Shown one piece after another: positions 1 to 64,000 of a stretch of DNA of 64,000 bases (positions are counted from its first letter, which is position 1; every line of letters begins with the position of its first letter). The stretch comes from Candidatus Altarchaeales archaeon (GTDB lineage Archaea; Altiarchaeota; Altiarchaeia; IMC4; SCGC-AAA252-I15), in the NCBI GenBank assembly GCA_014727915.1, contig WJMO01000007.1, positions 33,773 through 97,772 of the forward strand. Reading direction: 5' to 3'. Under the pieces are notes generated by a model. That model saw nothing but the letters and a program-made list of their open reading frames with translations, ran no database searches and was not told the DNA's origin. The position numbers and the translations under genes are program-made.

Positions 1-366
1 GTTGCGCTCCAGGTACTTCACCCTCTTGTTCACGATGCTCTTAGGGTAGCCGAGCATGTAAACGAAGAACACGCCGGATACGACAACGCCTATCGCCGGG
101 CCGAACTCCGGGTTTGCAGCCCCCCCGGACACGAGTATGAAGGAGAGTATGCCGCCCAATCCTATGAGGATGAAAGTGGACATGAAGAAGCAGACCGCCA
201 GGTACTCACGGGTTGTTATGTCATACTGGTCCCTGACGCCGGACTGATCGATGGCATCACGCATGAAAGGGAATAGATGGGTTAATATGGCCCCTACACC
301 TATGAACAGGCGTGAGCCCCCTCTCACAAACTTTGACTCAAGGACAGGTATCTTGGCCTCAGTCAT
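1..366 (-). CDS. Type II/IV secretion system F-domain (TadC/FlaJ/ArlJ-like) membrane protein, C-terminus truncated by window edge
   Basis: Minus-strand ORF starting at 366 reads MTEAKIPVLESKFVRGGSRLFIGVGAILTHLFPFMRDAIDQSGVRDQYD...YLAVCFFMSTFILIGLGGILSFIL; directly downstream of the FlaI-like ATPase. Confidence 0.75.
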   Translation of the reverse strand, partial: MTEAKIPVLESKFVRGGSRLFIGVGAILTHLFPFMRDAIDQSGVRDQYDITTREYLAVCFFMSTFILIGLGGILSFILVSGGAANPEFGPAIGVVVSGVFFVYMLGYPKSIVNKRVKYLERN

Positions 367-400
367 CAAATAGAATTAGTAATAGGTATTAAAGAGGGTG

Positions 401-1966
401 TCACGCGCCCTCCTCCTCTTCCCTATCTCCGAGCAGCGCCTCAGGACCCTCGTCGGACAGCACGACTTTGACCACTGTCTTACGGTCGATGTAGTAGCGG
501 TTGAGTATCCTCCCTACTTCGTCGACCTTGCGTATATCGTGCTTGACCATCCAGTTGAGTATGTTCTTCTTGAGGTTGATGTCCTCCACGACCTCGGCCC
601 TCGTCAAACCCGTGTGCCGGTATAACTCGGTGAACAACCTCATGGGCTCCACGTTGGGGACTATCTCGTCCTCCCGCGCATCCCACCGGTATATGATGTT
701 AGGCTTGTACCGCACTTCCCCGGACCTCCGCTTCTCCTCGTCCATCAGGAACTCCCCGACCTCGAATATGCGCCTTATGTTACGCCTCCGGTCCCGGAAC
801 ATCACGACGTTGAGGTGAACCGCCTCCAACATGCTGTGGGGCACCTCTATCGGGGGGTTGGTTATCCTCGTTATGGTCTGCTCGCAGGTGTCCGCGTGTA
901 TCGTGCAGTATACCGAGTGCCCTGTGTGCATCGCCTCGAACAGCACCTCAGCCTCCCGCTTCTTACGTATCTCGCCCATGACTATCCGGTCCGGCCGCAT
1001 CCTAAGAGAGTTAACCAGCAGGTCCAGCATGCTGACCTCGCCCTTCCCCTCGGGGTTGGGTTCCCGGGTCGTGAGGGGACACCAGTAGAGGTACTCTGGG
1101 AGCTGCAGCTCCCTGGTGTCCTCGATGCTGATTATGCGGTGGTTGGGCGGCATGAAGGGCATGCAGATGTTCAGGAAGCTCGTCTTCCCCGACCCTGTCC
1201 CTCCGCTGACGACTATGTTCATCTCGTATTGTATCATCAGCCAGATGAGAGCCAGCACCTCGGGGGTGGCGGTACCCGTCTTTATGAAGTCGGGGGCGGT
1301 CCACGGGTCCCTCGCGAACTTACGGATGGTTATCGTATTCCCCTTGGTCGCTATGGGCGTCAGGATGGCGTTGGCACGGTCTTTGCTCACGAGATGGGCG
1401 TCCAATAGGGGGCTGAGGGTGGTTATCTCCCGGCCGACCCGCCTGCCGATGGTGTTGGCATAGTTTTGGATGCGCATCTCGTTCTGTGGTGTGATGTTCG
1501 ACTTGAGCCATCCGAACTTCTTGTGGTATACTCTTATGGGCTCTGACGCGGAGTTTATTACTATCTCCTCCAGGTTCGGGTCGTTCAGGAAGAACTCTAT
1601 CTCGTCTAGGCCGAGTAGCTCGTGCAGCATGCTCAGCACGAAGTGGGTCTTCATCTCCGGGTCCAATCCGGGAAGCTCCTCGTCCAGTATAACCCCGGCT
1701 TTCTGCTCGAACTCCCCCTTCAACTGGCCCAGCAGCTTGGGGTCGAGTATCTCGCTGGTGCTCATCTCTACGCCGGCTATCAGGCGGTCTTTTATGTCGT
1801 CCAACAGGGCCATCGTAGCGACGTCCACCTCGGGAAGTATGAGCTTGTAGTAGGGTACGAAGTCCCTCATGATTATCTGAACGTGCGTTTCAACGCCTTC
1901 AGACTGTATCGTGTAGGAGTCCAGTACTTCGCCGTCAGCGGCCTTCTCACTTTTTTCCTTTGCCAT
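401..1966 (-). CDS. Type II/IV secretion ATPase (FlaI/ArlI, TadA, GspE/VirB11 family)
   Basis: Walker A GGTGSGKTSFLN, IISIEDTRELQLP, RPDRIVMGEIRKKREAEVLFEAMHTGHS, typical of archaeal T4P/archaellum ATPases. Confidence 0.93.
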   Translation of the reverse strand: MAKEKSEKAADGEVLDSYTIQSEGVETHVQIIMRDFVPYYKLILPEVDVATMALLDDIKDRLIAGVEMSTSEILDPKLLGQLKGEFEQKAGVILDEELPGLDPEMKTHFVLSMLHELLGLDEIEFFLNDPNLEEIVINSASEPIRVYHKKFGWLKSNITPQNEMRIQNYANTIGRRVGREITTLSPLLDAHLVSKDRANAILTPIATKGNTITIRKFARDPWTAPDFIKTGTATPEVLALIWLMIQYEMNIVVSGGTGSGKTSFLNICMPFMPPNHRIISIEDTRELQLPEYLYWCPLTTREPNPEGKGEVSMLDLLVNSLRMRPDRIVMGEIRKKREAEVLFEAMHTGHSVYCTIHADTCEQTITRITNPPIEVPHSMLEAVHLNVVMFRDRRRNIRRIFEVGEFLMDEEKRRSGEVRYKPNIIYRWDAREDEIVPNVEPMRLFTELYRHTGLTRAEVVEDINLKKNILNWMVKHDIRKVDEVGRILNRYYIDRKTVVKVVLSDEGPEALLGDREEEEGA

Positions 1967-3968
1967 CCGAGCCCTCCTTGGTAGACTTATCAGAGTGTAT
2001 GCTTATTATCTCAGGTTCGCCGATGGTTGGGTACCTGAGCTCCAGCAGGTTGTGCTCTTCCAGTATCATGGCCCAGGCCTCTATCTGGGTCTTGCTGACC
2101 TTCATCTTCTTCGCCAAGGCCTCATTTATCTTCAGCCTCCCCTTGGACTCCACCATCTCATAGAGCAGGTCTATGTTCGTGTGTATCTTCTTGCCCTCCT
2201 CCACACGCTTGTTGAAGCCCTTGCCGTCCTTGCCCAATGTTATCTTCGGCGCATCCCTGAGACGCCTTATCTCGTCCTTCCGCTTCTCCTTCGCCAAAAT
2301 GTCTCCCGCCGATGATATGGGAGATGATCCGCCACCAGACCGCTGCATCTTCAGCTCTTCGAGCCTCGCGGACTTTCTCTCATCGACCTGCTTCTCGCCT
2401 GTCCCGGCGCCGCCATCCTTTGTCTTCCGGAGCTCCGCGTATCTTTGGGCTTTGACAGGGTCAAGGTTGAGGTTTCTCGCGAAGTCTATCAGGTTGAATC
2501 CGCCACCTATCTTCTTGACCTTCCTCTTCTCCTTCAGCATCTTCCTGCGCTCTTCCTTCGCTGCGTCAGATCCTCCGGAGAAGACGCTCTTAAGACCGGA
2601 CATCACGGATTTCTTCTCCTTCTCGCCCGGTTCCGGCCTGAGCCGGGATTTGATCTTTATCTTCAGGGTTGAGAGTTTCACCGGCTTGGACAGCATGTAG
2701 TTTATGTTGGTGCGGACGGACTCGTTCAGGTCGTCCTCTGTCATCTCGAATATCTCGAGGTCTCCCTTGGTCCCGACGAACTCCGTCTGTATCTCGGAGA
2801 GGGCCTCATCACCGAATGTGACCTCCGCCTGGTCCATGTGCTCGAAAGATGCCGCTACTATCTCGCCCTTGTCTATGAGCAGGCCGGCGGTGTAGGCTTG
2901 GTCGTCGAGTTCCGCGTACAGCCTCATCGCGCCCACGAACTCGGTGGCAAGGCTCTTGCACACGTTCCTGAACTCCTCCTCCGTCTCCGGCATTACCTTG
3001 TCGCCGCTGACGACCATCTTGGACGAATCCCGGCCTTTATCCCCATCCTGCCGGGCAGGCTCTGGCTCTGACCCGCCCTGGGATCCGGTTCCTGAGACAG
3101 CGGATGTTTCGGGTTTGCCCACATCCCCTGCCGTGGGCTCTTCTGCAGGGGTTTCAGCTGTTGTTGTGGGGGGAGCTTCCTGGCCGGACTCCGAGGGCTC
3201 TTGAGACGTTGAAAACCCGGTTTCGGGAGTCGGGGTCCCGGACTCGACCGGGATTTCAGGTGTCGTAGGTGAGGGTTCGGGCTCTGAATGCTCGGGGGGT
3301 GAAGTGGGATGTTCGGTCGGGGTTGGAGATTCGGATGTTGAGGGTGATATTTCCTGCGAGGATGAACTGCTGGTTTCAGGTGTTTCAGCCGCAGGCTCCT
3401 GTTCGGACTCCGGTGTAGGCGAAGGCGCAGGCTCGGGGGTTGCGGCGGGTGTGGGCTGGGATTCGGGTTGGGGGATAGGTGGGGGTTCAGGCGGTGTTGT
3501 GTCTGGGGCGGACTGGACAGGCTCGGTTGCGGGGATTGGCTCTGCCGTGGCAGGGGTCTCCGGAGACGCAGCCGCTGTTCCCTGCGCTCCCCCAGAAGTG
3601 GGGGGTGTCTGCTGGCCATCAGATGGCGTTTCCGGCTCGCCTGAGGGGTCGGATGGAATGCCAGGGTCGGGGGAGGGAGTAGGTGCGTGCGGTTCCTTGT
3701 GTTCGTGGGATTTCAGCACCGCACCGCCGGATATGCTGTATTCGGTCTTGCCGAGGAACTTCTTCTTGACCTTGATTATGCCCTTATCCTTCAGGTAGGA
3801 GGTGTAGCGGCCCAGTTCCTTCTTGTCGATTCCCGTAGAGGATGAAAGCTCCTTGTCCGAGACCACACCCCGGCGTTTTATCTCGTCTAAGACGCGTTTA
3901 AGGCGTAATGCCCCCTGTTTCTTCCGTTCTTCAACGCCCCCGTGAAGCCGGTTCTTAACGTCGGACAT
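1947..3968 (-). CDS. Protein with N- and C-terminal winged-helix-like segments joined by a long Pro/Glu/Ser/Thr-rich linker
   Basis: Start chosen at internal Met (MSDVKNRLHGG) so the CDS does not overlap the upstream gene; N-term RVLDEIKRRGVVSDKELSSSTGIDKKELGRYTSYLKDKGIIKV; C-term LLYEMVESKGRLKINEALAKKMKVSKTQIEAWAMILEEHNLLELRY; ~200-aa low-complexity centre. Confidence 0.8.
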   Translation of the reverse strand: MSDVKNRLHGGVEERKKQGALRLKRVLDEIKRRGVVSDKELSSSTGIDKKELGRYTSYLKDKGIIKVKKKFLGKTEYSISGGAVLKSHEHKEPHAPTPSPDPGIPSDPSGEPETPSDGQQTPPTSGGAQGTAAASPETPATAEPIPATEPVQSAPDTTPPEPPPIPQPESQPTPAATPEPAPSPTPESEQEPAAETPETSSSSSQEISPSTSESPTPTEHPTSPPEHSEPEPSPTTPEIPVESGTPTPETGFSTSQEPSESGQEAPPTTTAETPAEEPTAGDVGKPETSAVSGTGSQGGSEPEPARQDGDKGRDSSKMVVSGDKVMPETEEEFRNVCKSLATEFVGAMRLYAELDDQAYTAGLLIDKGEIVAASFEHMDQAEVTFGDEALSEIQTEFVGTKGDLEIFEMTEDDLNESVRTNINYMLSKPVKLSTLKIKIKSRLRPEPGEKEKKSVMSGLKSVFSGGSDAAKEERRKMLKEKRKVKKIGGGFNLIDFARNLNLDPVKAQRYAELRKTKDGGAGTGEKQVDERKSARLEELKMQRSGGGSSPISSAGDILAKEKRKDEIRRLRDAPKITLGKDGKGFNKRVEEGKKIHTNIDLLYEMVESKGRLKINEALAKKMKVSKTQIEAWAMILEEHNLLELRYPTIGEPEIISIHSDKSTKEGSDGKGKK

Positions 3969-4018
3969 AATCCACCAATATACATTTACCCCCAGTAGAT
4001 TAAAATTAAAAGGGGGGT

Positions 4019-6613
4019 TCAGGAGCATGTGACGTTGAAGTCGTCCACGTAGAAGCCGTACTGGGTGAAGATGTCATTGTTCGAATCCAGCCTGAACCGA
4101 ACCCAAAGGCTGCCGCCGGCGTAGGAGCTCAGGTCATAGGAGTGCTGGGTCCAGACGTCCTCCCTCCAGCTGCCGCTCATCAGCTCGTCCCAGCTGTTTC
4201 CGTCAGATGAAGCCTCGACATAAACCTCATCACCGGCGCCCAGGACAACCCAGTACTTGTCCATGAAGTAGAGTGTGACAGGCCCTGCGACACCTGACAG
4301 GTCGATCTCTGGGCTCTCCAGCCACTCGTTGGCGTTCTTGTTGTAGTCGTGGCTTAGGTCAGTCGCCCAGCAGCTGCTCCCAGAGTATGCATTGCCCCAC
4401 CAGGGGTCGCCAAGCTCCCACTCGTCCTGGGGGCCTCCGTGTGTCCAAAGGCCTTCCCCGGATTCCATGTCGTCGAAGAAGCCGCAAACGGAAGGCGGGG
4501 AAGTCGTGGAAGTTGTTGAGGAGGTCGTTGTCGTGGAGGTGGTGGTCGGCCCGGAAATGCATGCTGGATTGCCCGCGTCCAGGTCCGCCCGGAAGGTGTA
4601 GGATCCGTTGTATCCGAAGCGTGGAGCGTCAACGTCCAATGCGATTATGTATGTTTCGCCCCCGATTACACAGTAGGATTCAAGGTTGACAGGCTCCATG
4701 TTCAACCTCACCTCAGGAGATGACGTGCACATGCCGTCGAGGGAGTAGTTGTAGATTATTATGTCTGTCCGGTCGTCGCCTGTCACGTTGCTGGTTCCCG
4801 TGAACGTCAGGTCTAGCAGCCCGTCAGAGGAGGGAGTGAACTGGTAGAAGTGCCATTCGCTGGTGTTATACCCGTAGTAGTCGCATGTGACCTGGTTACC
4901 GTCGGTTAGCCCCGGGGGTAGGGGCGAGTCACAGGTGGTGCAGAAGTCGAGGTCGTCGTAGTCGCAGTCGTGTATCTCGCCGCAGCCTGTGAAGTATATG
5001 AGGCAGTCGTAGTCGAGCCAGTCGGGCTGTCCGTCCAGGTCGTCGTCGGCGCCGTCCACACAGACCTCAGTGGAGCCGGGGCAGCCGGTGACGTTCACGC
5101 AGACCGTGTCCACGTCTAATACCTCGGCGTGGGCATCGTCCAAACGCATCACAAATTCGTCGGATGGGCAGACACCTTTCACGGCGCAGCCTTCGACCCC
5201 CTTCCAGTAGAGGTAGTCCACCCAGGTGGCGTTTTCGGTCACTGTTATCCCATGGTAGTCCAGGTAGAATGGGTCGACCAGCGTCTCCAACCCTATGTCG
5301 GAGGTGTTGAAGAAGTGCATGCTCTGTGTGGCGTACTTGTCTGAGAGGTTGTATCGGCCGTCCAAGCGGTCGAAGAAGGAAGGTCCGTCGAAGCCGCCGA
5401 ATGCGCTGGCGTTGCTGACCTGGTAGCATGTGGTGTTGATGGAGTTCGAGGCGATCCCTATAAGAACCTGGTGTATGTCGCAGTCATCGTTGTTCAGTAT
5501 CTGGATGCACGCCCCCTCCGAGAACTCGCCCTCGTCGCACCCTGCCGGCCGGTCCCATCCTGGGACCTGCGGCGGTTCGGTGTCCATGTCCCCCGTCGCA
5601 GTGATCCAGGGTATGGTGAGGTTGCATTTCTTTGCGAAGCTCTCGGGGGCGTTCTTCTGGTAGTTGATTATGCCCGCGAACGAGTTCGGGTGGCTTGAGT
5701 TGAAGCAAACATGCTCCTCGTACTGGTTGCATCCTCCGAAGCCCTGGTCCAACACGAGTATCAAACCGCTGATGACATCAGGGTCCTCGTTGATGCAGTA
5801 GTCAGCTAAGCTCCCATAGTCCGCCTTTATGGTGGAGTGGAAGACCACGTCACCTGTCGCCTGGCCGACTCCGGGGGACTCGGTCATTATGCTGCAGCCG
5901 GCTATCATCTCGTTGTCGATGAATGTGGTGCAGTTGTTGATGTACTTTATCACGAACGAGTTCGTGTTCAGGGGGAATAGGGGATCCTCCAGTCCGATGA
6001 TGGACGTTGGGGAAGCCACGAGGACACTGTCCCCGACGTAGTAGCATGTGCCCGCCTCGTCGTATACGTTGAAGGACGTGTTGGCGATGGCCATGAAAGT
6101 CCACGGGTCCCTGGGGATCAGGTGGAGCGTGTTCAGGGATATGTTCACGACGAAGTGCATGTCCCTCCCCTGACTTTCTATGCGGTCAAGCCACTGTGAG
6201 AGGGTGTGGTTTACCATGTAGCTGATGTTCTGGTCGTGTAGTGTGCCGCACATTATGAGCTCGGTCAGCGCGGCCTCGCTGCCATTCACGCCCATCCGGA
6301 ACCTGTCACAGTTCACATGGCATGAGGGAGTGCATTTGAAGGAGTAATCCTGGAGGTCGTCGCCGGACAGAACAACATCGTCTATGGCGTAGATGGTCGC
6401 TCGCCTTCCGAATATGACCAGGGCCCGCTCCAGGTCTCCGCGGACGTCCTCGACGAAGTAGTGGAGCTCATCGCATCTTATCTTGGATATGGTGTCGTCT
6501 GTCTTGGTCTTGGAGACCGTCGCATAGTATGACACGAAGAGTATCAGGGGTATGACTAGCAGGACGACGGCTATCGTGAAGAATAGTCCTCGCTTTTCCT
6601 TTTTCATAGCCAC
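4019..6613 (-). CDS. Giant pilin-like surface protein with PPC-like and C-terminal MAM/immune-inhibitor-A-like module
   Basis: KKEKRGLFFTIAVVLLVIPLILFVSYY N-terminal helix; many Cys; TTTSTTTTSSTTSTTS linker; C-term FDDMESGEGLWTHGGPQDEWELGDP...WVRFRLDSNNDIFTQYGFYVDDFNV. Confidence 0.82.
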   Translation of the reverse strand: MAMKKEKRGLFFTIAVVLLVIPLILFVSYYATVSKTKTDDTISKIRCDELHYFVEDVRGDLERALVIFGRRATIYAIDDVVLSGDDLQDYSFKCTPSCHVNCDRFRMGVNGSEAALTELIMCGTLHDQNISYMVNHTLSQWLDRIESQGRDMHFVVNISLNTLHLIPRDPWTFMAIANTSFNVYDEAGTCYYVGDSVLVASPTSIIGLEDPLFPLNTNSFVIKYINNCTTFIDNEMIAGCSIMTESPGVGQATGDVVFHSTIKADYGSLADYCINEDPDVISGLILVLDQGFGGCNQYEEHVCFNSSHPNSFAGIINYQKNAPESFAKKCNLTIPWITATGDMDTEPPQVPGWDRPAGCDEGEFSEGACIQILNNDDCDIHQVLIGIASNSINTTCYQVSNASAFGGFDGPSFFDRLDGRYNLSDKYATQSMHFFNTSDIGLETLVDPFYLDYHGITVTENATWVDYLYWKGVEGCAVKGVCPSDEFVMRLDDAHAEVLDVDTVCVNVTGCPGSTEVCVDGADDDLDGQPDWLDYDCLIYFTGCGEIHDCDYDDLDFCTTCDSPLPPGLTDGNQVTCDYYGYNTSEWHFYQFTPSSDGLLDLTFTGTSNVTGDDRTDIIIYNYSLDGMCTSSPEVRLNMEPVNLESYCVIGGETYIIALDVDAPRFGYNGSYTFRADLDAGNPACISGPTTTSTTTTSSTTSTTSPPSVCGFFDDMESGEGLWTHGGPQDEWELGDPWWGNAYSGSSCWATDLSHDYNKNANEWLESPEIDLSGVAGPVTLYFMDKYWVVLGAGDEVYVEASSDGNSWDELMSGSWREDVWTQHSYDLSSYAGGSLWVRFRLDSNNDIFTQYGFYVDDFNVTCS

Positions 6614-9600
6614 ACCATCAACTTGAATTTCGCAGGCCCCCAGAGGGACTGGACTCCGCCCGCGCTCGATATCTCGAACTCTATCATGTTGGGGTCGAAC
6701 AGCAGGTCGACTTCGCCGTCGTCGTCCAGGTCCAGCTGGTCCATCAGCCTGAAAACGGCATCGTTGACCGCATCCCCCGCAACATATGATTTGTTCATAG
6801 GACTATTAAGTCCAGGGGTGTAAAAGCAGTTAGACGAGCCCCCGTATGCCGTCGGTATGGGAGCGTTGAAGCTCGTCCCGTCCTCGAACTCTATCTCCCA
6901 GTTGCAGCCCAGGTTGTCGTCGAAGACCCCACCGTATCCTACCATGCTCTGCAGGCGGATAGTGTATATTGCCCTGTCGTCAGGCGAGCAACCGGTACGG
7001 TTGTCCTCGGAATCCCCGGTTTCGATCGTGAGCGTCGTGTTGCCGCCGATCAGTATCTTCTCAGGGGGTATTTGAACTATGTAGGGGTCTCCCAGTAGGG
7101 CGTAGTCGGAGCCCCAGTCTGAAAGCTGATAGACTATCTCCCCCCCTCCAGAGTCCACGTCCAGGTAGTCCGTCCAGTGCTCTCCAGAATAGGAGGTCAC
7201 CCTGGCAGATGAGACGACGACATCAGGCGGTATCTCGACCACCCCCCTGCAGTTGAGGGTGTCGTCGAAGCGGTCGGTGGACTGTGTGATCGAGACCGTC
7301 CCATAGTCGGACAGGTTCAAGGGCATGTAGTCGATTTCAAGGTATGAGTCGGGGAAAAGCTGGGACTCCCTGAGCTCTCCGCCGTAGAATACTGTCTGGC
7401 TCTCCAGGCTGGACTCGTAGATGTCCTTTGAGAAGTTGAGGTAGCAGTCAACCGCGGCAGTGGAGTTGCCTCCGGGGCAGAAAGCTCCGTCGCCGCATTC
7501 CGCAGAGTGTATGAGGGTCAGCTCGGAATTTAAGCAGCCAAGTGTCGCAGGCCCGAACCCGATGGTGCGGACTTCGGCACCCAAGTCGTTTTGGGCGCGT
7601 TGGGAAGCGCATATCGCATCATAGACTGCGGGAAGGCAGTAGGTGTTCTCGCAGTCGCCCGTGGTGGCCCCGCAGCTCCTGTCGCCTGTCGTCTGAGTGC
7701 ACGACCCCGTGCAGTCACCGCATCCGCTGGTCTCAGGCGGTACGAGGACCTCCAGGTCGTCTATCATTATGTGCTCGCTGTCGGTTGACGTGGAACCCCA
7801 GAATTGAAGCACGAGGTCGTTTAAGGAGTCGGGTATGTCGGCTTCCGCGACCGCCCAGGTGAGCTGCCCGCTTCCTATGTCGGGCGACAGGACCTCCACT
7901 ATGGGCTCCCATCCGCTGCCGTCCCAGTAGTACAGTCCCATCTCGTCAGAGTCCTCCGTGTCCTCGTAGCTGTACCAGACCCTGACCTTGACGTCGTTGT
8001 GGGCTGAGATGTCGATGGGAGTCCTGTTCAAAGCCACATACTCGGGGTTGAAACCGCCCCATATCCCAAAGTAGGACGATCCGCTGTGAGGGCCGTATGA
8101 GCCTGCGCTCGCCTTCCCATAGAGGTAGCCTCCTGGCGCGGTTGTGCGCTCACCGTCCACCGTCCACTCGGCTATCTCGGAGTCGGCTTCGAAGTCTGTG
8201 GTGAACAGCACGGTTCGGTTCTGGTAGTTGCAGCTGCCGCAGTTATAGCCTGTTATGCCGTCGGTCATCACGATGATGTAGTTGCTCCTAGTCGGGCTCC
8301 AAACGTCGTCGAGTAGGTTGTAGGCCTGGTTTATAGCGCAGCAGACGCAGGTTCCTCCCGAGGGGTCGTTGCTGTATCCCATAACATGGGAGACCATGCT
8401 TTCGTTGTCCTGGGGGTCGCTGAATCTGTAGGAAGAGCCGCCGTCTGCTTCGGCCTCGGTGTCAAATGAGACCAGGGCCATCCGGTTCCCGGTGTGGTTC
8501 ATGACCGTGTTTATGAAGTCCCTCGCCAGGCATTTGGCGAGGCTTATGCGCTTGGTGTCGTCGTCGAACAGGTCCGGGCTGTCGCACCCCCGCTCCTCCC
8601 CTTCAGAGCCGGTGTTGTCGCCTATCCGGAAGTCCATGCTCCCGGAGACGTCGGTTATCAGCACCACGTCCGCGTTGCCTGAAGCGACCACCTCGGACAT
8701 GTTACCCGTGCCCATCCGGAGCGGCACGTTGTTCTGGTCCAGGTCCGGGTGGTATATCAAACCTATGGGGGCGCCCTGGATCTCAGCGTCCGAGAGGGTT
8801 ATGAACTGTTCGCTCTCGTTCCCGTCGGCTGAGAAGACGGTGGTGCCGCCTATGTTCAGGTATGTGGAGTAGTTGCTCATGTAATGGAGGTAGAGGCCGA
8901 TGGACTCAACGCGTCCTGGCACGTAGAAGGAGTCGTAGAGGTTTATTATGCCGTTGATTCCCGGGAAGTGATACCATGTGGTCCGGGCGACCTCGTCAGT
9001 GTCCATCTCCGAGGTGTTGTATAGTATGTGTATGAACCCTCCGCCGATGTAGTGGTCTTCTATGGTTCCCTCAGTGAACATTAGGGTGAAGTTGTTGGGA
9101 GCCCCCAGGATGATGTTGGACAGGTCCGCTTCCGCGACGCACCCGTTGCCCGGGCCGGCTGGCAATCCCTCCCGTAGGTTGGCGCTCATGTTGCCTCCGA
9201 TGGGCTCGAACGCGCCCGCGAAGTTCTCGTTTATGTAGAGGTTAAAGTCCGAGGGGGAGTTAAGCTCGAAGCAGCAGCGTTGTATGGTCGCATCAGAGGG
9301 GAGACCCCGCACGAACACTGTTATGTTGCCCTGGCCGGTGTAGCCGCCGAAGTACGTGTAGGATGACGTCTCCTTCTCCCTTATGTTCGCGAGGAACGCC
9401 CTCGCGACATTGCCCCTTGTGGGCAGCCCCCGGCCGTAGCCGACGAGCAGCCGGGTGGAGTGGGTCAACGTAGTTGCCTGGCCAGGGGGTATGCGGGTGT
9501 TGTTGGCTACCATCTCGCCGTCTATCGTCAGCGCCCATCCGACATTCGTGGGGAGCAGCTGGTTTATGTGGTGGGCTGACAGGTTGGATGCGTTCAGCCA

Positions 9601-9840
9601 GTGGGGGCTGGTCTGGTTCCCGTTCGCTGCAGCCCACTCCTCCCCTATCTGGTCCAAGACGCCTATCTTGTTCAGCACGTCCATGGTGTCTTCGGAGACG
9701 TAGTGAAGACGTTTGACCGAGATGTCGGATGCGGATGACCCGCTATATCGCAAGCCCATCAAAGCCGTCAATATGACCATGACCACCGTCAACGCGACGA
9801 CCGCATCCAACAATATCGCATATCCCCTCTTCATCGCCAC
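6604..9840 (-). CDS. Giant pilin-like von Willebrand factor A domain protein
   Basis: N-term MKRGYAILLDAVVALTVVMVILTALMGL; MIDAS-like VVLITDVSGSMD; ALVSFDTEA; IIVMTDG; EVRTIGFGP; overlaps both neighbouring genes by 10 bp. Confidence 0.88.
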   Translation of the reverse strand: MAMKRGYAILLDAVVALTVVMVILTALMGLRYSGSSASDISVKRLHYVSEDTMDVLNKIGVLDQIGEEWAAANGNQTSPHWLNASNLSAHHINQLLPTNVGWALTIDGEMVANNTRIPPGQATTLTHSTRLLVGYGRGLPTRGNVARAFLANIREKETSSYTYFGGYTGQGNITVFVRGLPSDATIQRCCFELNSPSDFNLYINENFAGAFEPIGGNMSANLREGLPAGPGNGCVAEADLSNIILGAPNNFTLMFTEGTIEDHYIGGGFIHILYNTSEMDTDEVARTTWYHFPGINGIINLYDSFYVPGRVESIGLYLHYMSNYSTYLNIGGTTVFSADGNESEQFITLSDAEIQGAPIGLIYHPDLDQNNVPLRMGTGNMSEVVASGNADVVLITDVSGSMDFRIGDNTGSEGEERGCDSPDLFDDDTKRISLAKCLARDFINTVMNHTGNRMALVSFDTEAEADGGSSYRFSDPQDNESMVSHVMGYSNDPSGGTCVCCAINQAYNLLDDVWSPTRSNYIIVMTDGITGYNCGSCNYQNRTVLFTTDFEADSEIAEWTVDGERTTAPGGYLYGKASAGSYGPHSGSSYFGIWGGFNPEYVALNRTPIDISAHNDVKVRVWYSYEDTEDSDEMGLYYWDGSGWEPIVEVLSPDIGSGQLTWAVAEADIPDSLNDLVLQFWGSTSTDSEHIMIDDLEVLVPPETSGCGDCTGSCTQTTGDRSCGATTGDCENTYCLPAVYDAICASQRAQNDLGAEVRTIGFGPATLGCLNSELTLIHSAECGDGAFCPGGNSTAAVDCYLNFSKDIYESSLESQTVFYGGELRESQLFPDSYLEIDYMPLNLSDYGTVSITQSTDRFDDTLNCRGVVEIPPDVVVSSARVTSYSGEHWTDYLDVDSGGGEIVYQLSDWGSDYALLGDPYIVQIPPEKILIGGNTTLTIETGDSEDNRTGCSPDDRAIYTIRLQSMVGYGGVFDDNLGCNWEIEFEDGTSFNAPIPTAYGGSSNCFYTPGLNSPMNKSYVAGDAVNDAVFRLMDQLDLDDDGEVDLLFDPNMIEFEISSAGGVQSLWGPAKFKLMVWL

Positions 9841-10385
9841 ACCGTAAAGTAGAGCCTCGTTATCTCACCGTCCAAGACCGCAGTCCTGGTTATCGTCATC
9901 GCCTCCGTGTCGTTGGACGGAACCCTCCCAACTCCCATAGCCTCGCCGTCGACTTCAACCACGGACCCGTTAAGGTATGTAAGGTTGAAGTAAAAATCGT
10001 ATCCTCCGATCCCGAGTAGGTATAGGTTGCATTCGTAGTTGCTGCCCCCCGGCAGGCTGCACAGGTCAGTCTGCCCATGGTCCATGAAGTGCTTGAACTC
10101 CAGCAGCTTGTAGGGGACTAGGACGCGGCTCTTGTTGGACAGGCCCAGCGAGGTCACATTGTCCAGAACCCAGTTCTCAGGGGTTCCGGGCGTGCGTATC
10201 AGCTTCTCAGCAGCTTCAACGCCGAATTCTGCCATGGTCCTCTGGTCTTCTGCCTGGAAGAGGTCCCGGGTGGATAGGTCCCACAGGTGCAGTATCAGCA
10301 TCAGACCCGCCATGAAGAGCATGAACGCTATGAGGAACTCTCCGCTGAAAACCTGGCCTTTGGATTGCGCCTTCATTTTGGTCAT
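9831..10385 (-). CDS. Class-III-signal pilin-like protein
   Basis: SKGQVFSGEFLIAFMLFMAGLMLILHLWDL N-terminal pilin-like helix; overlaps neighbouring genes. Confidence 0.75.
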   Translation of the reverse strand: MTKMKAQSKGQVFSGEFLIAFMLFMAGLMLILHLWDLSTRDLFQAEDQRTMAEFGVEAAEKLIRTPGTPENWVLDNVTSLGLSNKSRVLVPYKLLEFKHFMDHGQTDLCSLPGGSNYECNLYLLGIGGYDFYFNLTYLNGSVVEVDGEAMGVGRVPSNDTEAMTITRTAVLDGEITRLYFTVWR

Positions 10386-11080
10386 ATGGTCTTGGTTACG
10401 TTGTTGTCGGTTTCTATGCTCTCGTTCACCGTGTCCAGGTAGTCTACGGTGACCGTTACGAACTCTCCGAACGTCGAGTTGAAGCTCAATGTGAGCGAAT
10501 CATATGCTTTAAGGGAGGATGTGCTGACGTTCAAGGTGGTGTCGTTCGTCAGCAGGGAGGTTTTGAAGTATGGTGAGTCGACGTGGGCGTCGTTGACTAT
10601 CTCCACCCAGGTGGTGTTGTCCACTATCACAAGGGAGCCGGGCACCACCTTCAGGTTGGGCAAGTGACATGTGACCTCAATGCCGGCTTTGTTGTTCTTT
10701 ATCCGGTTCCTCGTGTTCAACCCCTTGCTGAGGCAGTGGACTGATATGTTGGAGTCCATGACACGGGTCGTCCACGTCCTCTCACCCCACATCATCTCCA
10801 GCACGTTGCCCCGTATCACGATATCATATTCATAGTCGCCGTGGAGCCTGTTGGGCAGTGAGAAGTAGGAGTAGTATCCTGGACCCTGCTGGCCTATCAT
10901 GTTCACGTTGTCCTTCACGCTGGTGGCGACACGCCGAGCGTCGAGGAGCGTCTTTATCCTGCTGCTCTCGGCGGTCTTCTCCATGGCGATCAGGACTATC
11001 ACGCAGAATATCATGAGCAGGACCGATATGCCGATGATCAACTCCAAGCCTGTCTGCCCCCTTAGTCCGCGGCGTTCCAT
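10382..11080 (-). CDS. Class-III-signal pilin-like protein with CARDB-like C-terminus
   Basis: Internal start MERRGLRGQTGLELIIGISVLLMIFCVIVLIAME preferred over 11143 because it avoids overlap with the divergent gene; C-term LKAYDSLTLSFNSTFGEFVTVTVDYLDTVNESIETDNNVTKTI. Confidence 0.78.
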   Translation of the reverse strand: MERRGLRGQTGLELIIGISVLLMIFCVIVLIAMEKTAESSRIKTLLDARRVATSVKDNVNMIGQQGPGYYSYFSLPNRLHGDYEYDIVIRGNVLEMMWGERTWTTRVMDSNISVHCLSKGLNTRNRIKNNKAGIEVTCHLPNLKVVPGSLVIVDNTTWVEIVNDAHVDSPYFKTSLLTNDTTLNVSTSSLKAYDSLTLSFNSTFGEFVTVTVDYLDTVNESIETDNNVTKTI

Positions 11081-11115
11081 CCCACTATAAATATGGTCAC
11101 ACATATCTTTAATTA

Positions 11116-14100
11116 ATGAGGAAACTGGCTTTTGCACTCGCATTTCTAGCTTTAACCAATGTCGTGTGGTCCCAGAGCTGGGAGACGTTCAGGGGGGACT
11201 ACCTGCGCACTGGTGAGTCCACCGCAGAGTCGTCCTTCAGCTTCGACGACTTCAACATACTATGGCATTTCCAGACCGGGGAGGCGGTCAGGGGCCCTCC
11301 GAGCGTGGCCGACATAGACGGGGATGGGGTCCGCGACATAGTATTCGGTTCGGACGACGACCACCTCTATGTGCTGGACGACCGTGGCAGGCTGAAGTGG
11401 GAGTATGAGACAGGCGGCAACGTCCGCTCAGCGCCCACATTGGTTGACGCTGACGGTGACGGCAGCGTTGACGTGTTGTTCGGTTCGGATGACGGGTACC
11501 TTTACATGCTGGACAACGAAGGCAATCTGACGTGGAAGTATGAGACAGGGGGGATGGTCCGTAGTTCCCCCCTAGTCGAGGACCTTGGCGGCACGACCGT
11601 CAAGGAGATCGTCTTCGGTTCGGGAGACAGCAGGGTATACTGCCTGAACCCGTCCGGTGAGAAGCTGTGGGAGTACAAGACTGCAGAGTCTGTGTACTCG
11701 TCTCCTGCCCTCTATGACATGGACAATGACGGGGAGGACGAGATCGTGTTCGGGTCGGACGATAACATAGTATACATAATCAAGCACCCCCCGCATAAGG
11801 TCTGGACCTACCAGACATCGGGGGACATAAGCTCTACGCCCGCGATAGACAGGTCGGGGAATGTCGTGGCGGGGTCGGGGGATAAGAGGCTTTACAGGCT
11901 CCACATAACCAGCCGTGGAGTTTCCGAGTCCAGGAGGGTTTGGAGCGGGACTGAATGGACGACCGAGAGGATAAGCATAACGGGGCTGGTGCAGATGTGG
12001 AACCACACGCTAGGGGGGAAGGTATCGACTTCGCCGGCGTTGGGCAACATTTACAACACGGACGGCACATATGGGGCTTTCGTCGGCGGCGACGACGGTG
12101 TGCTGTACATGGTCTACATAAACGGCAGCAGAAGCAGAATATACAGCGTCTCAAAGCCCATAGAATCCTCCCCCGCTGTGGGGGACCTGAACGGCGACAA
12201 CATAACAGACATCGTCTTCGGCACAAACGACAATAAAGTTTTCATAATAAATCATCCGGGTAGGAGCGTGTTCACATTCGAGACTGGCGGCCCGGTGAGG
12301 TCCTCCCCCGCGCTGGCAGACCTTGTGGGCGACGGCACATTGGAGGTTATGGTAGGCTCCGACGACGGTAAGCTATACATATTCGGCGACTCCAGGAGCA
12401 TGAGCGTGCACGTCGGCTACACATACTACCAGACCGCGCTGAAATACTATGGGGTGGGGGACATAGAAAACGCGAAAAGGTTCATTGAAGGGGCGAAGAC
12501 CAGGTTCAACCGGGCTGACTACACTGAGGGCATAAGCGAATGCAACAGCTTGCTGGGCAGGATAGAGGGGGACAGCCACTATAACAAAGCCCAGGACCTG
12601 TACTTGGACGGGGACTTGAGGGGAGCTCGCGAGGAGGTCGAGACCGCGGCGGAGGTTTACTTCAGAGCCGGGGACGAATATGGGTTTGAGCGTGCGGACC
12701 GGCTTTTCATAAGGATAGAGGCCGACACATACTACGAGGAAGCCCAGTACTACTACAATCTTGGACTGTACCAGAACGCTTCAGAGTACATCGAGGCTGC
12801 CCGGAGATACTATGCGAGCATAAACTACACAGAGGGGGTTGAGATGTCAACGCAGATGTACAACGTATCACAGACTCATGGGAAAGCGGACATATACTTC
12901 GAGGACGGGATAACATCCCGGAAGGAGGGGAAATACGACGTTGCGGAGATGTACTTCGGGCTTGCGAGGCTGTCATACGAGCTTGCCGGGGACATGGAGA
13001 ACGCCAACATAACAAGCCATTACATAAACACCGTGAAAGGCGACCAGTACTTCCAGAACGCCATGGAATACCTTAACGCAGGGGACTATGCCAGGGCTGT
13101 CGAAGAGGCTGAAGTGGCGATGCGGTACTTCCGCAACGGAAGCGGGGAGGACACCAACAAGGTTGACGTGCTCTATGAGAGGGTGAAATGGCTCGCTCAA
13201 GCAAATGACCTTTATGAGAAGGCGGAGAAGCATTATACTGCGGCAGACTTCGAGGCAGCCATCGAATACGCGGACAAGGCCATGGTCTTATACAACACCT
13301 CGGGAGACTTGGAAGGCTACACAAGATCTGAGAGGCTATACCAGCGCGCTTCCAGGGCGGCGGGTTCGGGAGGGGGCGGGATATTCCCTGAGGACCTTCC
13401 GCTGGTTCCTGCCCTCATGATCGTGTCATCTCTGGCTGCAATAGGGTACATGCTGTCAAAGAGGAGGAAGCCGCGCAGGTGGTTCATAGGAGGGTGGCGC
13501 AGGTACGGGCGATTCATAGCAGCATACACTATTGTCCCGGCAGGCAGGAGCATAAGCCTAATACCCCCGAAGAGGCTTGCGGAGAAGCTCAGCAGGAGAA
13601 GCGTCCTATTGGAGGGAGGAGCAGGGGATCGTGCGAAGGTGGACGTCGCAGGCGCAAAGCCGACGAAGAGGCCATCACCTATCGGGGCGCAAACACAAGA
13701 ACATGGCAAACAGACAACACCAGCCATACCGCAAACGCCGAGACCGCCATTACCCCCAAGCAGGAGAAGGCCGCCCTCCACCAAAGAGAGGATAAGACAC
13801 AAACTCAGAAAGATACTAGGAATAAAACCCAAACACCCCAGACCACCACAGCCAAGAACACCGCCAAAGAGGGGAATAACAGCACCTCAACATCAGATGA
13901 GACCATCAGGCCCTCCAACCCACAGGAGAAGGCCGCCCTCCACCAAAGAGAGGATAAGACACAAACTCAGAAAGATACTAGGAATAAAACCCAAACACCC
14001 CAGACCACCACAGCCAAGAACACCGCCAAAGCCTGCAGGAATTAAACAGCCAGCCGGGCATCCTGGTGTCAAACCCCAGGCCAAGGCCAGCAAGCCCAAG

Positions 14101-14502
14101 AGGATTCTTCCGCCCAAGCCGACAGATTCTCTTCCCAAGTCAGAGCCTGAAAACGCCTTCAAGCCTCCCCGAACATCGGATGCGGCAGGAGAAGAAAAGG
14201 AGGGGAAAAAGGCGAGGGCAGGCAGGGAGGCCAGGATAGGGTTGGAACATAGGATACAGCTCATGGACAGGGAGAAGACAGAAGAACCCCCGGCGGAAGA
14301 GGAGGAGACCGAAGAGAAGCACAAGGAGAGAAAAGATGACGCGGGGAAGAGCCTGTTCACATCAGAAGACGACAGGTTCGCTGTGATGCTCTGGAACATC
14401 AGGGACACCCTCCGGAACCTGCTGGGAGGAGCCAAGAAGGAGAAGAGGCGCAAACACAGGGTAGTGCTGCTGCCAAGAGACAAGAAAGACAGAGTAGACT
14501 AA
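11116..14502 (+). CDS. Secreted/membrane PQQ-like beta-propeller plus TPR protein with TM segment and basic Pro/Lys-rich tail
   Basis: Signal peptide; repeats such as SPALYDMDNDGEDEIVFGSDDNIVYI and SSPAVGDLNGDNITDIVFGTNDNKVFI; TPR-like YNLGLYQNASEYIEAARRYYASINY; TM LPLVPALMIVSSLAAIGYML; RRRPPSTKERIRHKLRKILGIKPK tail. Confidence 0.85.
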   Translation: MRKLAFALAFLALTNVVWSQSWETFRGDYLRTGESTAESSFSFDDFNILWHFQTGEAVRGPPSVADIDGDGVRDIVFGSDDDHLYVLDDRGRLKWEYETGGNVRSAPTLVDADGDGSVDVLFGSDDGYLYMLDNEGNLTWKYETGGMVRSSPLVEDLGGTTVKEIVFGSGDSRVYCLNPSGEKLWEYKTAESVYSSPALYDMDNDGEDEIVFGSDDNIVYIIKHPPHKVWTYQTSGDISSTPAIDRSGNVVAGSGDKRLYRLHITSRGVSESRRVWSGTEWTTERISITGLVQMWNHTLGGKVSTSPALGNIYNTDGTYGAFVGGDDGVLYMVYINGSRSRIYSVSKPIESSPAVGDLNGDNITDIVFGTNDNKVFIINHPGRSVFTFETGGPVRSSPALADLVGDGTLEVMVGSDDGKLYIFGDSRSMSVHVGYTYYQTALKYYGVGDIENAKRFIEGAKTRFNRADYTEGISECNSLLGRIEGDSHYNKAQDLYLDGDLRGAREEVETAAEVYFRAGDEYGFERADRLFIRIEADTYYEEAQYYYNLGLYQNASEYIEAARRYYASINYTEGVEMSTQMYNVSQTHGKADIYFEDGITSRKEGKYDVAEMYFGLARLSYELAGDMENANITSHYINTVKGDQYFQNAMEYLNAGDYARAVEEAEVAMRYFRNGSGEDTNKVDVLYERVKWLAQANDLYEKAEKHYTAADFEAAIEYADKAMVLYNTSGDLEGYTRSERLYQRASRAAGSGGGGIFPEDLPLVPALMIVSSLAAIGYMLSKRRKPRRWFIGGWRRYGRFIAAYTIVPAGRSISLIPPKRLAEKLSRRSVLLEGGAGDRAKVDVAGAKPTKRPSPIGAQTQEHGKQTTPAIPQTPRPPLPPSRRRPPSTKERIRHKLRKILGIKPKHPRPPQPRTPPKRGITAPQHQMRPSGPPTHRRRPPSTKERIRHKLRKILGIKPKHPRPPQPRTPPKPAGIKQPAGHPGVKPQAKASKPKRILPPKPTDSLPKSEPENAFKPPRTSDAAGEEKEGKKARAGREARIGLEHRIQLMDREKTEEPPAEEEETEEKHKERKDDAGKSLFTSEDDRFAVMLWNIRDTLRNLLGGAKKEKRRKHRVVLLPRDKKDRVD
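13761..13869 (+). repeat. Copy 1 of a 109-bp perfect direct repeat inside the CDS 11116..14502
   Basis: caggagaaggccgccctcc...aagaacaccgccaaag is identical to 13923..14031; offset 162 bp (54 codons). Confidence 0.95.
13923..14031 (+). repeat. Copy 2 of the 109-bp perfect direct repeat
   Basis: Identical to 13761..13869 by direct reading. Confidence 0.95.
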
Positions 14503-14831
14503 CGGTTGGGGTTCTTCTCACGCGCATAGGGCAGGTATGAGACATAACCGCATCTGAGGCATTTCACCTCTAAACGCTTCTCCCGGGAATTCAGCCTCTT
14601 ACGGCTGTTATTAGAGGCCAGGTAGGATTTGCACCTCCGACAGTACCTCATCTTCAGCTCCCGGGGCATCCGCACATTGCACCTCAAGCCTATGATATGC
14701 GCCTGACGAACCCTGGAGGTCGCAGAGTCATAGTCTCCATCGGCCGCCAGCTCACCGGCCTGGTCGAAGAGGATGCGTATCCGCTCCAACGCGATCTTTT
14801 TTTGATCGGCTTTGTCCCTCGGACGCGCCAT
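14499..14831 (-). CDS. rnp4: Ribonuclease P protein component 4 (Rpr2/Rpp21 family)
   Basis: RMPRELKMRYCRRCKSYLASNNSRKRLNSREKRLEVKCLRCGYVSYLPY zinc ribbon. Confidence 0.9.
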   Translation of the reverse strand: MARPRDKADQKKIALERIRILFDQAGELAADGDYDSATSRVRQAHIIGLRCNVRMPRELKMRYCRRCKSYLASNNSRKRLNSREKRLEVKCLRCGYVSYLPYAREKNPNR

Positions 14832-14875
14832 GTTTATTTATAGCAGGAGGTGAAGATAATAAAAGGGATGGGAGA

Positions 14876-15052
14876 ATGCCTGCACCAACGACCGAAAGGA
14901 AAAGAGAAAACGTGGGGGGAGACGAGCTGGTATCGCCCATAGGCGAGCCAGAACTGGAAGTGATGCAGAGCCTGAACGTGCTAGCCAGCCCAGCCAGCAG
15001 ATACGGTATCGAAAGGATAAGAAAGGCAGGGTTCAAAACAGAGCAAAGATGA
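14876..15052 (+). CDS. 58-aa small protein, function unknown
   Basis: Not in the supplied track: MPAPTTERKRENVGGDELVSPIGEPELEVMQSLNVLASPASRYGIERIRKAGFKTEQR; ends in ATGA overlap with the next ORF; aggaggtga ~25 bp upstream. Confidence 0.5.
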   Translation: MPAPTTERKRENVGGDELVSPIGEPELEVMQSLNVLASPASRYGIERIRKAGFKTEQR

Positions 15053-15351
15053 CAGAAGACCTAAAGCCCATATTCTCAGATGAAAGGGTTGATGAACTTC
15101 TACGGAGATACGGGTCAAGACTCAGGAGGATACCATTCACAGTGGATGGGATACCGTCCGATGAGGAGGTGAAGCTGACAAAGGACATATGGGCGGCGCT
15201 CACCGACGGGGAGAGAGGACATGCGTTGGATAACATAAGCCATATGGTCTCGGAAGAGGAGGGCATACCCTTAGAGGACCTGCCAGACCAGACACCCTAT
15301 GCTATGAGGCTGACACACCGGTTCCTAAGGATAGAATCCACCGAAGACTAA
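15049..15351 (+). CDS. Hypothetical 100-aa protein
   Basis: ATGA start/stop overlap with 14876..15052; ends in a 4-bp convergent overlap. Confidence 0.65.
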   Translation: MTEDLKPIFSDERVDELLRRYGSRLRRIPFTVDGIPSDEEVKLTKDIWAALTDGERGHALDNISHMVSEEEGIPLEDLPDQTPYAMRLTHRFLRIESTED

Positions 15352-16382
15352 GTAAGTTTCTTGCAGCCTCTCCTCGTCAGCAATACCGTATCCTCGAAGC
15401 GCACCCCAAATCGTCGGGGCAGGTATATGCCAGGCTCGACCGTGAACACCATCCCCGGCTTCAAGCGCACGTTAGCGCCGGGCCTGAAGTTCGGGCCTTC
15501 GTGTATCTCCAAACCCACGCCATGGCCTGATAGGTGGTGGAAGTTATAACCTGCCGCCTTGATACTCTCATCCACGTACTTGTGAACGGAAGAGGCTTGG
15601 ATCCCGGGGCGTATCAAGTCTATGGTCTCGTCCCTCAGCCTGCGGATTAGATCCGAGACCCTCCGCTCATCCGAGTTCAACGATCCTGCCGAGAGGGTGC
15701 GGGTCATGTCAGAATGGTATCCACGGTACACCGCTCCCAAGTCCACAACAACCGGCCCCCTGCTTATCCGCTTATTGGATGGCCGGGCATGGATGTCGGC
15801 ACTGCGTTTACCCGAAGCCAATAGCATCCCACAGTCGAATGGGGGGCGTTCGGAACCGCGGCGCCGGAGCTCAGCCTCGATTTCTGCTACGGCATCCAAC
15901 TCCCTGACCCCCACGTCAACCACCTCCCGCGCCTTCCGCATCCCAAGCTTGGCTATCCTAGCGGACCTTCTTATGCGGTCAATCTCCTCTTTGGTCTTGA
16001 CCGACCGGGCCGACTTCGCCGAAGCAGAGACGACCACCTTCTTCCGTGAGGCCTTCCTAATGGGAGCCACATATTCCGCCGAGGACACGCCAATGCTCTT
16101 GGAGCGGAGACACCTCAAAGTCCGCTTAAGATCGGATTCATCGTGGACGCGGACCTCCAGGGGATACCCGCGCATGGAATATGTGGATTCATAGAGTTCA
16201 TAGTAGACGTCCTTGACCCACAGTATCGCAGAGTCTTTCGTTATGAGAATGCGGCCTGTATCCTTCCCTGAGAGGTAGAATGCGTCAAAGTCCTTGTTGA
16301 CGTACAATGCCGTCAACCTCTCCCTTCGCATTTCACCCCGGACCTTGGAAAGGCGACGCCTCAACTCCGCAGACTTTATCAT
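15348..16382 (-). CDS. pepQ: M24 family Xaa-Pro peptidase
   Basis: VVVDLGAVYRGYHSDMTRTLSAG, HHLSGHGVGLEIHEGP, PGMVFTVEPGIYLP, GVRFEDTVLL metal-ligand motifs. Confidence 0.9.
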   Translation of the reverse strand: MIKSAELRRRLSKVRGEMRRERLTALYVNKDFDAFYLSGKDTGRILITKDSAILWVKDVYYELYESTYSMRGYPLEVRVHDESDLKRTLRCLRSKSIGVSSAEYVAPIRKASRKKVVVSASAKSARSVKTKEEIDRIRRSARIAKLGMRKAREVVDVGVRELDAVAEIEAELRRRGSERPPFDCGMLLASGKRSADIHARPSNKRISRGPVVVDLGAVYRGYHSDMTRTLSAGSLNSDERRVSDLIRRLRDETIDLIRPGIQASSVHKYVDESIKAAGYNFHHLSGHGVGLEIHEGPNFRPGANVRLKPGMVFTVEPGIYLPRRFGVRFEDTVLLTRRGCKKLT

Positions 16383-16481
16383 AGTATATTAATAGGAACA
16401 TGGAATAAGAACCTTGTTCTGTTTTTAAGGCCTACCGACAATAACTTACCATATTGTTTTTTAAAATTACAGGTGTTTTTT

Positions 16482-16697
16482 ATGAAACCTGCGAAACCAC
16501 TTGATGCCTTAAAGGAATTGAACGAAACACAGATCCTGGTTAGATTGAAGAATGGCATGGAGATACAGGGCAAGCTGAAAGCCTATGACATACACATAAA
16601 TCTCGTGCTTGAAGACGCTGAATTCCAAGACGGAGACGTCAACAAGAAATTCAAGCACCTCTTCCTGCGGGGAGACATGGTATTGTTCATAAGCTGA
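16482..16697 (+). CDS. Sm-like archaeal protein (LSm/SmAP)
   Basis: KPLDALKELNETQILVRLKNGMEIQGKLKAYDIHINLVLEDAE...FLRGDMVLFIS Sm1/Sm2 motifs. Confidence 0.93.
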   Translation: MKPAKPLDALKELNETQILVRLKNGMEIQGKLKAYDIHINLVLEDAEFQDGDVNKKFKHLFLRGDMVLFIS

Positions 16698-16739
16698 TAG
16701 GCCTTTTTTATATGCGGATACCGTATATTGTAGGTTGAG

Positions 16740-16910
16740 ATGACTAAGGGAACCCCAAGCCTAGGCAAGCGCGGGAAGAGGAAGACCCACGTTAATTGCC
16801 CCCGTTGCGGAGGCAAAAGCTACCATCAACGGAAGAAGGAATGCGCATCCTGCGGATTCGGAAGGAGCAAGCGGATGAAGTCCAAAAACCCGCCAAAACG
16901 GAAGAGATAG
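16740..16910 (+). CDS. rpl37e: 50S ribosomal protein L37e
   Basis: Not in supplied track: [56 protein letters not shown], two CxxC pairs. Confidence 0.93.
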
Positions 16911-16916
16911 GTTTCT

Positions 16917-18827
16917 TCAGCTTTCCATTATCAGCTTACCGTCCCTGAACCGGAACTTGTACTTGGACAGCATGTGAACGGTCACCCAAGCCGTCATCAG
17001 CGCCAACAGTACGGGTATCTTCAGGTGGTCCGCGATCTTAGCCTCCCGGAACCTGTCGAGGGTGTCAACTCCGGAATCGCATTTCACATCGAGCTGAAGG
17101 TTGTTGCGGGCGAATGTCCCCCAGACCATCTGGTTGGCGACCCACTCATCACGGGCGCATAAATCGTCGAATACACTCTCCAGGTAGGCCTTTGACCTGA
17201 ATAGCATGTCCGTGCACTGTCTTGTGTCGTTGAACAGCAGGGTCGTGTAATGTCGGACGTGCTTCACATCCCTGAACGTCGGGAGGTAGATGACACAGTA
17301 CCTGCCGGCCACCGACCTGTCCAATATGTTGAAGGCGTGCATTATCTGCGTGTCATAGGACTTGGGGCTTATGAATATCATACCGTACTTGCCAGACGAT
17401 ATCTCATCCGCCAGCTGCTCCTCCAAAGCCGTCGAGTCGGAGTAGGTGCCTTCAGATGCGTTATAGTGCTTCAAGCCGGGCACGAAACCCAAGTCTATGC
17501 TGCGCTCTTCCTCTGGAGGGTTGTTGCGGCTGTCGACGAGGGACATGTCCAGGTTGGGGGTGCGTTCCGAAAGCAGGTCGCGCATCTCCCGGTCTGCCAG
17601 CACCCAGCCCGTGTTAGGGGGGATCAGGAAATACACTCCGTCAATCCTATCCTCCATCAGTGCGACATCAGAGGCCAGGCCGCGGGTGTAGGGGGTGTAG
17701 AGGGATATCATCTTCCTTGTCGGAGGCTGGCCATAGAGGTGGAATTCACCGTAGAAGACTGCAGCCAACAGCATTATGAAAGCCGCCTGAATACGGAGGT
17801 CCTCCTTGCGCAGCGAGTTGAGATATCTGCCGGAGATTATCATCAGGAAGAACAGGGGGAATATGACGTAATGGGATGCGAACAGGTAGGAGGTGGTGGC
17901 AACCGGCTTATACCTTGAGACGAATGTTGTGGCAGATGCGATAACATATACCAAGGCGGTAGGGTCACGCGACCGTAGATAATATAATATAGAGGCTAGG
18001 ACGAGAACGTAGAATATCATCGTGTTACCCTCTGCCAGGGGGTTGGTGAGGATTATGTCACGCGCCGCCTGGGCATAGCTCATCTCCTCGCTGTGAACGT
18101 GGCTGAACAGGGTGTAGACGAATATCTGAGGGTATAAGAGCTTCAAAGCAAGGACCGCCACTAGAAAAGGGAATAGCAGGGCAGCAGCGTTCTTGAAGAA
18201 GGAGCTGTCGACTTCGAAGCTCACGTCCAAGCCCCTCCTACCCCCTATCGAAAGGCTGAAGTGGGATATGAAATAGACCACCAGTATCCCAGCCAAACCG
18301 GACAATGCGACGACCTTGCTTGCCAGAGAAAGCATGAATAGGAGGGACGCGACAGCCACCCTGCGAACCCCCATGCCCGATTTTAGGATGTGATAGCCGG
18401 ACATCATGAAAGCCGCGGCCAGTAGGGTGGCAAGGTTCCCCACGGTAAGGGGCAGTATGACCAGACAGTACATTGCAGACAATGTGTGGTTTACCTCGTC
18501 TCTCCCGGATTTCACAAGCGATAGTATGAAAACCAGGCACATGATGTTAAGTGCTATTGAGAGCAGGGTTGATGCCGCCTGGAGGTGGCCGAACGAGATT
18601 AAAGAAAGCACTGCACCGACCGCGTAGACCACCGGGGGCTGGGCGCACTCCGGCTGGCCCCCGTAGAGGCTGCCATCGAGGAAGTGGTCTATGCACCGGA
18701 CCCACCGGTACTGGTAGCCGGCAACCTGGAAATAGCTCACAATGGAAAACGAGAGCAGAACCGCCAAAACAGCGAAAACCAAGGCGGACCTGCGAACATG
18801 CAATTGCAAACCAGCCAGCGAACCCAT
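16917..18827 (-). CDS. Polytopic membrane protein, possible GT-C fold glycosyltransferase (paralogue of 21063..22907)
   Basis: Multiple TM segments; YRWVRCIDHFLDGSLYGGQPECAQPPVVYAVGAVLS shared with the paralogue. Confidence 0.7.
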   Translation of the reverse strand: MGSLAGLQLHVRRSALVFAVLAVLLSFSIVSYFQVAGYQYRWVRCIDHFLDGSLYGGQPECAQPPVVYAVGAVLSLISFGHLQAASTLLSIALNIMCLVFILSLVKSGRDEVNHTLSAMYCLVILPLTVGNLATLLAAAFMMSGYHILKSGMGVRRVAVASLLFMLSLASKVVALSGLAGILVVYFISHFSLSIGGRRGLDVSFEVDSSFFKNAAALLFPFLVAVLALKLLYPQIFVYTLFSHVHSEEMSYAQAARDIILTNPLAEGNTMIFYVLVLASILYYLRSRDPTALVYVIASATTFVSRYKPVATTSYLFASHYVIFPLFFLMIISGRYLNSLRKEDLRIQAAFIMLLAAVFYGEFHLYGQPPTRKMISLYTPYTRGLASDVALMEDRIDGVYFLIPPNTGWVLADREMRDLLSERTPNLDMSLVDSRNNPPEEERSIDLGFVPGLKHYNASEGTYSDSTALEEQLADEISSGKYGMIFISPKSYDTQIMHAFNILDRSVAGRYCVIYLPTFRDVKHVRHYTTLLFNDTRQCTDMLFRSKAYLESVFDDLCARDEWVANQMVWGTFARNNLQLDVKCDSGVDTLDRFREAKIADHLKIPVLLALMTAWVTVHMLSKYKFRFRDGKLIMES

Positions 18828-18894
18828 GGTAAACCAGAATTAAGATGTTTTAAAAGATAAAAGCATAAGAGATATACTCCTGAGAGAACACCAG

Positions 18895-18969
18895 GGGCTC
18901 GTGGTCTAGTCCGGTTATGACATCGCCTTGACGTGGCGAGGATCCCCGGTTCGAATCCGGGCGAGCCCA
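18895..18969 (+). tRNA. tRNA-Val (GAC anticodon)
   Basis: GGGCTCG acceptor pairs with CGAGCCC; anticodon arm TCGCC-TTGACGT-GGCGA; T arm CCCGG-TTCGAAT-CCGGG; no intron. Confidence 0.93.
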
Positions 18970-19003
18970 CTCATCTGGAATCGTTAGCCACATAATATCA
19001 CAT

Positions 19004-19117
19004 ACTCGCACGGATAAGCGAGTCCGACAGGACGAGCAGGATCCGGGCGAGCCCAAGAACGGCCCGCTCCGTTCACACGCGGAGCGGATGGAGGGGTTTC
19101 GTTTCACTCAACCCCTC
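19004..19117 (+). ncRNA. Putative structured RNA, three successive stem-loops downstream of tRNA-Val
   Basis: actcgc-N8-gcgagt (19004-19023), ccgctccg-N8-cggagcgg (19064-19087), gaggggtt-N11-aacccctc (19091-19117), all perfect stems in a ~470-bp gap with no supported ORF. Confidence 0.4.
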
Positions 19118-19255
19118 ATGCACTTCATCATTTGTTTAAAGTACCTTTCAGGACAAAAAAGGCGGGAAAGCACATGCATGATCGGCTATTTTCGGTTATA
19201 TAGTAAGCAGAGGGAAGGACAGAGTAAAGGATGGGAACCGTAGGTGCCCTGCCCT

Positions 19256-19345
19256 TATTTTTAATTTTTTTGTGTTTTTTTATGAACTATTGTTATTTTT
19301 TGTCGATATTTGGGGTTGATCGTTTTCTTGTTTTTTTGTTGGTGT
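19256..19345 (+). terminator. T-rich tracts, candidate archaeal transcription termination region
   Basis: ttatttttaatttttttgtgttttttt...ttattttttgtcg, serial oligo-T runs. Confidence 0.4.
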
Positions 19346-19438
19346 GGGTTTTCCCTGGTTTCCGCTGGGTTGCTGTGTATTTTTAATGCTTGTTTCCCGT
19401 AGTATATGACAACATTTTAGATTATAGGTGTTTTTAAG

Positions 19439-20731
19439 ATGGCAGAGGAATCTACGAGTGCAGGTGAGTCAGCTTCAACTGCGAAGAAAAAGAAGAGCAA
19501 GCGAAAGAGGAAGAAGACGACCAGGAAGAAAACGACGAAGCATGTTAGTGATGGTGTTCACAGCAGGAAGTCCAGTGAGAATAGCGTATCAATCGACACT
19601 TTGCTGGCTGTGATATTGGTAATCTCCTTGATCGCGAACTTTGTGCTTTTCCTGCAGAACAACAGCTTAAGGGACGAGGTCAGCGATTTGAAGGGAGTCA
19701 TCCTAGAGCAGGATTCCAGCGGTTCAGGCGCCGGCAGCCAGGGCGGGGGAAGCGGTTCAGGAACCCAGCCCGCTGTTCCAAGCGGTGACTTGACAGCAAT
19801 AATATTGAACGATGAGCGGTGCAGCGAATGCGACACGACATACTTGGAGACCCGGTTGGAGGCGGTCTTCCCAGGCATCAAGTTCGTGAAGTACGACTAC
19901 AGCAGCGCCGACGGAAAGAAGCTATACAAGGACACTAACATACAGTATCTGCCCGCTGTGCTTTTCACCGACTCGGTGAAATCAGCGGAAGGGTACAGCA
20001 CTGTCCAGCAGTACCTTGTGGACGCAGGCAACTACCTAAGCCTTAGGATAGGAGCCCAGTTCGACCCTGCGGCGGAGATATGCGACAACGGGAAGGACGA
20101 CACAGGCAACGGAAAGGTGGACTGTGAGGACGAGACCTGCGCTGTCAAGCTGGTTTGCAGAGAGGAGAAGGATGGCAAACTGGACGTGTTCGTGATGAGC
20201 CAGTGCCCCTACGGTACGAGGGCCTTGGACGCCATGAAGGAAGTGCTTGAGGCGTTCCCGGAGATGGACTTCGACATACACTACATCGCAAGCTATGACG
20301 AGAGCAGCGGCACGTTCAACGCCCTCCACGGGCAGCCGGAAGTCGATGAGAACATCAGGCAGCTGTGCGTTATGAAGTACTACCCGGACGACTACGAGTA
20401 CATGGAGTACATCTGGTGCAGGAACCCGGACATAACTAGCACGGACTGGGAGGGTTGCGCCACCGACAACGGCATGGACGCTGAGAAGATAAAGGAGTGC
20501 GCCGAGGGCGAGGAAGGCAAGCAGCTGCTCATAGAGAGCATAAAGCTGCCGAACGAGCTGGGTATCGGAGCCAGCCCAACATGGTTGGCCAACAACAGGT
20601 ACGACTTCGGAGGCATAACCCCAGAGGCTGTGAGGCAGAAGTACTGCCAGTACAACGAGGGCCTCGACGGGTGCGAGGGGACTGCTGCCTTGAGCAATGA
20701 AGCGGACGTTCCGGCCGGCGGATGCGGATAA
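19439..20731 (+). CDS. Membrane-anchored protein with two thioredoxin-fold segments (CSEC and CPYG motifs)
   Basis: Single TM after basic N-term; ERCSECDTTYLETRLEAVFPGIKFVKYDYSSADGKKLYKDTNIQYLPAVLF; DVFVMSQCPYGTRALDAMKEVLEAFPEMDFDIHYIAS. Confidence 0.82.
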   Translation: MAEESTSAGESASTAKKKKSKRKRKKTTRKKTTKHVSDGVHSRKSSENSVSIDTLLAVILVISLIANFVLFLQNNSLRDEVSDLKGVILEQDSSGSGAGSQGGGSGSGTQPAVPSGDLTAIILNDERCSECDTTYLETRLEAVFPGIKFVKYDYSSADGKKLYKDTNIQYLPAVLFTDSVKSAEGYSTVQQYLVDAGNYLSLRIGAQFDPAAEICDNGKDDTGNGKVDCEDETCAVKLVCREEKDGKLDVFVMSQCPYGTRALDAMKEVLEAFPEMDFDIHYIASYDESSGTFNALHGQPEVDENIRQLCVMKYYPDDYEYMEYIWCRNPDITSTDWEGCATDNGMDAEKIKECAEGEEGKQLLIESIKLPNELGIGASPTWLANNRYDFGGITPEAVRQKYCQYNEGLDGCEGTAALSNEADVPAGGCG

Positions 20732-20737
20732 GTGACA

Positions 20738-21049
20738 ATGGTAAAGGAGTTGGATGAGGGAGGCTTCGACGGGGCCGTAGGTTCAGGCCTCGTCGTTGTT
20801 GACCTCTGGGCGCCATGGTGCATGCCATGCAAGATGATAGCCCCCATAGTGGAGGAGCTGTCGGAAGAGTATGAGGGCAGGATATCCTTCTACAAGCTGA
20901 ACATAGACGAGCACCAGGGCCCAGCAGCCAAATACCAGGTCATGAGCATACCCACCCTGCTGATCTTCAAGGAAGGGGAGGTCGTGGACAAGGTGGTGGG
21001 CGCCCTGCCAAAGGAGAAGATAAAGGAGAAGCTTGAAGCCCAGCTTTAG
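20738..21049 (+). CDS. trxA: Thioredoxin
   Basis: VVVDLWAPWCMPCKMIAPIVEELSEEYEGRISFYKLNIDEHQGPAAKYQVMSIPTLLIFKEGE; a GTG at 20732 is an alternative start. Confidence 0.93.
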   Translation: MVKELDEGGFDGAVGSGLVVVDLWAPWCMPCKMIAPIVEELSEEYEGRISFYKLNIDEHQGPAAKYQVMSIPTLLIFKEGEVVDKVVGALPKEKIKEKLEAQL

Positions 21050-21062
21050 CTTTTCCCACTAC

Positions 21063-22907
21063 CTATTTCTTTTTTTTATTTTCATCCGCGGCAGTCAAGA
21101 GCATGTGCGTTGGGGGGAGGATTATCAGGAATATCAGCAGGTCTGATGCCCTGACGTTGTGCCTCAGCCGCTCACGGTATCTGAAGTCTTCTGTGACAGG
21201 GCAGCTTTCGGCTATCCTAATGTTGTTCCAGCGGAGCACACGTTTGACTATGTAGGCTGCGTTCCCGCCGAGGGAGCAGATGTCATCGTATCTTTCACGG
21301 TAGTATCTGCCCATGTCCTCCGCCATCATCCTGCATTTTGTCCTGTTACGGAAGTATATCTGGGTGTTTGTGCGGCCCCTGCCCTCGTACATGTAGCTTG
21401 GGTTGAATATGAGGCAGTAGTTCTGGTCTATGTGGTGTCCTGCGGCGTCGATGACCCGGAGCATCGTCGACCAGGAGGGAGGGCCTTCGATTATGAGGGA
21501 GTACTTGTCCGCCATTATCTCCTCTGCCAGGAGCTTTTCCATCGGCTTCAGCTCTCCGTCGCGGTCTGAGTAGCTTACGGTGAGGTTAAGGGAGTCGCGG
21601 ACCAGAGGAGCCCATGTGGTGTCCTCGTGGACCGTGAATTCCTTTGAGTCGGGATTCACAACATATACCTGGGAGGGTTCGATCGGTGTGTTGAAGCGCT
21701 CGAAAACAGTCTCCCAGCCCTCGGGACCCTCCGTCAGCACCATCCCATCCTGGGCTGGGATGTAGTGGAAGCCGTACTCGATCATCTCGATCGCCTCTCT
21801 ACGGGCCTCGTCGAATCCTGCCCGGGAATGTTCTAGCAGGGGGCTTCCGAACATGGAGGGGAATACCAGTGTGGCAGTGAACAGGAACGTGAAAAGCCTG
21901 CGGTCCCTCTCCCATACTACAAGGTAGGTTACTGCGAGGAGGGGGTATGCGGGCATCATGTAGTGGGATCCTATCCGCGTGTCCCCCATTGAAAGAAGGA
22001 ATATGATCGAGTATATCAGGAGTGAAAGCTGTGTGAAAGGGTAGATGAAAGTCTCCCTGTCGTAGTATTCCATGCCCATGGCGTATCCGACGGATGCTAT
22101 CAGGGCTAGGAAGGCCAGGGTCTGGACTTTGACACCTTCGTCGTATAGGGATCTCAGCTTTGAAAGGTCGTATTCGACCTGGCCTCCATGGCCTGTGAGG
22201 GTGTATTGGACGAAGTTAGGGTAGAATAGTGTGAATGACGCGAGAAGCAGGGCTATGGCCGCTGCTGTGGCTGTGAGGTCCTTCAGGGGTCCTGTGTCCA
22301 AGAGTTCAGCCTGGAGCTTCCTGCCTAAGACTATCCTGAAGGAGCGGGTCAGAGCCCGGTAGGACAGGATCAGGGCTATGGGGAGTATGGCGGTGTATTT
22401 TGTGTAGACCGAGAGCGCGAATAGCAAGGAGGACTTCAGGGCCCTGTTATCTTTGGCGGATAGTAGGGTGTAGTATCCTGCTATGAGGAAGAAAGTGGAG
22501 AATGTGCTGACGAAGTTGCTTATGAACCTGTATACCATCAGCAAGTAGAGGAGGGGCGATATGACCGGGTGGTGGAGTCTGTGGCCTTTTAGTATCTGCT
22601 CTATCATCAGGTATCCTGCTATGTTCGCCGAGACCACGAGCACGTAGGTCACGGGCAGTAGCAGGCGTTCCCCGACAACGTACCGTAGTATGTAGCCGAT
22701 GTAGTAGATGATGGGGGTTTGGGCGCAGTATGGTTGGCCCCCGTATAGTGTGCCTTCGCCAACGTAGTCGAGGCACATCCACCATCCGCCGCCGCCTATG
22801 TTGAAGCTGGAGGGTATGTTAGCGTGGGTGACGTATATGAAGCCGGCTAGGACCACCGCCTTGTAGAACAGTTCTAGATGCTTATTCCGGGTTTTCCGGG
22901 GTGGCAT
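21063..22907 (-). CDS. Polytopic membrane protein, possible GT-C fold glycosyltransferase (paralogue of 16917..18827)
   Basis: GGWWMCLDYVGEGTLYGGQPYCAQTPIIYYIGYILRY and C-terminal LAEEIMADKYSLIIEGPPSW...YCLIF match the paralogue. Confidence 0.7.
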   Translation of the reverse strand: MPPRKTRNKHLELFYKAVVLAGFIYVTHANIPSSFNIGGGGWWMCLDYVGEGTLYGGQPYCAQTPIIYYIGYILRYVVGERLLLPVTYVLVVSANIAGYLMIEQILKGHRLHHPVISPLLYLLMVYRFISNFVSTFSTFFLIAGYYTLLSAKDNRALKSSLLFALSVYTKYTAILPIALILSYRALTRSFRIVLGRKLQAELLDTGPLKDLTATAAAIALLLASFTLFYPNFVQYTLTGHGGQVEYDLSKLRSLYDEGVKVQTLAFLALIASVGYAMGMEYYDRETFIYPFTQLSLLIYSIIFLLSMGDTRIGSHYMMPAYPLLAVTYLVVWERDRRLFTFLFTATLVFPSMFGSPLLEHSRAGFDEARREAIEMIEYGFHYIPAQDGMVLTEGPEGWETVFERFNTPIEPSQVYVVNPDSKEFTVHEDTTWAPLVRDSLNLTVSYSDRDGELKPMEKLLAEEIMADKYSLIIEGPPSWSTMLRVIDAAGHHIDQNYCLIFNPSYMYEGRGRTNTQIYFRNRTKCRMMAEDMGRYYRERYDDICSLGGNAAYIVKRVLRWNNIRIAESCPVTEDFRYRERLRHNVRASDLLIFLIILPPTHMLLTAADENKKKK

Positions 22908-22952
22908 AGTGTAATATACCTTTTATTTAATTAAACACTATTTGGTTCTACC

Positions 22953-24980
22953 ATGGGTGGCGACAGGTATTTGGTCACTGCGGCTTTGCCCTATGCGAAC
23001 GGGCCCATACACATAGGCCATGCCATAGGCTGCTATATCCCCGCGGACGTTTACACACGCTATCGCCGGCTTAGGGGAGATGACGTGGTCTATATCTGCG
23101 GGACCGACGAGCACGGGACTCCCATAACAGTATCGGCTGAGAAGGAGGGTGTGAGCCCCCGTGAGATAGTGGACAAATATCATGGGATGCACTTGGAGGC
23201 TTTCAAGGCGGCGGGTGTGGAGTTCGACAATTTCTCAGGCACTGCGAGAGAGATCCACTATGAGCTTTCGCAGGCGTTCTTCAGGAAGGTGGACGAGAAC
23301 GGTTACATCCACCGTGAGACGGTGGAGCGGCCCTACTGTCCCAGCTGCGGTCGGTTCCTCCCGGACAGGTATGTTAAGGGCAGGTGCCCGGACTGCGGCA
23401 GCGAGGATGAGAGGGGAGACCAGTGCGAGGCCTGCGGGAAGCAGTTGGAGCCGCATGAGCTGGTGGACCCCTACTGTGACATCTGCCGTGAGACGCCGGA
23501 GATGAGGGAGACCGAACACTGGTTCTTCGAGCTGAGCGAATTGAGCGATAAGCTTGGTGAGTGGCTGAGGAGCGGTAAGCTGAGTTCCAGCCTCCCGAAC
23601 AACGCGCGTAACTTCGCATTGGGTTGGATCAAGGAGGGTTTGAAGGACCGTGCCATCACACGGGACATGACCTGGGGGATTCCCGTACCCGTTGAGGGTG
23701 CGGACGGGAAGGTGTTGTATGTCTGGTTCGACGCTCCCATAGGGTATATCAGCTCGACGAAGGAGTGGAGTGAAGGCAGGGGAGAGCCCGGCCTTTGGAA
23801 GGATTATTGGCTGGGGGAGAACGACTGTAAGGTCGTGCATTTCATAGGGAAGGACAACATCCCCTTTCACATCGTCATATGGCCTGCGATGCTCATGGCC
23901 GAGGGAAGCTATAACCTCCCGTGGCAGGTCGCGTCCAATGAGTTCCTGAACCTGGAGGGCAGGAAGATGAGCACCAGCAGGGGTTGGGTGATATGGTTGC
24001 ATGACATACTCGAGGAGTTCGAGGCCGACGCGGTGAGGTATTATCTGCTTTCTATCGCGCCGGAGACCAGCGACAGCGACTTCAAACTCGAAGAATTCCA
24101 GGACAAGGTGAACAAGGAATTGATAGGGACCTTGGGGAACTTCATCAACCGGACTTTGACGTTCATAAAATCCAAAAAAGACGGTGTAGTGCCTAACATG
24201 GGGGTCTTGGAGGATCTGGACAAGGATTTCATGAACGACATCAAAGCCTGCAGCAAGGACGTTGGAGGAGAGTTGGAGCGCTTCAAGTTAAAACACGCCC
24301 AAGACACCCTGCTCCATTACGCTCAGAAGGGGAACGTATACTTCCAGAATCGGGAGCCGTGGAAGGGGGAGAACGACACCAGCTTGTACCTGTGCGCGAA
24401 CCTGTGCCGTAGCCTGGCGATACTCATGCACCCTTTCCTCCCGTTCTCGGCGGAGAAGGTGTGGAAGATGCTCGGCTTGGAAGGTGGCGTGGCGGAGCAG
24501 ACCTGGGATTCGGCCGGCGAGCTACGGTTGGAAGGAAGACACCGTATCGGCGAGGTAAGCGCCTTGTATTCGAAGATCGAGGATGATAGTATCGCAGAGT
24601 TCAAGAAGAGATACCTCCCCATCGGGGAGGGCAGAGGTAAGGAGGAGGTGAAGGAAATGGTTGACTACGAGGAATTCAACAAGGTGGACCTTAGGGTCGC
24701 GACCGTCAAGAAGATCGAAGACCACCCCAACGCGGACAAGCTGGTGCTGCTGACCATCGACGTCGGCAGTTTGGGTGAACGGCAGATTGTGGCAGGCATC
24801 AAGGAAGCCTACAAGTCAGAAGACCTGGTTGGCAGACAGATAATCGTCGTGGCGAACCTCAAGCCCGCGAAGATACGCGGCGTCGAGAGCAACGGCATGC
24901 TGTTGGCGGCAGACGAGGACGGGAACCCCATACTCCTGCAGCCGGACAGGAAGGTCAAGCCAGGCAGCAGGATACACTAA
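22953..24980 (+). CDS. metS: Methionyl-tRNA synthetase with C-terminal tRNA-binding (EMAP/Trbp111-like) domain
   Basis: TAALPYANGPIHIGHAIGCYIPADVYTRYRR; zinc Cys clusters; EGRKMSTSRGWVIWL (KMSTS); VDLRVATVKKIEDHPNADKLVLL. Confidence 0.97.
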   Translation: MGGDRYLVTAALPYANGPIHIGHAIGCYIPADVYTRYRRLRGDDVVYICGTDEHGTPITVSAEKEGVSPREIVDKYHGMHLEAFKAAGVEFDNFSGTAREIHYELSQAFFRKVDENGYIHRETVERPYCPSCGRFLPDRYVKGRCPDCGSEDERGDQCEACGKQLEPHELVDPYCDICRETPEMRETEHWFFELSELSDKLGEWLRSGKLSSSLPNNARNFALGWIKEGLKDRAITRDMTWGIPVPVEGADGKVLYVWFDAPIGYISSTKEWSEGRGEPGLWKDYWLGENDCKVVHFIGKDNIPFHIVIWPAMLMAEGSYNLPWQVASNEFLNLEGRKMSTSRGWVIWLHDILEEFEADAVRYYLLSIAPETSDSDFKLEEFQDKVNKELIGTLGNFINRTLTFIKSKKDGVVPNMGVLEDLDKDFMNDIKACSKDVGGELERFKLKHAQDTLLHYAQKGNVYFQNREPWKGENDTSLYLCANLCRSLAILMHPFLPFSAEKVWKMLGLEGGVAEQTWDSAGELRLEGRHRIGEVSALYSKIEDDSIAEFKKRYLPIGEGRGKEEVKEMVDYEEFNKVDLRVATVKKIEDHPNADKLVLLTIDVGSLGERQIVAGIKEAYKSEDLVGRQIIVVANLKPAKIRGVESNGMLLAADEDGNPILLQPDRKVKPGSRIH

Positions 24981-25092
24981 ACCCAGGTGAAACCCCGGGA
25001 ACATGAGAAGAACCAGGCAGGGATATGCATTGGGTGACTAATGTCATTAACCTGGGGAGGGAGTAAACCTGCTTTAATTTGCCCCTTCATTA

Positions 25093-25551
25093 TTGGTTAC
25101 TGTGAAAGTCCATCATGTCACGATTAGCGCTTTCTCCAGCGTGGAAGAAGCCGACGCGCTCAAGGGGGTTATCTCAGGGATGCTCCCGGAGGGCGTGGAG
25201 GTTGAGGATAGGCGGATCGAGCCCGAAGAGGAGGGGGGAGTGTTCAACCACGAGCTAGTGGAGTTGAAGGCGGTAGTGAAGAAGCAGAAGCGGATAAGGG
25301 AGTTCGTATCCAAGGTTTTGGGTTCATTGGACGACTACGACGCCCGGAAGCTGAGGGAAGGCCCGGATGACTTCATCGACGACAGGTGCAACCTGTACAT
25401 GCGACTGAGCAAAACCGAAGCAGAGGATGGGAACTTCGTGTTCGAGTCCGGAGACTGCATACACGTCAGGTTGAAACTAGCAGCATACCCTGCCAAGAAG
25501 GAGAAGGCATTGCCAATAGCAAGGGAGTTGATCGAAGATGCACTACGTTAA
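25093..25551 (+). CDS. Predicted archaeal RNA-binding protein (COG1325-like)
   Basis: TTG start; VKVHHVTISAFSSVEEADALKGVISGMLP...RCNLYMRLSKTEAEDGNFVFESGDCIHVRLKLAAYPAKKEKALPIARELIE; overlaps rnp3. Confidence 0.75.
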   Translation: MVTVKVHHVTISAFSSVEEADALKGVISGMLPEGVEVEDRRIEPEEEGGVFNHELVELKAVVKKQKRIREFVSKVLGSLDDYDARKLREGPDDFIDDRCNLYMRLSKTEAEDGNFVFESGDCIHVRLKLAAYPAKKEKALPIARELIEDALR

Positions 25552-26251
25552 CCTCTTCACCAGCCCAGACGCCGTTGAAACGAGCAAAAAACTCGGATGG
25601 GATATCGTATGCTCGGTCGCCGAATACAGCAGGGGACTAAAGAAGTCGGAGGCGGAAGTCCTGTCCGGGGCGCTGATATCGGACAGCATACGGAAGAACA
25701 GCAGGAAGGCTTTGGATTCGGGAGCAGACATCATAATAGCAGAAGGCAGCGGGGAAAAAGGGGGCAGGGAGGCTAGCGAATGCTGGGAGGTCGACTTGAT
25801 CGTGAATCTGGAGTCCGTCAGGGAACGCGACAGAGTGAACCAGAGGAGCTCCGGATTGGACCATGTGATGGCATCCTATATGGCGGAGCGAAACACGGGA
25901 TACTGCATCAACCTGGAGAACATACTGAACACACGGGGTGTTAGGAGGGCGCAGACCCTGGGGCGGATAGGGCAGAACATCAGATTATGCAGGAAATACG
26001 GTGTCAAGACGGTGTTCGGAACAGGCAGAAGTGACCGGTGGAGTGCAAGGAGCCCCCATGACCTGATCCTGTTCGCACGCCTGCTGGGCATGGGAGACGT
26101 AGAGGCTAAGAGGACGGTGACAGATAACCCAATGCACTTCCTCAGGAAGAGCGAAGCCCGTAACGACCCGGACAGGATGATGAAGGGGTTGGAAGTGGTC
26201 CGGTGGGGCTCTGGCAAGCCCAAGCCTAACAGGAAATACGGGTGGTACTAG
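25538..26251 (+). CDS. rnp3: Ribonuclease P protein component 3 (Rpp30 family)
   Basis: GWDIVCSVAEYSRGL...NQRSSGLDHVMASYMAERNTGYCINLENIL..RAQTLGRIGQNIRLCRKYGVKTVFGTGRSDRWSARSPHDLILFARLLGM. Confidence 0.88.
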   Translation: MHYVNLFTSPDAVETSKKLGWDIVCSVAEYSRGLKKSEAEVLSGALISDSIRKNSRKALDSGADIIIAEGSGEKGGREASECWEVDLIVNLESVRERDRVNQRSSGLDHVMASYMAERNTGYCINLENILNTRGVRRAQTLGRIGQNIRLCRKYGVKTVFGTGRSDRWSARSPHDLILFARLLGMGDVEAKRTVTDNPMHFLRKSEARNDPDRMMKGLEVVRWGSGKPKPNRKYGWY

Positions 26252-26863
26252 TTGAACGATCCCTACCTCCTATTCCTAGGTTTCATAGTCGGCCTGAGCG
26301 GGGCCATGATACCCGGACCGCTGCTTGTGTACACAATCGCAGAATCGCTGAGGAAAGGGTGGAAGACAGGGTTCTACGTGATAGTAGGCCACGCCATCGT
26401 CGAAGTTGGGATAATGGCGTTTCTGATCATGGGGGTGAGCGCGCTCATGACCTCCGAACTTTTCGTAAAGTCGGTTAGCTTAGTCGGCGGCGCCTTCATG
26501 GCATACACAGCAGTGACCCTCTTCAAGAGCAGCTGGGAGATAGGGGAGACGAAGGACGCTCTGAGATACGGGACAGTAGCGGGGGGAATGCTCTTCACCG
26601 CCTTGAACCCCAGCTTCCCGGTCTGGTGGGCTACCGCGGGAGCTAGGCTGCTGGTGGAAGGCTTCAAAAACGCAGGGTTGACAGGCGCGCTGATGGTATT
26701 CATCGGCCACTGGATGGCAGACTTCGGATACTTCATGGTAGTGTCCTCCCTCGTCACAAGGGGAAGGGAAAAGCTCATCAGCAGATACGTGAACACCGTC
26801 AAGAACATCCTGGCAGCGCTTCTACTGGCCATAGGAGCCTATTTCATCACCACAGGCCTATAA
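26252..26863 (+). CDS. LysE family translocator
   Basis: FIVGLSGAMIPGPLLVYTIAESLRKGWKTGFYVIVGHAIVEVGIMAFLIMG; TTG start adjoining the rnp3 stop. Confidence 0.82.
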   Translation: MNDPYLLFLGFIVGLSGAMIPGPLLVYTIAESLRKGWKTGFYVIVGHAIVEVGIMAFLIMGVSALMTSELFVKSVSLVGGAFMAYTAVTLFKSSWEIGETKDALRYGTVAGGMLFTALNPSFPVWWATAGARLLVEGFKNAGLTGALMVFIGHWMADFGYFMVVSSLVTRGREKLISRYVNTVKNILAALLLAIGAYFITTGL

Positions 26864-26890
26864 ATAAGATGAGGGGGAATAACTAAGACG

Positions 26891-27571
26891 ATGCATGCAA
26901 GGAAGTCCACGGGAATACCCGACGTTGACGAGATGATAGAGGGCGGATTCAGGGAAGGCAGCATAAACATGGTCGACGGAGACGCGGGAACCGGGAAGTC
27001 CACGTTCGCGGTGCAGTTCATGATGGCCGGGCTGGCAGCGGGGGAGTCCGCCATATACATGAGCGTAGAAGAGAGCAAGGAGAGCTTCTACACGAACATG
27101 CTCAGGTTCGGGTTCAACCTGGAAGAGTACGAGAAGGCGGGGACGCTGTTCTTCTACGAGGCCAACGCAGCCCAGCTGAAGGAGTTCCTGGACAAGGGAG
27201 GCATAGGCATAGAGGACAGGATAATGCAGATGAAACCGCAGAGGTTCGTCCTGGACAGCATCTCAGCGTTCGCATTGCTCTATGAGACCGGGATGAAGCA
27301 GCGGACTGCGGTACAGAGGTTCATAGAGAAGCTGAAGGCCTGGAACCTGACCACACTGCTCATATCCGAGGCGACACAGGACTACACCCGCTTCGGCCTC
27401 GAATTCCTCGTGGACGGCGTGGTGAAGCTATGGTACAGGAAGGTGGGCCATGAGAGGGTGCGGACTATAGAGATAATGAAGATGAGGGGCACAAAGCACA
27501 AGATCGCCGAGACCGTCTACCGGATCGAAGAGAACGGGATAGTACTATACCCGAGCGAGACCATATTCTAG
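26891..27571 (+). CDS. KaiC-like/RadA-superfamily ATPase
   Basis: STGIPDVDEMIEGGFREGSINMVDGDAGTGKSTFAVQFMMAGLAAGESAIYMSVEE. Confidence 0.9.
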   Translation: MHARKSTGIPDVDEMIEGGFREGSINMVDGDAGTGKSTFAVQFMMAGLAAGESAIYMSVEESKESFYTNMLRFGFNLEEYEKAGTLFFYEANAAQLKEFLDKGGIGIEDRIMQMKPQRFVLDSISAFALLYETGMKQRTAVQRFIEKLKAWNLTTLLISEATQDYTRFGLEFLVDGVVKLWYRKVGHERVRTIEIMKMRGTKHKIAETVYRIEENGIVLYPSETIF

Positions 27572-28023
27572 AACTGGTAGATGAGGGCTGCCTCGTCGCA
27601 GTCGGGGTATTTTGGACAGTAGATGCACTCACCCCATATCTTCATGGGAAGCTCGTCCTTGGGCACAAGCTCGAACCCGTTCCTGACGAAGAAGTCCTTC
27701 TCCAGGGTCAACGTGAAGACCCGGGGGATGCCCATCTCCCGCGCCTCCTTCAACGCAGCCTCCAGCAGCGCCTTGCCCACGCCCTTCCCGATGCGATCCT
27801 CCCGGACGGCAAGGCTCTTCACCTCGGCGAGATCCCTCCAGGACACATGCAACGCGCAGCAGCCAAGCACCTCCCCATCCTCTCGGACGACAAAATAGTC
27901 CCTGATGTTCTCGTAGATGTAGCTGAGGCTCCTTAACAGCATCTTCCCGTTGGCGGCGTGATATTCGATAAGCGACCGTATGGCCTCCACATCATCCAAT
28001 GAAGCCTTCACAACGTCCATCAT
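27568..28023 (-). CDS. GNAT family N-acetyltransferase
   Basis: EVKSLAVREDRIGKGVGKALLEAALKEAREMGIPRVFTLTLEKDFFVRNGFELVPKDELPMKIW. Confidence 0.9.
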   Translation of the reverse strand: MMDVVKASLDDVEAIRSLIEYHAANGKMLLRSLSYIYENIRDYFVVREDGEVLGCCALHVSWRDLAEVKSLAVREDRIGKGVGKALLEAALKEAREMGIPRVFTLTLEKDFFVRNGFELVPKDELPMKIWGECIYCPKYPDCDEAALIYQF

Positions 28024-28065
28024 CCCAAGATACTAATGCGGACAGGTTATTAAACCCGGCTCCCA

Positions 28066-31000
28066 CTATGCTGCCGAGCCTTCAGGGGACTCCTCCCCGT
28101 TGAACCGCACACCCACTATCTGGCTCACGCCCTTCACCATCGAGACCCCGATAGCAGAGTCCATGTACTTTAGCATGTTGTTGTTGTGGGTGACCATGAA
28201 GAACTGGCTGTTGGATGCTGAGAGCATCTGAGCCAACCTTATGCTGTTACGATGGTCCAATGCGGCGTCCAGCTCGTCCACTATGTAGAAGAACGCCGGC
28301 TTGTACTGTTGTATCGCCAATAGGAACGCGCTGGATGTGAGGACCTTCTCGCCGCCGCTCATCGCATCCAATGACATCAGCCTCTTGCCCCCGGGTGACG
28401 CGTTTATCATTAGGCCGCTCTCGGATATGTTCATGGGATTGTCCAACACCAGCGTCCCGCGGCCGTCGGAGAGGTCTGCGAATATGCGCTCGAAGTTCTC
28501 CTTCACCTTCTCGAACGCCTCCATGAACGTGTTCCGCTTCTTGGTCTCGATCTTGTCCATGAAGTCGAATATGCTCTGGCGCTCGGACTTCAGCGTGTCC
28601 AATTTCCCCATGATGTCGTCGAACTCCCTCTTTATCACGTCGTAGGTTTCTATGGATCGCATGTTAACCGATCCGAAAGCCACTAGGTCCGCCTCGAGCT
28701 TCTCAGCCCTCTCGGAAAGTTCCTTGACCGACTTGTCCAACAATTCAACACCCTCGTATTTCCCGAACTCCCTCTTAAGGTCCTCCAATCGGGTCTGGAT
28801 CCTGGTCTTCTCTATTATGAACTCGTTCAGCTTCTGGCTGACCCCCTCCATCCCATGCTCGATTTCGCCTATCCTAGACGACAATGCCGTAAGCTCCTCC
28901 TCCGCGGAATCCCGCTCCTTTACAAGCTCCTCTATCTCGCCTCCCACGGACTGATGAGCCTTCTCAAGAGACTCCAAACCCTTGTGGAGGTCCTTGACCT
29001 TGGTCTCAAGCGAGCCCATCTCGGATTTCACCTCCTGCCTAGCGGACCTGACCTGATCCACCCTAGACTTCAGCTCGCCCATCTGCTGGAGTATGAAGGT
29101 CTTCTTCTCGTTCAACTTGGTCTTCTCCACCTCCAAGTCCCTTAGATCGTCCTTCAACGAGTCGAGTTTGGTTGTCTCCCCCTTCCCCCTCTTCTCCAAA
29201 AGACCCGCCAACGCCTTCTCATCATGCACTACAGACTTCTCCAGCTTCTTGACCTCCATAGAATTCTCGGATATCTGGCCCGACAGGGACTCTATGGAAC
29301 CCACTATGCCATCCAACTTTTCCCTGAGGTTCCCCCTCCGCTCGGATAGTATGTTCTTGTCGAATGTTGTGTTGTCCAGTGCTTCCTTGCTCTGGCGAAG
29401 GTTCTCCCTCAGCTTCGCCAGAGTCTGGTCCAACCTGCTCCTAACCCTGGACTTCTCGTCGTATTCAGCCTGCAAGGAACCTATGCCAGAATCCAAAGCC
29501 CCGATCTCCTTCTCCAACTCCTCGATGTTGCTGAATGTGATCTCAAACCTTTCTGGAGTGTGGCCGCCCGTCATAGCGCCCGACAGCTCCAGGAGGTCGC
29601 CGTCCAAGGTGACCATCCTCCAGGAACCTACGCCTATCTTCTTGGCGGCTGCTATGTCCTTCACCAGTATCGTGTCGCCGAACACGTACTCGAACACCTT
29701 CTTGAACTTTGCTGATGACTTGATGTAATCCCGTGCGAAACCGAGCGAACCCGCGGGAGGCTTGCCAGCCGGTTTGAAGCCTATCTTGTCTAACGGCAGG
29801 AACGTGCACCTCCCGATCTCCTTCTTCCTAAGGTAGTCTATGCACTTGGCTGCATCATCGACCTTTGAGACGACGACATGGTGCATCCGCGCCCCGGCCG
29901 CCACCTGAAGGGGCAGGTTGTACTCGGGATTAGCCACCTCACCCAACTGCATTACCGGCCCCTGTATGCCGGGTATGACCTTCTTCAAGCCCACAACCGC
30001 CCTGGCAGCCTTCTGAAGACCTCCGGAGGCGCGCATGATAGTCTGCAATTCACTCTCCTTCTTGCCCAGTAGTATGCGCTGTTCCTCCAGCCTCGCCTGC
30101 AAACCCGTTATCTCCCGGTTGGCCCTGGAATACTCCTCCTCGAATCCTTTGAAGTCCTGCAAGGCCTTGTCATAGTCGCGTTTGAGCTTGGCCACGTCCT
30201 TTATCTTCCCCTGCTCCTCCATGGACCAGTTCTTCAGCTTGGACTCAAGGGACTCCCGCTCCATCTCAAGCGTCTTCTTCTCCTCGGACTTCCTGACGTT
30301 CAGCTCAGTCAATGCCTTTATCCTCGACCTGGCCTCGTAGACCCTGTTCTTGGCCTCGTCAAGCTCGGATTCGACGGCTGGGTCTGCTGATTTCCCGGCT
30401 TCAGACTCCAGCTCCTTACCCAGCGAGGCGGTCCTCTTTTCCACGGACTCCATCTGCTCCCTCACCTTCCGCTCCTCCTCAGCCAAGAGGCTTACACGCT
30501 CCTTCTTCTCCTTCTCCTCGGACTCTAGGGAGCCCAGCTGCTCGGCTAGGATGCTCATCCTGTCCTCGTGGCGGAGTATCTCGCCCCTGGTCTCGGTTAT
30601 CTTGGTGCCGCGCTTCTCCTCCTCCAAACGCAGCACCTCGGAGTTGATCTCCCTCAGCCGCTGGTTCTTGGATTGTATCTCAGATTTGATGTCCGATATC
30701 CTCTTCAGGTTCTCCTCCCTGCCCCGTGTCATCTCCCCTGTGAGCTCGTCGATCTTCTCGTCCCGGCGCTCCAGGCTCTGGATCTCCTTGTCCAGCAGCG
30801 TGGCCTTGCAGCTTCGGAGCTCGTCGCGGATGTCAACGTACTTAATCGCCTCGTCACGCTCCTTCTTCAGCTCCCGCATGTAACCCTGCTTCTCCCCGAG
30901 TATTAGGTGGGTCTGGCCTATCCGCTCCTCCACCTTCTCCAGCTCCCGGAGGGCCTTGTCCCTTTTCTCGTCGTAGACCCCTATCCCGCAGAGGTCGTCT

Positions 31001-31443
31001 ATTATCTTTCGCCGGTCCTTGGGCCGCATCTCCACGACCTTCGTGACGTCGTCCTGCAGGATTATGTTGTATTCGCTGTCCCCCACAAGTTCCACTATCC
31101 TCTGACGGGTAGTCCGCTTGTCGTTCAACTTGTATAGGGACGTGCCATCCCGGTCGACTATCCGGGTTATCTTGTGTTTGCGGCCCTCATCATCCTTCAG
31201 GGTCAGGGAAACCACAGCCTTCGTGGCGGGTTGACCGCCCACTCCACCGTTGAATATCAGTTCCTGGAGGTTAGCAGCCCTCAAACCCCTGCTCTTCCCC
31301 AGGACGAAGCAGATGGCCTCGGTTATGTTGCTCTTACCGCTGCCGTTTGGGCCCACTACGCCTGTGAACTTGTCAGGGAACTCTAGGACGGTCTTGTCCC
31401 TGAAACTCTTGAATCCTTTCAGCTCCAACCGGGTTAAGCGCAT
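28066..31443 (-). CDS. smc: Chromosome segregation protein SMC
   Basis: N-term GVVGPNGSGKSNITEAICFVLG; coiled coils with hinge; C-term LDAMSGGEKVLTSSAFLLAIQQYKPAFFYIVDELDAALD. Confidence 0.97.
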   Translation of the reverse strand: MRLTRLELKGFKSFRDKTVLEFPDKFTGVVGPNGSGKSNITEAICFVLGKSRGLRAANLQELIFNGGVGGQPATKAVVSLTLKDDEGRKHKITRIVDRDGTSLYKLNDKRTTRQRIVELVGDSEYNIILQDDVTKVVEMRPKDRRKIIDDLCGIGVYDEKRDKALRELEKVEERIGQTHLILGEKQGYMRELKKERDEAIKYVDIRDELRSCKATLLDKEIQSLERRDEKIDELTGEMTRGREENLKRISDIKSEIQSKNQRLREINSEVLRLEEEKRGTKITETRGEILRHEDRMSILAEQLGSLESEEKEKKERVSLLAEEERKVREQMESVEKRTASLGKELESEAGKSADPAVESELDEAKNRVYEARSRIKALTELNVRKSEEKKTLEMERESLESKLKNWSMEEQGKIKDVAKLKRDYDKALQDFKGFEEEYSRANREITGLQARLEEQRILLGKKESELQTIMRASGGLQKAARAVVGLKKVIPGIQGPVMQLGEVANPEYNLPLQVAAGARMHHVVVSKVDDAAKCIDYLRKKEIGRCTFLPLDKIGFKPAGKPPAGSLGFARDYIKSSAKFKKVFEYVFGDTILVKDIAAAKKIGVGSWRMVTLDGDLLELSGAMTGGHTPERFEITFSNIEELEKEIGALDSGIGSLQAEYDEKSRVRSRLDQTLAKLRENLRQSKEALDNTTFDKNILSERRGNLREKLDGIVGSIESLSGQISENSMEVKKLEKSVVHDEKALAGLLEKRGKGETTKLDSLKDDLRDLEVEKTKLNEKKTFILQQMGELKSRVDQVRSARQEVKSEMGSLETKVKDLHKGLESLEKAHQSVGGEIEELVKERDSAEEELTALSSRIGEIEHGMEGVSQKLNEFIIEKTRIQTRLEDLKREFGKYEGVELLDKSVKELSERAEKLEADLVAFGSVNMRSIETYDVIKREFDDIMGKLDTLKSERQSIFDFMDKIETKKRNTFMEAFEKVKENFERIFADLSDGRGTLVLDNPMNISESGLMINASPGGKRLMSLDAMSGGEKVLTSSAFLLAIQQYKPAFFYIVDELDAALDHRNSIRLAQMLSASNSQFFMVTHNNNMLKYMDSAIGVSMVKGVSQIVGVRFNGEESPEGSAA

Positions 31444-31524
31444 CTAATTCCTCCCCAAGACTCGCCTGCAACCAGCCAACCCTTCATTCCAATTAATTAG
31501 ATGTAGGCGTTTAAATTTAACAGC

Positions 31525-32079
31525 ATGATAGCCGTAACCTACAATGTAGAGAGGTACAGGAGTCTGCTCGCCGACACCGTCCGTGCGGGGGATGTCGTGC
31601 TGGAGATCGGCCCCCACAGGTGCAAGAGCACCGAGGAATACGTCGCCAAGGCAGGCAAGGCCATACTGGTCGACAAGGGCCACGACTGCAGTTCAAAGCT
31701 GGAGGAATACGCCGACGAGCGTGAGAATGTCACCTTCGTCTTCGGGGACGTGCGCGGCTTCGACGCCGTGAAGCTCGTCCTACATCACATCAGCGAATGC
31801 GATGTGATGGCCGTGGACCTGGGCGGGGGCAGGTTCCCGGACACGGTGTTCAAGGTCTGGGCCACCTGGTCAGGGATATTCAAGCCAAGGGACTCTATAA
31901 TAAGGTGCCGTGGGCTGGCGGAGTTCCTGAAAAGGGCGGAGATACGGGATGAGAGCCTCCCAGGAAAATTCAGGGATAGCGGGTGGCTGGAGGACTACGG
32001 GCGGAAGACACCCTACAACCTGAAGAAGCAGTTGGACGAGATAGGCCACTGGGTCGACATAAACCAACCACTGGATTGA
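31525..32079 (+). CDS. SAM-dependent methyltransferase-like protein
   Basis: AGDVVLEIGPHRCKSTEEYVAKAGKAILVDKGHD...VTFVFGDVRGFDAVKLVLHHISECDVMAVDLGGGRFPDTVFKVW. Confidence 0.65.
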   Translation: MIAVTYNVERYRSLLADTVRAGDVVLEIGPHRCKSTEEYVAKAGKAILVDKGHDCSSKLEEYADERENVTFVFGDVRGFDAVKLVLHHISECDVMAVDLGGGRFPDTVFKVWATWSGIFKPRDSIIRCRGLAEFLKRAEIRDESLPGKFRDSGWLEDYGRKTPYNLKKQLDEIGHWVDINQPLD

Positions 32080-32140
32080 CTTTTTTTTCTTAAACTATTT
32101 TGAAAAATTTCAAAATAATTTAAAAAGGCGGGTGGGTGAT

Positions 32141-34459
32141 TCACCCGCCGAATATCATCTTCCGCAGGCGTGCCAGTATGCCCTTCGGCTCCTCCTCCTG
32201 GGTCCGGACAGTGGAGGTGCTGCCTTGCCTGACGCACTCGCACTTGGCTGCTCCGCTGTCGTCCACCATGTAATCACATGTGTAGCCTCTCGGGCAATCT
32301 CCCTCGACGCACGTGTTAGGAGATGCGTACTCTATCGCCTCGCATCGTATCGTCTCCAACGTGGTGGTGGGCGACGTCTCCCTGCACTTGCAGTAGTTCA
32401 CGCCCGCACTGTCGGTCACGACCGTGCATGTGTATCCTGGCGGGCACGCTGCCATCTTGCAGCTTTCTGCCGTGGGGTCTGTCACGTCGCTGCACTTCCT
32501 CCCTGGGACAGTCGAGGGTGGCACTCCCTGGATGCACCTGCAAACTCCCGCAGCTCCTGCCGCCTCCTGGACGTGCTTGCACTTGTGCTGTGGCGGGCAG
32601 AGGCCCTCGACGCACCGGTCATCGGAGGCTGGGTATATGCCCTCGCACTTCATCTGACCTGGCAATGTGGTGGAAGTGGGTGATACGCACCTGCACATGC
32701 CCGAGTCCGCGGAGGTTGCTCCTGGTATGAACCTGCACTTGCTATCCTCCGGGCAGAGGCCTTCGGCGCACTTTTCAGCTGATGCCGGGTATACGCCGTC
32801 GCATTTCACCTGGCCGGGCAGTGTGGTTGTGGTGGGCGTCTCATAGCCTACGCACACGCACTTGGACACCTGGGCGCTGCCGAACGTGTAGGTAATGACC
32901 CTGCACTTCTGTTCCGGCGGGCACAGGGCTGCCTTGCAGGACTCGGGGGTCGCGTAGTCGACGGCCTCGCACTTCTCCTGGGTTGGCAGGGTGGTTGAGG
33001 TTGCTCCCGGCCCTTCAGCGCAGACACAGCCGGAAACCTGGGTGCTGCCGAACGTGTAGGTAATGAGGCTGCAGCTCTGGCCGGGCGGGCATGAGGCTGG
33101 CTTGCAGGTCTCATGTGACGGGTATGCCACATCCTCGCATGGCCCTGGCTCCATCGTTGTTGTCGTCACAGGTATGCACTTGCAGTAGTTCGCATCTGCG
33201 GCGGTCGGGTTGATGACCATCCTGCACTCGTGGCCTGGAGGACATGGGCCCTCCTTGCATCTCGCAGCCGATGCTGGATAGATGGCCTCGCACCTCACCT
33301 GCCCTGGCAGTGTTGTTGTTGTGGTCTCCTTGAGTACGCACTTGCACCTGCCAGCGTTAGCTGCCGACGCCAGTTGGACGTACTTGCACTCGTAGTCCGT
33401 CGGGCACTCGGCTGCTTCGCACCTGTCCGGGGACGGGTACTGCTGGGCCTCGCACCTCCGGGAGGGGATGGTCGTCGTGGGCGTCTCGCAGACGCACCTC
33501 GCGGGTGTCTGCAATGCGGCAAGCGAAGCTGAGGATACGGTTCCCGGCTTGTAGACGCATCTCTGCCCTGGCGGGCATCTTCCACTGCACGTGTTCGGCG
33601 ACGGGCGGTCTATCGCCTCGCACCGTGTTTGTAGGGTGGTGGTCGTTGCCGTGTCGTCAGGTTCGCATGAGCACTTGAGCACGCACGAGTACCCGGGGGG
33701 GCAGTAGCCGCTTAGACAATTAGACCTGGTAGGGGCGTATATCCCAGAACACCTTGTCGTGGCGGGCTGGGTGGTGGTGGTCGCCTGCACGCACTGGCAC
33801 TTCCCCGTGTTGGCTGCCGCAGCCGAGGGCACGTACCTGCATGTGTAGTCTGTGGGGCAGACGCCGACCGCGCACCTGTCGGGGGACGCGTAGGCGAGCG
33901 CCTCGCACCTCTGGGATGAGGGTATTGTAGTGGTTGTGTCGCAAACGCATTTTCCGGCTATGTTGGCTGCCAGGTATCCGGGGGATGTCCCGGCCTTGTA
34001 CACGCAACTGGTCCCGGCGGGGCATACTCCGCTGCAGGTGTTCGGGGTCGGGTTGGAGACGTCCTCGCACCTCCGTAACGTGGAGGTCATTGTAGTGGTT
34101 GTGGTCTCCCTGCATTTGCAGGAGCCGGCATTCGCGGTCGTGACCGAGGGCACGTACGCGCATGTGAGGCCGTCATCGCAGACGCCGACCGCGCATCGTG
34201 CGTCGCTGTTGTACTGGAGACGCTCGCAGGGTGTGCCGGACTGGGTCGTGGTTGTCCGCAGGGTCAGCCCGTCGGGATCATATGCGGTTATGTGAGGCTG
34301 TCTTAGGGTGGTTGTCGTGATCGTTATGTCGGAGACCCTTTTGATGTTGTCTGTGCCCAATGTCGCGGCAGCCGCCAAACCCACAACGAGGAGTAAGATA
34401 AAAGAGACAGTTGCCAGCCTAGATTTTGAAATATGGTTTGCCATAGAAGACAATGACAT
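32141..34459 (-). CDS. Secreted/anchored protein of 13 six-cysteine modules joined by Thr-rich linkers
   Basis: N-term TM; repeated C-x(9-11)-C-x(3-5)-C-x(5)-C-x(n)-C-x-C units, each followed by TTTT-type linkers. Confidence 0.88.
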   Translation of the reverse strand: MSLSSMANHISKSRLATVSFILLLVVGLAAAATLGTDNIKRVSDITITTTTLRQPHITAYDPDGLTLRTTTTQSGTPCERLQYNSDARCAVGVCDDGLTCAYVPSVTTANAGSCKCRETTTTTMTSTLRRCEDVSNPTPNTCSGVCPAGTSCVYKAGTSPGYLAANIAGKCVCDTTTTIPSSQRCEALAYASPDRCAVGVCPTDYTCRYVPSAAAANTGKCQCVQATTTTQPATTRCSGIYAPTRSNCLSGYCPPGYSCVLKCSCEPDDTATTTTLQTRCEAIDRPSPNTCSGRCPPGQRCVYKPGTVSSASLAALQTPARCVCETPTTTIPSRRCEAQQYPSPDRCEAAECPTDYECKYVQLASAANAGRCKCVLKETTTTTLPGQVRCEAIYPASAARCKEGPCPPGHECRMVINPTAADANYCKCIPVTTTTMEPGPCEDVAYPSHETCKPASCPPGQSCSLITYTFGSTQVSGCVCAEGPGATSTTLPTQEKCEAVDYATPESCKAALCPPEQKCRVITYTFGSAQVSKCVCVGYETPTTTTLPGQVKCDGVYPASAEKCAEGLCPEDSKCRFIPGATSADSGMCRCVSPTSTTLPGQMKCEGIYPASDDRCVEGLCPPQHKCKHVQEAAGAAGVCRCIQGVPPSTVPGRKCSDVTDPTAESCKMAACPPGYTCTVVTDSAGVNYCKCRETSPTTTLETIRCEAIEYASPNTCVEGDCPRGYTCDYMVDDSGAAKCECVRQGSTSTVRTQEEEPKGILARLRKMIFGG

Positions 34460-34477
34460 AGCACGGTATATAAGCTT

Positions 34478-35131
34478 TCAGATCACTGCCTTCTCGTATT
34501 CCTTTACCTCGTCCCAGGTTATGGCGCATCCGGAGAACTTGAGCGCTGACAATGCCGCGCCAAGTACGTCCTTGTCAGCCACCCCATGCATCCGAGTCAG
34601 TATGCCCTTCTCATACGCCACCGCAGTGACCTCCGCAGACCTGATGACCGGTATGTCCGGCATAAGCTCCTTGATTTCCCTGAGGGCCTGGTCGTCCATG
34701 TTCACCTCCTTCTTGTTGCGGTGGGAGAGGAGCTTCCTTAGCTCATAGGGGTCTTCCATCAGGAGGCGGGTGGTCCTCTCGTCTATCAACAGGGCCTTGG
34801 CGTTCATCTCTCCCGCAAGGCCTATAGCCTCTGACTCCGCGGCATGGATTATCTTAAGGTTCTTGCCTTTTATACTGTATATTTTGTTGGCTGCTGAGAG
34901 TATCCTGTCCCCCAGGTCAGACTCGCATTTCCTGACGACCAGCGAACCGGATTTTATGAGCTGGTTTATCCGCATGGACTCCAACGCGAACCTCTTGCTC
35001 CCCGAGGGCTTGGAGATGATCTCCTCGTACACCTTCGGTGTTATTGTGAACTCCACGCCCAACTTGCCAATAACCGGGCAGAGGCAGTTGACTGCCATGG
35101 ATATTATGCTGCTCGAGTCTACTACGATCAT
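34478..35131 (-). CDS. PIN-domain-like protein
   Basis: MIVVDSSSIISMA; HAAESEAIGLAGEMNAKALLIDERTTRLLME; GVADKDVLGAALSALKF. Confidence 0.65.
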   Translation of the reverse strand: MIVVDSSSIISMAVNCLCPVIGKLGVEFTITPKVYEEIISKPSGSKRFALESMRINQLIKSGSLVVRKCESDLGDRILSAANKIYSIKGKNLKIIHAAESEAIGLAGEMNAKALLIDERTTRLLMEDPYELRKLLSHRNKKEVNMDDQALREIKELMPDIPVIRSAEVTAVAYEKGILTRMHGVADKDVLGAALSALKFSGCAITWDEVKEYEKAVI

Positions 35132-35168
35132 TGTTTATTAATGGTAACATTATAAGATATACAGCAGA

Positions 35169-35717
35169 ATGGCGGTCCCTGTTAAGATAGAGAATATCGT
35201 CTCAGCCATCACCCTCGGAATCCGGATCGACCTCAGGAAATTCGTGGACAAGGTCAGGGGCGTCGAGTATAACCCTGAGAACTTCCCTGGAGTAGTGTAT
35301 AGGGTACATGAGCCCAAGGTTTCGATGCTCATATTCAGCAGCGGCAAGGTGATATGCACTGGTGCGAGGGGTGAGGAGGACATTGACGCGGCGGTGGACC
35401 AGTTGAAGGTCAAACTGGGAGAGGGCGGTGTTAGGGTCAAGGGAGCTCCCGTTATAGAGATACAGAATATTGTGGCAAGCAGCAGCGTGGACGTGAAGGT
35501 GAACCTGGACCAGCTGGCCATAGAATGCTTCAACACAGAATACGAGCCCGAGCAGTTCCCTGGCCTCGTCTACAGGCTTGAGCAGCCCAAGACGGTGATG
35601 CTCATATTCAGAAGTGGGAAGATGATAATCACGGGCGCCAAGAACACCGAGGACATAAGGGTCGCAGCCGAGAAGACAAGGGATATGATACACGAGTACA
35701 AGGCTATAATTGAGTGA
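35169..35717 (+). CDS. tbp: TATA-box-binding protein
   Basis: Two direct repeats: KIENIVSAITLGIRIDLRKF..PENFPGVVYRVHEPKVSMLIFSSGKVICTGA and EIQNIVASSSVDVKVNLDQLA..PEQFPGLVYRLEQPKTVMLIFRSGKMIITGA. Confidence 0.98.
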   Translation: MAVPVKIENIVSAITLGIRIDLRKFVDKVRGVEYNPENFPGVVYRVHEPKVSMLIFSSGKVICTGARGEEDIDAAVDQLKVKLGEGGVRVKGAPVIEIQNIVASSSVDVKVNLDQLAIECFNTEYEPEQFPGLVYRLEQPKTVMLIFRSGKMIITGAKNTEDIRVAAEKTRDMIHEYKAIIE

Positions 35718-35840
35718 AAATCAGCCGCTTAGGGTGCACTGTGCTAATTTAGGGGCAAAAACAGAACCAAATGGTTTTTAAAGTATGAAAAGAAAGATAT
35801 AATCTGAAAACTAATTTTTTATATAAACGAGGGGGAAAAC

Positions 35841-36449
35841 ATGAAGAAACTAGGAAATAAAGGTTTGATGGGAATCGGGACGCTGATAATATTTATTGCG
35901 GTGATCCTGGTTGCCGCCGTAGCCGCTGCCGTTCTGGTTTCGACCTCTGGCAGCCTACAGCAGAGGTCGTTAACGACCGGATCCCAGGCGGAAGAAGGTG
36001 TCTCAACGGGCGCTGAGGCCGTTTCAGTCATGGCGACTGACGGTTCCACAGGCCACGACCTCGAGCACTTCGAGGTTCTTTTGAGGCTCCAGGCTGGAAG
36101 CGAAGCACTGAACTTGAACAACACGGTTGTCCTCGTGGACACTGCGACCACATCGCAGAGCCTTGACTACGGCGGTGCCGTGGCCGATGGTACGGAGTCG
36201 AGCAACACTTACTCGTACGCCGTTACGTACGTGAAGCAGGGCCCCGACTACGAGCAGGACTACCTGAGCCGTGGTGACGTCATAAAGATGAAGTTCAGGT
36301 GCGACGACTGCACGTCAGGTGACACCGGCGGCATCGGCGAGAACAAGAAGGTGCGGATAAAGATTATCCCACGTGTCGGAACGACCTCGATCATCGAGTT
36401 CACGACACCGGACGTTGTCACCGACCAGAGAATAACGCTCTGGCCGTAG
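35841..36449 (+). CDS. Archaellin (archaeal flagellin family)
   Basis: KLGNKGLMGIGTLIIFIAVILVAAVAAAVLVSTSGSLQQRSLTTGSQAEEGVSTGAEAVSVMATDG; C-term RVGTTSIIEFTTPDVVTDQRITLWP. Confidence 0.88.
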   Translation: MKKLGNKGLMGIGTLIIFIAVILVAAVAAAVLVSTSGSLQQRSLTTGSQAEEGVSTGAEAVSVMATDGSTGHDLEHFEVLLRLQAGSEALNLNNTVVLVDTATTSQSLDYGGAVADGTESSNTYSYAVTYVKQGPDYEQDYLSRGDVIKMKFRCDDCTSGDTGGIGENKKVRIKIIPRVGTTSIIEFTTPDVVTDQRITLWP

Positions 36450-36557
36450 ACGATTAACCCATCGGGGGCATAAGCCCCCAAAACTTCTCTTTTTCTATTT
36501 TTTCTCAAAAACCCAGCTAAGGCTATTTATTCCCGTTCTTCCAGATAATCGTATAAG

Positions 36558-37463
36558 ATGAGCAAGCCAGCCAGGGACATCCGGACCGCGGAGATACTCG
36601 ACCGGGAGGAGATCGCCAGGGCTATGAGAGGTCAAGTCGATGAAAAAGTTGCTGACGTTGGTGTTGACCGTGGTCTGGAGGGCCACATAGTTGCTGTTAA
36701 GCGGTTGAACGACGAGGCTGTCACCAGGTTCAGGGGCTTGGACAGCAGGTTCTACGTGGTCACCGCGGGGCACCCTACTAGGGAACAAAAGGATTTTGGA
36801 TTGGTGAATGGTGAGAGACGGGAAGTGGTAAGGACTGTCGACAGCCCCCATGACCTGATCGTCTTTGATGTTAAGGGCGTGCTGGACGTTCCGAACCGTG
36901 ACCGTGAGGATAACGAGCCTGTGAGGGCTGTCACAGGGGTTGTGTTGGATGGGCAGAGCTGCGCGGTGAAGCACACCTGTCTTGTGCTGGGAGTCGCTCC
37001 AGACGATTTCAAGCTTCCGGGGCCGAGATTATCGGATGATGATGTCGATTCATTAGGCCGTCTGGGAGTATTCCCTCCGAAAAGCAGGGACCTTAACATG
37101 TTAAAGGGGAGGAGGCTTGCTTTTTTGATGTACCGGCATCCGCTGCAGGAGGGCATGCCCGTTGGCTTCTTCAACCAGGATGGTAGCACGGACAGTTTCT
37201 TTGGGAACCTGACAGTTAACGTGAGCCCGGCCATTACGGACGTTGAGGCGAGGGTTGACGTGGGGGCGGATACAAGCACCGTTATGATCAGGAAGGGTGC
37301 TAGGGAGGTTGACAGGAGACTAGAGAGCGTTTTAGCGGGTGATACCAGGAACCCCAACGACATAGCGGGCATATTGGACGACCTCCGGGGGGTTTCAGGA
37401 GAGAGCAGGAGATGGCACAATCAGAGGGAGGTGAGAGACAGCGGGATAATTCCGGGGAGATGA
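36558..37463 (+). CDS. Hypothetical 301-aa protein
   Basis: Uninterrupted ORF; preferred over the 222-aa antisense ORF (36752..37420), which has a low-complexity Ser/Thr/Pro-rich translation. Confidence 0.6.
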   Translation: MSKPARDIRTAEILDREEIARAMRGQVDEKVADVGVDRGLEGHIVAVKRLNDEAVTRFRGLDSRFYVVTAGHPTREQKDFGLVNGERREVVRTVDSPHDLIVFDVKGVLDVPNRDREDNEPVRAVTGVVLDGQSCAVKHTCLVLGVAPDDFKLPGPRLSDDDVDSLGRLGVFPPKSRDLNMLKGRRLAFLMYRHPLQEGMPVGFFNQDGSTDSFFGNLTVNVSPAITDVEARVDVGADTSTVMIRKGAREVDRRLESVLAGDTRNPNDIAGILDDLRGVSGESRRWHNQREVRDSGIIPGR

Positions 37464-37468
37464 TAGTT

Positions 37469-37870
37469 TCATTTGAGTATTGATAGTTTGCAGTTTTCCA
37501 CGCCGCGTATGGCGCTCAGTCCGCCGTAGAGTTCCCGTATCTTTACTGCTTCGCCTTCGACTATCAGGACTTCCACGCATTCTGCGTGTGTTATGTGACT
37601 GTGCATCGTGGATTTGATGCTGGTTTCGTGTTTGTGCTGCAATTCCACCAGTTTCTTGTTCACGTCGGAGACGTGATGGTCGTATAGGTAGGATATCGTT
37701 CCGGTAGCCTTGCCGTTCGACCTGGGACGCTTCTGCGTTATGAATTCGCGCACTGCGTCGGCTATGGCTTTGCTGCGGTTGGAGTAGCCCAGGTCTTCTA
37801 TGAGCCTGTCAAACCTCTCGACCAGCTTGCCGGGGAGGGAGACCCCGAATCGTGTCACCCTGTCAGCCAT
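37469..37870 (-). CDS. nikR: Nickel-responsive transcriptional regulator NikR (ribbon-helix-helix plus ACT-like domain)
   Basis: RFGVSLPGKLVERFDRLIEDLGYSNRSKAIADAVREF; SYLYDHHVSDVNKKLVELQHKHETSIKSTMHSHITHAECVEVLIVEG. Confidence 0.93.
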   Translation of the reverse strand: MADRVTRFGVSLPGKLVERFDRLIEDLGYSNRSKAIADAVREFITQKRPRSNGKATGTISYLYDHHVSDVNKKLVELQHKHETSIKSTMHSHITHAECVEVLIVEGEAVKIRELYGGLSAIRGVENCKLSILK

Positions 37871-37895
37871 CCAATGTCACCATGCTTTTATATGT

Positions 37896-37922
37896 GTAAC
37901 ACAAATTTAAAAAGAGTGTTAT
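37896..37922. promoter_or_regulatory. Candidate NikR operator
   Basis: GTAACAC-N13-GTGTTAT: half-sites perfect over 6 bp (TAACAC/GTGTTA) in the 61-bp divergent intergenic region. Confidence 0.45.
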
Positions 37923-37931
37923 GGTGATTGT

Positions 37932-38222
37932 ATGTGGTTGATTGTCTCGTCTGTGGCGGCTGTTGCGGTGACCGCATTGTGGGCCTTTACTCCGAAGAAG
38001 TACAAGCTGGGCAGCCTTGCCATAATGCTGTGGGGGCTTTCGCTGATGATATTCGTGGATCATGCCCTGGGATATGAGGGAGGTCCGTTCATCGAGATGG
38101 AAACCGACGGACTGATTGAGAGCGGGACAGTATTGGGGATCGCGATGATCATGCCGTTATTTATTATCTGGGAGATCCAACTAGTTATTTCAAAGATGAG
38201 AGGAGAGCTAAATACGAGGTGA
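37932..38222 (+). CDS. Small membrane protein (96 aa), divergent from nikR
   Basis: Three hydrophobic segments: LIVSSVAAVAVTALWAF, LAIMLWGLSLMIFV, GTVLGIAMIMPLFIIWEIQLV. Confidence 0.7.
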   Translation: MWLIVSSVAAVAVTALWAFTPKKYKLGSLAIMLWGLSLMIFVDHALGYEGGPFIEMETDGLIESGTVLGIAMIMPLFIIWEIQLVISKMRGELNTR

Positions 38223-38228
38223 AATAGG

Positions 38229-38564
38229 ATGGCATGTTTTTCAGCACCGTTGGCTGTGGGCATGATAACCACGGCATGCAGGAAGAGGATACCGGAAAAA
38301 TACCATATCGGATGGTTCAACACCCTTGTGCTTGGTGGTTCAGCAGGTCTGCTACTGGAGCACCTGGCAAGCGGGGAGATAGTGCCTTACCCGCCCTTTC
38401 TCACGGCGATGGCAAGCCCCGCCGAGACTGCGGTGATGGTCGCGGAGATAATGTCCATAGGCGTTCCGATGCTCCTCGCATGCGTTGGAGTATGGGGTGC
38501 TATGGTGTTAGCCGCCAACTACTTCGAGCACACGGCAAATTCCAGGGCAGAACACAGGGCGTGA
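38229..38564 (+). CDS. Small membrane protein (111 aa)
   Basis: CFSAPLAVGMITTAC; NTLVLGGSAGLLLEHLASG; MSIGVPMLLACVGVWGAMVLAANYF; directly after 37932..38222. Confidence 0.68.
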   Translation: MACFSAPLAVGMITTACRKRIPEKYHIGWFNTLVLGGSAGLLLEHLASGEIVPYPPFLTAMASPAETAVMVAEIMSIGVPMLLACVGVWGAMVLAANYFEHTANSRAEHRA

Positions 38565-38611
38565 ACTGGGCATCACAGGTAAAGTTTGGCGTTTGAAAGC
38601 TGGCCTAGAGG

Positions 38612-38941
38612 TCAGATCCTTTCGAGTATCTGCTTTACCCTTCTGTCTTTTATCCTGTAGAATGCGAGCTTGCCTTTGCCGTAGCTCTCGATTATGTCAT
38701 TGTCCTTAAGTTTGGTCAGGTGTTGGCTGATGTTCGGCTGGCTCTTGCCCATAGCCTCGGATAGGACGCAGACGCAGAGGTCTTTTTCGGACAGTAGGTT
38801 GAGTATCTGGATTCTTGTGGGGTTTGCGAGTACCTTCAGGTAGTCAGCCTTCTCCCTCGCCATCTCAGGTCGGATCATGCGCTTCTTTGCTGGAGAGACC
38901 TCACACTTGCACTTTCGCATCTCCTCTTCGGTGATTGTCAT
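38612..38941 (-). CDS. ArsR family transcriptional regulator
   Basis: EKADYLKVLANPTRIQILNLLSEKDLCVCVLSEAMGKSQPNISQHLTKLKDNDIIESYGKGKLAFYRI; start at MTITEEEM preferred because 38974 lies inside the operator-like repeat. Confidence 0.92.
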   Translation of the reverse strand: MTITEEEMRKCKCEVSPAKKRMIRPEMAREKADYLKVLANPTRIQILNLLSEKDLCVCVLSEAMGKSQPNISQHLTKLKDNDIIESYGKGKLAFYRIKDRRVKQILERI

Positions 38942-38967
38942 GGTAACCACTAGGTTTTTATTATATA

Positions 38968-39005
38968 AATTCATATTATCATATTCGAAATTTATTATAT
39001 GAATT
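38968..39005. promoter_or_regulatory. Candidate ArsR-type operator
   Basis: Perfect inverted repeat aattcatat (38968-38976) / atatgaatt (38997-39005) in the divergent gap. Confidence 0.5.
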
Positions 39006-39015
39006 GGTGGTTTTT

Positions 39016-39156
39016 ATGTCGGACGAAAAAAAAGAGGGCTTCCTGACCCGGATATTGGGTAAACTGGATAGGAAGCTGGAGGAGAAGTCAAAGGAAGGCT
39101 GCGGTTGCGAATGTGAATGCAAGGAAAAAGACGATAAGGGGTCGTGCTGCGAATGA
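39016..39156 (+). CDS. 46-aa Cys-rich putative metal-binding protein
   Basis: Not in supplied track: MSDEKKEGFLTRILGKLDRKLEEKSKEGCGCECECKEKDDKGSCCE; ATGA overlap with downstream permease. Confidence 0.6.
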   Translation: MSDEKKEGFLTRILGKLDRKLEEKSKEGCGCECECKEKDDKGSCCE

Positions 39157-40097
39157 TAGAAGAGGCTGTCAACGTACTGGTATACGATATTGGGGGATTG
39201 GAAGCCCAGTCAACATTGGGGGAGACCGTGCACTTCTTCATCTACGACAGCGTGAAGATATTGCTACTGCTCTACTTCATGATAGCATTCATCGGAGTGT
39301 TCAGAACGTTCATATCCCCGTCGAGGATACGGGATTGGATGACCACCCAAACCCACGGATTAAGCTATGTGGCAGCCTCGCTCCTGGGGATCTTGACCCC
39401 TTTCTGCTCCTGCTCTTCGATCCCGATCTTCATGAGCTTCATAAAGGCCGGAGTACCCCTTGGACCCTCCTTCTCCTTCCTAGTGACCTCCCCCTTGATA
39501 AACGAGTACCTTGTCGTTTTGATGGTGGGGTTCTTCGGGTTGAGGATAACCGGGATGTACATCCTGTTCGGGATGGTCTTGGGCGTTTCAGCCGGTATGC
39601 TGGCAGGCAGACTGAACCTCGAGAAGTACATCGTGGAGGATATCAGAGGCGACAGAGACTTGGATGAGAAGAAGTACCAGGGCGTAGGAGAGAGGATTTC
39701 ATACGGAATGGAGGAGGCATCCTCCATCGTCAGGAAGCTGTGGATGTGGGTGCTGTTAGGCGTTGGGGTGGGCGCCGTGATACACGGTTACGTTCCCGAG
39801 GAGATGATCCACAACGTCCTGGAGAGGACGGGGGTGTTCTCCGTGCCCTTTGCCACGGTCGTGGGAGTGCCCATATACGCCAACTGCAGCGCGGTCGTCC
39901 CAGTAGCCGTTGTACTGTTCCAGAAGGGCGTTCCATTGGGGACGGCCCTCGCCTTCATGATGGCCACCGCAGCCCTAAGCCTTCCGGAAGCTGTGATACT
40001 CAGGAGGGTGATGAAGCTGCCGCTCATCGCGGTCTTCTTCACGATGGTGGCGGCGGGGATAATGCTAATAGGATACCTGTTCAATTTCATACAGTGA
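39153..40097 (+). CDS. Predicted permease (DUF318-like, metal/metalloid efflux type)
   Basis: SYVAASLLGILTPFCSCSSIPIFMSFIKAGVPLGPSFSFLVTSPLINEYLVVLM; PIYANCSAVVPVAVVLFQKGVPLGTALAFMMATAALSLPEAVIL. Confidence 0.87.
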   Translation: MIEEAVNVLVYDIGGLEAQSTLGETVHFFIYDSVKILLLLYFMIAFIGVFRTFISPSRIRDWMTTQTHGLSYVAASLLGILTPFCSCSSIPIFMSFIKAGVPLGPSFSFLVTSPLINEYLVVLMVGFFGLRITGMYILFGMVLGVSAGMLAGRLNLEKYIVEDIRGDRDLDEKKYQGVGERISYGMEEASSIVRKLWMWVLLGVGVGAVIHGYVPEEMIHNVLERTGVFSVPFATVVGVPIYANCSAVVPVAVVLFQKGVPLGTALAFMMATAALSLPEAVILRRVMKLPLIAVFFTMVAAGIMLIGYLFNFIQ

Positions 40098-40099
40098 AG

Positions 40100-40651
40100 A
40101 TGGCTGCCGACTTCATAGCACCGTTCATCGCCGTTGGTCTGGCAGAGTTGGGAGACAAGACCCAGTTGGCTCTGATACTGCTCTCCACCAGGACCAAAAG
40201 GCGGGTTCTACTGCTATCAGGTGCTGTGCTAGGGTTCCTCCTGGTTGATGGGGTCGCGGTGGCTGCCGGCTCATGGGTTGGCGACGCCCTCCCGAGGGAT
40301 GTTGTGAAAGCAGCGGCGGGGCTTGCGTTCATCCTATTCGGGGCGGTGATGTTGATGTCCGGTGGAGAGAACGACAGGGAGAGGATAAGGCCAGGGAACC
40401 CGTTCATTTCCTCATTCCTGCTGATCTCATTGACCGAGTTCGGAGACAAGACCCAGATAGCAGCCGGACTGTTCGCCGCACGATATAATCCCCTGATGGT
40501 GCTGGCGGGCGCGATGGCATCGTTGACGCTGCTGTCAGCAGCTGCCATAGCGTTGGGGAGCGGGCTATCTGCCAGGGTTAACCCCGAGAAGGCCAGCAGG
40601 ATAGCAGGAATGACATTCATCATCATAGGCGTTGGAACCGTCATCATCTGA
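40100..40651 (+). CDS. UPF0016/Gdt1/TMEM165 family transporter
   Basis: Two E-x-GDK-T-x motifs: AELGDKTQLALILL and TEFGDKTQIAAGLF. Confidence 0.9.
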   Translation: MAADFIAPFIAVGLAELGDKTQLALILLSTRTKRRVLLLSGAVLGFLLVDGVAVAAGSWVGDALPRDVVKAAAGLAFILFGAVMLMSGGENDRERIRPGNPFISSFLLISLTEFGDKTQIAAGLFAARYNPLMVLAGAMASLTLLSAAAIALGSGLSARVNPEKASRIAGMTFIIIGVGTVII

Positions 40652-40726
40652 AACCCGCGTATGGAATCGATAAACAGGTTATCCGAGCCACAACGGATAT
40701 AAAAGAGGGGAATACCAAATCAATTT

Positions 40727-40969
40727 GTGAAATCAAGGGTGTTGATAATCTTGCTCGTATTGTCTCTTTCCCACGGGTGTATTGACATATCCGTTGGCAC
40801 GAAACCTCCGAGGGGCGATGTTGACCTGGAGAACTGCGAGCTTGTCAGGTGCTCCTATCACTTCCCCCGCCTGGACCCGTGCCTGGCGGACTCATGCTGT
40901 GAACCAGCGTACAACAAGACTGGAGATTACGTGAACTGCCGGATAAAAGCCAAGGATAATGAGGGCTGA
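40727..40969 (+). CDS. Small Cys-rich putative lipoprotein
   Basis: GTG start; lipobox-like LSLSHGC; 8 Cys. Confidence 0.5.
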   Translation: MKSRVLIILLVLSLSHGCIDISVGTKPPRGDVDLENCELVRCSYHFPRLDPCLADSCCEPAYNKTGDYVNCRIKAKDNEG

Positions 40970-40971
40970 CC

Positions 40972-41931
40972 ATGGACCTTGACAAGTTGGACAGGAGGAT
41001 ACTCTACCACCTTAGCCTGGATTCCAGGAAGTCCGCAAGGGAGATCGGCAGGGAAGTGCGCGCATCCAAGGAGACCGTTAACTACCGGATAAAACGACTG
41101 GTAAATAAGGGAGTCATCAATAATTTCTTCACGTTGATGAACCTCTCATCGCTTGGATACGAGTACTACCAGGTCTTCCTGAAGATGCGCGACAACACCC
41201 CAACCACTGACAAACGCATTATAAGATTCCTCGTGGAAGACAGTAATTGCTGGAATGTTAGGTCGCTTGAGGGCGTATACGAGGTTTCCTTCACCTTCAT
41301 CGCTGAGAACCCCGGGTCGATGTGGGATTTCCTCCGGAGGTTGAACGAGAAGTTCGGAGACCACATAACAGAGGATTCAACACATACCATATTAGAGACG
41401 TATAAGATGCACCAGGTATTCTACGCTAGCAGGACGTCTAGGATGACGTCCATGAGACACTATGACATCGAAAAGAACGATTGTGACGGTCTGGACATGA
41501 GGATCATCGAGCTCACATCCAACAACGCCAGGGTTAAGGTGTCAGATATAGCAGACAGGTTAGGGGAGCCAAGCCAGAAGATCGCCTATCGGATGGAACG
41601 TCTGAGGGATGAGGGGGTGATCGTCCTTTATTCGTTCGACATGAACTACCATATGCTGGACATGGAGTCGATAATGATATGCATCTCCCTCAAGGACATG
41701 GGGTCATTCGATAACATACTCCATTTCTTTGACGCAACTAACACTTCCAGCTACGGGTACAAGCTGCTGGGCAGATACGACATATCCGTTGAGTTGCAGA
41801 TCAGGAACCCAAAGATGTTCAGGGACATCATCGGCGAATTCAAGAGAAGGTTCAACGGCGCATACTCGGATTATGACATATTCAGGACGACCCAGAGATT
41901 CCTCCTAGAGAAACCGATAATGCCTGCGTGA
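40972..41931 (+). CDS. Lrp/AsnC family transcriptional regulator with a duplicated HTH
   Basis: LDKLDRRILYHLSLDSRKSAREIGREVRASKETVNYRIKRLVNKGVI and MRIIELTSNNARVKVSDIADRLGEPSQKIAYRMERLRDEGVI. Confidence 0.88.
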   Translation: MDLDKLDRRILYHLSLDSRKSAREIGREVRASKETVNYRIKRLVNKGVINNFFTLMNLSSLGYEYYQVFLKMRDNTPTTDKRIIRFLVEDSNCWNVRSLEGVYEVSFTFIAENPGSMWDFLRRLNEKFGDHITEDSTHTILETYKMHQVFYASRTSRMTSMRHYDIEKNDCDGLDMRIIELTSNNARVKVSDIADRLGEPSQKIAYRMERLRDEGVIVLYSFDMNYHMLDMESIMICISLKDMGSFDNILHFFDATNTSSYGYKLLGRYDISVELQIRNPKMFRDIIGEFKRRFNGAYSDYDIFRTTQRFLLEKPIMPA

Positions 41932-42039
41932 GCAGTAGTATAGTTTAAGCACCGTGGCAGCCAAGACACTATTTGAAAAATATTCAACATAAAATCTATC
42001 ATTTTTTGTTTATTTTATAAAAAAATTTGTTTTTGATAA

Positions 42040-42085
42040 AAAATCAACCCGAAAGGTTTTTATATCGTTGGTCGTTACTCCCTAA
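42040..42085 (+). promoter_or_regulatory. Candidate promoter of the stress/envelope cluster
   Basis: AT-rich leader; TATA-like ggtttttatatcg ~25-30 bp before the first ORF. Confidence 0.4.
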
Positions 42086-42757
42086 ATGGTGACAGAGATG
42101 CTACGTAGTATCGAAAGCTTGAAGGGAGAAACGCTTGAGGCGGTCGACGGGCCCATAGGAACCGTCAAAGAATGCTACTTTGAAGACGACACATGGAATA
42201 TAAGATACCTTGTGGCAGACACGAGAAAATGGCTGCCTGGGAGGAAAGTCCTGATAATACCGGATGCGCTCAAGGTTGCTGAAATCGACTCCGAAAGGAT
42301 GCCCGTGAAGATGACGAAGGAACAGATCGAGAACAGCCCGGGAATAGAAGCCGACAAGCCGGTCTCACGGCAGGACGAGGAGAGGATAAGCGAATACTAC
42401 AAGTGGCCGCCCTATTGGAGCAACGGAGATGACCCGAACCTCAGGAGCACCGACGAGATAGTCGGTTATGACGTGTTCTCAAAAGAGGGGAAGTCCGGGG
42501 TGGTCGACGACCTAATAATAGACCTGAGAGATGGGATCATCAGGTATTTCGTGGTCGTCTTGGATGGTGCCAGCGGAAAGAGGGTGCTCTTATCCCCGGC
42601 ATGGGACAGCATAGAACACAACAAGAAGAAGGTGGTCTTAGATGTCGAGAGGGAGAAGATGTTGAAGGCAAGGGAGTACATGCCTGACACCGCAGTTAAC
42701 CGGGAATACGAGGAGGCGCTGTTCGACTACTACGGAAGGCTAAAGTATTGGATATGA
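42086..42757 (+). CDS. PRC-barrel domain protein (copy 1)
   Basis: SIESLKGETLEAVDGPIGTVKECYFEDDTWNIRYLVADTRKWLPGRKVLI; second repeat STDEIVGYDVFSKEGKSGVVDDLIIDLRDGIIRYFVV. Confidence 0.88.
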   Translation: MVTEMLRSIESLKGETLEAVDGPIGTVKECYFEDDTWNIRYLVADTRKWLPGRKVLIIPDALKVAEIDSERMPVKMTKEQIENSPGIEADKPVSRQDEERISEYYKWPPYWSNGDDPNLRSTDEIVGYDVFSKEGKSGVVDDLIIDLRDGIIRYFVVVLDGASGKRVLLSPAWDSIEHNKKKVVLDVEREKMLKAREYMPDTAVNREYEEALFDYYGRLKYWI

Positions 42758-42769
42758 AAGAGGGAAGAG

Positions 42770-43135
42770 GTGGAAACGATGAAGAAAGGGAATAGGAAGG
42801 ATGAGAATCGAAGGACCAGAGTGGGGAAATACATCAGGCAAGTCCAGCATAGGCTAGGATATGACAGCTGGCGTAAGGCCTACGTGGCATTCAGAGCCGT
42901 GATAATGGCTTTGAACGACCGTGAAGCGGTCAGGACGAAGAAGAGCTTCTTGGAAGAGGTAGACAGGAACATAGGCGATAGCATGGAAACTGAGCATGTG
43001 GTTTCGGGAGTGTTCAACGTGTTGGAAGAGAAGATAGCGAACGGGGAGGTCATGGATTTCACCCCAAACCTTTCAAGCGACCTATCAGAGTACTGGCCGA
43101 TAATTGAGAACAGAGAAGGAGGTGTTTGCGCATGA
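42770..43135 (+). CDS. DUF2267-like small protein
   Basis: YIRQVQHRLGYDSWRKAYVAFRAVIMALNDREAVRTKKSFLEEV. Confidence 0.55.
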   Translation: METMKKGNRKDENRRTRVGKYIRQVQHRLGYDSWRKAYVAFRAVIMALNDREAVRTKKSFLEEVDRNIGDSMETEHVVSGVFNVLEEKIANGEVMDFTPNLSSDLSEYWPIIENREGGVCA

Positions 43136-43476
43136 GAAGCACGGTGGAGTACATAGGTTGGATATCCGAACTTGAGAAGAGCGCCAGGAACAGGATCTCA
43201 AAGGATGACAGACCCCGAAGAAAGGGGATTTTGCAGCACACCTGGGAGGGGATACCCTTCCTCCGGAAGAACAACGGGGAAAAGCTGCAGATCAGAAGAC
43301 CCACAAAGATCCTCTGGAGGATATGCGACGGAAAGCGGAACGTCAGGGAGATATCAGAGGACCTGGCCACGTCGATCGGAATTTCCGACAAGCCAGGAGA
43401 GGTCGAGTCCGCAGTAATAGAGAGCATAAGGAAGCTGAACAGAGCAGGGCTGATCGAAGTCGGTAAAAACAGTTAA
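43132..43476 (+). CDS. PqqD-like stand-alone domain protein
   Basis: LQIRRPTKILWRICDGKRNVREISEDLATSIGISDKPGEVESAVIESIRKLNRAGLIEV. Confidence 0.6.
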   Translation: MRSTVEYIGWISELEKSARNRISKDDRPRRKGILQHTWEGIPFLRKNNGEKLQIRRPTKILWRICDGKRNVREISEDLATSIGISDKPGEVESAVIESIRKLNRAGLIEVGKNS

Positions 43477-43491
43477 AAAAGAGGTGAGATA

Positions 43492-43785
43492 ATGGCAAAC
43501 GTAAAGAAGAGGAACGGTTCAACAGAACCATATGATGCGGAGAAGGTGAAGGCGTCCGTAAAGAAGGCCTTCATCGACGCTGGAGAGACGATCGAGGACA
43601 GGAAGGATCTGATAGAGAAGATCGCGAAGGAAGTGACGGACGACGTTAAGGAGAAGGGCGAGGAGACAACGGAGGCAATAAAGGACAAGGTAGTCTCGTC
43701 CCTGGACGGTGCTGAGTCCAAGGCAGGTGAAGCCTGGAGGAAGTTCGACAAGAAGTACAAGTCCGTAAAAAATGAGGAGAGATAA
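43492..43785 (+). CDS. Stand-alone ATP-cone-like domain protein
   Basis: MANVKKRNGSTEPYDAEKVKASVKKAFIDAGETIEDRKDLIEKIAKEVTDDVKEKG. Confidence 0.65.
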   Translation: MANVKKRNGSTEPYDAEKVKASVKKAFIDAGETIEDRKDLIEKIAKEVTDDVKEKGEETTEAIKDKVVSSLDGAESKAGEAWRKFDKKYKSVKNEER

Positions 43786-43996
43786 CGTTTTGCGGTGCAG
43801 CGAGCTCACCGGCCTCTCATGCCCCTACGTGGCGGTGGGAAGCGCCAGCAAGGTGAAGCATGACGTTTTGGCCCACGCCAACGAAGAACACCCTGACATC
43901 GCGAGTACGATGAGCAGTAGAGGGGTCGATAACATGATGGAGAAGGCAGAGAGGATTCTCGGAAAGGGAGGTGATGAAGGTGTTAAGGAGCCTTAA
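43772..43996 (+). CDS. DUF1059-like small Cys/His protein
   Basis: LRCSELTGLSCPYVAVGSASKVKHDVLAHANEEHPDI; TTG at 43790 is an alternative start. Confidence 0.6.
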   Translation: MRRDNVLRCSELTGLSCPYVAVGSASKVKHDVLAHANEEHPDIASTMSSRGVDNMMEKAERILGKGGDEGVKEP

Positions 43997-44667
43997 GGAC
44001 CTGGAAGGGCATGTGATGGAGGCAAAGGACGGCGAAGTAAGGTCTGTGGATGACTTCCTCTTCGACGATCTTGCGTGGACTGTGAGGTACCTGGTGGCGA
44101 ACACGGGAGAGTGGCTTCCGGAGAGGCAGGTGCTGATATCGCCGGTCGCGCTGGGCAAGCCCCCCAAGGGGGGGGTGGTACCAGAGGAAGCTGCCTGTGA
44201 ATCTCACGAAGGAGCAGATAGAGAAGAGCCCAAGCATAGAGGCGGATAAGCCGGTCAGCCGCCAGTACGAGGCGGAGCTGATACCCTATTACGGTTGGCC
44301 CATCTACTGGCAGACTGAGGAGGGAGACCCCCATCTTAGGAGCATGAAGGAGGTATTCGGCTACAACCTCAAAGCCTTGGACGGGGAGATCGGCCATGCC
44401 GAAGACCTGATAATCGATGACGAGACCTGGACTGTCAGGTACATGGCAGTGGACACGAGCAACTGGAACCCCCTGAGCAAGAGCGTTCTGATCTCGACGG
44501 GATGGATAACCGGGATAGACGCGAACTCAAGGTTCGTAAACGTGGACGTGACAAAAGAGCAGGTCGAGAATTCTCCGGAGTACGACCCAGGGCAGCCGAT
44601 AAACCGGGAGAATGAGACGGTACTGTTCGACTACTATGGCAGAGCCAGATACTGGGAGGGTAAGTGA
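43974..44667 (+). pseudogene. PRC-barrel domain protein (copy 2), split by a +1 frameshift at a G8 tract (real or sequencing)
   Basis: ORFs 43971..44249 and 44197..44667 together align along 47570..48247; removing one G from 44168-44175 gives one frame reading GKPPKGGWYQRKLPVNLTKEQIEKSP. Confidence 0.8.
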
Positions 44668-44672
44668 ATAGG

Positions 44673-45182
44673 ATGAAAGCTTTGATAATGAGCGAGGAAG
44701 GTTTCGAAGACAGTGAAGTGCTGGCCCCATACTACCGCCTACTTGAGGCGGGTTTGGAGGTGGACGTGGCTGCCATCAGCAAAGGCCCGATAACCGGGAA
44801 ACACGGGTACCAGGTGGAAGCGAACACGACCTTCAAGAAGGTCAGGCCTGGAGATTATTCGGCCCTCATAATACCGGGAGGCAGGGCTCCTGAGAGGGTG
44901 CGGATCTCCAAGGATGCTCTGAGGACCGTGAAACAGTTCATGAAGGACGATATGCTGGTGGCCAGCATATGCCACGGACCCCAGGTGATGATCTCAGCGG
45001 GCGTGTTGGACGGCCGTAAGGGCACCGGGTGGAAGGGGATACAGGACGACATGAAGGCCGCGGGGGTGCGAGTCATGGACAAGGAGGTCGTGGTCGACGG
45101 GAACTGGATCTCGTCAAGGCAGCCCGAGGACCTGCCCGCCTTCAACCGAGAAATAATGAACGCAATAGGAATCGTAAAATAA
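44673..45182 (+). CDS. DJ-1/PfpI family protein
   Basis: MKALIMSEEGFEDSEVLAPYYRLLEAGLEVDVAA...DYSALIIPGGRAPERVR...LVASICHGPQVMISAGVL. Confidence 0.93.
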   Translation: MKALIMSEEGFEDSEVLAPYYRLLEAGLEVDVAAISKGPITGKHGYQVEANTTFKKVRPGDYSALIIPGGRAPERVRISKDALRTVKQFMKDDMLVASICHGPQVMISAGVLDGRKGTGWKGIQDDMKAAGVRVMDKEVVVDGNWISSRQPEDLPAFNREIMNAIGIVK

Positions 45183-45203
45183 AAGGATATGAGGTGATTT
45201 GAA

Positions 45204-45398
45204 ATGTTTGACAACCACACGTACAATCTGATGGCTCAGATCGTGGAGGAGCATCAGAGCCTGTGGAGGATAAAGAACCACTACAAGAACGAAGCGGGAG
45301 ACTGCGACGACTGCAAGAGGTTCTGGGATAAGATGGAGAAGGACAAGGAAGGCCACATACGGGAGATAGCAGAGCTCCTGAAAACCCACTTAGGATAA
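45204..45398 (+). CDS. Small helical protein, function unknown
   Basis: MFDNHTYNLMAQIVEEHQSLWRIKNHYKNEAGDCDDCKRFWDKMEKDKEGHIREIAELLKTHLG; strong SD gaggtgat. Confidence 0.6.
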   Translation: MFDNHTYNLMAQIVEEHQSLWRIKNHYKNEAGDCDDCKRFWDKMEKDKEGHIREIAELLKTHLG

Positions 45399-45408
45399 GG
45401 AGGAGGGC

Positions 45409-46086
45409 ATGGTTTTTAAATACGCGAGGATCAGCCGCGTGGAAAGGCAGGTGTTGGAAGTCCCGGAAGAGCCCAGGCTATTGGATGTGATAAAGCGCAG
45501 GAGGAGCGTTAGGGAGTTCGAGCCCACTGCGAGGTTGTCGGATTATGATCTGGACTATCTTATTGAGGCTGCCAGGTGGGCTCCCTCCGCCAGGAACCTG
45601 CAGCCGATAGAGTATGTCATAATAAGATCCCCGGATAGGAAGGGGATGCTGGCCGAAGCTTCGAGACAGTCTCAGCCGGAGCAGGCCTCAGCCTGCATAC
45701 TTGCGGTGGGGGATTTATGGAGGGCCAGCATGGTAGGGGATGTGAGCTCCCATGACGTCACGACAAGGGAGAAGGGGTTGAACTGGTTCATATACATGGA
45801 CTGTGCTGCGGCGGTGCAGAACATGCTCTTGGCTGCGAACTCAAGGGACATCGATTCCCTTTGGATCAGCAGCTTCGACGACAGCAGGGTAAAAGAGGAT
45901 TTCGGGCTGCCTGAAAGGTTCCACCCCCTTGCGATAGTATGCCTGGGTAGCAGGAGACAGGAGCCGGAAACCCCCCCAAAGAGGGATAAAGAGGAGATAG
46001 TCCACTTCGAGGAGTGGAAGCCCAAGGAAGTGGACGATGCTTACCTTGAGTATAGCGGAAGTATAAACGAGGACAGTGCACGATGA
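45409..46086 (+). CDS. Nitroreductase family protein
   Basis: LDVIKRRRSVREFEPTARLSDYDLDYLIEAARWAPSARNLQPIEYVII. Confidence 0.9.
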   Translation: MVFKYARISRVERQVLEVPEEPRLLDVIKRRRSVREFEPTARLSDYDLDYLIEAARWAPSARNLQPIEYVIIRSPDRKGMLAEASRQSQPEQASACILAVGDLWRASMVGDVSSHDVTTREKGLNWFIYMDCAAAVQNMLLAANSRDIDSLWISSFDDSRVKEDFGLPERFHPLAIVCLGSRRQEPETPPKRDKEEIVHFEEWKPKEVDDAYLEYSGSINEDSAR

Positions 46087-46874
46087 GCAACGCAGAAGGG
46101 ACGGAGGAGATAGGAAAGGCTTTGGCCAAGGGTAGGAGGCAGGTGCTGATGTCGATCATCTTGTGGGGAGGGTTTCTGCTGTCAATATTCGTGGTCTTTG
46201 GTCTGATAATGGCGGGTAGGGGGGAGGGACCGCCTGGAACACGCGAGGTTGTGACCTCTACTACGATCAATGATAAGAGTACAACGACTACGGCAGAATA
46301 TGATAAGGGCACGGATTCGGAATTTGATGAAGATAATGGAACAGAGGATGTCAACACTCTTGGAGACACTGGAGTGAACGCGCCATGCTGCGAGACGGAC
46401 GCCGACTGCATCGCGGTTAAAGCAGACTGCTGCGGATGCCAGTTGGGTGGCAGGCAGAAGGCGGTATCCAGGTTCGAGCGTGCGGAATACCTGAATGATT
46501 TGAACGGAAGATGCGATATCACGGAATGCCCTTTCGTGAACTCGACTCACAGGACCTGCTATTCGACGCCCATGTGCATAAACGGATCCTGTGTGATGGT
46601 GTTCCAGGAGGATGCCGTGAGGGGCTTGGAGAGGGATAGCTGCCGTTTCCAGTGCATGATCAAAGGATATGATAACGGTTTCTGCAGGGACAACGGGATG
46701 GAATGCAGGATGAACGACGAGATAGTATACGAGTACGGTAACAGGTTCTGCGAGGACCGGCGGTTGGACATATGCTGCTGCAGCAACAGAACCTATGCGG
46801 GGGAGGTCGACGTGGAGTATGCTATCGAGGCCGCTCAGCAGAGGTACTATGAAAAGCCGAGCGTAGAACCATAG
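46083..46874 (+). CDS. Single-TM Cys-rich extracellular protein
   Basis: TM SIILWGGFLLSIFVVFGLIMA; Thr-rich stretch; CCETDADCIAVKADCCGCQLGGRQKAVSRFERAEYL. Confidence 0.7.
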   Translation: MSNAEGTEEIGKALAKGRRQVLMSIILWGGFLLSIFVVFGLIMAGRGEGPPGTREVVTSTTINDKSTTTTAEYDKGTDSEFDEDNGTEDVNTLGDTGVNAPCCETDADCIAVKADCCGCQLGGRQKAVSRFERAEYLNDLNGRCDITECPFVNSTHRTCYSTPMCINGSCVMVFQEDAVRGLERDSCRFQCMIKGYDNGFCRDNGMECRMNDEIVYEYGNRFCEDRRLDICCCSNRTYAGEVDVEYAIEAAQQRYYEKPSVEP

Positions 46875-46903
46875 ACAATTCGCTAAAAGATGGAGGTGAT
46901 ATT

Positions 46904-47542
46904 ATGGCGACCGAGAAGCAGAAGAAGGCAGCCAAGAAGAACATAGAGAAGGCACAGAAGAAGTGGCAGACCATGAGCAAGAAGGCTAGGAGCAGGGCTC
47001 AGCCGACCGGCAGGTCAAGGGCCAAACCAGGATCCAATGAGGATACCGGAGACTACTACCACGTGGAAGTCAGGGACAAGAACCAGTTCACATCGTTCAG
47101 GACCCACGACATAGGACGTAAGGGCCACACGCAGAGGGTCGCGGGAAGGCGCAGGAGCGGAAGCTGGGACACCCAGAAATGGCTCATAAGCAAGGAAGAC
47201 GCCCATTTGAGAGGCAATAAGCTTGTGGCCGACGACGATGACGTGAAGGATGTCTTCGACAACCTGGGGTCAACCCCGAAGAAGGTGGGAGGCGACCGGT
47301 TCAAGGCCAAGCCAAGGCCTGACGTGCCAGAGAAGGAAAAGCCGACGAAAGCCCAGAGGAAAGCCAGGCGGCAGAACATCAGGAAGGCTCAGAAGAGCTC
47401 CTCTGACAGGAGGGAATACGAGAAGAGGACTAAGAAGGAGTTGAACGCCCTGGCCAGGAAGCGAGGCATCGAAGGCTACACCCACATGGGCAAGAAGGAG
47501 CTCATACGGGAGTTGAGGAAGATGACAAGAGTTAGAGGCTAA
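46904..47542 (+). CDS. Basic protein with C-terminal Rho-N/SAP-like motif
   Basis: Lys/Arg-rich; C-term TKKELNALARKRGIEGYTHMGKKELIRELRKM. Confidence 0.65.
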   Translation: MATEKQKKAAKKNIEKAQKKWQTMSKKARSRAQPTGRSRAKPGSNEDTGDYYHVEVRDKNQFTSFRTHDIGRKGHTQRVAGRRRSGSWDTQKWLISKEDAHLRGNKLVADDDDVKDVFDNLGSTPKKVGGDRFKAKPRPDVPEKEKPTKAQRKARRQNIRKAQKSSSDRREYEKRTKKELNALARKRGIEGYTHMGKKELIRELRKMTRVRG

Positions 47543-47569
47543 TAAAAAAAAGATATGAGGTGATTTGAA

Positions 47570-48247
47570 ATGTTTAGAAGCATGAACGATTTGAACGGGT
47601 ATATGGTAGAGGCGATAGACGGGGAGGTCCGGTCCGTCGACGACATCCTCTTCGACGATATCCTGTGGAATGTAAGGTACCTGGTGGCGAACACGGGAGA
47701 GTGGCTTCCGGGAAGGCAGGTGCTTATAGCGCCTGAAGCGAGCCAGCAACCCGACTGGCGGTCTAGGAAGATACCCGTGGCTCTGACGAAGGAGCAGATA
47801 GAGAACAGCCCCCCGTTGGAGATGGACAAGCCGGTCAACAAGCAGTGGGAGCAGAAGTTCGTCCCATACTACGGTTGGACCACTTACTGGCTGGACATCG
47901 ACGGGGACCCGCATCTGAGGAGCATGAGCGAGGTCAAAGGGTATGATATCATGGCCTTGGACGGAGAGATCGGCAAGGTAGAAGACCTCATAGTCGACGA
48001 CGAAGACTGGAGGATAGGGTATATGGTGGTTGACACCAGCAGCTGGAACCCGCTGAGCAGGAAGACCATGATACCGCCGGAGTGGATAACCGGGATAGAC
48101 GAGAAGGAGGATACCGTCCTGGTGGACGTGAAGCAATCCCAGGTGAAGGACGCGCCCGAATACAACGCATCCGAACCTATCAACAGGGAGGTGGAGACCG
48201 TATTGTACGACTACTACGGGAAACCACACTACTGGGCCAACCTATGA
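47570..48247 (+). CDS. PRC-barrel domain protein (copy 3, intact)
   Basis: SMNDLNGYMVEAIDGEVRSVDDILFDDILWNVRYLVANTGEWLPGRQVLI; second repeat SMSEVKGYDIMALDGEIGKVEDLIVDDEDWRIGYMVVDT. Confidence 0.9.
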   Translation: MFRSMNDLNGYMVEAIDGEVRSVDDILFDDILWNVRYLVANTGEWLPGRQVLIAPEASQQPDWRSRKIPVALTKEQIENSPPLEMDKPVNKQWEQKFVPYYGWTTYWLDIDGDPHLRSMSEVKGYDIMALDGEIGKVEDLIVDDEDWRIGYMVVDTSSWNPLSRKTMIPPEWITGIDEKEDTVLVDVKQSQVKDAPEYNASEPINREVETVLYDYYGKPHYWANL

Positions 48248-48417
48248 GCGGGAAAATGCCCTGGTCGAAGAGCGACTATCCGGATTCCATGAAGAACCTG
48301 GATGTTAAAACGAGGGAGAAGGCTATCGAGATAGCCAACTCCCTTCTCGAAGACGGATACGAGGAGGGTCGGGCGATCTCGATAGCCATATCAAAAGCAA
48401 AAGAAAAGAAGAGGTGA
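48244..48417 (+). CDS. 57-aa small conserved-looking protein
   Basis: ATGA overlap with upstream PRC gene; MSGKMPWSKSDYPDSMKNLDVKTREKAIEIANSLLEDGYEEGRAISIAISKAKEKKR. Confidence 0.65.
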   Translation: MSGKMPWSKSDYPDSMKNLDVKTREKAIEIANSLLEDGYEEGRAISIAISKAKEKKR

Positions 48418-48424
48418 AAAAAAC

Positions 48425-49051
48425 ATGGATATCAAACAGATGGTATACGCGGCGGTCTTACTGTCAGCACTGTCTCTGTTCATGAGTACAGTGACTTTTT
48501 TTGAGATAACCGGCGTGGACGAGACAACAGTCAAGGAGCTGAAGGACGTTAGGAAGAAGACGAGAGAGGATGTTATGGAAGCAAACCAGGAGATAAGGGA
48601 GGATATAGCCTTGACGCAGGCCAGGATACGCCTTATGGCCTTGAGGGCTGAAGTCGCCGCGGAAGGGTCCTACGATGAGACCGTTGACGAGGTTGAGAGC
48701 ATAAGGCGGAGCCTTAACCGCGCCTACGCTAACGCTGCGGAGGAATCCTATGAGGCCTACTTGGAAGTGGATTCGGACCTTGAGACCTTGGAGAACCAGC
48801 TGAGAGAGGGAAGCGCGGAGTCGGTGAACAGCCTCGAGAACAGCATAGGAACGATCGAGGGGCATATCGAACCGAATGAGATGCAGGAGTGCATCGAGGC
48901 GGGAGGCGCCTGGGTGCAGTTCCCGAACGCATGCGCGGACTCATGCGCCTACGAGAGGAATGAAGGCATAATGTGCGCGCAGGTCATAACGGACGGTTGC
49001 GAATGCGGAGAGAACATGTGCTGGAACGGGTACACCTGCACGCCAAACTAA
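48425..49051 (+). CDS. TM plus coiled-coil protein with Cys-rich C-terminal module (paralogue A)
   Basis: N-term TM; coiled coil; CIEAGGAWVQFPNACADSCAYERNEGIMCAQVITDGCECGENMCWNGYTC. Confidence 0.78.
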   Translation: MDIKQMVYAAVLLSALSLFMSTVTFFEITGVDETTVKELKDVRKKTREDVMEANQEIREDIALTQARIRLMALRAEVAAEGSYDETVDEVESIRRSLNRAYANAAEESYEAYLEVDSDLETLENQLREGSAESVNSLENSIGTIEGHIEPNEMQECIEAGGAWVQFPNACADSCAYERNEGIMCAQVITDGCECGENMCWNGYTCTPN

Positions 49052-49067
49052 AGGAGGTGAACAGGAA

Positions 49068-49565
49068 ATGGATAAGCGAAACATGGAGCTTATGATGTAT
49101 TTTTCAGCCATAACAGCAGTTCTTGCTCTGGCCCTGGCGGTAACCGCCCATACGAGCAACGGAAACATCCAAGAAGACTTTTCAACGTCTTTGACTGAGT
49201 TGAAGATGGACGTTGATGATGTGAAAGTGGGCTTGAACGCCACCCAGGCAGGCCTAGCTGACCTGCAGTCCAGTGTCTCGACCCTGGAGGACATGGACAT
49301 AAGCAGAAGAGTGGATGAGATCGAAGCAAGGTTGACAGACATAGGGGGTAAGGTCTCAGGCCCTGGCTCTGGGATAGTGGAGGTCCCGGGCGAGCAGACG
49401 GCTTGCGCGGTAGCGGGAGGCGTTTGGAAGCAGTTCCCGAACGCATGCGCGGACTCATGCGCACACCAGAGGAATCCTGAGGTTATGTGCGCGCAGGTCA
49501 TAACGGACGGTTGCGAATGCGGAGAGAACATGTGCTGGAACGGAGCATCATGCGAACAGATATAA
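49068..49565 (+). CDS. TM plus coiled-coil protein with Cys-rich C-terminal module (paralogue B)
   Basis: CAVAGGVWKQFPNACADSCAHQRNPEVMCAQVITDGCECGENMCWNGASC; near-identical module DNA to paralogue A. Confidence 0.78.
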   Translation: MDKRNMELMMYFSAITAVLALALAVTAHTSNGNIQEDFSTSLTELKMDVDDVKVGLNATQAGLADLQSSVSTLEDMDISRRVDEIEARLTDIGGKVSGPGSGIVEVPGEQTACAVAGGVWKQFPNACADSCAHQRNPEVMCAQVITDGCECGENMCWNGASCEQI

Positions 49566-49583
49566 AAAAGGAGGTGATATTTG

Positions 49584-50252
49584 ATGAAACCTGACGAGTC
49601 GGTCAAGAAGGACGTGGTGGACCAGCTCAGCTGGGACACCAGGTTGGACGCGAGCAGCATACTGGTCAAGGTCGACGGCAATGCCGTTACCCTGACCGGG
49701 GAGGTTCCGAACTACTCGAACAAGATGGGTGCTGAGAGGGTAGTCCATGCCATCAGGGGAGTGGAGTCGGTCGAGAACCTGATCGAGGTGAGATTCCCCG
49801 AAGGCTTCAAGGTCCCGGATAACGTCGGTTTGCAGACCACGGTGAAGACCTTCCTCGACCTTAACACCCGCGTGGACGACAGAAACATCGGGGTGAAAGC
49901 GGAAGACGGAAGGCTCTATTTGGAAGGCACCGTGCCGACCTTATACGAGAAGATAGTGGCTGAGAAGGAGGCCAAGTCGATAGTGGGGGTGTTGGACGTG
50001 GTAAACAAGCTTGCCGTGACACCCACGGAAAAGATTGCTGACGAGCTGGTAGGAGAGCATGTAATGCGCCGTATAGAGAAGAACTCCATCGCAGAAGTAG
50101 ACGGGATAAACGTGACCGTCTCCAACGGCAAAGTGGGGTTGACCGGGACAGTGCCCAGTTGGAGCCAGTGGATGTCGGTGATCGAAGCCGCCAGGCACAC
50201 GAAAGGCGTGGTGGACATAGAGGACAGGCTGAGCATCAGATACAACACATGA
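49584..50252 (+). CDS. BON domain protein (about three BON repeats)
   Basis: KKDVVDQLSWDTRLDASSILVKVDGNAVTLTGEVPNYSNKMGAERVVHAIRGVESVENLIEV and two similar units. Confidence 0.92.
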   Translation: MKPDESVKKDVVDQLSWDTRLDASSILVKVDGNAVTLTGEVPNYSNKMGAERVVHAIRGVESVENLIEVRFPEGFKVPDNVGLQTTVKTFLDLNTRVDDRNIGVKAEDGRLYLEGTVPTLYEKIVAEKEAKSIVGVLDVVNKLAVTPTEKIADELVGEHVMRRIEKNSIAEVDGINVTVSNGKVGLTGTVPSWSQWMSVIEAARHTKGVVDIEDRLSIRYNT

Positions 50253-50273
50253 AATAAGGGGAGGTGATAGAAG

Positions 50274-50492
50274 ATGAAAACGGTTAAGGTGATAGAGGTC
50301 ATAGGGACCTCGGAGAAGAGCTGGGAGGAAGCCGCGGAGAACGCGGTCAAAACATCCTCGGGCACCATAGAGAACATTACAGGAGTGGAAGTTGTAGCGC
50401 AGACCGCGAAGGTGAAGGATGGCAGCATAGTCGAGTACAGGGCTGACGTGAAACTGGCCTTCATATACGACAAGAAACTCAAGGAGAGGTGA
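50274..50492 (+). CDS. Dodecin
   Basis: KVIEVIGTSEKSWEEAAENAVKTSSGTIENITGVEVVAQTAKVKDGSIVEYRADVKLAFIYD. Confidence 0.93.
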   Translation: MKTVKVIEVIGTSEKSWEEAAENAVKTSSGTIENITGVEVVAQTAKVKDGSIVEYRADVKLAFIYDKKLKER

Positions 50493-50495
50493 TCC

Positions 50496-50759
50496 ATGGT
50501 GGACGAAGGCAGGATTGAACCGGGCAGCCTGGCATTAGCGGGAGGGCTGCTGACGGCGGCGGGGATGTTCATAGTTACGTGGATGTCCATAGCCACAGGG
50601 TACATGAGGGAAATCCTGGAACTCATCGGAACAGCATACATAGGATATACCATCACCCCAGTGGGCAGCATCATAGGCGCAGTATTGGGATTCATCGACG
50701 CATACGCAGGCCTATACCTGCTAGCATGGATTTACAACAGGTTGAACCTGACAGGATAA
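50496..50759 (+). CDS. Small holin-like membrane protein
   Basis: LALAGGLLTAAGMFIVTWMSIATGYMREILELIGTAYIGYTITPVGSIIGAVLGFIDAYAGLYLLAWIYNRL. Confidence 0.6.
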   Translation: MVDEGRIEPGSLALAGGLLTAAGMFIVTWMSIATGYMREILELIGTAYIGYTITPVGSIIGAVLGFIDAYAGLYLLAWIYNRLNLTG

Positions 50760-50910
50760 AGCGAATGATGAGATGAGCCGGTTAAGCGTCGGATGATGAC
50801 TGAGTTGTATGGACTTTTGTAGGCATGGACCTAGCCGGCAACGGAGTTCGAGATACTCTTGAGCAGTGATATGCAGTGCCAAGCTATAAAAGAAGGAGGT
50901 GAATGACAGA

Positions 50911-51687
50911 TTGCCGGAACTGCCGGAGGTGGAGGTATTCAAGAGATACCTTTCGAGGACGGGATTGAAGAAGGAGATAAAAGGATTCAGCGTAGATGAA
51001 GAGAGGATATTGAAGAAATCGATTTCGACGTTCAGAAGGCACCTTAAAGGCAACAAGTTGACGGGTACTGGGCGCCACGGGAAATACCTGTTCGCCCCCA
51101 TATCCGGCGGGCATGAGCTGGTTTTCCACTTTGGCATGACAGGGTATCTCGCCTATTTCAAGGAGGAAGAGCCGGAGCATTCAAGGGCTGTCATAAGGTT
51201 CCCCCAAGGCAGGAATCTGACATACGTGTCCCAGCGCATGCTCGGCCACCTGGACATCACAAAGGACAGGGAGAGATTCATAGCGGACAAACATCTGGGA
51301 CCGGACGCACTTGATATCGGATTGGGAGAATTCAAGGAGCGGCTTTCGAATAGGCGGGGCCATCTGAAAACCGCGCTCATGAACCAGGAGCTGATAGCGG
51401 GGATCGGCAACATCTACTCTGATGAAATACTATTCCACGCGGGACTCCACCCTAAAACCAGCGCGAAGAAACTGGACGACACGCAAATTGGGATTTTGCA
51501 CAGGAAAATGAGAAAGGTCTTGGATAAGGCTATCGAAAAGCACGCCGACGAGAATGAGATGCCAGAATCCTACCTGCTGCCGCACCGCAGCAAAGGAGAA
51601 GAATGCCCGAACGACGGGTCTAAGTTGAAGACAGTGAAGGTGAACCAGAGGACAGCATACTACTGCCCCAAACACCAGAAAAGATGA
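50911..51687 (+). CDS. mutM: Formamidopyrimidine-DNA glycosylase (Fpg/Nei family)
   Basis: TTG start gives MPELPEVEVFKRYLS; NQELIAGIGNIYSDEILFHAGLHP; C-terminal CPND...YCPKH. Confidence 0.9.
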   Translation: MPELPEVEVFKRYLSRTGLKKEIKGFSVDEERILKKSISTFRRHLKGNKLTGTGRHGKYLFAPISGGHELVFHFGMTGYLAYFKEEEPEHSRAVIRFPQGRNLTYVSQRMLGHLDITKDRERFIADKHLGPDALDIGLGEFKERLSNRRGHLKTALMNQELIAGIGNIYSDEILFHAGLHPKTSAKKLDDTQIGILHRKMRKVLDKAIEKHADENEMPESYLLPHRSKGEECPNDGSKLKTVKVNQRTAYYCPKHQKR

Positions 51688-51733
51688 GATTCGACCAATC
51701 GTTGACTTTTAAGGACTTCATGGAGGTGATAAG

Positions 51734-52924
51734 ATGGAAGGGCTGATGAATCTATGGGGTGAAGCTGCTATAACCTCCCTGGGGTTCTTCTGGAAGTCGG
51801 GTTGGGCGTTCATCCTGGGATACTCCATAAGCGCGATGATACAGGCTTTCGTTCCAAGGTCCCGGTTGACAAGGCACATGGGATCAGATGACATAAAGAG
51901 CATATCGCTCTCGACGGTATTCGGCGCTGCCTCATCATCCTGCTCCTTCGCCGCATTGGCGACTGCAAGGTCCCTGTTCCAGAAAGGGGCTCATTTCATA
52001 ACAGCGGTCGCGTTCATGTTCGCCTCCACCAACCTTGTGATAGAGCTGGGAATCCTGATACTCGTGTTCCTGGGATGGCAGTTCCTGGCAGCTGAGATAA
52101 TAGGGGGGCTAGTGCTGATAGTCATAAGCAGCGTCTTGATACGCCTGACCTACCCCCGGAAGTGGGTCAGAGAAGCGCGAGAGAAGCTTGAGGTGCGGTC
52201 ACATGGTGGAGATGAAGACTTTGACTGGAAGAAAAGGATAGGGAACATGAGCGGCTGGTATCTCGCAGGTGACAAGTTCATAGGAGAATGGAGGATGGTA
52301 TGGGAGGACATACTGATAGGGTTCACCATCGCAGGGTTCGTGGCGGTTTTCGTCCCGGCCGGGTTCTGGGGTGACCTTTTCCTCACGGACCAGGTGGGCG
52401 TGCTCCCACAGTGGGCGATCACATTGGAAAACGCGATGATAGCCCCGATCGTGGCTGCCGCGACATTCATAGGCTCCATGGGGAACATACCCTTGGCCAC
52501 GGTACTGAACTCCAACGGGGTCTTGTTCGCCGGGATAATGGGTTTCATATACTCCGACCTCATGGTCCCACCCCTGGTGAGGGTTAACGCGAAATACTAC
52601 GGTTGGGGGCTGGCCTTGTACGTCGCGGGCATAATGTACGTGAGCATCGTGGCAACCGCACTCATACTTCACGGCATATTCGCATTTTTCTCTCTGACAC
52701 CGGAGAGCGCGAAGGAGGTTTCCGATATCGTGACTTTCAAGGTCGACTACACCTTCTGGCTTAACATCCTGTTCATCCTGGTGGCTGTAGCGTGGGCGGC
52801 GCTCGCCGGGAGGCACGAAGGAGAGGGCATGGAGATGGAAACGTCGGGTAAGCTAAAGAACGCCGTGTCGCTGGCGGCTGGTCTGACAGTAGTCGGGGGT
52901 GTTATCATATACCTTATGATCTAG
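51734..52924 (+). CDS. Predicted permease (DUF318/YraQ-like)
   Basis: TVFGAASSSCSFAALATARSLFQKGAHFITAVAFMFASTNLVIELGILIL; NIPLATVLNSNGVLFAGIMGFIYSDLM. Confidence 0.85.
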   Translation: MEGLMNLWGEAAITSLGFFWKSGWAFILGYSISAMIQAFVPRSRLTRHMGSDDIKSISLSTVFGAASSSCSFAALATARSLFQKGAHFITAVAFMFASTNLVIELGILILVFLGWQFLAAEIIGGLVLIVISSVLIRLTYPRKWVREAREKLEVRSHGGDEDFDWKKRIGNMSGWYLAGDKFIGEWRMVWEDILIGFTIAGFVAVFVPAGFWGDLFLTDQVGVLPQWAITLENAMIAPIVAAATFIGSMGNIPLATVLNSNGVLFAGIMGFIYSDLMVPPLVRVNAKYYGWGLALYVAGIMYVSIVATALILHGIFAFFSLTPESAKEVSDIVTFKVDYTFWLNILFILVAVAWAALAGRHEGEGMEMETSGKLKNAVSLAAGLTVVGGVIIYLMI

Positions 52925-52925
52925 G

Positions 52926-53783
52926 ATGGAATACGATAATCCAAGAGGGGGCAGGGACATTGTCTATGTCCTTAAGGAGACGGCAGTGAATGCCGTTGAG
53001 AACCAGATTCCAATGCTTTCCGCAGCCCTCAGCTTCTATATCCTGGTCTCTCTCGCACCGCTCATGCTGATACTCTTGAACCTTATGGGATACGTCTTCA
53101 ACCTTGAAGACCCTGAGAACGCGATCCTGGCATTCTTCAAGGAGTACATGATATCCTCCGGGGAACTGCCCTTCATGACCGTGGGCGAGAACTACGAGCT
53201 TTTGCAGGGCAACACCGCATTCACGCTGTTAGGTTTGGGTATCTTATTCTGGACCTCGACCAGGGTGTTCAACCACCTCCAATACTCGCTGAACAGGATA
53301 TGGGACGTTGACGAGCGGGCCAGGCTAGGACTACTAGTAAAGAAGAGGCTACTGTCTTTCCTCCTCATATTGGCACTGGGTTCGGCGATCTTCGTGTTCT
53401 CAACCGTCCAGGGAGTTCTGATAGAATTCGAAGGACATGCCTCGGAATACCTCGGCATGAACGCATACAGTTTGCAGTTCCTGTCCAATATCATCTCCAT
53501 GGCTATGACAGCAGCCCTTTTCTACATGCTCTTCAAGTTCATACCGGACGCGCACGTACCTGGCAAGAGCGCCCTCTGGGGGGGCCTGATAGCTTCTATG
53601 CTCTTCTTCGCGGGGCAGATCATCGCAGCATACTATTTCAGCCTTGCAGGCATAGCATCCGCCTATGGGGCTGCGGGCTCCCTGATAGTGTTCCTCCTGT
53701 GGGTGTACTATTCATCACAGATATTCCTGGTCGGAGCCCAGTTCACAAGGTCGTATTCCTCATCCAGTGAGGTGAAGTCATGA
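52926..53783 (+). CDS. YihY/UPF0761 family inner-membrane protein
   Basis: QIPMLSAALSFYILVSLAPLMLILLNL; RVFNHLQYSLNRIWDVDER; SALWGGLIASMLFFAGQIIAAYYF; YGAAGSLIVFLLWVYYSSQIFLVGAQFTR. Confidence 0.9.
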   Translation: MEYDNPRGGRDIVYVLKETAVNAVENQIPMLSAALSFYILVSLAPLMLILLNLMGYVFNLEDPENAILAFFKEYMISSGELPFMTVGENYELLQGNTAFTLLGLGILFWTSTRVFNHLQYSLNRIWDVDERARLGLLVKKRLLSFLLILALGSAIFVFSTVQGVLIEFEGHASEYLGMNAYSLQFLSNIISMAMTAALFYMLFKFIPDAHVPGKSALWGGLIASMLFFAGQIIAAYYFSLAGIASAYGAAGSLIVFLLWVYYSSQIFLVGAQFTRSYSSSSEVKS

Positions 53784-55162
53784 GGAACCTGCTCCCCCAC
53801 ATAGGATTCATGCTGAAGACAGCAGGGTTTTCCACCATGATTCCAGTGGCAGCAGCCATAGTCCATGGCGAGAACTCTTCTTTTATGGGACTGGCAGCCA
53901 CCGCCCTGGCATTCGTGGCTCTTGGATACTCATTCGACGTATTCGATAAGAAGAAGGATCTCACGTACTGGGACGCCTGCAGGATAGCGACAGTAACATA
54001 CGTGCTTTTAGGGTTTGTCGGAGCCATGCCGTATATGCTCTCTGTCGGATCTGATGAGCCAATACTATCGCCTTCGGACTCGGTGTTCGAAAGCATATCA
54101 GGGTTCACGACAACCGGGCATACGATGATAGAAGAGCCCGGACGAATGAGCCGTTCTACCGCCCTTTACAGGGACATGACACAGTACCTTGGGGGGGTGA
54201 TAATAATACTCGTATTCATCGTGTTCTTCACGCCAAAGCATGGGAGGTTCGACCTGGAGAAGGCGTTCGGTCTGGAACAAGCCAAGAACGTGCTGAGGAA
54301 GACTTTCGTGAAGGTGCTCAACATATACCTGATTTTGTTACTCATGCTATCAGTCATGCTGGTAGTGACAGGTCAAGGCATCTTAGATTCTTTCTCTTAC
54401 ATCCTGGGCGGGCTATCCACTGGGGGCTTCACCCCTGGCGAGTCCGATATCGGGATAATGGAGGGAACCGTGCTCTTGACGGCCATGGTGGCTGGTTCCG
54501 TTAACTTCCTGGTCTTCCACCACGTCACGAGTGGAAAGATCAAGGAAGCGCTCAGGGAGGAGCTGCCATACCTGATTGGGATCATCCTAGCAGCGTCGAT
54601 CCTGTCATACGCGGCCTTCGGCTACGGGTTCTTCACTTCCCTGTTCCAGAACACAAGCGCCGCAACAACGACAGGCTTCTCCGCCCTCGACGTCTCGGTT
54701 CAGCCGGAAGGCTTCAAGGCACTCCTCATACTCCTCATGATAGTGGGCGGTTCAAGCCTTTCGACTTCGGGCGGGATAAAGATATGGCGCGCCATACTGC
54801 TCGCTAAGGCAGCCTATGTTAGCTTGCATAACAGATTCGGCAAAAAGCAGAGGAAAGTCATGCTATGGAACAAACCCGTGAAAGGGGAGATGGCCGGGAG
54901 AGCGAGGAACCTCTTCGCAGCGATGATGGGAGTGGTGTTCTTTTCATCGGTGCTTTTCGCCCTGCAAGGATACGATCCCGTCGATTCCGTTTTCGAGACG
55001 GTCAGCGCGGTCTCGACCACGGGGTTAACCGCAGGCATCACCAACCCAGCCATGGCAGCGCATCTGAAATGCGTTATGGTGGCCCTAATGATATTGGGCA
55101 GACTCGAGATTATGCCCTTTCTAATCGTTTTAAACAAGAATCCAGCGGGTGGAAAGGGTTGA
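53780..55162 (+). CDS. Potassium uptake protein TrkH/KtrB family
   Basis: SVFESISGFTTTGHTM; LGGLSTGGFTPGE; TSAATTTGFSALDV; SSLSTSGGIKIWRAILL; ETVSAVSTTGLTAGI. Confidence 0.92.
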   Translation: MRNLLPHIGFMLKTAGFSTMIPVAAAIVHGENSSFMGLAATALAFVALGYSFDVFDKKKDLTYWDACRIATVTYVLLGFVGAMPYMLSVGSDEPILSPSDSVFESISGFTTTGHTMIEEPGRMSRSTALYRDMTQYLGGVIIILVFIVFFTPKHGRFDLEKAFGLEQAKNVLRKTFVKVLNIYLILLLMLSVMLVVTGQGILDSFSYILGGLSTGGFTPGESDIGIMEGTVLLTAMVAGSVNFLVFHHVTSGKIKEALREELPYLIGIILAASILSYAAFGYGFFTSLFQNTSAATTTGFSALDVSVQPEGFKALLILLMIVGGSSLSTSGGIKIWRAILLAKAAYVSLHNRFGKKQRKVMLWNKPVKGEMAGRARNLFAAMMGVVFFSSVLFALQGYDPVDSVFETVSAVSTTGLTAGITNPAMAAHLKCVMVALMILGRLEIMPFLIVLNKNPAGGKG

Positions 55163-55196
55163 TTATGAAAGTGTCGATTTTTTTGAGGTGATTTGT

Positions 55197-56288
55197 ATGA
55201 TAGAGGATGTTTTGGGACGGGTTAAGCAGCAGTATCAGGCTGTCCAATCTGATACAAGAGTGAGCGAGGTAGTGGGCGTAATGTCCAAGCAGGGACTGTA
55301 TGCTGTCCCGGTCTTGGACGGTAATACGTATGTGGGTTTGATAACGGCATCAGATATCGTGGCCTCAAGGAATCCGACCAGCACCAAGGCCAGGACCATC
55401 GCGTCAAGGGTTCCGTTAGTACCTAAGGACTCCGGAGTCGGGGAGGTCTGCGAGCGCATGTGGAGGAACAGCCTCATCGCCGTGCCGGTCGGTGAAGGTG
55501 ACAGGATCGAGGGGTTGATAACATTCTGGGACATCCTCGAGTGGGCGGTCGGAAAGGAGGATTTAAAAGACTATCTTATCTCTGACGTGGACATTGGTGA
55601 ATTCCCTGAGATACCCGCTGACGAGGACCTGGACTCCGCGCGTGTGAATCTTAGGACGGAGGACATAAGCAAGCTGGTAGTCGGGGACGAGCGCATGAAA
55701 CGGCTCATTGACGAGAAGGAATACGCAGAGAGGATATCCAGGATACCCAAGAGGAGGGCCAAGACTGGTGAGAGGAGGGGCGAGAAGGTCAAGATGCTGG
55801 CGTCGGATGCGAAAAACATTTCCGAGAGGATACTGGTGCACGCCAGAAGAACCGACGAGCTAGGCGGGGTATTGGAGAGGATGATAGGGAACCGTGTGAC
55901 ACACGCAAAGGTGGATGAGGGGATAGTCACATACCGGGACATCCTAAGGTTCCTGGCCGACACCGAAGAGGAAGACAAGACCCGGAGCCAGAAGGTCAAG
56001 GTGATATGCAAACATCAGCTGCCGGAGAGTGTCAAATCCCGCATGGACTCGGAGCTGCGTGATTTCGCCGGATACTATGCGGATAAGCACGGCCTAGAGA
56101 GCCTGAAGGAGCTGAAGATAAACGTGAAGGAGACCAACCGAGGGGGTTCGAACCGCACCTATGAGATGAAGGCTAACATGGTGACCGACAGGGGAAGGCT
56201 TCACGCTAAAAAGACGGGGTGGGATGCGATAAACGTGTTCAACGAGCTCGTTGCCGCTCTGAAGAAGTCAATAAGGAGAGGTGATTGA
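55197..56288 (+). CDS. CBS-domain protein with C-terminal HPF/RaiA-like segment
   Basis: TRVSEVVGVMSKQGLYAVPVLDGNTYVGLITASDIVA; IAVPVGEGDRIEGLITFWDIL; C-term LKELKINVKETNRGGSNRTYEMKANMVTDRGRLHAKKTGWDAINVFNELVAALKKSIRR. Confidence 0.78.
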   Translation: MIEDVLGRVKQQYQAVQSDTRVSEVVGVMSKQGLYAVPVLDGNTYVGLITASDIVASRNPTSTKARTIASRVPLVPKDSGVGEVCERMWRNSLIAVPVGEGDRIEGLITFWDILEWAVGKEDLKDYLISDVDIGEFPEIPADEDLDSARVNLRTEDISKLVVGDERMKRLIDEKEYAERISRIPKRRAKTGERRGEKVKMLASDAKNISERILVHARRTDELGGVLERMIGNRVTHAKVDEGIVTYRDILRFLADTEEEDKTRSQKVKVICKHQLPESVKSRMDSELRDFAGYYADKHGLESLKELKINVKETNRGGSNRTYEMKANMVTDRGRLHAKKTGWDAINVFNELVAALKKSIRRGD

Positions 56289-56290
56289 AT

Positions 56291-56815
56291 ATGAAGTATC
56301 TGAGCGAGATAGCGGGTAAGAAAGTCTGCGACGTGAACGGCGTGGACGTTGGAGAGGCAGAGGATTTGGAGATATCATTGAGCGAGGACGATATATTCCT
56401 GAGGGTTAAAGGCGAGGCGATGAAGGAGCTGAGAGGCCGCAAGACGGAGTTCATCCCCATAAGGGAGATAGACTACGTCAAGGACCGTGTGTACCTGTAC
56501 AAGCGTCTCAAAGAGCTGAAGGGAATCGTCGAGGAGGTCTTCATGAGCAACACACCATCGTACAAGTGCATGGACCTCATAGGAAGGCTGGTCACATCGG
56601 ACAATGAGAAGGTAGGGAAGGTCGTGGACTTCGGAGTGGATAAGCAGGCGAACGAGGTCATGATGCTCATCGAAGGCCTCAAGGTCGAGGATGTGAGGGG
56701 CAAGAAGAAGGAGAAGATACCGGTGTTCGAGATCTCGGAGATCACCAGCAACATACGGTTGCAGCACGACTTCGAGACGCTTTCCAAGAGGATCGTGGAA
56801 AAAAGGAGAAGATGA
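56291..56815 (+). CDS. PRC-barrel-like protein (copy 4, divergent)
   Basis: MKYLSEIAGKKVCDVNGVDVGEAEDLEIS...FIPIREIDYV; MDLIGRLVTSDNEKVGKVVDFGVDKQANEVMMLIEGL. Confidence 0.65.
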   Translation: MKYLSEIAGKKVCDVNGVDVGEAEDLEISLSEDDIFLRVKGEAMKELRGRKTEFIPIREIDYVKDRVYLYKRLKELKGIVEEVFMSNTPSYKCMDLIGRLVTSDNEKVGKVVDFGVDKQANEVMMLIEGLKVEDVRGKKKEKIPVFEISEITSNIRLQHDFETLSKRIVEKRRR

Positions 56816-58050
56816 AGGAGGGAGGATTGGCAGAGGATGATAAAAGACTTAGGAGAGACCTGGGGCTGAAGGAGGTCGTGTTCTTCGGGGTTGGAGTCAC
56901 GTTGGGCGCCGGGATATATGCGATTATAGGGGAGGCGGCTCTGGTCTCGGGCAACATGGTGTGGCTCTCGTTCCTGGTGGCTTCGTTCGTGGCGCTGCTG
57001 AGCGCGTTCTCATACGCTGAGCTGAGCTCACGGTACCCTGACGCGGGTGGCGAGTTCGAGTACGTCAACCAGGTTTTCGGCCGTTCGCCCGCGTTTGTGA
57101 TCGGGTTTCTGGTCGCTGTCACGGGCATAGTGGCAAGCGCCGCCATATCCATAAGCTTCGCAGAATACCTATCCGTAGTCTATCCATTGAACCGGACGGC
57201 AGCGGCTATCGGAATCATGCTGCTGATGGCGGCGGTCAACATCTCGGGGATAAAGCACTCCTCCAAGACCAACATGATAGCGACCGCGATAACGCTTGCG
57301 GGTCTGGTGCTGGTCGTTCTCTTCTCCATTCCAGACTTGGGAAGCGTCGACTATCTTGAGATGCCACCCTCGGGTTCAGTGGGCATACTGTCCGCGGGGG
57401 CTCTCATCTTCTTCGCCTACGTGGGTTTTGAAGACGTGGTCAAACTGGCGGAGGAGACCGAGAACCCCAGGGAGAACATACCAAAAGGCCTGATATTATC
57501 CAATCTGATAGTCATGGTTATCTACCTCATGGTGTCGCTCAGCCTCGTCAGCGTCATCGAATGTGAGGGTCTGGGAGGTGTTGAAGGGCCTCTGAGCCAT
57601 CTTATGAGGTCTAAAACAGGTTTTGTGGGAGCGTCTTTGATGGCGGTTTTCGCATTGTTCGCCACGTCCAACAGCATACTAACCAACGTGATAGCCACGT
57701 CCAGGATAGTCTTCGACATGGGCCGGGAGAGCACGATCCTTAAGCCTTTGACTTATCTGACTCCCGGGCTTGGCACCCCCTTGACAGGCACCCTGCTAAC
57801 TTCCGCGGCTATACTGGCGTTCATACTCATAGGGGACCTGAAGACCGTGGCTGCGTTGAGCAACATGTTCATATTCGCCGTCTTTTTCACCATAAACGTG
57901 ACAGCCATAGCCTCGAGGTTCAGGCCCGGGGAGGAGGCCAGGTTCAAAATGCCGCTTAACATCGGGAAGTTTCCGTTGATCAGCGTGGTGGGTGCTTTTT
58001 CAATACTAATGCTATTCATTTATAACCTGGGTAACCTGGGTTTTCCATGA
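56812..58050 (+). CDS. APC superfamily amino acid permease
   Basis: FFGVGVTLGAGIYAIIGEAALVSGNMVWLSFLVASFVALLSAFSYAELSSRYPDAGGEFEYVNQVFG. Confidence 0.93.
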   Translation: MKEGGLAEDDKRLRRDLGLKEVVFFGVGVTLGAGIYAIIGEAALVSGNMVWLSFLVASFVALLSAFSYAELSSRYPDAGGEFEYVNQVFGRSPAFVIGFLVAVTGIVASAAISISFAEYLSVVYPLNRTAAAIGIMLLMAAVNISGIKHSSKTNMIATAITLAGLVLVVLFSIPDLGSVDYLEMPPSGSVGILSAGALIFFAYVGFEDVVKLAEETENPRENIPKGLILSNLIVMVIYLMVSLSLVSVIECEGLGGVEGPLSHLMRSKTGFVGASLMAVFALFATSNSILTNVIATSRIVFDMGRESTILKPLTYLTPGLGTPLTGTLLTSAAILAFILIGDLKTVAALSNMFIFAVFFTINVTAIASRFRPGEEARFKMPLNIGKFPLISVVGAFSILMLFIYNLGNLGFP

Positions 58051-58056
58051 GGTCGG

Positions 58057-59088
58057 ATGGGTATGGTCGGGAAGAGGTCTGAGAGGCGGCGTTTCGGCAA
58101 GCTGGGTTTGGGCGTCAGCGCGGCATTGATACTGTTGGTGTTGTACTTCCTGACACCCTACGTTAACGGGTTCTTCCAAGCGCTCATACTATACGTCATA
58201 CTCAAACCGTCATATGACTGGCTGACGTTGAAGAGGGGGCAGGGGAGGAGCCTGTCAGCTTATATTGTTATAATGCTCTCCGTCTTCTTGATAATCATAC
58301 CGTTTTTCTTAGCTGCCAGCCTCGTCTTCAACGAGGTCCGGAACGCGGAGGAGACGATAGTCGCGGTTTTCAACGAGGCCTCGGACTACTTGGAGGTGGT
58401 GGATTCCGCCCTGGTTTCCGTCGACGTTACAGGTTTGTTGAGGGGGCAGATAGACTCGACCGCGTCCTTCATGAAGGGCATGCTCTCATCCTTTGTGGAG
58501 AGCCTCGCTCATTTCTTCATAAACATAACCATAACCTATTTCCTGCTCTATTATTTCCTGGTTGACGGAGGGAGGATAGGGGAGGAGATCCGGTCCATCA
58601 TACCCTTCAGCAAGAGGGACACCGAAGGCTTCATAACGGAGTTCAAGAACGTGACCTATTCGACGGTTATCGGCACTGGGGTGATAGCCTTCATACAGGG
58701 GTCCCTGCTGACGGTGGTGTTCTACCTTTTCGGCCTGCCTGCCGCGTTCTTCTGGGGTTTCATATGCTTCATACTGTCGGTCATGCCCGTCGTGGGAGCT
58801 CCCATCATATGGCTTCCCGCGGCGGTATCCCAGTTCCTGATAGGGGAGAACGTGGCTGGTCTGGGGGTGCTGGTGGGAGGCCTCATAATAAGCAGCGTGG
58901 ACAACTTCATAAGGCCGTTCATACAGAACAAGATCGGCAGGCTGCACCCGCTCACCACCCTTCTAGGGGTCATAATAGGCGTTCCCAACTTCGGCGTGAT
59001 CGGCGTCATCGTGGGGCCGCTGATAATATCCTACTCGATGATAACTATGAAGATCATCAGGGAAGAGTACATACAGGGAGACGCGTGA
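58057..59088 (+). CDS. AI-2E/PerM (UPF0118) family transporter
   Basis: GTGVIAFIQGSLLTVVFYLFGLPAAFFWGFICFILSVMPVVGAPIIWLPAAV; DNFIRPFIQNKIGRLHPLTTLLGVIIGVPNFGVIGVIVGPLI. Confidence 0.9.
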   Translation: MGMVGKRSERRRFGKLGLGVSAALILLVLYFLTPYVNGFFQALILYVILKPSYDWLTLKRGQGRSLSAYIVIMLSVFLIIIPFFLAASLVFNEVRNAEETIVAVFNEASDYLEVVDSALVSVDVTGLLRGQIDSTASFMKGMLSSFVESLAHFFINITITYFLLYYFLVDGGRIGEEIRSIIPFSKRDTEGFITEFKNVTYSTVIGTGVIAFIQGSLLTVVFYLFGLPAAFFWGFICFILSVMPVVGAPIIWLPAAVSQFLIGENVAGLGVLVGGLIISSVDNFIRPFIQNKIGRLHPLTTLLGVIIGVPNFGVIGVIVGPLIISYSMITMKIIREEYIQGDA

Positions 59089-59150
59089 AAAACCATCTCG
59101 AGAACATTTTTATATATTTTAAAAATTTTTTTGAATAGTCAATAATTTGT

Positions 59151-59663
59151 TCATATTTTTCTCGGGTCGTACGCCCAGTGCAGGATTGCCTGCCTCTGCT
59201 TTCTCCTGCAGTTCAGGTCGCCCTTCGGGCAGTTCTTCTTGACTGCGGCGATGTGCCTTCTGATGGCCTTCCACCTGCTTATCTGCCGGCTGTCGTCTTC
59301 GATCCTACGGCCCATGTAGTACCGGCAGTACCACTGGAACCACCCCCTCGGATCCGCGGGGTTTATCCACCCCTTCCGCTCCCACTCGCTGAGGGGCAGG
59401 GAAGCGTCCACGCCTAAGAGATTTATTTTAGGGTCTTTGCGTTCGGGGCTGAGCCTGGCGTGCCTGAACCATGATCTGGGGAACTCAGCCTGGCAGTCCG
59501 TCATGTACTTGCCCCCGAACACCCCGAGTTCCAGCATCTCCTTAGGCGTCAGCTCCGGGTTGAACTCCGGGTGGAAGTTGCGGCCTTCAGGCTCCGTGAG
59601 ATGGTAGACGTAGCCCTTCTGCATCCGGTCGTTGACGACCACCTTCACAGGCTTGGATCTCAT
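59151..59663 (-). CDS. Trp/Tyr/Arg-rich protein of unknown function
   Basis: GWFQWYCRYYMGRRIEDDSRQISRWKAIRRHIAAVKKNCPKGDLNCRRKQRQAILHWAYDPRKI. Confidence 0.75.
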   Translation of the reverse strand: MRSKPVKVVVNDRMQKGYVYHLTEPEGRNFHPEFNPELTPKEMLELGVFGGKYMTDCQAEFPRSWFRHARLSPERKDPKINLLGVDASLPLSEWERKGWINPADPRGWFQWYCRYYMGRRIEDDSRQISRWKAIRRHIAAVKKNCPKGDLNCRRKQRQAILHWAYDPRKI

Positions 59664-59734
59664 AGTAGAGTATGTGCATTGGGAGCTAATAATATTCCCC
59701 GCCCTTATTACCCTGTCCTTCCGGTATTTTATTC

Positions 59735-61147
59735 ATGGGTGAGAGGGCCATCCCAAAGGAGCGGTTGAAGGAATTGAGGAGGCGTTATGGGGATGTCCCG
59801 GAGAGGGAGCTTGTCGAGGAGTGGGAGATAGCAGATCCTCGGCTGAAGGCAGCGAGGAAGCAGCATGGGAGCTTGGACGACAGGGACATAGTGCTGTTCG
59901 GCCACAGGATACGGAGGATGCCCGGGGATTCGGAACAGGACCTCATAGTCCGGACGACGAACCAGCACGCTGGAAGCCTTGTGAGAAAGGTCGTTGAAAA
60001 GGTGGAGAGCGCGAATCGCATTCGTTCAGCGAGGCGTGACAGCGGTAGGGAACCACCACCACATGACCCAAAACAGGAAAGGCATGTTGGGCTAACAAGT
60101 GCAACGCTGGCCCAGCATAGCAGCCGCGTCGGCCCGGCACCAACGGAGTCTGCCCTTGCAGCCGCGATCGAGAACGAACGCAGAGCTGTTGAAGACCGTG
60201 AAGTCCAGGAGTACCGTTTGAGGCCAATCGAAGCTTACGCTCTGGGCAGGAGGGTGGTTGTAATGGTGGAGGAGAGGGGGGTGGATTTCCCGTTCTTTTA
60301 CAGGGCACTGCTCGAACAGCAAGCGGAGAGCAACAACGAGGAACCCATCCATAGTGTTGGCCATCACCTGCGCAAGATGGGCATAGACCCGAACGTCGCC
60401 GATGAAACACTGCAGTCATGGGCGAGCCAGACCTCGCCGGTGGATGCGTGCAAGATCATAATGGAGCTTCAAGGCCTCGGGATCAACCAGATGGACCTCT
60501 TCCTTACAGGCATCAAGGGCGGTAGGTTGGATCTTGCCCATCTCATAGACGAGAACCGGAAGGACGTTTTCAAACCATTGCCTGCTGAACTGGTTGACAC
60601 GGCAAGAAGGGCATTGTCCAGGAGCAAAGCAAGGGGTGGGGGAGAATCATTCCACCGGCTGGGGCCGGTCATAGAGAGGGCCAGGGAGGACGAGAGGAAC
60701 TTTGACGTGGCCCGGAGATTCCCATACTTCAAGGTCACTGTGAAGAGGGTTGCCGGCGGAGATGCTGAAGGGAAGATTCACGCGATCGACAGGGCGGTGG
60801 CCAGGTTCAACCAGGAGGTCCAGATGCCGAACATAGAATTGGGCGTCTCACATGCCTGCGCACTCGATGACGAGTTCGTGATGACGCCCCGGACGTTGGC
60901 TGTGAGCCTCAGACAGCTCGAATTCGGAGGTTCAATGTATTCGAAATACCTTGGAGACCAGCTTGAAGGCGAGGGCATAACAAGGCAGAACATCTCGGAG
61001 TTCCGAGAGCTGGTGGATGATAGGTTAAGGGTGCGGTACAAAGGTGAGAGTTACCGTATGGAGGATGACCAGATAATCTTCACCCAAGTCTCAAAGGGAA
61101 GGCTGACCCTGGTGCCCAACATCCAACTGGGGGAGAGAGCGGACTAG
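59735..61147 (+). CDS. Hypothetical 470-aa protein
   Basis: Long uninterrupted ORF; no recognised motif. Confidence 0.7.
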   Translation: MGERAIPKERLKELRRRYGDVPERELVEEWEIADPRLKAARKQHGSLDDRDIVLFGHRIRRMPGDSEQDLIVRTTNQHAGSLVRKVVEKVESANRIRSARRDSGREPPPHDPKQERHVGLTSATLAQHSSRVGPAPTESALAAAIENERRAVEDREVQEYRLRPIEAYALGRRVVVMVEERGVDFPFFYRALLEQQAESNNEEPIHSVGHHLRKMGIDPNVADETLQSWASQTSPVDACKIIMELQGLGINQMDLFLTGIKGGRLDLAHLIDENRKDVFKPLPAELVDTARRALSRSKARGGGESFHRLGPVIERAREDERNFDVARRFPYFKVTVKRVAGGDAEGKIHAIDRAVARFNQEVQMPNIELGVSHACALDDEFVMTPRTLAVSLRQLEFGGSMYSKYLGDQLEGEGITRQNISEFRELVDDRLRVRYKGESYRMEDDQIIFTQVSKGRLTLVPNIQLGERAD

Positions 61148-61193
61148 AGCTTCCCTTTTTTTAATGATCATCTTGTCGTGTGAGTAGGGCGAC

Positions 61194-61748
61194 TCATTTG
61201 ATCCACGCTGTCACGTCGGGTTTGTTCCGTTCCCCGGGTGGCTGCTCGCCTTTGGGATGTCCGAGTATCAGGGGGACCATGAGCTCCAACCCATCTGGGA
61301 CGCCTATCGTCCCCAATATCCCCGGTTTCTGTTTTAGTAATGCGACGAAGCCCATGTAGCAGGTTCCGAGGCCCAGTTCATGGGCTTTCAGGAACATGTT
61401 CTGGGCTGCCAATACGCTGTCAAGCAGGTTCACCTGACTCCATCTCTCATCTGACTCGGCGCATATGAGTATGAGGACCGGAGCCCTATAGCATATGACA
61501 TCGTCTTCGGAATCCATCATCTCCGCCATGTTGGGCATCACCTCTGAAACGAGCTTCTTGGCCTCGTCGGAGACCAGCTTTATGACGTCCTTGTCCTCGA
61601 CTACTATGAACTTCCACGGTTGCCTGTTCATCCCCGTGGGCGCCCAGACACCAGCCTCCAAAACAGCCTCGATATGGTCCTTGGACACCGGCTCATCGCT
61701 GTAATGCCGTACACTACGCCTGCCCCTGATGCACTCTTCAATCTCCAT
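61194..61748 (-). CDS. Nitroreductase family protein
   Basis: IEECIRGRRSVRHYSDEPVSKDHIEAVLEAGVWAPTGMNRQPWKFIVVED; GLGTCYMGF. Confidence 0.93.
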   Translation of the reverse strand: MEIEECIRGRRSVRHYSDEPVSKDHIEAVLEAGVWAPTGMNRQPWKFIVVEDKDVIKLVSDEAKKLVSEVMPNMAEMMDSEDDVICYRAPVLILICAESDERWSQVNLLDSVLAAQNMFLKAHELGLGTCYMGFVALLKQKPGILGTIGVPDGLELMVPLILGHPKGEQPPGERNKPDVTAWIK

Positions 61749-61992
61749 AACAGAAGTAATAGAACCGACGATTATTAATTCGGTTCAATTGGTCTTCCGT
61801 TCTTAGTCGCTGTCCCTAGACCCATATCAACTGCTCTATCTTGCCTAGTCCAACAACATGCGATTATAGACTATCTTTTTAATTTTGGAGGGTATACGGG
61901 GGGGTTTTTAAGCTTTTCGACCCTAATCAGTATTGGGTGTTCCAGCGGTTTATTCAGATGTGCTGTGGGAATCCATTTTAAGGCGGGTAAAG

Positions 61993-63552
61993 ATGAAAAG
62001 GACAAATCAGTTTTTGGGGATTTTGGTTGCGTTGTTGGTTGTTTCGTTGTTGGTGGCTGCGTCCACAGCCGAGAAGCATAGGGTTTATGTTAAGGGATCC
62101 CCTGCTGCGAGGGGGTTGGCGAAGGGTTTGGTTGAAGCAAGGCACGAGTTCAAGGGAGCGTTCTCCGCTGAGGCCTCAGCCTCTAAGATCGAGGTATTGA
62201 ATGCCATACCAGGCATCGAGATAGAGCCTGTGCCTGTGTATCATATTACCGCTCCGCCCTTCAGCAAATGCGGGGATGGAGAATGCCAAGGATTTGAATC
62301 GCCTGACACCTGTCCAGCCGACTGTGGTGGCGGAGGAGGAGAATGCTACCCAGACAATGCGATACCCTGGGGCGTCCAGAAGGTCAACGGAGGAACCGGA
62401 GGCTCAGGAGTGATAGTAGCAGTCTTGGACACTGGATTGGACCAGGACCACCCCGACCTAGTAGGCAATCTAGTCGCTTGTGAGGGCCTCAGGTTTGGGA
62501 CCTGCGCGGACGGCCACGGCCACGGAACCCACGTTGCAGGCACGGTCCTGGCAAACGGGAAGATCAAGGGCGTAGCACCCGACGCTGGTTTGATGGCTGT
62601 TAAAGTCTGCACCGACTCAGGCTCATGCTATGCTGACGACGTTGCTGCAGGAGTCGACTATGCAGTCGCCAACGGGGCGAACATCATCTCCATGAGCTTC
62701 GGAGGACCCGATTTGGCATCCGTCGAGAAGACAGCATATGATAATGCAGCGGCTAGTGGAGTCCTCTTGATTGCCGCGGCAGGCAACAGCGGACCTGGAA
62801 CAGACACCATCGAATACCCGGGAGCATACTATAAGGTTATGGCGGTTGCCGCTATCGACTCGTCTGAGAATGTGGCTTCATTCAGTTCCAGGGGATTAAG
62901 TGATGGAGACAGCGATGTTGAAGAGAGGGAGTTGGATGTTGCAGCGCCTGGTGTCAGCGTGGAGTCAACGACAAATGACGGCTGCTACGGGTACAGCAGC
63001 GGCACCTCGATGGCGACACCCCATGTGTCGGGGCTCGCAGCCAAGCTATGGCAGGGCAGTGCACAAGCTACAAGAGACTACCTGGACTTCACGGTTGTGA
63101 AAGACCTCAGCCCAGCAGGCCATGACATATACACAGGATTTGGACTGCCCATAGCGCCAGGCTGCACATCAGACACGGACTGCAGTAGTGGAGAGCTATG
63201 CTGCAGCGGCCAATGCAGGGCAGCGGCGTGCGACAGCGACATAAGCTGCGATGATGGGATTGCGTGCACGGTAGACTCTTGCACCTTTGCCGGGACATGT
63301 GATGCCAGCTGCAGCCACACGGAAATAACCCAATGCGTTGGAGGCGACGGGTGCTGCCCGGCAAATTGCGACTTCGGAAACGACTCCGACTGCTCAGCCA
63401 CAACCTGCGGCAACGGAGTGTGCGAGGGCAACGGAGAGGACTGCCACAGCTGCCCAGGAGACTGCGCGTGCGTGGGCAGAAACTGCGAGAGAGGCTGCTG
63501 CGGAGACGGCATATTCCAGGATATGGACAACAAGAAATGCCAGACCATCTGA
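61993..63552 (+). CDS. Secreted subtilisin-like serine protease (S8) with Cys-rich C-terminal tail
   Basis: Signal peptide; D: VIVAVLDTGLDQDHPDL; H: DGHGHGTHVAGTV; S: SSGTSMATPHVSGLAAKLW; CGDGECQGFESPDTCPADC and CGNGVCEGNGEDCHSCPGDC motifs. Confidence 0.93.
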   Translation: MKRTNQFLGILVALLVVSLLVAASTAEKHRVYVKGSPAARGLAKGLVEARHEFKGAFSAEASASKIEVLNAIPGIEIEPVPVYHITAPPFSKCGDGECQGFESPDTCPADCGGGGGECYPDNAIPWGVQKVNGGTGGSGVIVAVLDTGLDQDHPDLVGNLVACEGLRFGTCADGHGHGTHVAGTVLANGKIKGVAPDAGLMAVKVCTDSGSCYADDVAAGVDYAVANGANIISMSFGGPDLASVEKTAYDNAAASGVLLIAAAGNSGPGTDTIEYPGAYYKVMAVAAIDSSENVASFSSRGLSDGDSDVEERELDVAAPGVSVESTTNDGCYGYSSGTSMATPHVSGLAAKLWQGSAQATRDYLDFTVVKDLSPAGHDIYTGFGLPIAPGCTSDTDCSSGELCCSGQCRAAACDSDISCDDGIACTVDSCTFAGTCDASCSHTEITQCVGGDGCCPANCDFGNDSDCSATTCGNGVCEGNGEDCHSCPGDCACVGRNCERGCCGDGIFQDMDNKKCQTI

Positions 63553-64000
63553 CCTGAACAAACAAGTAGTGGGGGGGAAACCCAACCTCCCCCCCAAAAA
63601 AAAACATTCTTTTTAATTACGCTGATAATTTGAAGAATCTCCCATATAATGTGAAATTGTCAGGCGAAAAACAGCCAAAAAAAAGCTTGTTTGGATTGTT
63701 TTATAAACTCTGTGGCGTGCTATGTTCTTATCACTGGTTGAGACAAACACCAAAATCCCTGTGTTCCTGCTGCTTTTGATACGCTCAAAACCCTTTGGGT
63801 TTTGGCGCCCCAAAACTGTCAAACGGTTTTGAGGGACACCTTGTGTTAGCTAATACACAGTGTTATCAAACTAAGTTTTTAGTATTTACCTGGTTATTCA
63901 TGAGGAGATATATTTTAGGTTCTCCTTTAGATAATTGAGTTATATAGGATGGTAATAAACAATCAAGGTGTTCAGGGCAAGGTTATTTCTCCTGAGGCTC

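Follow-up and report, generated by a model that had tools for sequence, protein, structure and literature searches.

The locus at the beginning of the window, which is the whole stretch of 64,000 nucleotides analysed here, raises the question of why two giant proteins are encoded among small pilin-like ones, and whether the giants are themselves built into a pilus. The window lies on contig C4 of a genome of 1.81 Mb in 13 contigs. A sequence-only reading had placed at this end, on one strand, a TadC/FlaJ-like protein, a FlaI/TadA ATPase, a wHTH/linker protein and four proteins with pilin-like N-termini, and each of these genes was found as described. On the minus strand of positions 1-11143 the order of transcription is pilin A, pilin B, pilin C, pilin D, the HTH/DUF2226 protein, the ATPase, TadC_a and TadC_b. 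Pilin A (10382-11143, 253 aa) has its likely start at 11080; this position, previously given as the end of the operon, is an internal ATG MERRGLRGQTGLEL. Pilin B (9831-10385, 184 aa) is followed by the two giants, C (6604-9840, 1078 aa) and D (4019-6613, 864 aa), and by a protein of 693 aa (1947-4028) composed of an HTH, a linker rich in Pro, Glu and Thr, and DUF2226. The assembly ATPase (401-1966, 521 aa) is of the VirB11/FlaI/TadA type. The first 123 of the 300 aa of TadC_a, a FlaJ-type membrane platform, lie within the window at 1-369 (full gene L007:8240-9142), and TadC_b (L007:7247-8236, 329 aa) follows outside it. The gene overlaps of 4-10 bp described earlier were recovered for A/B (4 bp) and for B/C, C/D and D/HTH (10 bp each), whereas the HTH and ATPase genes overlap by 20 bp; the B/C overlap would be 4 bp rather than 10 if C starts at the ATG two codons after its GTG.

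The N-termini were assessed with a strict FlaFind-like rule for class III signals (K/R then G/A/S, seven residues without a basic one, +8 to +20 without polar or charged residues, mostly hydrophobic). All four pilins of the window passed (4/4), as did 79/92 family members of A, 41/47 of B, 43/46 of C and 26/36 of D, against a background of 36 among the 766 other ORFs of the same loci (4.7%), many of these 36 being unlabelled pilins or archaellins. K/R at -2 and G/A/S at -1 were present in nearly all members of the families. By this rule the pilin-like N-termini ascribed to both giants are of class III type and are not ordinary Sec signals. The pilins also differ in their first acidic residue. 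Pilin A reads RG/QTGLE (the slash marks the predicted cleavage point), and its Glu+5 is the first acid in 85/99 of the family; pilin B reads KG/QVFSGE, with the first acid at +6 in 49/54. C reads RG/YAILLDAVVAL, with Asp+6, and the first acid is at +6 in 45/50 giants and in 15/15 small forms, the latter having been reclassified by N-terminal motif and length, on which all small-C counts depend. D reads RG/LFFTIAVVLL, and an acid is absent from +1 to +8 in all 46 members of its family (46/46). Since the minor-pilin tip complex of type IV filaments has a capping subunit without Glu5 (review, PMC10191384), D would bear the mark of a tip cap.

The giants could instead be membrane-anchored adhesins that merely share the operon, their N-terminal helix staying uncleaved and never polymerised. 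A single hydrophobic helix at the N-terminus and very large ectodomains would suit such a protein, cleavage being a prediction, and a protein in the paralogous loci L009 and L109 combines an ordinary Sec-type signal with a C-terminal module of C. However, a plain anchor needs neither the K/R and G/A at -2/-1 nor the Asp+6 that giant and small C proteins have kept, and the gene order is fixed with A, B and the assembly ATPase. We regard membrane-anchored adhesins as quite unlikely and minor pilins as the preferred reading.

Conservation of the neighbourhood was assessed by an ATPase alignment search, from which 80 named loci of ATPase orthologues were obtained, 61 of them with enough flank. Among these 61 a giant C was present in 31 and a small C in 13, so that the cassette was found in 44/61, and in 17 none was detected within the fetched flank. 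The cassette lies near ATPase-TadC-TadC in Altiarchaeota, Woesearchaeota, Pacearchaeota and Nanohaloarchaea, and the complete order A-B-C-D-HTH/DUF2226-ATPase-TadC-TadC recurs in the Altiarchaeota contigs L047, L050 and L059, the first two with one extra small gene each inside the run. A relative of the HTH/DUF2226 protein is the immediate upstream neighbour of the ATPase in 66/71 loci, and both TadC genes lie downstream of it in 54/62. The cassette is not beside the ATPase in four further Altiarchaeota loci (L115, L124, L126 and L127); C is located elsewhere in at least one of these genomes (G011). The sequence-only reading would have been undermined by ordinary Sec N-termini or by a lack of conserved linkage; neither was found, and the association with the ATPase and TadC core is conserved in Altiarchaeota as well as in DPANN. 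Because the strict N-terminal rule is rarely satisfied by other ORFs and the gene order is conserved across phyla, chance is ruled out, and positions 1-11143 of the window hold as an operon for a type IV pilus in a Candidatus Altiarchaeota genome.

C consists of a predicted pilin module (about 1-155), a beta-rich middle, a VWA domain with a MIDAS and a C-terminal module (about 960-1078) that is common to the small members. The VWA was detected at 392-528 (31.2 bits against a Pfam cut-off of 27), with MIDAS residues D397, S399, S401, T497 and D527; in 13 close relatives D397, S399, S401 and D527 are invariant and T497 is nearly so. At the level of sequence this pattern (DxSxS, T, D) is consistent with a complete MIDAS. 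Some relatives of C have no detectable MIDAS. The VWA is interrupted by a beta-rich insert at about 541-706, poorly predicted in the model, after which it appears to resume at about 733-811. The AlphaFold2 model of C has helices at 3-58 and strands at 101-150, with pLDDT mostly 60-95. A profile of 23 C proteins gave Streptococcus sanguinis PilB as the best solved structure (E 7.7e-12), and PilB (E 3.0e-7), SpaC and Mfa5 were among the first hits in Foldseek, the match to PilB being based largely on the VWA; a contig search with a single C protein returned no matches. Pilin A carries a CARDB-like domain at its C-terminal end, with a match just over the threshold (22.9 bits against a cut-off of 22.7).

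D has a middle part rich in Cys and Asp and ends in a MAM-like jelly roll (about 757-864). This end matched the NCBIfam choice-of-anchor J model (31.0 bits against a cut-off of 30) and, in Foldseek, the MAM domain of InhA2 and meprin (best E 1.1e-5). The AlphaFold2 model of D shows a helix at 5-83 and a three-stranded sheet at 154-204, with pLDDT mostly 60-95 there, and is confident in only about one-third of the residues; the helix, at about 79 residues, is longer than that of a typical pilin. Both giants are thus modelled with a long helix at the start followed by an antiparallel sheet. D is without direct support from a solved pilin, since Foldseek matched its MAM-like end only, with no pilin among the hits, and its profile gave chance matches only among solved structures. 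Weak matches to DUF7287/7288 were seen and are left as a lead; the haloarchaeal DUF7288 was not found in this genome. Of the modules previously assigned to the giants, the VWA and the MAM-like domain were borne out, and the PPC-like one was not recovered, PPC being absent from Pfam and NCBIfam matches at E<=0.1. Neither C nor D of the window gave a match to the C-terminal beta-propeller domain of PilY1 (PilC/PilY1 tip adhesins).

Assignment of the ATPase to a known motor was attempted. Identity with the archaellum motor was rejected (FlaI NF058587, 263.4 bits against a cut-off of 550), as was membership of the TadA family (TIGR03819, 163.2 against 373.15 bits); the archaellum motor of this genome is a 550 aa ATPase in the second locus, L010 (706 bits against the cut-off of 550). 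Identity with BasE of the bindosome was likewise rejected (143.7 bits against 1000). The operon itself has no major pilin gene, nine PilA-type major pilin matches were found in this genome, and a single A24 prepilin peptidase match with the motif GGGDVK is located at C3:331367-331759. A short envelope assembly or pseudopilus, resembling the Sulfolobus bindosome or the type II secretion piston and having the giants as main subunits, would agree with the missing major pilin gene and with an ATPase that matches BasE (E 7.8e-42) as well as other motors. Against it stand the low BasE score, the nine PilA-type matches, the PilA-type genes within the fetched flanks of 26/80 relative loci, and the VWA and MAM-like domains that C and D carry rather than substrate-binding folds; such an assembly is very unlikely.

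Small versions of the giants bear on the same question. The giant C ranges from 540 to 1861 aa, and C without a VWA also exists, as pilins of 129-275 aa. In L108, a locus from the same order, C is 275 aa long and has no VWA; residues 1-157 of C aligned with it at 42% identity, and the C-terminal module aligned too. A further pilus locus in this genome, L010, reads A-A-B-129 aa-396 aa-..-ATPase-TadC. Its 129 aa protein, in the position of C, has the C-type N-terminus MRRG/FVVSLDV, and its 396 aa protein has the D-type N-terminus RERG/YLFTALT. In Woesearchaeota C is 135-259 aa; automatic model labels had put some small C and D genes there as B or left them unlabelled. Small C was linked to the giants by profile comparison over 49 columns (probability 96.5) and small D over 41 columns (probability 91.3). 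For the small C and D of DPANN, putative homology to the giants thus rests on similarity over only about 40-50 residues together with operon position.

The small and giant cassettes of DPANN differ in arrangement. Giant cassettes are divergent from the ATPase or downstream of it, and small ones are always co-directional and upstream. In DPANN, 10/14 small-C loci also encode a large pilin of A type, 399-576 aa long and in one case with an Ig-like domain, which occurs in one giant-C locus only. On the ATPase tree of 34 such loci at least four changes between giant and small states were counted, against a shuffled mean of 11, and one change crosses a fully supported branch (L129 versus L131/L137). 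The tree is a FastTree whose support values are local only, and the idea that whole tip cassettes were replaced next to a retained motor is therefore offered as a lead. It is possible, and we suggest it tentatively, that a four-subunit tip complex (Glu5/acid6/acid6/none) is ancestral in one large archaeal pilus branch, as the functional counterpart of bacterial GspH-I-J-K or TadE-F-G, and that C and D are docks on which domains (VWA, DUF2341, MAM-like; or Ig-like on A) are exchanged, sometimes by replacement of the whole cassette beside an unchanged motor. The broader cassette pattern is worth proper study.

For the operon of the window the data point to a type IV filament machine with four minor pilins, in which C and D are probably modular tip pilins that display VWA and MAM-like domains. 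The class III N-termini, the linkage to ATPase and TadC, and the VWA-free small C thus support the proposal made earlier that VWA/MAM proteins serve as minor pilins of a surface adhesion or sensing pilus. Sec would insert pilins A, B, C and D, the A24 prepilin peptidase, whose gene lies at another site of the genome, would cut them, and their extraction by the ATPase with the two TadC proteins would yield a priming and tip complex. D would be the cap, having no acidic residue to pair with the N-terminus of a subunit above, and C would lie beside it; PilA-type major pilins from genes outside the operon would make up the shaft. With C and D in the putative tip complex their non-pilin parts would be shown at the tip, where the VWA of C and the MAM-like jelly roll of D may attach to a partner cell, a surface or a matrix, or else report tension. 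By analogy with S. sanguinis PilB and Caulobacter CpaL, adhesion or mechanosensing is the best reading of the function of this display.

Many of the DPANN archaea rely on contact with host cells, and Altiarchaeota form biofilms; a VWA at the pilus tip is therefore a candidate, open to testing, for a role in attachment or in the sensing of contact. Priming and capping of archaeal pili are poorly known, and a cassette with an acid-less pilin provides a concrete candidate for a tip complex and for cell contact. VWA minor pilins (S. sanguinis, Tad pili) and exchangeable tips (Myxococcus) are known already. For archaeal VWA pilins, the A-D acid code and cassette switching no report was found in the open-licence part of PubMed Central, which is weak evidence of novelty.

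Several described systems resemble this operon. The archaeal Clade 1 type IV pili likewise have an ATPase, two TadC proteins and several class III minor pilins, and two large DUF2341 proteins are proposed there as PilY-like tip adhesins (Makarova et al. 2016, PMC4858521); in the window DUF2341 was detected in neither C nor D, and C has a VWA. The parts of that census concerned with such proteins treat VWA proteins as regulators and do not describe the large proteins as acid-code pilins. Another archaeal family, whose complete genomes are about 2 Mb in size, has the order A-A-A-B-C-D without this ATPase alongside (B 465-569, C about 700 and D 837-1116 aa). In one of its loci, L198, D carries DUF2341 (53.6 bits); its homology to the window's D extends over the first ~226 residues (profile probability 98.9), and the C of L198 is homologous to the window's C (98.6). 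The homology of D to a DUF2341 protein and the tip-adhesin proposal of the census are two lines of evidence that meet. The census sections on class III minor pilins model them near the base, by analogy with archaellins (PMC4858521), so that C and D might decorate the shaft or lie at the base; the bulky domains on minor pilins of S. sanguinis were counted against such a position, which is unlikely, and the tip remains the preferred location. The type IV pilus loci of DPANN (PMC11291902) are likewise conserved and of CpaF/TadC type in Woesearchaeota, Pacearchaeota and Nanohaloarchaeota and are thought to aid host contact; the proteins singled out there are coiled-coil sigma-1-like ones and FlaF/PilA, and the words 'VWA' and 'pilin' are absent from the text of that paper.

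Among bacterial systems, CpaL/TadG of the Caulobacter Tad pili (PMC12607857) combines a pilin module with a VWA split by a beta-rich domain, as predicted for C. CpaL is predicted at the pilus tip with two small minor pilins, and PilB, SpaC and Mfa5 are also among the top structural matches reported for it (PMC12607857). In contrast to the Tad system, none of 23 C members matched the Tad/TadG Pfam domains at E<=0.1, and the ATPase scores well short of the cut-off for the TadA family. The Myxococcus Kil tips (PMC12075869) are interchangeable sets comparable to the cassette exchange suggested here. S. sanguinis PilB and PilC (PMC8179133, PMC9934059) join a class III pilin module to a large grafted domain, the build predicted for C and D, and in PilB this domain is a VWA with a MIDAS, as in C; PilB, however, belongs to a bacterial T4aP machinery and has 454 aa after processing, whereas here two members of a four-pilin cassette are giants, and additional beta-rich parts are present in C together with the shared C-terminal module. 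The survey of modular pilins by Raynaud et al. (2021) is bacterial, the word archaea being absent from it. Compared with its definition, C and D have a class III signal with predicted cleavage and an extra non-pilus domain (VWA in C, MAM-like in D), the VWA being absent from small C. These data suggest that the grafting of domains on minor pilins, so far described in bacteria, occurs on a large scale in archaea too.

Among the relatives in which C, the giant VWA pilin of the operon, is represented by a small member of its family that has no VWA domain, an A-type pilin was 399-576 aa in length (L129, L132, L135, L144, L146, L149, L151, L153, L157 and L170), and one of these A-type proteins carries an Ig-like domain. 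At these loci the large load seems to have been shifted to a different subunit, an A-type pilin. C and the second giant, D, were found as C-D-C-D tandem duplications in L043, L044 and L046, some relatives therefore encoding two different giant pairs. In L133:4661-8721 the C frame was apparently interrupted, measuring 634 aa and overlapping a D frame; the flanking pilus genes look intact.

The genome from which the window derives has a second pilus locus (L010:8453-17917), where pilins assigned by N-terminus as C-type (129 aa) and D-type (396 aa) adjoin the locus's own ATPase and TadC genes. At a paralogous locus (L009:5594-12071 and L109:6168-12630), the C-terminal module of C is carried by a protein with a Sec-type signal and without a pilin N-terminus, and its neighbours are D, ATPase and TadC genes and a beta-propeller protein. 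A 314 aa protein that also neighbours it is, by appearance, putatively MoxR-like.

Divergent from the pilus operon is a gene for an 1128 aa protein (window 11116-14502, + strand) with a Sec-like signal, a PQQ/FG-GAP beta-propeller and TPR-like repeats; the protein also has a membrane segment, and its tail is basic. Relatives of this protein adjoin the pilus cassette in L042 and L058, and the paralogous locus in L009 and L109.

A stand-alone archaellin gene was located at window 35841-36449, + strand (PF01917, E 7.3e-26). Its surroundings contain no motor gene, and FlaI, the motor of the archaellum, was found on a different contig (L010:5181-6833, 706 bits).

Adjoining the pilus ATPase gene, the HTH/DUF2226 gene (window 1947-4028, - strand) encodes a protein with a long low-complexity linker, and lengths among relatives range from ~110 to 700 aa. 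Directly upstream of pilin A, relatives carry an STT3/AglB oligosaccharyltransferase gene (L047:1525-4347, L048:3459-6911 and L056:787-3723), a position which suggests that pilins of this operon family are glycosylated by a dedicated enzyme.
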